From assembly GCA_014240065.1 (NCBI GenBank), contig JAAZXR010000037.1:1-41194 (forward strand): DNA of 41,194 nucleotides, written 5' to 3'. The notes beneath the pieces are model-generated. The model was not told the origin of the DNA and did not search any database. It saw nothing but the letters and a program-made list of their open reading frames with translations. The stretch is from Myxococcales bacterium (lineage in GTDB: Bacteria; Myxococcota_A; Polyangia; Nannocystales; Nannocystaceae). The position numbers and the translations under genes were made by a program. This document shows positions 1-41,194 of this stretch, piece after piece (the stretch's first letter is position 1; every line of letters starts with the position of its first letter).

Positions 1-70
1 CTCGGCACCCTTCGACTCGGCACCCTTCGACTCGGCACCCTTCGACTCGGCACCCTTCGACTCGGCACCC
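1..70. repeat. 15-base tandem array, SKGAE-coding
   Basis: Four perfect copies of a 15-base unit (ctcggcacccttcga) at 1-60 plus 10 bases of a fifth. The array is cut by the window start, so its true length is unknown. On the minus strand each unit encodes Ser-Lys-Gly-Ala-Glu, keeping the reading frame. Confidence 0.9.
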
Positions 71-423
71 ACAGGCCCCGCGTCCTCGCCGGACTTCACC
101 TGCGATGCTCCCGGGTTGGCGCCCTCGTCGGCCGACCCCGACCTCTTACGACGTCGACGCCGCTTGCGTTTCGGCCGCTCCGCGCCCTCCCCTTCGGTGC
201 TCGCGTCACCACTCGACGCAGCCACCCCGGCCGCCGCGCTCCCGGCCGCGTCACCCCCGCCCGCTCCCGCGCGATCGTCGGCCGCGCCATCACCAGTCGA
301 TGACGACTCGGCGCCCTCGATCGCCGTGGTGCTCACCGAAGAAGCCTCGGCGGAGGCCGCCCGCGCCGGTGCGGGGCCCTGCTGTGAAGACGACGTCTCT
401 GAGCGCTCATCCGTGGAAGACAC
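1..423 (-). CDS. low-complexity protein, N-terminal part (runs off left edge)
   Basis: Unrecognised protein; only about 141 N-terminal residues lie in the window. Reading the minus strand from a GTG at 423, the frame is open to the edge. It shows an acidic Ser/Ala/Gly/Glu-rich stretch, a strongly basic block (KRKRRRRRKR, about residues 85-95), and then SKGAE pentapeptide repeats from a 15-base array. An in-frame stop at 451-453 fixes the upstream limit, but no convincing ribosome site precedes the GTG. The plus strand is also open over 2-541, with an SAPFD repeat, but that reading ends in a Cys/His/Pro-rich stretch that looks non-coding. The minus reading, with its alternating acidic and basic segments, is preferred. 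Such regions are typical of disordered N-terminal extensions; the folded part would lie outside the window. Confidence 0.5.
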   Translation of the reverse strand, partial: MSSTDERSETSSSQQGPAPARAASAEASSVSTTAIEGAESSSTGDGAADDRAGAGGGDAAGSAAAGVAASSGDASTEGEGAERPKRKRRRRRKRSGSADEGANPGASQVKSGEDAGPVGAESKGAESKGAESKGAESKGAE

Positions 424-632
424 GCCGCGAAGTATCGGACCCGTGGCTTGCTACGTCCACCCCCATCCCACGTTCGCGATGCGCGCCCCGGTCCATCGAC
501 ACCATCCAGGCCGTAGGTGCGCCCCGAACCCCTCCCCGTGACCTCGGCGCCAATTTGGCCATCCTGCCACAGCGCGGATCGCGTTGATGCCGACGAACGC
601 GCGGGAATGCGAGGTTTGGCGCCCAGGTTCGC

Positions 633-638
633 TATACT
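633..638 (+). promoter_or_regulatory. possible -10 element (TATACT)
   Basis: TATACT lies 30 bases before the ATG at 669 and stands out in a GC-rich gap. No matching -35 hexamer is visible at normal spacing, so this is only a suggestion. The rest of the 424-668 gap holds nothing else I recognise. Confidence 0.3.
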
Positions 639-668
639 GAATCAGCGCCGAAAGGACCCACGACCCTC

Positions 669-902
669 ATGCTTGGACTCATCGCCGGAATCATCGCAGG
701 CACCGCCACCTACGGGTACGCGAAGAAGCGAAAAACAGACACAGGAACCGCGGCCGTCGCCGGTGGAGTTACCGGCATAGGGACCGCAGGCGTCGTCGCG
801 CTCACGGCCCCATTTTGGCCGCTCATCCTCGTGGGCGGTGGTATCGCCTACTGGGTTCACAACTCCAAGTCGAAGCAAAAAGCGCTGCCTCCGGCGAAGT
901 AG
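669..902 (+). CDS. small glycine-rich membrane protein
   Basis: A 77-residue protein. One hydrophobic Gly/Ala-rich segment lies at residues 1-18, a short basic stretch (AKKRK) at 18-22, a longer hydrophobic region at about 28-62 ending in a Trp-containing segment, and a basic C-terminus. This predicts two or three membrane passes with the basic parts in the cytoplasm. An AAAGGA at 651-656 may serve as ribosome site, though its 12-base spacing is long. It converges on cdsA with a 27-base gap. Function unknown. Coding status is supported by composition and the clean ATG rather than by a recognised family. Confidence 0.6.
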   Translation: MLGLIAGIIAGTATYGYAKKRKTDTGTAAVAGGVTGIGTAGVVALTAPFWPLILVGGGIAYWVHNSKSKQKALPPAK

Positions 903-929
903 CGCTCCGTGCCGCCGCGGCGCGCGGGC

Positions 930-1769
930 CTACGTGACTGAGCTCAGGTAGCGCGCGTAAAAATAGACGACGGGCGCGACGAACAACAGCCCGTCGATGC
1001 GATCGAGCATGCCGCCGTGACCAGGGAGCAAGCGCCCGGAGTCTTTGACGCCAAAGGTCCGCTTGACCAGCGACTCCACGAGATCTCCGATCTGCCCGCA
1101 GGCGCTACCTAACGCCCCTAAGATCAGCCCCTCGTGAAGGGGAATGGCCGGCAACATCCACGACGCCCCTACCCCGCCCGCCGCGATCATGCCCCCTGCG
1201 ATGCCGCCCAGGGCGCCCGCGACGGTCTTGTTGGGACTCACCGCGGCGTAGAGCGGGCGCCGTCCAAACGCACGCCCCGCGAAGTAGGCGAGGGTGTCAG
1301 ACCCGAAGGCGATCAAGAGCGCGAGCAGCAGCCATCGCGGGCCGTCCGCCGAGAACTCGGACTTGAGCAGCGGCCACACCACGGCCAGCACCGGCACGTA
1401 GACCATGGCCCCCCAGGTCACCGCGAGGCGCCGACCGGCGGTCTCGATGTCCCCGGGACGAAGCAGCACCGCCAGGCCGATGATCACCGCGAAGGCCGCC
1501 ATCAGCGGGGGCATCACCGCCGGCAAGCCCCACATCACCGCGCCCACCACCAAGCCCCCAGCGAACAGCGCGCTCACAATTCGAAGGCCGCGAAGCGGCG
1601 CCTCCGGGGTGGCCGGTAGCGACATCCTCAAGAACTCGTCTTGCGCCGCCGCGGTCGCGAAGACACCAATTGCGAGAATGCTCCAGACGGTCGGGTCCGC
1701 GAACAACGCCGCCAACAACAACGGGATGAGCACCAACGCGGTCAAGAAGCGAACGGCAAGGTTATTCAT
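930..1769 (-). CDS. cdsA: phosphatidate cytidylyltransferase
   Basis: Makes CDP-diacylglycerol from phosphatidic acid and CTP in the inner membrane, the branch point of phospholipid synthesis. The 279-residue protein is almost entirely hydrophobic, with about eight membrane segments, the normal size for the family. The family signature is complete at about residues 233-259: [13 protein letters not shown], then [11 protein letters not shown], with its conserved K-D and H-G-G-x-x-D-R residues. The ATG at 1769 overlaps the end of uppS by 8 bases, so the two are probably translated together. In many bacteria cdsA is followed by dxr and a site-2 protease gene; here it ends the operon and faces the small membrane gene. 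Confidence 0.96.
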
Positions 1770-2622
1770 GAGCGTGCGAAGCCCTGCTCCCCGACTCCGC
1801 CTCCGGGTCTTGCAGACTCAACGGCTCCCCGCGTTCTTCCACGACCGCCCCTTGCTGCTCCTCCTCCGCGACCTGCGTGGAGGTCTTGCCAAATCGCCGC
1901 TCTCGCGCCGCGTAGTCGACGATCGCCTCGATCAATTCCTCTCGCCCAAAATCTGGCCACATCTTCTCGGTGAAGTAGAGCTCCGCGTAGGCGATCTCCC
2001 ACAAAAAGAAATTCGAGACGCGCCGCTCGCCCGAGGTTCGAATCAGTAAGTCCATCGGGGGCATGTTGGCGGACGGGAGGCAGCCGCCAAATCTGTCCTC
2101 ATCCACGTCGTCGAGCCGCAGCCTCCCCTCGGTCACCTCGCGGCAGATCGCCTTGGTCGCCTCGAGGATCGTCTCGCGACCGCCATAGCTCAGCGCGAGG
2201 CACAGGTTCATCCCGCGATTGCGCGAAGACGCAGAGATGAGCTCGGTGAGGGGCAGCCGCACGAACAGGGGCAGCCGCCCCACGTCGCCCACCGTGGTGA
2301 GTCGAATGCCGTTGTCGAGGATCTCCCGGCGCTCTTCGAACAGATATCGCCGCAGCAGCTGCATGAGGTGAAACACCTCCGCTGGCGGTCGATCCCAGTT
2401 TTGCGAGGAGAAAGCGAACAGGGTGAGCGCCTCAAGCCCGAGCCGACGAGACGCCCGAACCACCCGCCGCACGGCGTCCGCGCCGTGGCTGTGCCCCACG
2501 GTGCGATCCTCTCCCCGCGTGGAGGCCCAGCGACCATTACCATCCATGATCACCCCGACGTGCCGGGGCATCCTCTCGGCCGGAATGTCGGCCAGAACCT
2601 GTTCAACTGCATCCGTGCTCAC
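1762..2622 (-). CDS. uppS: undecaprenyl diphosphate synthase
   Basis: Cis-prenyltransferase that elongates farnesyl diphosphate with isopentenyl diphosphate to the C55 carrier used for peptidoglycan and O-antigen. Family motifs appear in order: MDGNGRWA at residues 26-33 with the catalytic Asp27, [21 protein letters not shown], and near the end [15 protein letters not shown] followed by [16 protein letters not shown] chose the GTG at 2622 (reading [10 protein letters not shown]) because it sits just upstream of the first motif. The frame stays open to 3063, but that extension is Arg-rich and unlike any family member. The 286 residues exceed the usual 240-260 because of an acidic Gln/Glu/Ser C-terminal tail of about 35 residues. 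First gene of the uppS-cdsA operon. Confidence 0.95.
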
Positions 2623-3144
2623 GGGAGTTGTGCCTGATACCACGGCCACAACAGGGCCGTCCAACCTCAGCGAACGGTCGCAGGGGGCCTTCAGGCGCCA
2701 TCGCCAGCGCGACGATCTCCACGGCGTCCGGCGAACGCCGCCGCCGGCCGCCCGGGTCCGCGAGGGACGCGCTCGGGCGAGCCCGCAGGCGCTGCGTACT
2801 CGACGGGCCGCCCCCTGCCGGCGGTTTGCGCTCGCCCTCTCGGCCACTCGCGCGGCAACCCCGCGCCGATCCCGCGGATCTGCAGCGCCCGCGGGTTGAG
2901 AATTGGCGCCTCCGACCCACATTCTTGGGGCGGGCCGGAGGCTCCTCCCACCGCATGCAGCGAAGATCACGAATCTGATGCATGCGCGAGCCCCCAGATC
3001 ACATATTCTGACTCTGGGAATCGACCCACCTCGCCCGGCGTTCTTGTGACGCCACCTCCCCACGCCGCACGCGACTTCACCGACGACTCCACCCTCAACC
3101 GACGACGACCGAGACGAACGCGAACAGGTTCAAGAAACGAAACC
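2623..3144. other. 522-base gap between divergent uppS and pspA
   Basis: No convincing gene. All open frames here are Arg/Pro-rich and look like GC-rich non-coding DNA. It must carry the divergent promoters of uppS and pspA. I see no clear -35/-10 pair. I also see no TGGCAC-N5-TTGC element of the kind that drives pspA from sigma-54 in enterobacteria. Confidence 0.6.
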
Positions 3145-4077
3145 ATGGGACTTTTCTCCAGACTAGGGACGCTCATTCGTTCCAACATGAACGAGCTGAT
3201 CAACCGGGCCGAGGACCCGGAGAAAATGCTCAACCAAGTCCTCGTGGACATGAAGACCCAGCTGGTCGAGGCGCGCAAGCAGGTCGCCATCGCGATCGCC
3301 GACGAGAAGCGAATCAAGCGACAGCTCGACCAAGAAACGACCAAAGCAGCCGACTGGGAGAAAAAGGCGATGCTCGCCGTCAAGACCGGCGATGACGAGC
3401 TCGCCCGCGCGGCGCTCAAACGAAAATCAGACCACGAGACCATCGCCGAGCAACTCAGCCAACAGTGGGAGCTTCAAAAGACCTCGGTCGAGCAGCTCAA
3501 AGAGGCCTTGCGCGGCCTCGAACTCAAGATCGAGGAGGCCAAGCGCAAGAGGAACCTGCTGGTCTCGCGTCAAAAACGCGCGGAGGCCCAACAGACGATC
3601 AACGACACCCTGGCAAATATCCACGGCACGAGCGCCTTCGACACCTTCGAGCGCATGGCCGACAGGGTGACGCAGCTTGAAGCGGAAGCCGAGGCCACCG
3701 CGGAGCTCTCTGAGGCGCTGCCCGAGGCCTCTCTCGACGCGCAGTTCAAGGCGCTTGAGGCCAGCTCCATGGACGACCAGCTCGACGCGCTGAAACAAAA
3801 AATGGCCCTCGGCCCCGGCGGAGCAGCGGCCCCAAAGGCGCTGCAACAAGACGACGACGCCGGCCCCCCCACAGGCGACCAGAGCGGCTCCGACTCGCCC
3901 CCCGGCAACTCCTCGACGCAGGATCCCGCCGCGGACCCCACCAGCGCGTCACCTGAGCATGAGACACCCGCGGGCGAGCCTGCACCGAGCGGCGCCACGA
4001 GCGACGAGATCGACGCGCAGCTTGAGGCGCTCAAGCGTTCACTCGCCGATGACGAGGGCGAACCGTCGCCGAGCTAG
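3145..4077 (+). CDS. pspA: PspA/IM30 family membrane-stress protein
   Basis: Peripheral inner-membrane protein of the PspA/Vipp1 (ESCRT-III-like) family, which protects and reshapes stressed membranes. The start MGLFSRLGTLIRSNMNELIN is the classic family N-terminus with its amphipathic helix, followed by NRAEDPEKML. Long Lys/Glu/Gln-rich coiled-coil helices run to about residue 220, as expected. The ATG at 3145 is chosen for this N-terminus; the frame opens earlier (2896) but without family resemblance. The last 85 or so of 310 residues form a Ser/Pro/Asp-rich low-complexity tail ending in an acidic helix, longer than usual. No pspB, pspC or pspF gene is adjacent. It converges on the HDOD gene and the two stop codons overlap. 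Confidence 0.93.
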   Translation: MGLFSRLGTLIRSNMNELINRAEDPEKMLNQVLVDMKTQLVEARKQVAIAIADEKRIKRQLDQETTKAADWEKKAMLAVKTGDDELARAALKRKSDHETIAEQLSQQWELQKTSVEQLKEALRGLELKIEEAKRKRNLLVSRQKRAEAQQTINDTLANIHGTSAFDTFERMADRVTQLEAEAEATAELSEALPEASLDAQFKALEASSMDDQLDALKQKMALGPGGAAAPKALQQDDDAGPPTGDQSGSDSPPGNSSTQDPAADPTSASPEHETPAGEPAPSGATSDEIDAQLEALKRSLADDEGEPSPS

Positions 4078-5081
4078 GGCTTGAGGCGCTCGCGGATGGA
4101 CTCGGCGAACGAGATCGCAGAATTGATCGCCTCCTCATCGAGGCCGAGCTGATAAAACATCCCCATCTCTGATCCGTCGAGGCGATTCATCCCGCGGGTT
4201 TCTCCGAGACCCACGTGCTCCGCCAACCGCTCAGAGACGGCCGCCACGTGACCGAGCTGCGAGTATCCGTCCCGCGAGCCACCGGACTCGAAGCGGTGGT
4301 GGCGACGCGCGACCTCCTGGACCGAGGCGGGCAGGTCCCAGCGCTCACACACCAACTTCCCGATGTGGGTGTGGATTTGCTCCGCGACGAAATCAAAGTC
4401 GGAGGGCTCGTATCCCTGGGGAGCGTCCTTGTCGAGCACCTGGCGCAAGACCACAGTGCCGATGTCGTGGAGGAGCCCGGACAAGAAGGCGTAGTCCTTG
4501 CTCAGCCCGAGGTGCCCGCTCATATGACGCATGATGTACGCGACCGCGATCCCGTGGAGACGATGTTGCCGCAAGAACACGGCCGCGTCTCCGCGGAAGA
4601 TGTGGGCCTCCGCCACGCTCTGGTAGAGGATGTCGCGCACCAGCCCGACACCGAGCAACATGATGCCGCTGTCGAGGTTGGTGATGCGTTTGGCGGGCGC
4701 GTACAACGGGCTATTCGAGATCGACAACACCCTCGCTGTGAGGACCGCGTCCGGCTTCATCACCTTCGAGAGATCGCGAATTGACACATCGGGATCGTTC
4801 GCCACTTCCATGGCACGTTGGGCGATCCCCGGGAGCATGGGAATCTTGTGATCGCGCGCGTTCTCAATCCGCTGGACGATGTACCCGGCGAGTTTCTTGA
4901 TGCGCGAAGCCTCGGGGACCACCCCCTCCACCTCATGCACGAGCGTCACGCCGGCGCGGTCGCCCGGGTCGCTGTCGCCCGGGTCGCTGCTGTCCGATCT
5001 TGCCTTGAAAAAACCCACGTCTTCAAACTTTACATCGGCCACATCATGCGAGCGATTAAGCGACCGAAGGGACCTCAACAC
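4074..5081 (-). CDS. HDOD-domain signalling protein
   Basis: A 335-residue protein with one HDOD domain (about 78-290), the HD-related output domain of bacterial signalling, usually non-catalytic. Visible landmarks are KIPMLPGIAQRAMEVANDP, VLSISNSPLYA, GLLHDIG (HD at 205-206) and the late ARRHH at about 284. The first 75 residues are a variable region with an Asp-Pro-Gly-Asp repeat and no receiver domain. A GTG at 5081 gives a 26-base overlap with the GH3-like gene. A GTG at 5042 would avoid the overlap, so the start is uncertain. Last gene of the four-gene operon; its partner is probably encoded in the same operon (inference). Confidence 0.88.
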   Translation of the reverse strand: MLRSLRSLNRSHDVADVKFEDVGFFKARSDSSDPGDSDPGDRAGVTLVHEVEGVVPEASRIKKLAGYIVQRIENARDHKIPMLPGIAQRAMEVANDPDVSIRDLSKVMKPDAVLTARVLSISNSPLYAPAKRITNLDSGIMLLGVGLVRDILYQSVAEAHIFRGDAAVFLRQHRLHGIAVAYIMRHMSGHLGLSKDYAFLSGLLHDIGTVVLRQVLDKDAPQGYEPSDFDFVAEQIHTHIGKLVCERWDLPASVQEVARRHHRFESGGSRDGYSQLGHVAAVSERLAEHVGLGETRGMNRLDGSEMGMFYQLGLDEEAINSAISFAESIRERLKP

Positions 5082-6486
5082 GAATCACCGCGCCCCGCAC
5101 CGGCCCGTCGAGGGCCAGTTCCCGCTCGATTTGTTCAGCTTGCGTGGTCCCAGACGGGCAGATCCGCACCTCCGGTGGGTGAAGAACTCCGTTGTCGCGC
5201 AAATGAGCGTAGGGGGCGCTGCGACGGCGCAGATCGCGGTCAATTCGAGATGAGAGTTCCCGGGGAAGTCGGGCCGGCGGCACGCCTTGAACTTCCATAC
5301 GCACGGTCACCGTGTCAGCCCGTCGTCCCGCCCGCGGCCCTCTCGTCGGGCGACCGAGCTCCGTGTCGTCGAAGATCTCGCCCGCTCCCACTCGCTGCGC
5401 CGATCGCTGCTCAGCCACCTTTGATTTTTCCGCGCGCCGTACCGACACCCACGCGCCGACGAGCGCCGGATCTTCTGGTTGGAATGCCTGGCGAACCGCC
5501 GCTGTAAGCCGCGCCCCTGCGAGGGTGGTGCCCTCGACCCGCAGGTCCGTTGGAGGCGGGAGCCTGCGCACGAAGCGGGGCCGCAACGCCGCGTCTGCGC
5601 GCGAGGGAGGATCGAATCCGATCACGCGAATATGAGCGCCGCTGCGTCTCCGCAGCATGCCACTCGGGGCGCTCAAGACGACCTCGTAGCGGGCCCCGAG
5701 CACGGCGTTCTCCGGCAGGACCGTCGCCTCTCCTGGCTGCGATCTCCCGTCCTTGTCGGGATCCGTCCACGGGAGAAACTCCACGATCAACTCACGTCCA
5801 GACAGGCTCATCGCGGAGCGCGGTGCGCGAAGCGAGGGCGTCGCCACGCGGCCGGCCCGCTCAATCCATCCGAGGTTGAGCACCGGGGCCCGGGTCCTCA
5901 ACCGCGTCTCAAGATCGTGCTCGGCGAGGATGACTCGCAACGAAGGGACGAGCCGCTCTAGCTGACATCGGCCGAGACGCTCGAGGCTCCGACACAACGC
6001 GAGCGACGAGACGACCAAGGTGTCGGGGGCGAGCGTGACGAGCGCCTGCCGCATCCCCTCAAGATCATGCAGCCCCTCGGGCCCGACAAATTCAGGCGCA
6101 CGAGCGCCGAGCTGGGCGAGGTCCTCTCGGCGAAGGCGAGCGGCCCGCCGGCCCTGCGTCTCGCGCCGCAGGCTCAAGACCTTACGGGGCGGCCAATGCT
6201 CGGTCTGAGACGACCACACCTGCCACAGTCGCGCGTGATCCAACGAGCCGTGCATGTCACCGCTCATCGACCGCTCATCTTCGCCAAAGCCCAACTCCGG
6301 CTCCACCTCGCGCGCGTGACTTCGGCGATCGAATAGCGGGACCGTCGCGCGAAAATCGGCCACCCCGCGGACCCGGTGCAGCCCGAACTCTCGACCCATC
6401 TTCGAATTTCCGAGGCGGCGAACCAGGGCCTCGAGTGTCTGTTCCCGACGCCGATCCTCCACCGACGGTTCAACCACCGTCGGCAC
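5056..6486 (-). CDS. GH3-like (acyl-adenylating fold) protein, probably degenerate
   Basis: A 476-residue protein resembling the GH3 family (ANL superfamily, acyl-acid amido synthetases). The N-terminus LVRRLGNSKMGREFGL followed by DFRATVPLFDRRSH matches the GH3 opening. ARYEVVLSAPSGMLRRRSG at about 275-293, followed by HIRVIGF, matches the usual region before the C-terminal domain. Two key sites are missing. The SGTTG-type ATP loop expected near residue 95 is replaced by an unrelated stretch, and the Asp of the later Y-R-x-G-D motif is replaced in SGAH. It may therefore bind rather than activate an acid, or be a pseudoenzyme. The GTG at 6486 overlaps the MerR-TPR gene by 17 bases. Confidence 0.6.
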   Translation of the reverse strand: MPTVVEPSVEDRRREQTLEALVRRLGNSKMGREFGLHRVRGVADFRATVPLFDRRSHAREVEPELGFGEDERSMSGDMHGSLDHARLWQVWSSQTEHWPPRKVLSLRRETQGRRAARLRREDLAQLGARAPEFVGPEGLHDLEGMRQALVTLAPDTLVVSSLALCRSLERLGRCQLERLVPSLRVILAEHDLETRLRTRAPVLNLGWIERAGRVATPSLRAPRSAMSLSGRELIVEFLPWTDPDKDGRSQPGEATVLPENAVLGARYEVVLSAPSGMLRRRSGAHIRVIGFDPPSRADAALRPRFVRRLPPPTDLRVEGTTLAGARLTAAVRQAFQPEDPALVGAWVSVRRAEKSKVAEQRSAQRVGAGEIFDDTELGRPTRGPRAGRRADTVTVRMEVQGVPPARLPRELSSRIDRDLRRRSAPYAHLRDNGVLHPPEVRICPSGTTQAEQIERELALDGPVRGAVIRVEVPSVA

Positions 6487-7486
6487 CGAGCGACAATTCC
6501 GTGAGCACGGCCTGAGCCGCGTGTGCTTGCGCCTCCAACTCCGGGTCGCGCTGGTCCGCCGGCAGGCGCGTGACCCCCTCGCAAAAACGCCGTAGGTGGG
6601 CCACGGCTTGCGATTTTCCGCCGACCTCCAAGAGCGCCCGGGCGAGCCCGTAGTGCGCCTCTAAGAGCTCTGGTGCGGAGGCGAGGACCCGCCGAAAGCC
6701 GGCGATGGAGAGCTCAAAGTCCCCATCTCGCAGCGCGAGCTCGGACAGATTGAGCTGCGCTTCAGGCTGGTCTGGATCGATCTTCAGCGCTTCATCAAAG
6801 GCGTCGCGAGCCTCCTCAAGATCGCCGTGCTCCGCGAGGAGTCCGCCAAGGTTGGTCCACGCCGCCGCGAACTCCGGGTCGACTTCGAGCGCCTCCCGAT
6901 ACAGCGCCTCGACCTCGTCGAACGCTGCGACCGGCCGGCGCTCTGCCCGACACTGCGCGTCGCGCTCCCGCGCTCTTAAGAAAATTGCTTGGGCCGAGAA
7001 CTCTGCATCTCGTGGGCTGCTTGACCGGCGCGGAAGCTCGAGCACCTGCGCCGCCTCGGTCCGCAAGGTCCCCACGCTAAAGTCCAACACGAGCTGCCCA
7101 GTGTCGGCCTCAAATGCGCCGGCCTCCTCCTCCACGAGCACGCGCGCGTGGTCGCAGCGGATGCGCAGCGCCGCGAGCGGCTCTTCGATATCGGGGAGCC
7201 GGCGGCGCAGCGCGTCGAGGCTGCGACGCACCCGCTGCAGCGGGACACCGGCGTCGAGCAGGCCCTTCGCCACCTTAATCGAGATGAGATCCGTGAAGCG
7301 ATATCCACCACGCTTGCCCGTCCCCGTCGGTCGTATGAACCCAGACTGCGACCAATAGCGCAGGCGACTGACCGGCACCCCGAAGAGTCTCGACACCTCG
7401 CTCGCGCGGTAGCACTGCTCCCCGAGCGCGTCGGGCTGAAGCGGCATCGAAGACTTGCGAGGGGTTGCGGGCATGGCCGGAATCAA
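6470..7486 (-). CDS. MerR-type regulator fused to TPR repeats
   Basis: A 338-residue transcription factor. Residues 24-90 form a MerR winged helix (YRASEVSRLFGVPVSRLRYW, then GYRFTDLISIKVAKGLLDAG). A linker follows, then three to four TPR repeats at about 185-300 (for example AAWTNLGGLLAEHGDLEEA). The TPR part probably binds another protein, here perhaps the neighbouring gene products (inference). The TTG at 7486 is preferred over an ATG at 7474. It has a GAGGTG ribosome site 4 bases upstream, and it overlaps the previous stop as TTGA, a common coupling arrangement. Second gene of the operon. Confidence 0.87.
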   Translation of the reverse strand: MIPAMPATPRKSSMPLQPDALGEQCYRASEVSRLFGVPVSRLRYWSQSGFIRPTGTGKRGGYRFTDLISIKVAKGLLDAGVPLQRVRRSLDALRRRLPDIEEPLAALRIRCDHARVLVEEEAGAFEADTGQLVLDFSVGTLRTEAAQVLELPRRSSSPRDAEFSAQAIFLRARERDAQCRAERRPVAAFDEVEALYREALEVDPEFAAAWTNLGGLLAEHGDLEEARDAFDEALKIDPDQPEAQLNLSELALRDGDFELSIAGFRRVLASAPELLEAHYGLARALLEVGGKSQAVAHLRRFCEGVTRLPADQRDPELEAQAHAAQAVLTELSLGADGG

Positions 7487-7893
7487 CGAGCACCTCGTTT
7501 GCGGCGCTCGGGTTGTTCGAGCAATAACACGAGGTCACCATCGATGAGCAGTCGGCTGTCCTCAAACCTCAAGTGAACGTCCATCTCCGCGCGGCAGTGC
7601 CGAGCGCGGGCGTCGCCTCTGCGTTCGAACTCCGCGCGCCCGACCGCGATGAGCCGCGCCCGCACGCGAGGGTCATCGCGGAGAAGATCTACCAGCTTGG
7701 CGGTGGTGGCTTCGTCGGGATGCTCGCGAAACAGCCCGGCCGTGCGCTCGAGGCAGATCGTCGTCATCACCGACGCGAAGCCCTTCCCCTCGCGGTCCAC
7801 GGCGCCCTCCACCACGTGATCCGCCTCCCCAAACAACAGCTTCAAATTGCCGTTGGGGATGAACTCCCGGACTTCCCGTCGGATGAGTGACAT
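7483..7893 (-). CDS. uncharacterised 136-residue protein, first gene of the MerR/GH3/HDOD operon
   Basis: I do not recognise the family. The ATG at 7893 gives a protein opening MSLIRREVREFIPNGNLKLL, mixed alpha/beta in character, with no signal peptide or membrane segment. It has regular charged helices in the middle and a C-terminal RFEDSRLLIDGDLVLLLEQ that looks like two beta strands. An upstream GTG (7989) would add 32 unremarkable residues. Its stop overlaps the TTG of the MerR-TPR gene, so it is probably co-translated and related in function. Confidence 0.75.
   Translation of the reverse strand: MSLIRREVREFIPNGNLKLLFGEADHVVEGAVDREGKGFASVMTTICLERTAGLFREHPDEATTAKLVDLLRDDPRVRARLIAVGRAEFERRGDARARHCRAEMDVHLRFEDSRLLIDGDLVLLLEQPERRKRGAR
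7491..7496 (-). promoter_or_regulatory. ribosome site deciding the TTG start of the MerR-TPR gene
   Basis: On the minus strand this reads GAGGTG and stands 4 bases before the TTG at 7486. The alternative ATG at 7474 would be 16 bases away, too far. Confidence 0.55.
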
Positions 7894-8043
7894 GCGTGAT
7901 ACACGCGACCAGCGCGCGGGCTCAGGTAGCGCGGAACGCGCTAACCCGTGGTTTTGTTCGTGTGCGTGTGTGTCGCTTAAAGTAGGCACAGGTAGGTGTA
8001 AGTATGACGGAAGCAGGCGAGCCCCTCAACTTTCGCACCGGTT

Positions 8044-9018
8044 ATGCTGCCCGACGTGACCGCCCGCGCGTTGTTCGTCCTCGATCCCCTGGAGCGTCTT
8101 TGCCCGCGCGAAGACAGCACCTACGTCATGATGCTCGAGGCCCAGCGGCGGGGACACGAGGTGCACGCGACGATGGTGGGTGACCTCGCGCTCGACGAGG
8201 AGGTCGCGGTCGCGCACACGCGATCCGTGGCGAAGATCTCCGCGGGTGATCGACCGACGTTCCAAGGCTCTCCGGAGCGGGTGGCGCTCCGTGAATTCGA
8301 CGTGGTCTTCCAGCGCAAAGACCCCCCGTTTGATTCCAACTACCTCATCAGCACCTGGATTCTCGAGCGCGCCCGAGGTGAGACGCTGCTGATCAACGAT
8401 CCCGCGGGCCTGCGCGAGCTCAACGAGAAACTGGCGATCCTCGCGTTCCCGCACCTCACGCCCAAGACCAGGTTGCTGCGGCGCCGCGAAGACCTCTACG
8501 TCGCCCTCGACGATTTCGGCGGCGAGATGATCGTCAAGCCCGTGTTCGGCTTTGGCGGACGCGCCATCTTGAAGGTCCGGCGCGACGATCCCAACTTAAA
8601 CGCGTTGCTCGAGCTCGCCACCCAAGAGCACACCGAGTGGACCGTCGCCCAAGAGTTCCTCCCCGCCGCGATGACCGGCGACAAGCGCGTCCTCCTCGTC
8701 GACGGCGAACCCGTAGGCGCGGTCTTGAGGGTCCCGGCCAAAGGCGAGGGCCGCAGCAACTTCCACGTCGGCGGGACCGCGGCCCCGACCGCTCTCAGCC
8801 CTCGTGAACGAGCGATCTGCGAGGAGGTGGGCCCATTCTTGGCGGAGCGGGGGCAGTTCTTCGTGGGCCTCGATGTCATCGGCGACAAGCTCACCGAGCT
8901 CAACGTGACGAGCCCCACGGGCATGCAAGAGGTCAACCGCATGGGCGGACTCACCGGCCCCGACACCATGGAAGCCCGCTTCTGGGACGGCGTAGAGCGG
9001 CGACTGAAGGCTCGGTGA
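8044..9018 (+). CDS. gshB: glutathione synthetase
   Basis: ATP-grasp ligase joining glycine to gamma-glutamylcysteine in the cytoplasm. The 324 residues match the usual length of about 315. Family landmarks appear in order: an N-terminal fold with DSTYVMMLEAQRRGHEV, INDPAGLRELNEKLAIL, the nucleotide-grasp strand MIVKPVFGFGGRAILKV, and the metal and product site LTELNVTSPTGMQEVNRM. The family usually has a Cys after TSPT; here it is Gly. No gshA is in the window. It begins a plus-strand run of genes and is followed after 36 bases by an ECF-like sigma factor gene. The 150-base gap to the divergent operon upstream must hold its promoter. Confidence 0.95.
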   Translation: MLPDVTARALFVLDPLERLCPREDSTYVMMLEAQRRGHEVHATMVGDLALDEEVAVAHTRSVAKISAGDRPTFQGSPERVALREFDVVFQRKDPPFDSNYLISTWILERARGETLLINDPAGLRELNEKLAILAFPHLTPKTRLLRRREDLYVALDDFGGEMIVKPVFGFGGRAILKVRRDDPNLNALLELATQEHTEWTVAQEFLPAAMTGDKRVLLVDGEPVGAVLRVPAKGEGRSNFHVGGTAAPTALSPRERAICEEVGPFLAERGQFFVGLDVIGDKLTELNVTSPTGMQEVNRMGGLTGPDTMEARFWDGVERRLKAR

Positions 9019-9054
9019 TGACCACCCAAAACCTGATAGGCTCGCGGTGCAGCT

Positions 9055-9822
9055 ATGAACGTTCCCTTCCATGACACGCTCGTCGCGCTGCTGCCCGACC
9101 TGTACCGCTTCACTTTCTGCGTGACCGCGAAACGCGACGACGCGCTGGAGCAACTCCAAGGAATCTGCGCCCACCTCGCCGGCGAGCGGGCCCAGCTTGA
9201 GCGCGCGAGCCAACCAAACATCGCCATCTTCGGGAGCGCCGCGAGATGGCTCGAGGCGAATTTGGGGCGACGCGCCACCCTCTCGTTCGGCGACCTCGAC
9301 GCCGTGCTTCGCAGCGACATCACGCGCCCCATCGACGCCGCGATGCTCGCTCGCGACGGCATCGAACCAGACACCCACGTGCTGTTGTGGCAACTCAAGC
9401 GCACCTGCCTCACCTCGGCCCTATGCTGCCTGCCGCCCGCGGTGCGAATCAGCTTCGTGCTCACGGACATTTTGGGCTTCGCGCCGGATCGAGCCGCGTC
9501 GATGCTCGAGATCAAAGAGAGCGCCTACCGCGTGCGTCTCGCCCGCGGGCGGAAGAAAATCGAGGACTACATCACGCCCCGCTGTAGCCACGTCGATCGC
9601 CAAAACCCATGCGACTGCCCCGGCCGCCTGATGATCGCCGTGGACGGCGGATTCGTACGATCACCACCGCACACCCTCGACATCCCGCACGAGCCGCACG
9701 ACGCCCAGCCCCCTCGGCGGGATGTGCCCTCCCTGTATCGTGCGCTCCCCAACGTGGTGCTCGATCCGACGACGGCCGCCTCCTTTGAGGCGACGCTTCG
9801 CGGTGAATCGAGCGGCGACTGA
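9055..9822 (+). CDS. ECF-type sigma factor-like protein with C-terminal Cys cluster
   Basis: A 255-residue protein. The second half contains a sigma-70 region 4 helix-turn-helix (LPPAVRISFVLTDILGF, then SMLEIKESAYRVRLARGRKK). The N-terminal half looks like a weakly conserved region 2 (DLYRFTFCVTAKRDDALEQL). Directly after region 4 comes a Cys cluster, C177-S-H and then C186-D-C188 (C-x8-C-x-C), which could bind a metal. A 65-residue extension follows. Some ECF sigma factors are known to carry a similar Cys motif here. No anti-sigma gene is adjacent. Its place after gshB suggests, but does not prove, a link to thiol or metal status. Confidence 0.8.
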   Translation: MNVPFHDTLVALLPDLYRFTFCVTAKRDDALEQLQGICAHLAGERAQLERASQPNIAIFGSAARWLEANLGRRATLSFGDLDAVLRSDITRPIDAAMLARDGIEPDTHVLLWQLKRTCLTSALCCLPPAVRISFVLTDILGFAPDRAASMLEIKESAYRVRLARGRKKIEDYITPRCSHVDRQNPCDCPGRLMIAVDGGFVRSPPHTLDIPHEPHDAQPPRRDVPSLYRALPNVVLDPTTAASFEATLRGESSGD

Positions 9823-9853
9823 TCCACGCGCGCCGCCCTGAGACCACCCCTCC

Positions 9854-10738
9854 ATGACCTTCGCGACCGGCATCATCTTTGCCCTGTGTTCGAGCCTGGC
9901 GTGGGCTGGCCTCGACATCGTCCGCAAACAGCTCGCGGATAAAATCCCCACCCTCGCCCTCGCCGCCATGCTCTCGCTCGGGCAGGCGCCAGCCTTCGCG
10001 ATTTGGTGGTGGATGAGCGGCGGGGAAATCGGGAGCGCGGAGTATTTCGCGCCCGCGTCCGCGGGACTCATCCTCAACATCGCGGCGAACATTTGGTTCT
10101 TGATGGCGATGCGCGCGTCTCCATTCAGCGTCTCGATCCCGTTCTTGTCGTTTACGCCTGTCTTCAGCGCCCTCATCGCGATCCCGGTCCTCGATGAGAT
10201 GCCCACGCTCACCCAAATTGTGGGCATCTTCGCCGTCGTGGTCGGCGCCGTGGTCATCACCTCCGACGGCGCCGTCGATGAAGACGGCGGGCGAATCCGT
10301 CTGTGGCGCGCATTTTTAAAAGAGCGGGGCGCCGTCTATATGACCCTCGTGGCCCTGTGCTGGTCCGCGACGACCGTGCTCGACAAGCTCGCCACCTCGC
10401 ACGCTGACCTGCCGATTCATGCGCTGGTCATGAACTGCGGGGTCGGCATCATCTTGGGGGCCTTCTTGCTTGCCCAGGGCCGCGCCCGCGAGTTCGCCGG
10501 GGCGCGCCGCCACCCGTGGGCGCTCATCCTCGGCATGCTCGTCGGCGGAGCGGCGTTTGCCTTCCAGCTCCTCGCGATTCAAGGGTTGCTCGTAGGAGTC
10601 GTCGAGACAGTGAAACGCGCCGTGGGGCTGCTGATCGCCCTCGTCATTGGACGACTGGCCTTCGGCGAAGCGGTCACGGGGCCCCGCATCATCGGAGCCG
10701 TATTCATGGGAGCTGGGACCGCGTTTATCGTCTGGTGA
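9854..10738 (+). CDS. EamA/DMT-family membrane transporter
   Basis: A 294-residue inner-membrane protein with about ten hydrophobic segments in two homologous halves of five (starting near MTFATGIIFALCSSLAW and GAVYMTLVALCWSATTV), the standard EamA architecture. Family members export amino acids, nucleobases or other small metabolites; the substrate cannot be told. A hydrophilic loop at about 135-150 separates the halves. The gene follows the sigma factor gene by 31 bases in the same direction and may share its transcript. Confidence 0.9.
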   Translation: MTFATGIIFALCSSLAWAGLDIVRKQLADKIPTLALAAMLSLGQAPAFAIWWWMSGGEIGSAEYFAPASAGLILNIAANIWFLMAMRASPFSVSIPFLSFTPVFSALIAIPVLDEMPTLTQIVGIFAVVVGAVVITSDGAVDEDGGRIRLWRAFLKERGAVYMTLVALCWSATTVLDKLATSHADLPIHALVMNCGVGIILGAFLLAQGRAREFAGARRHPWALILGMLVGGAAFAFQLLAIQGLLVGVVETVKRAVGLLIALVIGRLAFGEAVTGPRIIGAVFMGAGTAFIVW

Positions 10739-10866
10739 CAGGGGGGGAGCGCTCACGACCTGGGGGGAGCTAGATCCTCCCGTGGCCCCGTTCGAGGCCG
10801 CGCCGCGCCTGCTTGGCCACCCCCAAAGATCGAGCAATCCGCGGCGATCCGAGATATGCTCTTCGC

Positions 10867-11835
10867 GTGCCGGCCCGTGTGGAAATACTTCCAGCCGACG
10901 AGAGGCGGCCCACCCTCGCGGCCCACGTGTGCCTCGATCGCCTGCTCCGCTCCGTGCCGAAGCGCCGAGAGATCACCCTCGGCATCATGTCCCACGGGAA
11001 TATGCCGGGGCTCGGGGTGCCTCCCTGGACACTCCGGGCCGCCCTCGACTGCTTCGACGCTCGCAAGCTTCGGCTGCGCGACGTCTTCGTCCTCGGCGAT
11101 CCCGAGGCGGGGCAGCGGCTGTTCGAGCGCGCTTCCTTCGGGCACCCCAGCGGATCGATCACACCGTTTCCCCCCAGCGGACGTGAGTCGCTGCGCATCA
11201 AACTCCCCGAGACCGGCGTGCCCGCCCGCGTCCCAGCCCATTGGGTCGGGACCAACCTCGTGCTGCTCGCCCCCCTGTGCCACCAGCGCGCCCGCGCCGG
11301 AGCGTGGACCGGACCGCTGGTCACGAGCGTCCGCAACCTCGCGGCGGGGCTCGGCTATCACGCCCCTAGCGATCCCGCCTTGGCCATCGGCGCGCGGCTC
11401 ATCTCGGACGTCTTCGCCACCTCAACCGTGCTGTTGGACGCCACATGGTGGGCCGCCGCGGACGACGAGGGCCGGCTCGCCTGCGATCCGACGGCGCCCG
11501 AGCACGTGCTCGGCATCGCCTGCAACGAGCTTGACGACATGAAGGTCGTGGACGAATGGCTCGATGGACTCCTCAACCTCGCCGCGGCGACCACCGGTCA
11601 TCAGCGCTCACACGCCCGCGTGCCGTTCGTGACCGGCAGACGGAAGCCGTGGCCGATCGCCAGGCTCCCGGCTCGGCCCCTCCACGCAGAGGGGCTCGCG
11701 GGTCGCGCCGTCAAGGCCCTGTGGGGGCGCCGCTCCCTCCCCGCGCCTGTCCGCGCCGCGCTCCGTCCCTCTGTTCCTGGAAAATTTTCTAGCGCGTGGT
11801 CGAGCTATCGACCCGTCGATTTCGATCGTTCGTAG
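10867..11835 (+). CDS. uncharacterised protein, possibly DUF362-like
   Basis: A 322-residue soluble protein. I cannot assign it firmly. The middle (TNLVLLAPLCHQR, then TGPLVTSVRNLAAGLGY) and the following IGARLISDVFATSTVLLDA resemble the layout of DUF362 proteins, where these strands bind an unknown ligand or iron-sulfur partner. The Cys residues of the ferredoxin-like DUF362 members are not evident. The GTG at 10867 (PARVEILPADE) is preferred. A TTG at 10813 is possible but adds 18 residues without character. Its stop is 2 bases before the ATG of the flippase-like gene, which implies coupled translation. Confidence 0.65.
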   Translation: MPARVEILPADERRPTLAAHVCLDRLLRSVPKRREITLGIMSHGNMPGLGVPPWTLRAALDCFDARKLRLRDVFVLGDPEAGQRLFERASFGHPSGSITPFPPSGRESLRIKLPETGVPARVPAHWVGTNLVLLAPLCHQRARAGAWTGPLVTSVRNLAAGLGYHAPSDPALAIGARLISDVFATSTVLLDATWWAAADDEGRLACDPTAPEHVLGIACNELDDMKVVDEWLDGLLNLAAATTGHQRSHARVPFVTGRRKPWPIARLPARPLHAEGLAGRAVKALWGRRSLPAPVRAALRPSVPGKFSSAWSSYRPVDFDRS

Positions 11836-11837
11836 GT

Positions 11838-12851
11838 ATGAACAAGACCCTCCGTCGCACCCTCCTCGGCGTCGGGCTTGGCGTCGTCTTGTACGCCGCG
11901 GGCGCCCTGTGGTTTGGCGTGGCCGAGATCGAGGCTTCGCTTCGTACGATGCACCTTCGCGGCCTGTGGATCGCGCTCGCGATGTCGAGCCTGGCCTATA
12001 TGTTTCGGTTCTTAAAGTGGGAGCTCTCGCTGCGATGGCTCCAGGTCCGGCGCGCGCCGCTCGACCAGCCTCTGGGTCTGCGCGCGTCGGCGGCGATCTT
12101 CCTCGCGGGCCTGAGCATGTCGGTCACCCCAGGGAAGCTCGGCGAGGTCGTTCGAAGCAGCCTGCTCAAATCGAATCACGGGGTCCCATTCACCAAGACC
12201 GCCCCCTTCGTCGTCGCGGATCGTGCGGCGGACGTCATCGCGCTCGTGTGCTTTTGCCTCCTCGGCCTCGGCACCATCGCCGGCATCGCCGGCTACGTCT
12301 GGGCCGCCGCGCTGCTCGTCTCCGTGGGCGTGCTCGTCCTGGGAAACCGATCGCTGTCGAAAAAACTCACGGCCACCCTCTCCACGATCCCGCGCCTGTC
12401 TCGATTCTCGGATCGCATCGAGGGGCTGCTTCAAAGCGCCCGAGTCTTGCTGCACCCACGCCGCCTCGCGATCCTCTCCGTACTCAGCCTGTTCGCCTGG
12501 GGGTTGGAGTGCGCCGGCTATATGTTCATCTTGAATTCCTTCCCGCAGATCGACATCGACCTGCGCACGTGCGTGCTCTTGTGGTCGTCGACCACCCTGA
12601 TCGGCGCCATCTCGTTCCTCCCCGGGGGGCTCGGGGCTACCGAGGGCTCACTCGCCGTCCTCGCGACCCGCCTCGTGCCCGGGCTCGGCACCCACGCCGC
12701 CATCGCCTCTACCTTCGTCATCCGCGCCGCGACGCTCTGGTTTGGTGAGCTCGTCGGCGCCATCGCGCTGTGGCGATGCGTGGCGCGTGCGCCCTCCACG
12801 GCCCCCGCCACCGCGGGCGACCCGGACATCGATCAGGTCGCGGGGGGCTGA
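11838..12851 (+). CDS. flippase-like integral membrane protein (LPG synthase TM / UPF0104 type)
   Basis: A 338-residue protein with about eight membrane segments. Characteristic features are FLAGLSMSVTPGKLGEVVRS near residue 95-115 and FLPGGLGATEGSLAVLA near residue 265-280. The first is the cytoplasmic-loop P-G-K-x-G-E motif, and the second the G-G-x-G-x-x-E motif of the lysylphosphatidylglycerol synthase transmembrane / glycosyltransferase-associated flippase superfamily. Members move or modify lipids; no catalytic synthase domain is attached, so a flippase or lipid-handling role is likeliest. The ATG at 11838 follows the previous stop by 2 bases. The 3' end overlaps the convergent gene by 19 bases. 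Confidence 0.88.
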   Translation: MNKTLRRTLLGVGLGVVLYAAGALWFGVAEIEASLRTMHLRGLWIALAMSSLAYMFRFLKWELSLRWLQVRRAPLDQPLGLRASAAIFLAGLSMSVTPGKLGEVVRSSLLKSNHGVPFTKTAPFVVADRAADVIALVCFCLLGLGTIAGIAGYVWAAALLVSVGVLVLGNRSLSKKLTATLSTIPRLSRFSDRIEGLLQSARVLLHPRRLAILSVLSLFAWGLECAGYMFILNSFPQIDIDLRTCVLLWSSTTLIGAISFLPGGLGATEGSLAVLATRLVPGLGTHAAIASTFVIRAATLWFGELVGAIALWRCVARAPSTAPATAGDPDIDQVAGG

Positions 12852-13354
12852 TCAGACGCTGGCATGGGCGCCTCGATCTCCTTGAGGAGACGCCGAATCA
12901 GCCCCTCGACCAGCAGCGCGCGCTCGCCCGCGTCGTAACGCTGGTCACGATAACGATCCTGGATGTCTTCAAATTTCTCGCGCGCGTCGCTGATCAATTT
13001 GCGATACGGCGCCCTCCGCTCCAAAACCTCTTTTTGATTTTGCCAAAAAAACGAGACGAGCGCCGCCACTGTGAAGCCCGTGAAGATCACCCCCAGGGGA
13101 CCTCCGAGGAGGAATTTTAATCCGTAGCGCAGGGCCACATAGCCCGCGGCCCCAACGGCGACTTCGCGGACCCCGGTCTGGCGTACACGACCCCATGCGA
13201 GCTGCGCCAGCTCTCCAGAGGCCAGCACGAGCGCGACAAATTCAGGGCGCTTCGCGCCGCGTTCGTAGGTCTCTTTGATCACCTGGTGGATAAAGCCCTC
13301 GAAGGACTCATAGACCTCCGCCGGATAGGCGGTGTGGGACGTCTCGGACGACAT
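12833..13354 (-). CDS. small membrane protein with C-terminal helix
   Basis: A 173-residue protein of unknown family. Residues about 60-110 hold two adjacent hydrophobic segments (AVGAAGYVALRYGLKFLL and GVIFTGFTVAALVSFFW). The N-terminus is amphipathic (YESFEGFIHQVIKETYERG). The last 65 residues form a highly charged, probably coiled-coil helix (KFEDIQDRYRDQRY). The ATG at 13354 is chosen because the frame upstream loses character. It converges with the flippase-like gene, overlapping by 19 bases, and diverges from the peptidase gene with a 94-base gap. Confidence 0.75.
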   Translation of the reverse strand: MSSETSHTAYPAEVYESFEGFIHQVIKETYERGAKRPEFVALVLASGELAQLAWGRVRQTGVREVAVGAAGYVALRYGLKFLLGGPLGVIFTGFTVAALVSFFWQNQKEVLERRAPYRKLISDAREKFEDIQDRYRDQRYDAGERALLVEGLIRRLLKEIEAPMPASDQPPAT

Positions 13355-13448
13355 GCGGACAGTATACGCGCTCAAGCTCCCAGTTTGACATGCCCTAGGC
13401 GCCCTTTCACACTGACACCCGGTGCGACGATCTGGTGCGACTGGCGCG

Positions 13449-16220
13449 ATGTGGTGGTGTCCTCGAGTTTGGCTCGCGGCGGTCTGCGCCTGCGCCACGC
13501 CTCCCGCCGAGCGCCCCCACCCCGCGGGTGCGGAGACGACGGTCCCCGACCCGACATCCGACGCCGTCACGGCGCCGTCGATCTCCCTCGAACAGGGCGT
13601 CGCCGGCGCGCAGCGGGCGATCGCAGAGGGGCGAGTCGCCCCCGCGATCGACTTCTTGAGGGATTGGACCCGCGCGCACCCGCGCGAGCTGTCCGCCCAA
13701 TTGGCGCTCGCTCACGGCCTGTTGCTCGCGGGTGACGCGACCGGCGCGCTCGACACGTTGGCGTCCATCGCGACCCTCGATCCGGTCGCCGCGAGGCGTG
13801 CCGCGCAGCTCGAGGCCAACCTCGGAGACGTCGCGGCCGCCGCCGCTCGGCTCGACGACGCCGCCCAGCGGTGGCCGGAGCATCTTGGAATCGTCGGGGC
13901 CCAGGTGTGGCTCGCGGCCCACACCGGCCGCAGCGACAGCCCCGAAACCCAGGCCCGCATCGATCGGCTCTACGACGCCTACGCCGCCGGGGAGGCCGCG
14001 AGCGCCGAGGCCCTGCTGGCGGTGGCGCGCGCCACGTTGGCCACCCGCACCAACGGGGGCTTTCATGACGCCAACGACGTGCTCGAGCAGGCCTACGCGC
14101 TGACCGACCTCACCCTCAAAGCGGCTGGCACCTGGCTGGAGGAGGAGTTCCGGCTCCTGCACGCGCGCGTCTTCATCGAGAAGTACGCGGCCGATGAAGC
14201 GCAGGGCCTCCTGCGCCCGCTCTTGGCCCGCGATCCACGTCACGTGGAGGCGCGGACCCTGCTCGCTCACGCGGCCCTCACGACCGGAGACCTCTTCGAG
14301 GCCACCGCCCTCGCCGAGCGCGTCCTCACCGACCAACCGGAGGCCCCGGGCGCGAAGCTCATCGTCGCGTGGGGCCAGGTGGTGCGCGGTCAAGAAACCG
14401 CCGCGCGAGACCTGCTGTCGAGCGTCACCCCCCGTACGCTGTGGCAAGACGCGACCTCGCGGGCGCTCCAGGCCACCTTGGAGATCCGCGGGCGACGGCG
14501 AAGCGTGGCCGAGAGCGTCGAGAGCGGCCTGTCTGGCCCGGACCCTACCGGCTGGTACTTTCTGCCCCTGCTCGCCGAGCTCCTCGCCCACACCCACCTG
14601 TACCGCGAGCTCGATGAGGCGCTCACGCTGGCCTTGGCCCGCGACCCGAGCAACTTCTACAGCCGCAGCGCCTACGCGTTGAACCTGCTTCGACTCGGAG
14701 ACGACGACGCCGGTCTGAGACAAATCGAGCGGGCGTGGGAGGGGGACAAGTTCAACGAGAGGACCTACAACACGCGCGCGCTGTTTCGGGACGTCATCGC
14801 CCGACAATACGAGCTCGTCCGCCGCGACGGGGTGGAGCTTCGGCTGCCGATCGAGGCCTCCCCCGCGCTGAGCGAACGGCTCTTCGAGGAGGTCGCCGCG
14901 GCCCGCCGCACCTTCGAGCGCCGCTACGATCTCAAGATCCCAAACCTCCGAGTGGAGGTGTACCGGACGCCCCGCGAATTCGCGGTGCGCACGATCGGGG
15001 TCCCCGCCCTCGGCGCCCTCGGTGTGTGCTTCGGACCCGTCGTCACCATCGTCGGCCCGTTCCGCGGGCGGTTTAATTTTTCACGCGTGCTCTGGCATGA
15101 GATCGCCCACACCTACGCGCTCGCCGCGAGCGAGCGGCGTGTCCCGCGGTGGTTGACGGAGGGGCTCAGCGAATGGGAGGCCGGCCAGCGAGAGCCCGGG
15201 TGGCGCGCGAACGTGGCCGAGGAGCTCGCGAGGCTCGACGCCGCGGGGGAGCTCGTCGCGCTGAGCCGACTCGAAGGCGCCTTCGTCCTCGCGCGAGATC
15301 ACCAGGCCATGAGCCACGCCTACCTCCAAGCGACGGCCGCGGTGGAGTTTTTGATGACAAAACTCGACGAGCCGACGCTGCGCGCGACGCTCGCCGCGTT
15401 TCGGACCGGCCGCCCCGCGACGCGGGTCCTGCCGGAGATCCTTGACACCCCGATCCCCCAGCTCGACGCGGAGTACGAGCGCTGGATCGCGACGATGCGG
15501 GGCTCTCCCCCCACAGGATGGGAGCCCCCGACCTCCCCCGCGACCGAATCCGACACCCGCGCGGCGCTGTGGGAGGCCGCCAATGAGGCGCTCCGGCGCG
15601 GCGATCCGGCGGGCTGCCTCGATCAACTCAACCTGCTCGATCACGCGGACGGCGAGGGATACGCGAGCTCGCTGTTGCGCGGGATCGCGCTCCGCGAGCG
15701 CGGGGACCTCTCCGACGCCGGCGACGCCCTCCGTGCCGCGGAGCGGTACACCGACGCCCGCAGCGAGCACCTGCTATTGCTGGCGCGGATCGCACGGAGC
15801 TCGGCCGACATGAAGGTCGAGGCGGCCACGCTCCACACCGTATTCGAGCGTGATTTTTCGAACGCGGAGGCGCCGGCCCGACTGATCGTGCTCGCGCTCG
15901 CCGCCGGCTCCAGCTCGCCCGACCCGCGTCACGTGGAGCGGCTTCGGCAGATCTCACCAACCTCCCCGCGGACCCTCGCCGCGCTCGCGCTCTCGTTGGC
16001 GTCGTCGCGTGAACAACGAGAGGCGAGCGCCTTGCTAGATCTCGCGCTCGCCATGGATCCCACAGACCCCGACGCGCTGCTCATCATCGCCTTCGCTGCG
16101 CGCGCTTGCGAGCGACCCAAAGACGCCATCTTCGCCGCTGCACGCGCGGCACGGAGCGCTCGAGTGAGCCCCGCGTCGCGCGAGCTGCTCACCAAGACCT
16201 GGCCATCAACGACGCGGTGA
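13449..16220 (+). CDS. TPR lipoprotein with gluzincin-type zinc peptidase domain
   Basis: A 923-residue exported protein. The N-terminus MWWCPRVWLAAVCACATPP is a short signal with a possible lipobox (VCAC). Helical TPR-like repeats fill about residues 40-480. A peptidase-MA-like domain follows, with HEIAHTYALA at 550-559 (His550, Glu551, His554) and a downstream WLTEGLSEWE carrying Glu571 as a likely third zinc ligand. More TPR repeats fill the C-terminus from about 690. Proteins of this plan are frequent in myxobacteria and are presumed periplasmic or outer-membrane proteases or scaffolds. The ATG at 13449 is chosen for the signal; the frame opens at 13422. It ends 11 bases before the convergent Cys-rich gene. 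Confidence 0.88.
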   Translation: MWWCPRVWLAAVCACATPPAERPHPAGAETTVPDPTSDAVTAPSISLEQGVAGAQRAIAEGRVAPAIDFLRDWTRAHPRELSAQLALAHGLLLAGDATGALDTLASIATLDPVAARRAAQLEANLGDVAAAAARLDDAAQRWPEHLGIVGAQVWLAAHTGRSDSPETQARIDRLYDAYAAGEAASAEALLAVARATLATRTNGGFHDANDVLEQAYALTDLTLKAAGTWLEEEFRLLHARVFIEKYAADEAQGLLRPLLARDPRHVEARTLLAHAALTTGDLFEATALAERVLTDQPEAPGAKLIVAWGQVVRGQETAARDLLSSVTPRTLWQDATSRALQATLEIRGRRRSVAESVESGLSGPDPTGWYFLPLLAELLAHTHLYRELDEALTLALARDPSNFYSRSAYALNLLRLGDDDAGLRQIERAWEGDKFNERTYNTRALFRDVIARQYELVRRDGVELRLPIEASPALSERLFEEVAAARRTFERRYDLKIPNLRVEVYRTPREFAVRTIGVPALGALGVCFGPVVTIVGPFRGRFNFSRVLWHEIAHTYALAASERRVPRWLTEGLSEWEAGQREPGWRANVAEELARLDAAGELVALSRLEGAFVLARDHQAMSHAYLQATAAVEFLMTKLDEPTLRATLAAFRTGRPATRVLPEILDTPIPQLDAEYERWIATMRGSPPTGWEPPTSPATESDTRAALWEAANEALRRGDPAGCLDQLNLLDHADGEGYASSLLRGIALRERGDLSDAGDALRAAERYTDARSEHLLLLARIARSSADMKVEAATLHTVFERDFSNAEAPARLIVLALAAGSSSPDPRHVERLRQISPTSPRTLAALALSLASSREQREASALLDLALAMDPTDPDALLIIAFAARACERPKDAIFAAARAARSARVSPASRELLTKTWPSTTR

Positions 16221-16228
16221 CGCGCGAG

Positions 16229-16238
16229 CCCCTAGGGG
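16229..16238. repeat. 10-base perfect palindrome between convergent genes
   Basis: CCCCTAGGGG spans the end of the Cys-rich lipoprotein gene, whose TAG stop lies in its centre, 8 bases after the peptidase stop. It could form a very short hairpin on both transcripts, but there is no T run, so terminator function is unproven. Confidence 0.4.
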
Positions 16239-16951
16239 TTCGGAGCGGACGGGAGCCCCTGCGAAAACGCCGCTGGATCTTGGCTCTCGGCGTTCTCATT
16301 CTTGCAAGCGGCGTTGAGCGCCCCTTGATCCATGTAGATCGAGGACGGCGCGCCATCGACCCAAATCTCTGTGCATCCGCCCTCTCCGATCGGCTTCGTC
16401 GGATCGCAGGGGCGACACGCGAACGTGGTCTTGTCGCAGACGAAGTCTTCGTTGCAAAAGAAAAAGCGGCAGGACTGATCCAGCACATCTTGTCCGAGCA
16501 GGGAGGTCTCGCCGCCGACGCCTGCGAGGACTGGCTCCCCAGGTTTTTGACACACGCCGTCTTGGGCTTCGGTGCCCTCTTCACATTGTCCCATGTCGGG
16601 CTGGCATCCGCGCTTGCCCGCGTTCTCAGGGCTGCACCCTTGGGTGTACACGCCGATGCCCAGGTCGTTCGCCATCACGTAGGTTTCGCCCAGCGGCAAG
16701 GCCGTGTCCGTGGGATCACACGACTCGGGCTTCCACGTCGCGACGCAGACGCCGGGCGCCTTGTTGACGTCAGAATCGTTCGAAAAACACTGTCCAACCA
16801 GCCGGTTGTCCCCGTAGTCCGGGCATTCGCCCACGTTCTCACAGCGATCGACGGAGTCGTCGTCGTCTCCCGGCGGCAAGATCAAGGTACAGGCGCCAGC
16901 CGACAACGAGAGGCTGGCAAAGAGGGCAACGAATATCGTGCGCGCGTACAT
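16232..16951 (-). CDS. Cys-rich lipoprotein
   Basis: A 239-residue secreted protein of unknown function. MYARTIFVALFASLSLSAGA is a signal peptide, and the following Cys is probably lipidated. Then come PPGDDDD and a domain with 16 further Cys residues in regularly spaced short motifs (CENVGEC, CRFFFC, CRPC), likely all in disulfides. The ATG at 16951 is preferred; the frame continues upstream inside the kinase gene. It lies 49 bases downstream of the histidine kinase on the same strand. It may be co-transcribed and act as an envelope partner of the sensor (inference). Confidence 0.8.
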   Translation of the reverse strand: MYARTIFVALFASLSLSAGACTLILPPGDDDDSVDRCENVGECPDYGDNRLVGQCFSNDSDVNKAPGVCVATWKPESCDPTDTALPLGETYVMANDLGIGVYTQGCSPENAGKRGCQPDMGQCEEGTEAQDGVCQKPGEPVLAGVGGETSLLGQDVLDQSCRFFFCNEDFVCDKTTFACRPCDPTKPIGEGGCTEIWVDGAPSSIYMDQGALNAACKNENAESQDPAAFSQGLPSAPNP

Positions 16952-17000
16952 GGGGTTCTCGCACCTGCGTTGGTGCGTCGGGAGAGAATACGGAGGGCGT

Positions 17001-18593
17001 TCAAGGATCGCAAGCCGGCAAGGAGACCCGGAAAATTGTGCCCTCTGCCCCCGTTTGCGCGACTTCCACGCCTCCGCCGTGCGCCTCGACCACCTGACGA
17101 ACCACCGCCAGCCCGAGGCCGGTCCCCTTCGCCTTCTGGGTGAAAAACGCATCAAAGATCTGCCCCGTGTCCTCGATCCCCGCCGGCAGGCCCGCCCCTG
17201 TGTCGCCCACCTCGATCTCGACGCGCCCGGTCCTCGCGGCGACGCCCACCCACACCCGCGGTGGCCGCGGCGCCTCCGCCCCCTCGAACCCCACCGCGGC
17301 CTCCCGCGCGTTGCGGAGCAGGTTGATGAGCATGCGGCGAATCTGATCGGGATCGATGGCCGCCCAGCACGGGTCGTCCCCCTCCCGCACCTCGAGCGCC
17401 ACACCCGCATGATCAAATTCGAGGCGCAGGAAGGCGACGAGGTCTGCGATCTCCTCTCGCAGGTCTGTCGCGTGTCTCGAAGGCTGCGGGCGCCGGACGA
17501 AATCGAGATAGGTTTCGGTGATCTGCGAGAGCCGCTCCAGCTCTGTCCCGATCGACTGAATAATCTTATTTGCATCCCCTTCGGACGACGCAAACTCATC
17601 TTGCAGGAGCTCAAAATTCAAGGCGACGCTGGAGAGAGGGTTACGGATCTCGTGAGTCACCTGCGCCACGAGCTGACCCACCGCCGCGAGGCGCTCACTG
17701 GCGACCAGCCGTCGCTCCCGCTCTTGCAGGGCGTCCGCCATGAGATTGAACTCGCGCGCGAGCCGAGACACCTCATCATCGTGCGCTGGATCGCTGTCTT
17801 TGAGCTGCACCCGCTGGCTGCGCTCTCCTCGGCCCAACTCTCGGACGCCTTCGCTCAAGCGCTGCAACGGACGCAGGGTCAGCCCTACGACGAGTGCGAC
17901 AAACATGCTCAGCACCATGGAGATCGCCGTCGTGATGACGATGAGGCGCTCGGTCTGGCGGCTGTAACTTTCGACGGCCTCTCGCTGCTCGAGGACGAGC
18001 TTGGACATCAGCTCTTGAAGCGAGCGAAAACGGTTGTTGATCTCATACTGTCGCCGCGTGTCGAGCAAGACCTCCATCACCTCCCGGCCCGCGTCCACGT
18101 GCACCACCTGCTCAAGCTGATCCACCTGGGACGCGAGCAAGCGCAGCCCGTCGAACTTCGGGGCGTCGCGCTCATCCTCGAGCTGGGACATGGCCTCGCG
18201 GATCGGCCCCCCGAGCTCCTCCACGAGCGCCTCTCGCCGCTCGAGCGCCTCGGCGAACACCAGGATCGACGGATCATCGAGGGCCGCCATCGCGCTGGGT
18301 CCGCCGGTGGAGAGTGCTTCGATCCGAGCGCCGATCTTCGCAGATCCAGCGTGGGCCGCAGACAACCGCACGCCGAGCGGCACATAGATCGACGTCAGCA
18401 GATCGAACTCGGCGCGTAACGCACGGCTCTTGTTCGCGATGAATGCGGCCGAAAAGCCGCTCAGCACCACGATCATGAGAACGAACGCCCAAATTGGGGT
18501 CGCGAGACTCCGTCGCGCCCGGATTCGCGGATAGACCTGCGCTTGGTGGGAATTGTCCCCTTGAGGCTCCTCCGTCGATTCCACCTTGAACAT
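17001..18593 (-). CDS. membrane sensor histidine kinase with HAMP domain (orphan)
   Basis: A 530-residue inner-membrane sensor. TM1 lies at 33-52, an all-helical periplasmic sensor of about 165 residues follows (four-helix-bundle character), then TM2 at 217-240 and HAMP at about 240-292. The dimerisation domain has phosphoacceptor His314 (VTHEIRNPLSSVALN). The ATPase domain carries an N box (LINLLRNAREA), G1 (GDTGAGLPAG) and G2 (GTGLGLAVV). The ATG at 18593 is chosen over a frame start at 18635 because little character precedes it. No response regulator gene is adjacent, so its partner is elsewhere. Next downstream is the Cys-rich lipoprotein gene. Confidence 0.93.
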   Translation of the reverse strand: MFKVESTEEPQGDNSHQAQVYPRIRARRSLATPIWAFVLMIVVLSGFSAAFIANKSRALRAEFDLLTSIYVPLGVRLSAAHAGSAKIGARIEALSTGGPSAMAALDDPSILVFAEALERREALVEELGGPIREAMSQLEDERDAPKFDGLRLLASQVDQLEQVVHVDAGREVMEVLLDTRRQYEINNRFRSLQELMSKLVLEQREAVESYSRQTERLIVITTAISMVLSMFVALVVGLTLRPLQRLSEGVRELGRGERSQRVQLKDSDPAHDDEVSRLAREFNLMADALQERERRLVASERLAAVGQLVAQVTHEIRNPLSSVALNFELLQDEFASSEGDANKIIQSIGTELERLSQITETYLDFVRRPQPSRHATDLREEIADLVAFLRLEFDHAGVALEVREGDDPCWAAIDPDQIRRMLINLLRNAREAAVGFEGAEAPRPPRVWVGVAARTGRVEIEVGDTGAGLPAGIEDTGQIFDAFFTQKAKGTGLGLAVVRQVVEAHGGGVEVAQTGAEGTIFRVSLPACDP

Positions 18594-18694
18594 ACTACCA
18601 GCCGCCGCGGCCAACAACCTACCAACCGACAACAAGGGGTTTCAACTGCTGCAGCCGCGCCAAAGATTGGGGTATGGTTGGCGCGCCGCCACCG

Positions 18695-18708
18695 TTGGGC
18701 GCGCCCAA
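18695..18708. promoter_or_regulatory. 14-base perfect palindrome before the exported-protein gene
   Basis: TTGGGCGCGCCCAA ends 5 bases before the ATG at 18714, where the ribosome site should be. A second GGCGCGCC core lies about 15 bases upstream. It could be an operator shared with the divergent kinase gene, or an RNA hairpin that masks the start. Confidence 0.4.
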
Positions 18709-18713
18709 ATCAT

Positions 18714-19820
<1,107 letters not shown>

Positions 19821-19831
19821 GCGGCCGGTTC

Positions 19832-20182
19832 TCAGCGATTTCCTGAGACCGGAGCGGCGGCCCGCTCGCCCTCGCGATGGCGGCCCTCCGCCGCGTTCGC
19901 CGGGGCGTGTGTCGTCGGAGCTGCCTTCGTGGTTCTCATCTTCAAGGAGGGCTGCTCAGCCAGCGTCGCTGGTTTCGCCTTCTGCGCCTTCTGCGCCTGC
20001 TTCGCCTGCTTCGCCTGCTTCGCCTGCTTCGCCTGCTGCGCCTGCTTCGCCTTCGATTCCTTGGACACTCGCGGCTGCATGGGTCCGCGCGGCACGTCTA
20101 TCCACGCGTGAAGGGCGATCGCCGCGGCGACAACCATCGGGGGGACGACCCATGCGAACCACCGGCGACGCGCGCTCGTCAT
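19832..20182 (-). CDS. membrane-anchored protein with QAK repeats
   Basis: A 116-residue protein. A basic N-terminus (MTSARRRW) is followed by one membrane segment at about 8-28 (VVPPMVVAAAIALHAW). Then come AK/Q repeats (KQAKQAKQAKQA) and a basic Pro/Ala/Thr tail. The lysine/alanine/glutamine-rich helix after a single anchor recalls the layout of TolA-like spanning proteins, but no TolA C-terminal domain is present. The ATG overlaps the upstream lipoprotein stop as ATGA. Last gene of the long minus-strand run. Confidence 0.65.
   Translation of the reverse strand: MTSARRRWFAWVVPPMVVAAAIALHAWIDVPRGPMQPRVSKESKAKQAQQAKQAKQAKQAKQAQKAQKAKPATLAEQPSLKMRTTKAAPTTHAPANAAEGRHREGERAAAPVSGNR
20001..20054. 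repeat. 9-base tandem array coding QAK
   Basis: Four perfect copies of ttcgcctgc (20001-20036) are followed by two variants (20037-20054), with related units just upstream. On the minus strand they encode Ala-Lys-Gln in frame. Confidence 0.8.
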
Positions 20183-20622
20183 GGCCGCGCCTCCTCCCGC
20201 GTAGAGCGCTCGAGGGCGAGCCTCACGCGCCAATGCCCCTCTTCGAAGAACATATTCACTGGATATTCCTCACCGGTCATGCCGAAAAATACTACCTCGG
20301 CTTCGGCGTCCGAGCGACTCCGCAGCTCTGGAATTCGTCGAGGATCGAAGGTCGGAACGTCGACGATCTGCAGCATCTCGCTGGGTGCGATATTTCGCCG
20401 CTCCCCGATCTGGTTTGACGCTCGCTCCGCCTCGCGCTCAAGAGTCGCTCGGGTGTCTGCCGAGAGATAGGGCCACAGCGACACGCCTTGACCGTAGCGG
20501 GCGGCGGCGGCGAATCGGCTGGCCGCGCGGACCGGATCCTCCACGGCCGGCTGACATCCGAACAGACAAGCCACAGCTCCGAGCCCGACCAGCCGCGCCT
20601 TCAGCTTGTCTTGACGCGCCAC
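20179..20622 (-). CDS. small lipoprotein
   Basis: A 147-residue predicted lipoprotein. LVGLGAVACLFGC is a signal with a good lipobox and Cys23. The mature part is about 125 residues and mostly helical, then beta (EVVFFGMTGEEYPVNMFFEE), somewhat like periplasmic proteins with an NTF2-like shape; this is only a visual impression. The GTG at 20622 is supported by GGAGAGGG 7 bases upstream. The gene starts 3 bases after the stop of the FHA activator, so the two are translationally coupled. Its own stop overlaps the QAK gene. Confidence 0.82.
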   Translation of the reverse strand: MARQDKLKARLVGLGAVACLFGCQPAVEDPVRAASRFAAAARYGQGVSLWPYLSADTRATLEREAERASNQIGERRNIAPSEMLQIVDVPTFDPRRIPELRSRSDAEAEVVFFGMTGEEYPVNMFFEEGHWRVRLALERSTREEARP

Positions 20623-20625
20623 GCC

Positions 20626-21999
20626 TCAGCCCTCTCCGGCAGGCGGCTTGTTCGACTTGTGCATCCCTAGCCGCTTCAGGAGCTCGCGCAGGTAATACCG
20701 GGTGATCTCCGCCTCGCCGGCGGCGCGGCTCAAGTTACCATCTGTCCGCGCCATGAGACGCTCAAGGTAGGCCCGCTCAAACTCGTCGATCACTTTTTGC
20801 TTGGCGATCTTGAAGGGCTTGGAGAACAGCTGCTCGGGGAGCTCGCCGCTCGCCACTTTCGCGCCTTGAACAGGCGCGACCGCGCGACCGCCGATGTGCA
20901 AATCGGCTGGGGAGATAACGCCGTTTGTAGCCAGGTAACAGGCTCTCTCGACCGTATTTCGAAGCTGCCGCACGTTCCCTGGCCACTCGTTTTTCCGGAG
21001 GGTAGCGACCACATCCTCCCCGAAGGACATTCGCTCGTTTCGCGCGCGGCTAAATTCTTCGCGAAAACGATCCGCGATCAACAAGACATCGTCGCCACGC
21101 TCTCGCAGTGACGGGAGCTCCACGTTCATCACGGAGAGACGAAAATAAAGGTCCTCTCGAAACTGCCCATCGCCAACCATCTTCCGAAGGTCCCGGTGAG
21201 TGGCAGCGACGACTCGAACATCCACGGGGCGTGTCTGGCTCTCTCCAACTCGCTGAACCTCCCGCCGGTCGAGCACACGGAGGAGCTTGGGCTGCAGGTC
21301 GAGCGGCAGCTCTCCGATCTCATCGAGGAACAGTGTGCCGCCGTTCGCCTCCTCAAAGGCGCCCGGCCGGTCCGCGATGGCCCCCGTAAACGACCCCTTC
21401 TTGTGCCCGAGGATGGACGCCTCCGCCAATTCTCGCGACAGCGCTCCGCAGTCGAGGACGACAAACGGTCCCGACGCGCGCGATGACTCGTCGTGCAACG
21501 CCCGCGCGACGAGCTCTTTGCCGGTCCCCGTCTCCCCCCCTACCAGCACACTCATATCGGTCTTCGCGACCCGCTCGAGCACGGCGAACACCTCGCGCAT
21601 GGCCGGGCTCGCGCCGTAAAGACCTGCGTAGTACTCCTCTTTGTAGAGCGGAATTTCGACCTCGTCGGCCGACAAGAACTCAATGTCCGACTTGCCAACG
21701 GAGATCACGGTGCCGGGATCGATCCACGCCTCCCGAATCCGCAGGGAGCCGATCACCGTGCCGTTGGTGCTCTCAAGATCCTGCACGATCACCCCGCGTT
21801 CGTTCAATACGATCTGCATGTGGGTGCCGCTCACAGAGGTGTCTGTGAGCACGAGGTCGTTAACGCCGCTGCGACCCACCATGATCTTCGGTCGTGAAAC
21901 CTGAATCTCCATCCCCGCGTCGGGTCCACCCCGCACGCGGAGCAGCACCCGGCGAATTTGAGTGTGACTGCTCGGAGACGAGAAAAACGTCGTCGTCAT
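20626..21999 (-). CDS. FHA-domain sigma-54-dependent transcriptional activator
   Basis: A 457-residue enhancer-binding protein. FHA domain at about 37-102 (IMVGRSGVNDLVLTDTSVSG and LESTNGT), which reads phospho-threonine and replaces the usual receiver. AAA+ domain at about 128-350 with Walker A GGETGTGKE, the sigma-54 contact loop GSFTGA (usually GAFTGA), Walker B GGTLFLDEIGELP and the R-finger region FREDLYFRLSVMNVELPSLR. The C-terminal Fis-like helix-turn-helix is NLSRAAGEAEITRYYLRELL. This class is typical of myxobacteria, where Ser/Thr kinases act upstream. The ATG at 21999 is chosen; the frame opens at 22098. Confidence 0.95.
   Translation of the reverse strand: MTTTFFSSPSSHTQIRRVLLRVRGGPDAGMEIQVSRPKIMVGRSGVNDLVLTDTSVSGTHMQIVLNERGVIVQDLESTNGTVIGSLRIREAWIDPGTVISVGKSDIEFLSADEVEIPLYKEEYYAGLYGASPAMREVFAVLERVAKTDMSVLVGGETGTGKELVARALHDESSRASGPFVVLDCGALSRELAEASILGHKKGSFTGAIADRPGAFEEANGGTLFLDEIGELPLDLQPKLLRVLDRREVQRVGESQTRPVDVRVVAATHRDLRKMVGDGQFREDLYFRLSVMNVELPSLRERGDDVLLIADRFREEFSRARNERMSFGEDVVATLRKNEWPGNVRQLRNTVERACYLATNGVISPADLHIGGRAVAPVQGAKVASGELPEQLFSKPFKIAKQKVIDEFERAYLERLMARTDGNLSRAAGEAEITRYYLRELLKRLGMHKSNKPPAGEG
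20630..20637 (-). promoter_or_regulatory. ribosome site of the small lipoprotein gene
   Basis: Reads GGAGAGGG on the minus strand, inside the end of the activator gene and 7 bases before the GTG at 20622. It decides the non-ATG start. Confidence 0.5.
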
Positions 22000-22081
22000 T
22001 CCGGCGCGGTTCAGATCGGATGGGCTGGAGGGGGGCAACTCGTGAAATCCGCCTCGCGGCGTCGTCCACATCCTACCTGCC

Positions 22082-22783
22082 TCAGTTGAGCATGTCATCC
22101 GGACCGCGAACCACCCGCAGGTGTCGGGCCACGTCCCTATTTCCGCCCGACCTGCGGGATCTCCACTGTGACAACATCCGCCACGGCTGCGTGACGATGA
22201 GGGCCGCGAAGACCCCTGACAACAAGGCTGGAAGCATCGCGAATGGAGGCGCTCCGCTCAAGAGCGGGACCGAGAACAAAATCAGCGCGATGAACGGCGC
22301 GAGCAGCTTGCCCTTGACCGGCGCCACCCCGAGCGGCGGCACGTAGGACGCGTTGGCGAACACGAAGCCAAACGCGACCACTGCGGCCATCTCAAGCGGC
22401 AGCGACCCGCTCAGCACTCGAATTCGGATCATGTCTGGGGCGATCGCCGCCAACGCGACGGCCCCTGCATAGCCGAGGGTGCTGCACGTGAACACCAGCA
22501 GCAGATAGCGCCGGGCGCTCCAAAACCCCTCCAGAGCGCTACCGCAAAACCACTGCACCGCGAGGCAGGTCATGAGGGCCCCCGCCCCGACCACCGGATC
22601 CACGAAGGTCGTCGTAAACAGCTGCCACAGATGCTCTCCCCGAAGCACCGAGTCGAGCTCAAGCTCGAGGACCTTCGCGACCGGACGATCCCCGAGCAGC
22701 ATACTCACAGCGAAGACCGCCACGAAGACTGAAAAGGCGCCGCGTCGAAACCTGGGGAGCACGGACCGCAGTGTAGCAGTCAC
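22082..22783 (-). CDS. rhomboid-like membrane protein lacking the catalytic motif
   Basis: A 233-residue protein with about six membrane segments. EHLWQLFTTTFVDPVVGAGA followed by LEGFWSARRYLLLVF resembles the L1 loop and TM2 region of rhomboid proteases (h-x-W-x-x-h-T-x-x-F). The place where a G-x-S-G active serine is expected reads LSGSLPLEM, and no clear partner His is seen in the last segment. It is probably a pseudoprotease or a derlin-like member. The GTG at 22783 is preferred (TATLRSVLPRFRRGAFSVF). A TTG at 22843 would add 20 residues. It sits 82 bases upstream of the FHA activator. Confidence 0.7.
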   Translation of the reverse strand: MTATLRSVLPRFRRGAFSVFVAVFAVSMLLGDRPVAKVLELELDSVLRGEHLWQLFTTTFVDPVVGAGALMTCLAVQWFCGSALEGFWSARRYLLLVFTCSTLGYAGAVALAAIAPDMIRIRVLSGSLPLEMAAVVAFGFVFANASYVPPLGVAPVKGKLLAPFIALILFSVPLLSGAPPFAMLPALLSGVFAALIVTQPWRMLSQWRSRRSGGNRDVARHLRVVRGPDDMLN

Positions 22784-22866
22784 CTCGCCAAAAGGGCCCC
22801 CTCCGCCAACGCGAGCCCACAGGCTGCGCCGAAAGGCGCGCAAACCACATCACGTCGAGATCGCGC

Positions 22867-23628
22867 TCAGATCGCGGCGTCCGCGACCGGGAGCACTTCG
22901 TCTCGGCAGCACAGCAGGCCGCCGTTGCGTCGTGAGCTTGAGGAACCACAGCCTTCAGCCTTGCCCCGCGAAATTTTGGTTTTGCTCTTCCATATCCCGT
23001 GGCGGCATTTTCCAAACGTGCACGCCTCACCGCAGCATACCGACTCCGCGCCGATACCCTCCGCGAGGCAATCGAACACCGTGTCTTTCGTGGGGAGCGG
23101 CGGGCACACCTTCGGCTCTTGAAGGTGCGACATCGCGGCGACAAACTTTCCTGGCCCAGCCTCGGTGTTGCACTCTTTTCCGGTCACTCGCTCAGCGAGG
23201 TCTTGATTGGAACCCCCGACTCCGCATAGGTGCCAACCTTCGGCGCAGACGTCTCCCGGGCTCGCGCACTTGGTCTTGTTGTCGTCGCCACACGCCTTGT
23301 TCGTCAATGGCGCGCGGAGGCTCTTTTTGCCCTCCCATCGGGCGAGACACCCGGCGACGTTGGGGAAGCGCTCCAGGTTGGCGAATCCCTCGCGTTGTCC
23401 ATCCGCGCACCCTACGGCTTTGGGCTCGCCCTTCTTGCTCTGCCGGAAGCTGACGTCATCCAACGCCGTCGGTTGATCGAGGCTAAATTCCAGGGCCTCC
23501 TTCTCACTCAGCTTTCGTGGCTGGGCCTCCGGCGGGATGCAGCCCATCAGCACCGCGCACAAGCCAACACATAGCGAGCCTCGAAGGCCGACGTTCACAA
23601 CATCAAGAATTGTCTTCGGACGAATCAT
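22867..23628 (-). CDS. Cys-rich lipoprotein
   Basis: A 253-residue predicted lipoprotein. LRGSLCVGLCAVLMGC ends in a good lipobox. The mature part holds 16 further Cys, including ESVCCGEAC and GLLCCRDEV, so it should be heavily disulfide-bonded. Unknown family. It resembles the Cys-rich lipoprotein at 16232-16951 only in general style, though both have 16 Cys after the lipid anchor. The ATG at 23628 lies inside the end of tatC, a 26-base overlap. Confidence 0.82.
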   Translation of the reverse strand: MIRPKTILDVVNVGLRGSLCVGLCAVLMGCIPPEAQPRKLSEKEALEFSLDQPTALDDVSFRQSKKGEPKAVGCADGQREGFANLERFPNVAGCLARWEGKKSLRAPLTNKACGDDNKTKCASPGDVCAEGWHLCGVGGSNQDLAERVTGKECNTEAGPGKFVAAMSHLQEPKVCPPLPTKDTVFDCLAEGIGAESVCCGEACTFGKCRHGIWKSKTKISRGKAEGCGSSSSRRNGGLLCCRDEVLPVADAAI

Positions 23629-24541
23629 CTTCTTCTCCTCCTCCTCGATCGACTCGGGCGAGCGCGGTCGAGTCTTCAGGATCCCGGCGCCCTGATGGAT
23701 TCAGAATATACGCTACGAGCACGCTCGTGAAAAACAAGAACACCATCGGGATCGCCATCAGCAGCTGGGTCACTGGCTCTGGTGGTGTGAGAAAAGCAGC
23801 CATCACGAAGATCAACAAGACGGCCACCCTCCAATAGCGAAGCAACGTGCGATGGCTCAAAATCTCTAACTTCGCCAAGACCGCGATCAACAACGGGAGC
23901 TCAAACACGACCGCGAACGCGAGCAAGATTCTCGTCGTCCCCTTCACGTACTCCGACAGCTCCAGCTGGTACATCAGCTGCCCCGCGGGGTTGAGCTCGC
24001 GCTCGGTCAAAAACGTCTTCAAGAATCCGGGGTCCGTGTAACCCAACAACCACTGGAGAGCGAACGGCAGCACGATCTGATACGCAAACCAACCGCCCAC
24101 GAAGAACATCAGCACCGAGAAGAACACAAACGGAACAACGAATCGCTTCTCGCTGCGATACAGACCGGGCGATATAAAGCGCCACACCTGATAGAAAATC
24201 ACCGGGCCCGCGAGGAAGATCCCCGCGGTGATCCCTATTCGAACATCGGTCATCAACGCCCCTTGAATCTCCAAGACCTGGAGGTTCGGCCGCCCAGGGA
24301 GCTCCGCGACCCGCCAGGCCTCGTTGAGCGGCTTCTTGAGGAATTGCAGCAGCTCCCCTACGAAGATGAAGCTGACGACGAAGCCAACTGTCACGCCGAG
24401 GCTCGCCCTCACCAGGCATCGCCGGAGCTCCGCGAGGTGATCGAAAAATGACATGGCGACGTCGTCTTCAGGGCCGCGCTCTCCCTCTCGCGCTGGCTCC
24501 TCGCCGTCGTCGGCCCTCGCGAGCTCGTCCGTTGTCGTCAC
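23603..24541 (-). CDS. tatC: Sec-independent protein translocase TatC
   Basis: Core membrane receptor of the twin-arginine export system; it binds the RR signal and recruits TatB and TatA. Six membrane segments and the family hallmarks are present: SFFDHLAELRRCLVRA at about 31-46, FISPGLYRSEKRFV, and FELPLLIAVLAKL. The 312 residues include a hydrophilic N-terminal extension of about 30 residues and an acidic C-terminal tail (GGGEEDDSSEDNS), both unusual but harmless-looking. The GTG at 24541 overlaps the tatB stop as GTGA. An ATG at residue 30 is an alternative. No tatA is adjacent. Confidence 0.96.
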   Translation of the reverse strand: MTTTDELARADDGEEPAREGERGPEDDVAMSFFDHLAELRRCLVRASLGVTVGFVVSFIFVGELLQFLKKPLNEAWRVAELPGRPNLQVLEIQGALMTDVRIGITAGIFLAGPVIFYQVWRFISPGLYRSEKRFVVPFVFFSVLMFFVGGWFAYQIVLPFALQWLLGYTDPGFLKTFLTERELNPAGQLMYQLELSEYVKGTTRILLAFAVVFELPLLIAVLAKLEILSHRTLLRYWRVAVLLIFVMAAFLTPPEPVTQLLMAIPMVFLFFTSVLVAYILNPSGRRDPEDSTALARVDRGGGEEDDSSEDNS

Positions 24542-25278
24542 TCGGCCTCCGTTCCGCTGTCCGCTGCCGCGCGTCGGATCGGCGCCGGCGGTGCGCCCGT
24601 GATCGGCAGGACTCCATGCGCGTCGCCGCCCTCGCTTCGTGATGCGTCGGCCTCCTCAGCGGTCGCCGTCTCGGCGGCCGTCTGCCCCGAATCCGCTGCT
24701 TGAGCGACACGACCGCTGGGCGGGCGCAATCGCGGAGATCTCTTGGCCGCGGTAATTTGTACCCGGCGTGGAGGCGGTCGTGACGCATCCTCGACCGCCG
24801 CGACCGTCTCGACCTCGTCCCCCTCGGCGCGTGGCGGCGCCGCGGCGACCTCGCCGCTCGCGGTCATGATCGGTGGCGCAGCTTCGAGCTCAACATCAGC
24901 GTTTGGATCGTCTTCGTGAAGGTGATCTCCCACGCCAAGATCTTGCGACCCCTCATCTGCGTCGTCGTGCTCCTCGTCCGAGGGGATCGGGTGCTCTCCC
25001 TCGAGGTCCTTGGTCGCGTTGTGGAATTCATCCTGCATCCGAGTGCGCGTCTTTTGAATCTCGTAGCGCGCGTCATGATACACGGAGCGGATTTCGCGGA
25101 TCGGCGCGCGCAGCTCGTCGTCCATCAAGACCGCCGACCGAAAATCATCGGCGGTCTTGCGCAGCTGCCCGTACAGCTGCGCGACCGTCCGCGCGATCTT
25201 CGGGAGCTCCCTGGGTGGGAACAGGAGGACGAGGAGAATGGCCACGACCATCACCTCCATGAATCCGAGTCCGAACAC
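24538..25278 (-). CDS. tatB: TatB-like twin-arginine translocase subunit
   Basis: A 246-residue protein. The N-terminus FGLGFMEVMVVAILLVLLF is the short Tat membrane helix with the usual hinge (FPPRELPKIARTVAQL) and amphipathic helix, most like TatB. I chose GTG at 25278 because it places this motif at residue 1; an ATG at 25302 would add eight residues. After about residue 100 comes an unusually long acidic and Pro/Ala-rich tail of about 145 residues. It forms a substrate-receptor complex with TatC. The following tatC overlaps by 4 bases. Confidence 0.9.
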   Translation of the reverse strand: MFGLGFMEVMVVAILLVLLFPPRELPKIARTVAQLYGQLRKTADDFRSAVLMDDELRAPIREIRSVYHDARYEIQKTRTRMQDEFHNATKDLEGEHPIPSDEEHDDADEGSQDLGVGDHLHEDDPNADVELEAAPPIMTASGEVAAAPPRAEGDEVETVAAVEDASRPPPRRVQITAAKRSPRLRPPSGRVAQAADSGQTAAETATAEEADASRSEGGDAHGVLPITGAPPAPIRRAAADSGTEAE

Positions 25279-25404
25279 GCGAGGAAGATAGCAGGGCACC
25301 ATCCAAGGAGCGAGGCGTGGACCGACCGGCGCACAATCGCCAAATTCGGCGCGAATAGCGGGAATCGCTCCAAGCTCACGCCACGGCCGCCTGGGGCCTA
25401 GGGC

Positions 25405-26946
25405 CTAGGGCGTCAATATCCGGCGAACTTGTTCGAGGATCTGTTTGGAAGCGCCCGCCTGGTCGGCGACCGTCGCGCTGAGATCGTCACTTTTTTGGGT
25501 CTGCTCCCGCTGCGCGCGGTTGAGCTCGGTCACCATCTCGCTGATCGCCTCGATGGCCCGCGTGATCTGGCGGCTGCCGCGGGTCTGCTCCTGGGTCGAG
25601 CGCTCGACGTGCCGCGTGATCGCCTTCATCTTCTCCGCCGAACGCATGATCTGCTCGGCGCCTCTCGCCTGCTCCGATGTCGAGGTCGCCACCTGCTGCA
25701 CCGTGGTCGCGACGACGTTGATGGCGTCGGTGACCTGTTTGCTCCCCTTGGTCTGTTCCACGGTCGCCCGCGCGATGTCGCGGACCATTTGTGTCGAGCG
25801 ACGCGCGGAGTCCGAGATCCGCTTGAGGGCGTCCTCCGCCTGGTGGCTCACGCGCACGCCTTCGTCCACCGAGCGGCTCGAGCGCTCCACCGCCTCGACG
25901 GCGTTGTGGCTCTCTTGTTGCACCGACAAGATGATCTCCCCGATCTCCTTCGTCGATGAGGCTGAGCGCTCCGCGAGATCCTTAATCTCCTCCGCGACCA
26001 CCGCGAAGCCCTTGCCGTGCTCGCCCGCCTGGGCCGCGATGATCGCCGCGTTGAGGGCCAACAAGTTGGTCTGCTCCGCCACGTCGTCGATCACAGAGAG
26101 GATCTTTCCGATCTCGCGAATCCGCTCGCCGAGCCGACCGATCACCCCCACCGCCCCGGCGGAATAGGTCTTGATCAAATTGATCACCTCGATGGTCTGA
26201 TTGAGCGCGTCCACACCACCCTCCGCGGCCCACACAACCTCCTCGGAGAGCAACGCGGTCTCGTTGGCGTTGTTCTCCACCTGTTGGATCGAGATGTCCA
26301 TCTCCGTCATCGCGGAGGAGGTCTCTTCCGCGGTCGAGGAGAGCGCGTCAATATTGCTCGCCACCTCCTTCACGGAGAACGTCATCTGCTCAATCGACAC
26401 CGCGGTCTCTTGCACCGACGCTGCGAGGTTGAACATGCTCTCGGACACCTCGTCGTTGGCCGCCGCCATCTCCAAGATCGAGCTTGAGGACTCCTCGGCA
26501 TTCGAGGCCAAAAGCTCGACGCTTCCGGCGATCTTGAGGACCCCTGTGCTCTGCTCCTCGATCGCCTTTTTCACCTCCCGAAAGCGCCCCTCCTCCCGCT
26601 CGAGATAATGCCCGACCTCGCGAACGCTCTCACGCAAGGAGAGACCGTCGACCTGGCCACCCTCAAGCTCTGCGACCCGCGCGCGCGCCTCATCTCGCTG
26701 CTCCGTCACCCGTGCCAACGCTGCCCGAAGCCTCTTCACCTCGTCTCCCACAGCTTCTCGCCGCGGCCCCGCGGTCGTCTTCTTCGCGGTCGTCTTCTTC
26801 GCGGTCGTCTTCTTCGCGGTCGTCTTCTTCGCGGTCTTCTTCTTCGCGGTCGTCTTCTTCGCGGTCTTCTTCCCGCGGTTCGCTGGCGAACGAGCACCAC
26901 CCTTGGCTTGAGCCGTTTTGGACTTGGACGATGAAGGTGTTGCCAT
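25405..26946 (-). CDS. cytoplasmic chemoreceptor (FrzCD-like) with lysine-repeat N-terminal tail
   Basis: A 513-residue methyl-accepting protein with no membrane segment. Residues about 26-59 are [10 protein letters not shown] repeats like the tail of histone H1. A coiled coil follows at 66-98. The signalling domain fills the rest, with the conserved tip [20 protein letters not shown] then [11 protein letters not shown] at about 290-330. The soluble layout and basic tail match FrzCD of Myxococcus, whose N-terminal basic tail binds DNA so that receptors assemble on the nucleoid. The ATG at 26946 starts just before the tail. No cheA, cheW or frz gene is in the window, so the partner kinase lies elsewhere. 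Confidence 0.92.
26776..26880. repeat. 15-base tandem array coding TAKKT
   Basis: Six copies of cgtcttcttcgcggt (26776-26865; the fifth has one base changed) and a seventh degenerate copy to 26880. On the minus strand each encodes Thr-Ala-Lys-Lys-Thr. It forms the basic tail of the chemoreceptor. Confidence 0.9.
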
Positions 26947-27038
26947 GGGCCGGTACCGCGACCAAACGCGGTCCCGGCATCGTATGACAAGCGACGCGCG
27001 CAGTACAGCGACCGACCCCTCCGACGCCAAAAACGGGC

Positions 27039-27989
27039 TCAAAACAGGCCGAGTTGCGTGCCCTCGGCGCGAGGGATGACGTGAGCGTCGAAATCCTGCA
27101 AGAGCGCGGTTCCGAGACGCACCTCATTTGGCCTCCCTCGAAGAAGGATGCGCGGTCGGCCGCATCCGTCCCAAAATTTACGCAGCGCGACGCGACCGAT
27201 TCGTCCAGGACAGGCGGCAGGAACCACCTCGAGGGCCTCTCTGCCCTGCGCCCAACGCCCCACTCGCTCGAGGACTTCACCGCCGCCATCGATGACCACA
27301 GCGGTGCGGATATCTCTGTCGCGAAGCAGCGGGCTCTCAAGCCCATCGTGCGGCCACACGATCAAGTTCGCGTCGCGCGACGCTTGCTCATCAGCCGCGA
27401 AGATCAGGGGCGAGAACCGCGGATGGGCAGAGAGCGCGATGCGGTCTTTCACGAGCGCGGCGACTTGTTTCGCGGCGACGACCGTGGGGACAAGGACGAG
27501 CACATCGCCGCCGAGTCCGATCAGGGTGTCGAGACCGCGGACACCGAGCGCGCGAACCTCGTCGCCCCTCGTCCACTCCGGCTGCGCGCGGAGCAGCAAC
27601 CACTCACAGGGTGTCGGCGTCGCCGAGGCGGCGAGCGCGTAGGTATAAAGAAACTCTGGGCCGCCGAGCTTCGGTCGCACCATCAAGTTGGAGCCACCAA
27701 AAGGGAGGCCGGATGAGCTCGTGACCAAGGTGCAGCGGCCGACCCCGAATTCGCGACCGTGCTCCACCCGCACCGCGTGGGCGAGCGCGCGACGCTGACT
27801 GACTGAGATATTCGTGAGCGCCATGGCATAGATCAAGTCGCGATGGGCGATCCACGGGCCCGGAACCAACCTCCTCGTCGCGCCCACGTGACTCAAAAAG
27901 CTCGTGCGCCCTTCCGCGCAGAGGTCGATGGTCAGGCGCTCACGGGCGAGGATCTGCTCGATCGCTCGCGCATCCATCGAGCCTGTCAC
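27039..27989 (-). CDS. uncharacterised 316-residue protein coupled to tadA
   Basis: Family not recognised. Soluble, mixed alpha/beta. The middle ([22 protein letters not shown], residues split here by eye into a strand and helix) and [11 protein letters not shown] followed by TAVVIDG recall the alternating strands of a nucleotide-binding fold, perhaps a worn helicase-like domain. No Walker A is visible. The GTG at 27989 is supported by a strong GGAGGTG 7 bases upstream and overlaps the tadA stop as GTGA. An ATG at 27977 is less likely. The tight link to tadA suggests a role near tRNA or nucleic acid, but that is inference. Confidence 0.72.
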
Positions 27990-28474
27990 TTCGCCTCACC
28001 TCCCACCGCGAGCGTGCGCTTTCGTGCGCGCGCCTCGCGGAAGAACTGGGTCAGCCGCTGTGCGCACGCGTCCCCGAGCACTCCTTCGGTGATCTCCACA
28101 CGATGGTTGAGACGACGATCGTCGCAGAGCTCGTAGAGTGAGCGAACCGCCCCCGCCTTCGGTTCGCGCGTGCCGAACACGAGCCGAGCGACCCTCGCGT
28201 TGACGATCGCGCCGGCGCACATCGGGCACGGCTCCAGCGTGACGTACATGGTCGCGCCATCGACTCGCCAGCGGCCGGCGCGACCACACGCCTCTTTCAG
28301 CGCGAGGATCTCCGCGTGCCCAGTGGGATCGGCGTCCGCCTCGCGTCGGTTGCGACCGACCCCAACGATGACGCCGTCGACGACGATGAGCGCTCCCACG
28401 GGGACGTCACCATTGGCCCCCGCCACGTCGGCGAGCCTCAAGCACTCTCGCATGTATCGCTCGTCGTCTCCCAC
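27986..28474 (-). CDS. tadA: tRNA-specific adenosine deaminase
   Basis: Converts adenosine 34 to inosine in the tRNA-Arg(ACG) anticodon, an essential step. The 162 residues are of normal size. The zinc and catalytic motifs are intact: HAEILALKEA (His zinc ligand, catalytic Glu) and PCPMCAGAI (two Cys ligands). The front strand is DVPVGALIVVDG. I chose GTG at 28474, giving GDDERYMRECLRLA, the usual opening of the family. The frame extends upstream to 28720 but overlaps the FKBP gene and is Arg/Ser-rich there. It follows the FKBP lipoprotein gene by 82 bases. Confidence 0.95.
   Translation of the reverse strand: MGDDERYMRECLRLADVAGANGDVPVGALIVVDGVIVGVGRNRREADADPTGHAEILALKEACGRAGRWRVDGATMYVTLEPCPMCAGAIVNARVARLVFGTREPKAGAVRSLYELCDDRRLNHRVEITEGVLGDACAQRLTQFFREARARKRTLAVGGEAK
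27997..28003 (-). promoter_or_regulatory. ribosome site deciding the GTG start at 27989
   Basis: Reads GGAGGTG on the minus strand, 7 bases before the GTG and inside the end of tadA. It is among the strongest ribosome sites I could find in the window. Confidence 0.65.
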
Positions 28475-28556
28475 CCGAACCCCATGGTCCGGGATCGAGG
28501 TGGAAGAGACAAGCTCCCGCCATTTTCGACGCTGGGACCGAATGCTAGCCTCCCGC

Positions 28557-29639
28557 CTATCGCTTTGGCTGCGGTCGCTTTGGCTGCGGTCGCTTTGGCT
28601 GCGGCCGCTGCGGCCGCTTCGGCCGCGCGGGAGCCTTCGGTGCGTCGGAGATCGACATGAGCTCGATCGTAAACACGAGGTCCGCGTTGGCGGGGATCTT
28701 TCCGCGCGCGTTCTTTCCATAGGCCATGTCCGCTGGAATCTGCAGCTTGCGAAGCTCGCCGACCTTCATGCCCGCGACGCCCACGTCCCAGCCCTTGATG
28801 ACCCGGCCAGAGCCGAGGGGGAAGTTGATCGGCTGTCCTCGAGTCAATGAAGAATCGAACTGCGTGCCATCTTGAAGCGTACCGGTGTAATGCACGCCGA
28901 CCACGTCGCCGGTTTTCGCGACCCGCGCGCCTGCGCCCTTGCCGTGAATTTCGATGGTGACCCCACCGTCAGCCTGCTCCGTCGACAACGGGGCGCCGGC
29001 GAAGGCCTCGGGGCCCTTCGGCGGCGGCGGCGGATCGATCACGTCTTCAACATCGATCAAGAACACGAGGGTTGCGTCGGGCGGGATCGGCCCGCGACCG
29101 GTGGATCCATAGGCGAGCGCGCCCGGAATCTCGATTCGTCGGCGACCGCCTTTCTTCAGCCCCACGACACCGCGCGAAAACCCCGGGATCATATTCGGCT
29201 GATTGAGCTTAACATCAAGCGCCTTTCCACGGGGATGAGAGTCATCGAACATGAAACCGTTGGTGAGGTAGCCTTGGTAGTGGATCTTGAGGATCTTGTC
29301 TCCCTCGGCGGCCGAACCTTTCCCGACGACGAAGTCCTCGATGATGAGACCGTCGGGATCTTTCTTGGTCACGACCGGCTCCCCGTCGAATGGCGCGGTG
29401 TACTGGATCTCTCCGGGTCCCGACGCCAGCGCCTTCTTTTGCTGGTCAGTCATCAGGTCGCTCGGATTCAGGTTCGCGACCCGCGGCGTGGTGCGATCCA
29501 CGAGCAGCTCCGGTTCGGGCTCCTCGAACACGCCGCCCTTCTGGTCGCAACCGGTGGCAACCAACGAGAGCCCGAGCGTGAGCAGCAAGGAGGTGCCAAG
29601 CGTCGTCGAAAGTGAAGTCCCTCGGTTCGTCGAAGTCAT
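28557..29639 (-). CDS. lipoprotein with two FKBP-type peptidyl-prolyl isomerase domains
   Basis: A 360-residue envelope protein. The signal ends LGLSLVATGC, a good lipobox. The first FKBP domain, at about residues 95-200 (ILKIHYQGYLTNGFMFDDS, GALAYGSTG), differs from consensus at several active-site positions. The second, at about 225-330 (VVGVHYTGTLQDGTQFDSS, VIKGWDVGVAGMKVGE, ADMAYGKNARGKIP), keeps the usual aromatic and Asp pocket. This suggests catalysis in the second and binding in the first. The basic C-terminal tail is made of PQPKR repeats. The ATG at 29639 is chosen for the signal. It would help fold exported proteins. Confidence 0.93.
   Translation of the reverse strand: MTSTNRGTSLSTTLGTSLLLTLGLSLVATGCDQKGGVFEEPEPELLVDRTTPRVANLNPSDLMTDQQKKALASGPGEIQYTAPFDGEPVVTKKDPDGLIIEDFVVGKGSAAEGDKILKIHYQGYLTNGFMFDDSHPRGKALDVKLNQPNMIPGFSRGVVGLKKGGRRRIEIPGALAYGSTGRGPIPPDATLVFLIDVEDVIDPPPPPKGPEAFAGAPLSTEQADGGVTIEIHGKGAGARVAKTGDVVGVHYTGTLQDGTQFDSSLTRGQPINFPLGSGRVIKGWDVGVAGMKVGELRKLQIPADMAYGKNARGKIPANADLVFTIELMSISDAPKAPARPKRPQRPQPKRPQPKRPQPKR
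28560..28604. repeat. 15-base tandem array coding PQPKR
   Basis: Three copies of tcgctttggctgcgg directly before the stop codon of the FKBP gene. The minus strand encodes Pro-Gln-Pro-Lys-Arg. More diverged units follow to about 28640. Confidence 0.85.
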
Positions 29640-29836
29640 GGCCGCTGGTGTATCAATCAATTGCGGACCTGCAGAGAAAAGCGAGTCAAAGCGCCCTGTG
29701 TGCCTACGCACTGTGCGCAGCGCGCCACGCCGTGCGGTGGGCTGCGACTCCAAGATCGGATCATCGTAGCCTATCGAAGGCTCCGTTGCGCGCGCCTGTA
29801 TTGTCTCGATGTCCGTTCGATAAAGTTGATCCTCCC

Positions 29837-30964
<1,128 letters not shown>

Positions 30965-31014
30965 GGCGTGGGGCGCACCGCCTCACGGCGACAAGATCCA
31001 GGGGTCGACCAGCG

Positions 31015-31383
31015 TCACTGAAGACCGAGTTCTTCTAGCGTGAAGCCTTGCCGACCGCACTCGACCATGAGGGCATCGTACGCTCGCCGGTAGGCGTGCT
31101 CGTCGATCGCTCCCTCCATCCGTCGCTCTTCTAACGCCGCAAGAGAGCTCTTGATCACGTCGATCGCGAGAGATCGTTTGTCCGCGTTGCGTTGCCGAAC
31201 ACTGCGCGTCATCCCCGCGGAGACGCCGACGACCACCCCCAAAAACACGAGGAGCTTGAACACATGAAGACGGTACCACCGATGTTCGACGACGAACGAG
31301 TGGCGCGCTCTCCCATGGTCAAGCCTGCGATCACCGTCTCTAAGGGGCCTCGATCGATCTCCGTGAAATGTATAAAACGTCAT
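31015..31383 (-). CDS. small single-pass membrane protein
   Basis: A 122-residue protein of unknown family. MTFYTFHGDRSRPLRDGDRR is a hydrophilic N-terminus, one membrane segment lies near residues 40-58 (VFKLLVFLGVVVGVSAG), and the C-terminal 60 residues are a charged helical domain (KSSLAALEERRMEGAIDEHA, resembling a short SHOCT-like helix hairpin). The ATG at 31383 is the first reasonable start; a later GTG just before the membrane segment is possible. Divergent from the MarR/GbsR-like gene with 103 AT-rich bases between, so it may be that regulator's target. Confidence 0.65.
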   Translation of the reverse strand: MTFYTFHGDRSRPLRDGDRRLDHGRARHSFVVEHRWYRLHVFKLLVFLGVVVGVSAGMTRSVRQRNADKRSLAIDVIKSSLAALEERRMEGAIDEHAYRRAYDALMVECGRQGFTLEELGLQ

Positions 31384-31412
31384 AATATCAAATAGATATA
31401 TGTTTTTTGAGA

Positions 31413-31427
31413 TTTCGGTGATCGAAA
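31413..31427. promoter_or_regulatory. inverted repeat TTTCG-N5-CGAAA, candidate operator
   Basis: Perfect 5-base arms around GTGAT in the 31384-31486 gap between the small membrane gene and the MarR/GbsR-like gene. Nearby TATA-rich sequence (31381-31402) is unusual in this GC-rich DNA and probably contains the promoter of one or both genes. Self-regulation by the MarR-type protein is the natural reading (inference). Confidence 0.4.
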
Positions 31428-31473
31428 GTCTCCGAACGGGCACTTCCAATACAGGGCGGCTTCGCCACCACTT

Positions 31474-31478
31474 GAGGA
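31474..31478 (+). promoter_or_regulatory. ribosome site of the MarR/GbsR-like gene
   Basis: GAGGA 8 bases before the ATG at 31487. It decides this start over the earlier in-frame ATG at 31400. Confidence 0.55.
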
Positions 31479-31486
31479 CATCACCC

Positions 31487-32074
31487 ATGAACTCCACGAT
31501 CCCCACCCCGAAGGACCTAAGTTTTCAGCACACCCATATGCTCTGCGACGTGATCGAGTCGATCTTCGAACGCCACGGTATCGCGAGCTCGCTCGCCCAC
31601 TTGTACGCGGTCGTATTTTCGAGCGCGGAGCAGCCCGTGCGTCTCACAGACGCGGCGGAGGTCGCCGGTGTCGCGAAGAGCACCGCGAGCGTCGGGCTGC
31701 GAAAACTCGAGGCGTGCGGGCTCGTCTCGAAACACACGCTCCACACGGAACGCCAAGACGCCTACAGTCCCAACCCTGCCGCGGTGCGGATGTTGATGAC
31801 TCATGTCGAGCAGACGCTGATGCCGACCTTTGTCCAACTCCATCAGCTTCACCACATACTGGGGGCGATGCTCGCCGACCCCGGGGCGAACGCAGAGGGC
31901 CGCGACAACATCTCCGCGCGGCTTCACGAGACTCGATGCGCCACCCGGCAGCTCGGTAGGGTGCTCGAGGCGCTCCGCTCCCTCCCTGCCAGCGAACCAC
32001 AAAGGACGCCCTACGGCGTGCCTGCCGCGAAGTCAGACCAAGACGGCCTCCCCCCCGCCCTCAGCTTGCAATAG
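31487..32074 (+). CDS. MarR/GbsR-like winged-helix regulator
   Basis: A 195-residue cytoplasmic DNA-binding protein. The winged helix lies at about 22-85: SSLAHLYAVVFSSAEQPVRL, AAEVAGVAKSTASVGLRKLE (recognition helix) and LVSKHTLHTERQDAY (wing). An all-helical dimer domain follows to about 165, then a Pro-rich tail. This order fits GbsR-type members of the MarR superfamily better than classical MarR. Likely targets are its own promoter, the divergent small membrane gene, and possibly the ABC exporter 71 bases downstream (inference). Confidence 0.85.
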   Translation: MNSTIPTPKDLSFQHTHMLCDVIESIFERHGIASSLAHLYAVVFSSAEQPVRLTDAAEVAGVAKSTASVGLRKLEACGLVSKHTLHTERQDAYSPNPAAVRMLMTHVEQTLMPTFVQLHQLHHILGAMLADPGANAEGRDNISARLHETRCATRQLGRVLEALRSLPASEPQRTPYGVPAAKSDQDGLPPALSLQ

Positions 32075-32075
32075 T

Positions 32076-32099
32076 GGGGGCGCGCCGTCGATGGCCCCC
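32076..32099 (+). terminator. possible GC hairpin after the MarR/GbsR-like gene
   Basis: GGGGGC (32076-32081) pairs with GCCCCC (32094-32099) across a 12-base loop, right after the stop codon at 32074. No T run follows, so at best it is a weak or factor-dependent stop. Confidence 0.3.
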
Positions 32100-32145
32100 G
32101 CAGGCCGTCAGACAAGCTCAGACCCTGTGCTAGCTTTCGAGCAGC

Positions 32146-33984
32146 ATGGTCGATCCAGCTCACGGCGCCGCCGCCCCGCAACCTGGTGTCACGCGCCTCC
32201 GCCGGCTCCTCCGCTACACGCGTCCGTACCTCGGACGCCTCGTCATCGCCCTGTTCGCGCTGTTCGTCGCCGCCGCGGCCAGCTTGACCTACCCCAACTA
32301 CTTTGGGGAGGCGATCGACGCCGCCGTCACCGCTCCGAGCGCAGACAACCTCGACGAGACGACCGCGCTCTTGCTGCTGGTCGTGCTCGTGCAGGCGATC
32401 TTTGTCTTCGTTCGCCACTACCTCATGAGCTGGATCGGGGAGCGCGTCGTCGCTGATCTCCGCCTCGAACTCCAGTCGCACCTGCTCCGCATGTCTCAGG
32501 CCTACTTCCATCGCACGCGCACGGGCGAGTTGATGTCGAGGCTGTCCGACGACGTCACGCGCCTCCAGAGCGTGGTCGGTCAAGACATCAGCATCTTCTT
32601 ACGGAATATCGTCACGATGTCCGTGGCGTTGGTGCTCCTCGTGCTCATCAGCCCCAAGCTCACCTTGGTGATGCTCGCCGTGGTGCCCGCCCTCGTCGTG
32701 GGGGCTGTGTTCTTTGGACGACAAATTCGCAAGCTCTCCACTCGCGCCCAGGCCGAGCTCGCGAACGCCGCTGGGGTGCTCCAAGAGACCCTCGCCGCCG
32801 TTGAAACCGTCCAGGCCTTCGCGAGAGAGTCGCATGAGCGACGGCGATACGGCGCCGCGATCAACCGGGCGTTCACCCTCATGGTCCGCAGAATCCGGGC
32901 CCGCAGCGTCTTCATGTCGATCTCCTCGATGATCGCGTTCGCCACCATCGCGGGAATCTTCTGGCTCGGCGGAAAGATGATCATCGACGGCAGCATCGAC
33001 GTCGGCGACCTCACGAAGTTTTTTCTGTACACCATGATGGTGGCGACCTCCTTGGGAAGCCTCGCCGATCTGTACGGCAGCTATCAACAAGCCGTCGGCG
33101 CCACGTCGAGGATTTTTGAGATCCTCGACGAACAACCCGAGGTGCCCGATCTCGGAGTTGCCGCCGGGCCATCCTCCTTTGAGTCCGACGGCGCCATCTC
33201 ATTTCGTAACGTGAATTTCTCCTACGAAGCGAATTCTCCGACGGTGCTCAGAGAGTTCTCGCTCGACATCGCGCCCGGAGAGACCTGCGCCCTCGTAGGC
33301 CCCAGTGGATCGGGCAAGACCAGCCTGACGCGGCTGCTGTTTCGTTTCTGGGACCCCCAGAGCGGTGAGATTTTGATCGACGGTCGAGGCCTCTGTACGC
33401 TCTCCCTTCACCAGCTCCGCGCGCAGCTCGCCCTCGTCTCCCAAGACCCGGTCTTGTTCTCGGGATCGATCCTAGAAAATATTCGCTACGGTCGCCTCGA
33501 CGCGTCCGACGACGACGTCACCGGCGCCGCGAGGGCGGCGTTCGCACACGACTTTATCTGCGAGATGCCCGACGGGTACGAGACCCGAGTCGGCGAGCGA
33601 GGCGTGAAGCTCTCGGGCGGTCAACGCCAACGCATCTCGATCGCACGCGCGATCCTGGCCGACCCTCGGGTGCTGGTGCTCGACGAGGCCACCTCGGCGC
33701 TTGACAGTGAGTCGGAGGCCGCCGTCCAGACCGCGCTCCAGCACCTCCAGCGGGGCCGCACCACCCTCGTCATCGCGCACCGCCTGAGCACCATTAAAGA
33801 CGCGGACCGCATCGTCGTCCTCGATCACGGGCAGACTGTCGAACAGGGCACGCACGATGATCTCATCGCGCGCGACGGCCTGTACGCCTCGCTCGTTCGG
33901 TTTCAGAGGCTGGACGACTCCATCCGCGAAGAGGCGGCGTCGTGGAGTCATGCGCGATCGGTGACCACCGCTGGATCGCCCTAG
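32146..33984 (+). CDS. ABC exporter, half-transporter (MsbA-like)
   Basis: A 612-residue fused membrane and ATPase protein that works as a dimer. Six membrane segments fill residues 20-320, including the coupling region [20 protein letters not shown]. The ATPase domain starts near 345: Walker A GPSGSGKT at about 385, Q-loop [11 protein letters not shown], signature LSGGQRQR at about 489, Walker [13 protein letters not shown] and H-loop IAHRLST. This type exports lipids (MsbA), peptides or drugs; the substrate is not visible from sequence. The ATG at 32146 fits the family. It converges on the PAS kinase gene, and the two stops share CTAG. Confidence 0.95.
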
Positions 33985-35855
33985 ACGGACCGTGGGAACT
34001 TCACGAGGAAGGTCGTCCCCACGCCGTCATCGACCTCAAACTCGATGACGCCTCCGTGGCGATCCACGACGACAGCGCGCGCGATGGTCAACCCCTGACC
34101 GAGCCCAACCCCCGTCTCTTTCGTCGTAAAAAACTGATGAAAGATCTTGTCTCGAATCTCGGCTGGGATACCGCCCCCGTCATCTCGAATCTCAAGGACC
34201 AGCTCATCCTCCGTGCTGAAGGTCCGCAAGACGATATTGCCCTTTTCGCCAGGAACGAGCCGCTCTTTGATCGCCTGTGACGCGTTCACAAGAAGGGCGA
34301 GGATGGCCCGGGTGAGGTCGCCGGGGACACCGAGCAAGGGCGGCAACGCTTCGTCGAGCTCGCATCGAACGTCGGCTGTGTACTTCCACTCGTTTTGAGA
34401 CACGTTGACGGCGGTCTTGACCACCTGATTGAGATTCGTTGGCTCGGGCGGTCCGGACTCCATCAGCGCGCTCTGCTTCAGGGCCTTGATGATCTTGGAG
34501 ACGCGCGCGACCCCCTCCAGCGACTGCGACACCGCGGATGGCGCCTCACGCCGCATATAGTCGAGCTTGAGCTTCCGGAGCTGCGCGTGCACGGGGCTGT
34601 CCGCGTCGACCTCCGCGGTCAACAGCTCGAAGGCCTCCTCAAACTGTCCGAGCGCCATCTCCATAAATTGGAGGTTGTCGCCCACATATTGCATCGGGGT
34701 GTTGATCTCATGCGCGACGCCACCGGCGAGGTGCCCGACGGCCTCTAGCTTCTGCGCGTCAAACAGCGCCTTTTGGAGCTTTTTTCGCTTGGTCACATCT
34801 ACGCAGACCGCCATGGCCTCACCACCGAGCGCCTCGCCCCCCGGAAGCGCATCATGCTCGATCTCAGCCACGTGAACATCCCACGAGCGGCTTAACCACG
34901 ACAAGGTCGCCGTCGACGCCTCCCCTCGAAGCGCGGCTCGGTGCGCCTCAAGAATCTCGTCCGCGCATGCCTCCCCAAGAAACTCCCGGAGGCTCACCCC
35001 GGGGCGCTCCGTCCCCTGCTTACCATCGATGGTGTCGCCGCCGCGGAAGAGCACAACCCGGAGCTCTGAATCGACGATCCACATCACCACCGGGAGCGCG
35101 CGCAGTATGGCCGCTCGGCTCGCTCGGAGCTCTTCAACCTCCCACGCCGCCGCCTGAGGTTCGCTGACGTCACGAAACGAGATCACACGATGTCGAGCGC
35201 CCTTGATCCGGATATTGGTGACGCGGACATCACAGGATCTACGGCTCCCTTCAGCGCCGTTCAAGACCGTGACTCGTTGGTTCGCTCTCGTCCAGTCGGG
35301 ATCGATGCCCTCCGACGCGAGCGCGGCGGCGCTCCGGCCGAAGAGCTCCTCGGCGGCGCCGTTGGAGAAAATCACACGATCATGAACATCCATCATAAGG
35401 ACGGCGTCCGAAACGCCCGCGAGGACCGACGCCATCTCGCGCTGCGAGACACCGGCGTGAGCCACCCTGTGCAACGCGCGCTCCAAGGCCCCGCTCGCCG
35501 CGTCTTGGTCCCAGCACACCACCTCCTGGACGCCCGCGCCCCTCAACTCCTCCGTGTCCCCGTCGCCGACCTGCGACGACACCAACAGCGCCGGGAACTG
35601 CTCCCACCGCCGCCGCGCCGCGGCGATCTGCGCCGTCCTCTCTGGCGATATCTCGTCGAGCCCGAACACCACCACAGCTGATTCGTGCTGGGCCCCGGCC
35701 TCAACATCCCGCGGCCCGTCCTCAGCCCGCAGGGTCACGACGGAGTAGTGGAGGCCAACGAGCGCCTCACAACAACGGTCGAACCATGGCTGCCCGTCTG
35801 CGAAATCCATCACGTACGCGGTCGGCCGCCGTCCCGCCGCCGGTGCATCACTCAC
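33981..35855 (-). CDS. cytoplasmic PAS histidine kinase with receiver-like N-terminus
   Basis: A 624-residue kinase without membrane segments. Residues 10-125 look like a receiver domain (TAYVMDFADGQPW, ALLVSSQVGDGDT) but I cannot confirm a phospho-Asp. A PAS domain follows at about 140-230 (MASVLAGVSDAVLMMDVHDR), then a second PAS at about 240-360 (ILRALPVVMWIVDSELRVVL). The dimer domain has phospho-acceptor His382 (GGVAHEINTPMQYVGDNL). The ATPase domain has ILALLVNASQAIKE, IRDDGGGIPAE and VGLGQGLTIAR. The GTG at 35855 is chosen. It lies 139 bases after the dead HD-GYP regulator gene, in the same direction. Confidence 0.92.
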   Translation of the reverse strand: MSDAPAAGRRPTAYVMDFADGQPWFDRCCEALVGLHYSVVTLRAEDGPRDVEAGAQHESAVVVFGLDEISPERTAQIAAARRRWEQFPALLVSSQVGDGDTEELRGAGVQEVVCWDQDAASGALERALHRVAHAGVSQREMASVLAGVSDAVLMMDVHDRVIFSNGAAEELFGRSAAALASEGIDPDWTRANQRVTVLNGAEGSRRSCDVRVTNIRIKGARHRVISFRDVSEPQAAAWEVEELRASRAAILRALPVVMWIVDSELRVVLFRGGDTIDGKQGTERPGVSLREFLGEACADEILEAHRAALRGEASTATLSWLSRSWDVHVAEIEHDALPGGEALGGEAMAVCVDVTKRKKLQKALFDAQKLEAVGHLAGGVAHEINTPMQYVGDNLQFMEMALGQFEEAFELLTAEVDADSPVHAQLRKLKLDYMRREAPSAVSQSLEGVARVSKIIKALKQSALMESGPPEPTNLNQVVKTAVNVSQNEWKYTADVRCELDEALPPLLGVPGDLTRAILALLVNASQAIKERLVPGEKGNIVLRTFSTEDELVLEIRDDGGGIPAEIRDKIFHQFFTTKETGVGLGQGLTIARAVVVDRHGGVIEFEVDDGVGTTFLVKFPRSV

Positions 35856-35994
35856 GCAGCGCCACAGCTCCCTCGCGCGGTCACCATCGGGGGTCGCGCG
35901 CTCCCACGCAGCGGACCGCCTCGACTCCCGCGCGCCCCGAGGACCGCCCTCCGTTCATCCGTCATCAACGAATTGTCACCGACGCGCATGGGGC

Positions 35995-37245
35995 TCAACC
36001 ATCTGCCCTCGCCACCCCGCCCATGGATTCCCCAGGCCGCTGACCATCGGCCGCGTCCGTTTCTTCGTCCTCATCGCGCTCCTCTTCATCGGAGATGGTT
36101 CGTACGCGCACCGGCCCGGCGAGTTTCTTGGCCTTCTTAAAATTGAGGAGCCGCGCCAACATCGCGGAGGTCACCCGCTGCCCCTTCGCCGCGAGCATTG
36201 AGCCCGACGATGATCGGACATCTTGGTCGAGATGCATGTAGACGTTTAGGTCCGCGATCTCTACGAGCTTGGTGGAGCCCGAGTCCTCCACGATCGACAC
36301 ACCCCGGAGCGCTTCGAGGATCTCCGACGAGTACCCTTGATCCCGAAGGTCATCGAGAATCTGTCTGGAGCCGATGCCGCGCAGGCGATCTCCCTCGTAC
36401 TTCAGCGCCGCCCGCAACAAATTCGCCCCTAGCGTGACATAGGGTCGGGGGTCCTCATCACTCGACGCCTCCGGCGGATCTAGCTGGGCGCCGACGATCG
36501 CCGCGACCTCCTCCAAGCGGGGGATCTTCTGCAACAACGACATCCCGATGCGCGGGTGCTCTTGGTAGGCCGACTCTTCTCCTGCCTCCAGCGGCTGCCC
36601 GATATGTAGCTTCGCGAGCAGGTCCCCGGGGAGCCCGATGCATCCCAATTGTGAGAGGCGCGCCGCGGTGACGTAGCGCCAGGCCTCGGGAACCGAGAGC
36701 CGCGTGGTCATGATCTCCACAATCCTCGCCAAGCGATCGGCGCGGCTAAAGGCGACCGGATTCACCAGCTCGAGCACCTCAGCGAGCATGTTAATGCTCC
36801 GTGACAGCGTCTCTTCGAGCAGGCGCGCCTCGTATTCCAGGACGCGGTGATGCTTTACAGCTTTCTCCAGCACCTTCCGGAGGTCGTCACCACCGCACGG
36901 CTTCGTGAGAAACTCAAAGATGCGGCCACGATTGACCGCCTCCATCGCGGACTCCAGGTCGGCGTGGCCCGTTAACAAGATTCGAACAATTCGCGGGAAA
37001 TTCTCGTGGACGCGGGAGAGAAACCACGCCCCGTTCATCCGCGGCATCTGCATGTCCGAGATCACCGCAGCGAACGGGCCGTCATCACGAATTGCGCGGA
37101 GCCCCGTGAATCCGCTGTTCGCGGTCACGACGTCATAATCCATCGACAGCTGCCTTTGAAGACCAGCGAGGACGTTCTCTTCATCATCTACAACGAGAAT
37201 TCGTGGGCGATCCTCTTGTGCCTCTTCGTCGTCGCTGCTCGTCAT
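35995..37245 (-). CDS. response regulator with degenerate HD-GYP domain
   Basis: A 416-residue protein. A receiver at about 13-130 keeps its key parts: ILVVDDEENVL, phospho-Asp64 in ISDMQMP, LLTGHAD and FLTKP. The output domain aligns by eye with HD-GYP c-di-GMP phosphodiesterases (GCIGLPGDLLAK, QEHPRIGMSLL). However, the metal-binding His-Asp of HDxGK reads Ser-Gln (SQLGC, 198-202), the HHE motif reads AQLD, and the GYP loop is absent. It should bind rather than cut c-di-GMP, or do neither. A charged tail ends it. The ATG at 37245 overlaps the previous stop as ATGA. Confidence 0.88.
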   Translation of the reverse strand: MTSSDDEEAQEDRPRILVVDDEENVLAGLQRQLSMDYDVVTANSGFTGLRAIRDDGPFAAVISDMQMPRMNGAWFLSRVHENFPRIVRILLTGHADLESAMEAVNRGRIFEFLTKPCGGDDLRKVLEKAVKHHRVLEYEARLLEETLSRSINMLAEVLELVNPVAFSRADRLARIVEIMTTRLSVPEAWRYVTAARLSQLGCIGLPGDLLAKLHIGQPLEAGEESAYQEHPRIGMSLLQKIPRLEEVAAIVGAQLDPPEASSDEDPRPYVTLGANLLRAALKYEGDRLRGIGSRQILDDLRDQGYSSEILEALRGVSIVEDSGSTKLVEIADLNVYMHLDQDVRSSSGSMLAAKGQRVTSAMLARLLNFKKAKKLAGPVRVRTISDEEERDEDEETDAADGQRPGESMGGVARADG

Positions 37246-38453
37246 GCAGACGCCAGCTCCTCGCGCATGTGGCCGACTTTCTCTTCGAGTTTCCTGCGCC
37301 AAAACATGAGCCTCTCCACGCCCGCGACCCTCTTCAGGTGTCCCTCGTTGAGCGCGACCGGGACCGCGCCCGGCATGGGACCGAGCAGCTCGTCCAACAC
37401 GGCGACGGTGAAGTGCAGGGCATCGGAGAACTCAAGCTCGTCATGCGGGACGCGCCCTGGATCGTGATGATGGACGATGGCCTCCACGATGTACGTGGGG
37501 ATCCCCCAGGTCTCGAGCAAGATCCCACACACCTCGGGGTGTTGAAAACCGACCTGTTCGAAGAGGTTCTCCATCGTCGTCACCTCGCGTTTGCCGTCGC
37601 GCTGGCACCACTGCATCGCGATGACGAGGCGTCCGAGCCCATGCAAAATCCCGACGGTGAAGCGATCATCACGCTCTCCAACATCAAAAATATCCTGCAG
37701 CGCGGCCGCGACGAGCATCGAGCGCGCGTGCTCTTGGCCCACGCTTAGATCTGAGATCCCGCCGACGGCGGGGAAGGCGTTGGCCACCTCCACGGCGAGC
37801 ACCACCGATTTCAAGTGCGCGACCCCCAGCATGACCGCAGCGTCTCGCACGCTCGAGAGCTTTCGAGTCAGTCCAAAGAACGCGCTGTTGGCGAGCCGAA
37901 GGACGCTGGCGGCGATCCCGGGGTCTTGCTCGACCACCGCGGCGATCTCACGAAGGCTCGCGTCACCGCCGCGAAGAAGCTGACACAAGCGCGCGTAGAT
38001 TTTCGGCTCGGAGGGTAACCCTGTGAGCGTGCCGATGAAGTCGCGCAGCGACGCGTTATCGAGTCGTCGCCGCAGATGGCACGCGCGATCGACCGCGCCG
38101 GCCAGCTCTCGAATATCGATGGGTTTGTCGAGAAATTGATGCGCGAGGGGTTCTTGGGTCGGCGGGCTGCTTCCAGACTCCGACCACCCGGAGAAAGCGA
38201 TCCTCACCACCTCTGGGTGCGCACCGCGGATCTGCTCGAGCAGCTCCGCCCCACCCATACCTGGCATGTTCATGTCGCTGATGACGACATCGAAGTCGGT
38301 GGTTCGGAGTGCGTCGAGCGCGGCCCCGCCCGAGTCCAAAAAATGCATCTCCCACACCTCGTCGCGTCGAAACAATGACCTGCGAAGCGCGTCGAGGACG
38401 CTCGCGTCGTCATCTACAAACAAGATCCTTAGTCGGCGCGAAATTTCACTCAT
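37242..38453 (-). CDS. response regulator with HDOD output domain
   Basis: A 403-residue protein. Receiver at 8-120 with LFVDDDASVLDAL, phospho-Asp60 in ISDMNMPGMGG, AFSGWSES and FLDKP. The HDOD domain fills about 135-340 (LPSEPKIYARLCQLL, SVLRLANSAFFGLTRK, GILHGLGRLVIAMQW) and keeps the fold but not the HD metal pair (HG in its place), as is normal for the family. It starts the three-gene signalling cluster and is coupled (ATGA) to the HD-GYP-like regulator, so the two are made in near-equal amounts. The PAS kinase downstream is the likely phosphate donor (inference). Confidence 0.92.
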   Translation of the reverse strand: MSEISRRLRILFVDDDASVLDALRRSLFRRDEVWEMHFLDSGGAALDALRTTDFDVVISDMNMPGMGGAELLEQIRGAHPEVVRIAFSGWSESGSSPPTQEPLAHQFLDKPIDIRELAGAVDRACHLRRRLDNASLRDFIGTLTGLPSEPKIYARLCQLLRGGDASLREIAAVVEQDPGIAASVLRLANSAFFGLTRKLSSVRDAAVMLGVAHLKSVVLAVEVANAFPAVGGISDLSVGQEHARSMLVAAALQDIFDVGERDDRFTVGILHGLGRLVIAMQWCQRDGKREVTTMENLFEQVGFQHPEVCGILLETWGIPTYIVEAIVHHHDPGRVPHDELEFSDALHFTVAVLDELLGPMPGAVPVALNEGHLKRVAGVERLMFWRRKLEEKVGHMREELASA

Positions 38454-38798
38454 AGGGTCTCTTGGTCATCGCGGGCTCGCCTCAAGGCTTGAGCATGGCG
38501 CGTGGTCTCGGTCGCAAAGAGGGCCATCTCGACGAGCAATTTGGAGACGCCAAGCGGCGCCCGCACGTTCCATCCGGCCTGATGCGAGCATCGCTCAATC
38601 CGTGACGGATGGGCAACCGTGAACGCCGAGGCGGGTCGCGTGATGCTCCACGCGACAAGCGACCGTCGAAAAGCGCTCAAATCCACCGCAGGTCGACGCG
38701 CGAGCCCCCTTAGGTCGACAGGCGCCAACGCAGATCCGCGCTCAATGCGCCCTCGAATCACGCTCAATTTTTTTCGTACATGCGTTAGCTTCACGCGC
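38454..38798. other. 345-base divergent gap
   Basis: Between the HDOD regulator and the S9 peptidase genes. Both frames that cross it are Arg/Ala-rich and lack family character. A run of seven T at 38768-38774 stands out but has no hairpin before it. I see no reliable promoter hexamers; both promoters must lie here. A minus-strand frame ends at 38450 with an ATGA overlap to the HDOD regulator, possibly a short upstream ORF. Confidence 0.55.
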
Positions 38799-40823
38799 AT
38801 GTTGCAGCGTTGCATTGTGTCCCTTATTGGCGTGGCCCTCATCGGATGTGCAGCCGCATCCGACGCGGAGGCGAGACGTCCAACCGTCGCCCCCGAGCGA
38901 GTGCTCGCGTTCGCACCAGAGCAGCTCGTGGGACTCTCGCAGACGAGCGACGCGCACCTGTCTCCGGATGGGCGGGCGGTGGCCTACGCCGTACGCACCC
39001 CGCAACCCCTCTCTACGAGCGGAGGCTCCAAGACCTCACTTTATTTGTTGGACGTGGAAGCTGGTACCACGCGACGGCTCACGTCGACAACGCACAGCTC
39101 CTGGTCACCTCGATGGTCCCCCGACGGCACGAAAGTCTCCTTTCTCTCAAGACGTGAAGCCCACGACTCGCACACGCAAATCTTCACCATCGATCCGGCG
39201 GGTGGTGAGGCGACGCCCGTGACCAAGGTGCCCACAGGCGTGCGCGCATACGCGTGGGCGCCGACCGGTGATCGGATCGCGTATACCGCGACACGCGCGT
39301 GGACCGACGAGGAGCGCGAGGCTCGAGAGTCGGGTCGTGACTGGGTCATCAACGAGACCAACAACCGCGGCAACAAGCTGTTCCTCCTCGATCCCCTCAC
39401 CGCGAAATCGACGGCCCTCACCGACGACTCGCACGCGATCAATAGCTTCGCGTGGGCACCCGACGGGCAGGCCATGGTCGTGAGCGCCTCAACCTCCGCC
39501 TCCGTGGACGCGACCATGATGTACAGCGCGCTGTACACCATCTCCATCGCGGAAAAGAAGTTGAACCCGCTCACCAAGACCGAGGGAAAACTCGGACGAG
39601 CGGCGTGGTCGCCCGACGGCAAGAACATCGCATTCCTCGGCGCGCGAGACATCCATGACTCCACGGCCGGCACCCTCTTCATCGTCGCGGCGAGCGGCGG
39701 AGAGGCGCGGTCCCTCACCTCCAGCCTTGAGGGGACCGGGCAGTGGATCGGTTGGCGGGACCCGAGCACGATCGTCATGTCTAGCCACGAGCGCACCGAA
39801 TCCACTGTGCGGCTCGTGGACGCCATGAAGGGGTCGTCGACGCTCCTCGTGGAAGACGGCCCCACCTGCCGGAGCCTCAGCTTCGCGGCCGATTTTGAGC
39901 GCTACGCATGCTCCGGCAGTCGGCCTACACACCCGCCGGAGATCTTTGGCGGCTCCTTGAAGCGCAAGCCCCCCGCGCGACTGACGATCTCCAACCCCGA
40001 GCTTGAGCGCACAATTTTGGGAGAGCAGCGGGTGTTTAATTGGACCGCGAAAGACGGGACAGAGCTCCAAGGGGTGCTCATTTTGCCGACCGATTACAAG
40101 CAGGGCACCCGCTATCCGCTGGCTGTGCTGCCCCACGGGGGACCCGAGGGCGTGTCGCTCAACGGGTGGAACACGCGCGCCACCTACCCCGCGCAGATCT
40201 TCGCCTCGGAGGGCTATGTGGTGTTTGAGCCCAACTACCGCGGCTCGAGTGGTCGGGGCACGCCGTTCGCGGTCGCCGATCAACAAGACCTTGGGGGGCG
40301 TGAGTTCGAGGACGTCCTGTCCGGGATCGACGCCCTCGTCGCGCAAGGGCTCGTCGACGCGAATCGGGTCGGGATGGGCGGATGGAGTTACGGCGGCTAC
40401 TTCTCCGGCCTCGCGGCCACACGATGGAGCGAGCGCTTCAAAGCGTCGGTCATCGCGGCGGCCGTCACCGACTGGATGTCCTTCACCGGCACCACGGAGA
40501 TCGAGCACGAGAACTCGCTCGTCCATTGGAAGCTGTGGCCCTACGATCAACCGGAGAAAGTCTGGGAGCGCTCGCCCATGGGCCACACGCAGGACTCGCA
40601 GACCGCGAGCCTCATCGTGCACGGGCTCGCGGACACGCGGGTACCGCCGAGTCAGTCTACCGAGCTTTACCGCGCCCTGAAGCATGCCGGCGCCCCGGTT
40701 GAGCTGGTCATGTACCCGCGCGAGCCTCACGGCCTGCGTGAAAATGTGCATCAGCTCGACTTTGTGGAGCGATTTGTTGGATGGTTCAATCGCTACGTTC
40801 GCGACACCAAATCCTCCCAGTAG
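38799..40823 (+). CDS. S9-family prolyl oligopeptidase-type lipoprotein
   Basis: A 674-residue exported peptidase. MLQRCIVSLIGVALIGC is a signal with a good lipobox. Residues about 40-380 form a beta-propeller of PD40-type repeats (LSPDGRAVAYAV, WSPDGTKVSFLS, WAPTGDRIAYTA, WSPDGKNIAFLG). The alpha/beta-hydrolase domain has PHGGPEG, the nucleophile Ser530 in GGWSYGGY, Asp612 in HGLADTRVP and His644 in EPHGLRE, so the triad is complete. It should cut short peptides at the cell surface or in the periplasm. The ATG at 38799 is chosen for the signal; the frame opens at 38619. Confidence 0.95.
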   Translation: MLQRCIVSLIGVALIGCAAASDAEARRPTVAPERVLAFAPEQLVGLSQTSDAHLSPDGRAVAYAVRTPQPLSTSGGSKTSLYLLDVEAGTTRRLTSTTHSSWSPRWSPDGTKVSFLSRREAHDSHTQIFTIDPAGGEATPVTKVPTGVRAYAWAPTGDRIAYTATRAWTDEEREARESGRDWVINETNNRGNKLFLLDPLTAKSTALTDDSHAINSFAWAPDGQAMVVSASTSASVDATMMYSALYTISIAEKKLNPLTKTEGKLGRAAWSPDGKNIAFLGARDIHDSTAGTLFIVAASGGEARSLTSSLEGTGQWIGWRDPSTIVMSSHERTESTVRLVDAMKGSSTLLVEDGPTCRSLSFAADFERYACSGSRPTHPPEIFGGSLKRKPPARLTISNPELERTILGEQRVFNWTAKDGTELQGVLILPTDYKQGTRYPLAVLPHGGPEGVSLNGWNTRATYPAQIFASEGYVVFEPNYRGSSGRGTPFAVADQQDLGGREFEDVLSGIDALVAQGLVDANRVGMGGWSYGGYFSGLAATRWSERFKASVIAAAVTDWMSFTGTTEIEHENSLVHWKLWPYDQPEKVWERSPMGHTQDSQTASLIVHGLADTRVPPSQSTELYRALKHAGAPVELVMYPREPHGLRENVHQLDFVERFVGWFNRYVRDTKSSQ

Positions 40824-40862
40824 TCGGCTACACTAGATGCGAGCGCTCCCCGAGTTATTCCC

Positions 40863-41194
40863 ATGACACGACGATCCCATCGGACGCTGGCTCTCGCGTT
40901 GTTCGCGGCCTCGAGCGGATGCGGAGACGACAACGGCTCGGGACTCGACGGCTCGGTCTTTGGCGTGTCCGCCTCCGACACCTCCGCCTCCGACACCTCC
41001 GCCGAGACCTCGTCGGGCACCTCCGGTTCTGGCGATGACGCCGCCGCGACTGGCAGCATGGACACCACCGGAGACGGCGACGGCGATGGCGATGGCGATG
41101 GCGACGGCGATCCCTCCACCACCGGCGACGGCGACGGCGACGGCGACCCCTCCACCACCGGCGACGGCGACGGTGACGGTGACGGTGACGGCGA
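40863..41194 (+). CDS. lipoprotein with GD-repeat linkers, N-terminal part (runs off right edge)
   Basis: Open to the window end, so only 110 residues are visible. MTRRSHRTLALALFAASSGC is a short signal ending in a lipobox, followed by GDDNGSG and a Ser/Thr/Asp-rich stretch with two SASDT units. Then come (GD)7, PSTT, (GD)4, PSTT and a third GD run cut by the edge. The folded domain must follow outside the window. The pattern matches the von Willebrand A lipoprotein at 29837-30964, pointing to a surface-anchored protein. TACACT at 40829-40834 could be a -10 element. It follows the peptidase by 39 bases. Confidence 0.8.
   Translation, partial: MTRRSHRTLALALFAASSGCGDDNGSGLDGSVFGVSASDTSASDTSAETSSGTSGSGDDAAATGSMDTTGDGDGDGDGDGDGDPSTTGDGDGDGDPSTTGDGDGDGDGDG
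41070..41194. repeat. GD repeats in a higher-order PSTT(GD)n array
   Basis: 6-base Gly-Asp units at 41070-41111, 41124-41147 and 41160 to the edge, separated by identical Pro-Ser-Thr-Thr spacers (41112-41123, 41148-41159). The last two blocks repeat with a 36-base period. The array continues beyond the window. Confidence 0.9.

Follow-up and report, generated by a model that had tools for sequence, protein, structure and literature searches.

A conserved P1/MerR-TPR gene pair and an associated GH3-like protein without ATP motifs in Nannocystaceae

The gene unit and its surroundings

In the window, a stretch of 41,194 nucleotides from a bacterium of the family Nannocystaceae, four genes follow one another on the minus strand, and the open reading frames confirm the order given in the original prediction. 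P1 (7893-7483, start ATG 7893), the first gene of the unit, encodes 136 amino acids and is followed by genes for a MerR-TPR protein (6470..7486), a GH3-like protein of 476 amino acids that we read as a pseudoenzyme (6486-5056), and an HDOD protein, presented here as an accessory gene (5081-4074). Overlaps of 4, 17 and 26 bases had been described between neighbouring genes. Those of 17 and 26 bases hold and recur in the sister genome L030, where the MerR-TPR gene ends at 1662, the GH3-like gene starts at 1646 and ends at 3079, and the HDOD gene starts at 3054. The 4-base overlap between P1 and MerR-TPR is doubtful, because it needs a TTG start at 7486, while the ATG of L030 matches the ATG at 7474 in the window, which is the likelier start and leaves a small gap. 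The fixed stoichiometry that had been read from the overlaps finds no support.

Searches of Pfam, NCBIfam, PHROGs and PDB gave no match for P1, its AlphaFold2 model has a low pLDDT (52.5), and a Foldseek search with P1 returned nothing with an E-value below 1. As far as sequence comparison reaches, P1 is a protein family without known relative. The start motif LIRREVRE is conserved among its own relatives, consistent with the ATG at 7893.

The second protein carries a MerR_1 domain (Pfam, E 1.1e-11) and TPR repeats (TPR_19, E 7.8e-18). Its MerR winged-helix DNA-binding domain is clearly recognised (PF13411, 45.1 bits against a cut-off of 21.6) and occupies residues 26-92, followed by a short middle region and the TPR repeats at about 189-300. 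With MerR-family regulators it shares the MerR_1 domain, with a conserved RLRYWSQTGFI-P region, and the presence of a dyad at the promoter; it differs from them in that TPR repeats replace the metal- or drug-binding effector domain. MerR-TPR proteins occur in one to three copies per genome in many Myxococcota families, mostly without a recognised P1, and no description of them in myxobacteria was found in the papers searched.

The HDOD protein has the domain of the HDOD signalling proteins (PF08668, E 4.2e-36, 124.7 bits against a cut-off of 22.9), together with an HD domain match (E 9.8e-10). It also lies just above the cut-off of the HDIG model, and a paralogue with 59% identity is found elsewhere in the genome of the window (G000:C190:9047-9853, L188).

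Divergent from P1 lies gshB, for glutathione synthetase (8056..9018, plus strand), whose GTG start at 8056 was read from the sequence, as was the TATGCT hexamer at 8043-8048, 7 bp upstream of this GTG. The hexamer is similar in relatives, and gshB may undergo leaderless translation. Nearly all the Nannocystaceae examined have, adjacent to gshB, a gene (9055-9822, plus strand, in the window) in which only sigma-70 region 4 is recognised and which has a Cys/His-rich tail, CSHVDRQNPCDCPGR. On the other side of the unit, pspA-uppS-cdsA (930-4077 in the window) accompany P1-MerR-TPR also in another family (G036; L125 8447-10995), there with a PilZ gene in between. This shared neighbourhood hints at an old link of the pair to envelope genes.

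GH3 ancestry and the loss of the ATP site

In regard to the GH3-like protein, Pfam finds the GH3 N-domain at residues 15-52 (E 0.032), GH3_M at 234-291 (E 5.6e-4) and GH3_C at 398-447 (E 3.5e-3), three matches that are collinear and in the correct order, each under the Pfam cut-off. A comparison of profiles by hhalign, between the GH3-like family and 24 true GH3s of the same class, gives a probability of 99.0% over 396 columns (E 2.4e-18), compared with 0.1-0.2% for reversed profiles and for the P1 and MerR-TPR profiles used as controls. Likewise, a profile of 21 GH3-like orthologues matches the plant GH3 structure 4b2g (E 7.3e-6), as well as 7dk8 and 5ech. The predicted GH3 ancestry is in this way borne out over the whole length of the protein, and the profile search that had been proposed as its check gives no indication of a non-GH3 fold. 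The AlphaFold2 model, built from two sequences only, reached a pLDDT of 30.5 and a pTM of 0.18.

The original prediction had also stated that the SGTTG-type ATP loop and a later Asp are lost, and both losses are confirmed. Motif I (SGT type, S/T-S-G-T-S/T) is present in none of 24 GH3-like proteins, whereas 15 to 21 of the 24 true GH3s from this class have it, according to how strictly the pattern is set. The Ser-Glu of motif II (Y-x-x-SE) is absent in all 21 aligned members, which have GWI-x-R-x-G or similar in those columns, and the Asp of motif III is missing in the window protein and in 20 of the 21. In the protein of the window the residues aligned to motifs I, II and III are 77-86, 204-213 and 276-288. 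In the alignment, motifs I and II are about 130 residues apart, compared with about 215 in the true GH3s of the same class; the spacing is some 85 residues shorter, and part of the large lobe has therefore been deleted. Read from these motifs, the GH3-like protein is a true GH3 relative without the ATP site, and this holds for the family as a whole.

The gene itself shows no decay and is under purifying selection. Between the window and L030, dN/dS is 0.14 for GH3-like, 0.08 for P1, 0.10 for MerR-TPR and 0.04 for HDOD. The most conserved part of the GH3-like protein is the GH3_M barrel with the hinge (mean majority fraction 0.76), and an Arg-rich stretch in GH3_M is conserved among the members.

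Two known groups of enzymes serve for comparison. With the plant GH3 acyl acid amido synthetases (JAR1, GH3-1, GH3.12) the protein shares the collinear start of the N-domain, the GH3_M barrel and the C-terminal domain, but it lacks their SGT motif I, Y-x-x-SE and motif III Asp. The characterised bacterial GH3 OlsH (NF052613) is a lyso-ornithine lipid synthetase that has kept the ATP motifs (PMC12493201). The N-terminal 40 residues of the GH3-like protein match NF052613 (E 4e-5); however, TSGTTQG, YPCSE and the motif III GD are retained in OlsH, whose gene stands in an operon with OlsI, and the GH3-like protein has none of these. It could be argued that purifying selection and the conserved Arg-rich stretch speak for an enzyme still at work with an altered active site. 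Such an interpretation has very little probability, as all three nucleotide-binding motifs are altered in essentially all members and, when two conserved motif serines of OlsH were replaced by alanine, one of the variants lost all activity (PMC12493201). The protein is probably a former enzyme that now has a regulatory or scaffolding function. In the literature searched, no paper was found on GH3 relatives of this pseudoenzyme kind.

Distribution and gene order

Of 29 Nannocystaceae genomes, 27 have a GH3-like gene, among them all 19 of good quality, and full-length matches are confined to this family among 144 genomes of the class, Nannocystaceae included. Outside the family the matches are weak and cover little length, which is what ordinary GH3s would be expected to give; true GH3s themselves are patchy (20 of 78 genomes). 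The close packing of GH3-like with the MerR-TPR gene noticed in the window is a wider feature, found in 9 of 12 genera, and the order P1-MerR-TPR-GH3-like beside gshB is general in Nannocystaceae. In a FastTree phylogeny based on MerR-TPR, GshB and the sigma-like protein encoded beside gshB, in which some supports are low, the most basal genus, g4, has the GH3-like gene, which implies its presence in the ancestor of the family and its loss in G003 and G018. These two genomes, both incomplete, retain P1-MerR-TPR and lack GH3-like; in each of them a single contig carries the flanking genes, and nothing GH3-like stands between these.

Outside the family, P1 adjoins MerR-TPR without GH3-like in other Polyangia (G036, G044, G071, G144, G283 and G325), and once further out (G200), likewise without GH3-like. 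In L142 a 135-aa ORF precedes MerR-TPR, but a test of whether it is a diverged P1 was negative. P1 and MerR-TPR form the stable core, to which GH3-like and HDOD have been added.

The HDOD gene occurs at the locus in 2 of 12 genera, namely g1 (window and L030) and g3, where the protein of G003 is 42% identical and the locus has no GH3-like gene. The four-gene order itself was found only in g1, the genus of the window, in two genomes (the window and L030), and a four-part module would therefore be specific to this genus. This bears on the proposal that the four genes form a ligand-to-transcription module, with the GH3-like protein as the sensor of a small acid and with MerR-TPR and HDOD passing its signal on. 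The way in which the genes are ordered and overlap in the genus of the window agrees with such a module, as does the GH3 ancestry; on the other hand, HDOD is linked in so few genera, GH3-like is missing from two genomes and unlinked in genus g11, and the GH3 large lobe, which holds the acyl-acid and nucleotide sites, is partly deleted. We consider the module very unlikely, and neither it nor the small-acid sensor is supported by the comparison. No description of the arrangement was found in the papers searched, as the proposal had supposed.

Alternatively, the GH3-like protein may act independently, in a non-catalytic or structural capacity and with partners elsewhere, its gene being no more than a neighbour of the regulator pair. 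In genus g11 its gene is located elsewhere in the genome, unlinked from P1-MerR-TPR, and the dyad of the P1 promoter discussed below was sought before these unlinked genes and is not present there. In genus g10 (G020) a 430-aa ORF of no recognised family (L039 5720-7012, no Pfam match) separates MerR-TPR from GH3-like. The two parts are separable, because the pair persists in G003 and G018 and GH3-like stands unlinked in g11, and for the same reason an independent role is nearly as likely as the interpretation we favour below. Against it speaks that 9 of 12 genera, the most basal one among them, have the gene packed closely behind that of MerR-TPR. The genes downstream of GH3-like vary by genus (kinase, K+ transporter, sigma factor, TetR) and therefore give no functional lead.

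The P1/gshB promoter region and a proposed mechanism

The region between P1 and gshB holds conserved promoter-like hexamers directed toward P1, of the form TTGRNN-N16-18-CATACT. In the window these are the -35 TTGAGG (8024..8029, minus strand) and the -10 CATACT (8001..8006, minus strand), the latter conserved in many relatives, with a 17-bp spacer between them. Directly behind the -10, many genomes have a 19-bp dyad, TGTAG-N9-CTACA (in fuller form TGTAGKCAC-N4-CCTACA). The window has its own degenerate copy, AGTAGGCACAGGTAGGTGT, at 7981-7999 (no strand assigned), just downstream of the P1 -10, which we regard as a candidate operator. This organization differs from that of MerR-type promoters in two respects: the dyad lies behind the -10 and not between -35 and -10, and the spacer is mostly 16-18 bp, compared with their long spacer of 19 bp.

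The exact pattern TGTAGKCANNNNNCCTACA has 7 matches in 29 genomes, 6 of which are the P1/gshB promoter, while a backward control pattern has 3 matches in the same genomes. The seventh, which is the only exact copy in the genome of the window (G000:C159:42499-42517; L205 6500-6518), was rejected as a promoter site, as it lies between convergent gene ends, where it may be a stem-loop. A weight matrix was built on Nannocystaceae sites that had been picked out visually in these very promoters, so that the tests independent of this choice are only those on outgroup loci, on whole genomes and on MerR-TPR genes without P1. Applied to 7 outgroup loci, the matrix places the 150 bp upstream of P1 among the best windows of the locus in 6 of them (fractions 0.008-0.031), with a combined p of about 1e-6 if promoters and coding DNA are taken as alike in composition. 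The dyad was not convincingly seen before 10 MerR-TPR genes without recognised P1; at one of these loci, L131, there may be a diverged P1 (14 bits). Such a pattern suggests that the P1/MerR-TPR pair controls its own promoter, and the position of the dyad, where a bound protein would hinder initiation, would suit negative autoregulation. Against this reading stand genus g6 and L136, in which no dyad was found, and the degenerate state of the window's own copy.

Alternatively, the dyad and MerR-TPR could chiefly control the divergent gshB, in a thiol or redox context, and regulate the P1 operon only secondarily. The gshB gene is indeed divergent from P1 in nearly all Nannocystaceae with readable flanks, also in those without GH3-like. 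Yet the outgroup loci have P1-MerR-TPR and the dyad with no gshB found there, and the dyad overlaps the start region of P1 and, in the window, ends about 44 bp before the TATGCT of gshB, all of which makes primary control of gshB quite unlikely.

The interpretation we favour, with a probability of about 40%, is that of an autoregulated P1/MerR-TPR pair with a GH3 pseudoenzyme as accessory. P1 and MerR-TPR would form a regulator pair of long standing that acts on its own transcription. The TGTAG-N9-CTACA dyad just downstream of the promoter -10 would be bound by MerR-TPR, perhaps together with P1; as the sole recognised DNA-binding protein of the unit, MerR-TPR is the natural candidate. In Nannocystaceae, a GH3 amide synthetase that is now without its nucleotide site and without part of the large lobe would have come to lie behind the pair, where it would be made from the same message. 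It would no longer catalyse acyl-adenylate formation. Its GH3_M barrel with the hinge and the C-terminal domain would most probably act as a binding partner for the proteins of the pair, and contact with the TPR domain is plausible. HDOD would be a later, optional addition, in line with its linkage in two genera only.

A further step, which we regard as rather unlikely, would be that the former synthetase has turned into an ATP-free co-regulator dedicated to MerR-TPR/P1, which would set the activity of the pair by binding either the TPR domain or an acyl ligand. If true, a GH3 pseudoenzyme would act as a transcription signal. A lipid-making function of a bacterial GH3, that of OlsH in ornithine lipid synthesis, was assigned only recently, and the literature searched contains no description of a family-wide GH3 relative that is under selection, has no nucleotide site and is kept behind a MerR-type regulator. 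For the P1/MerR-TPR pair, the defined promoter and dyad make its regulation directly testable.
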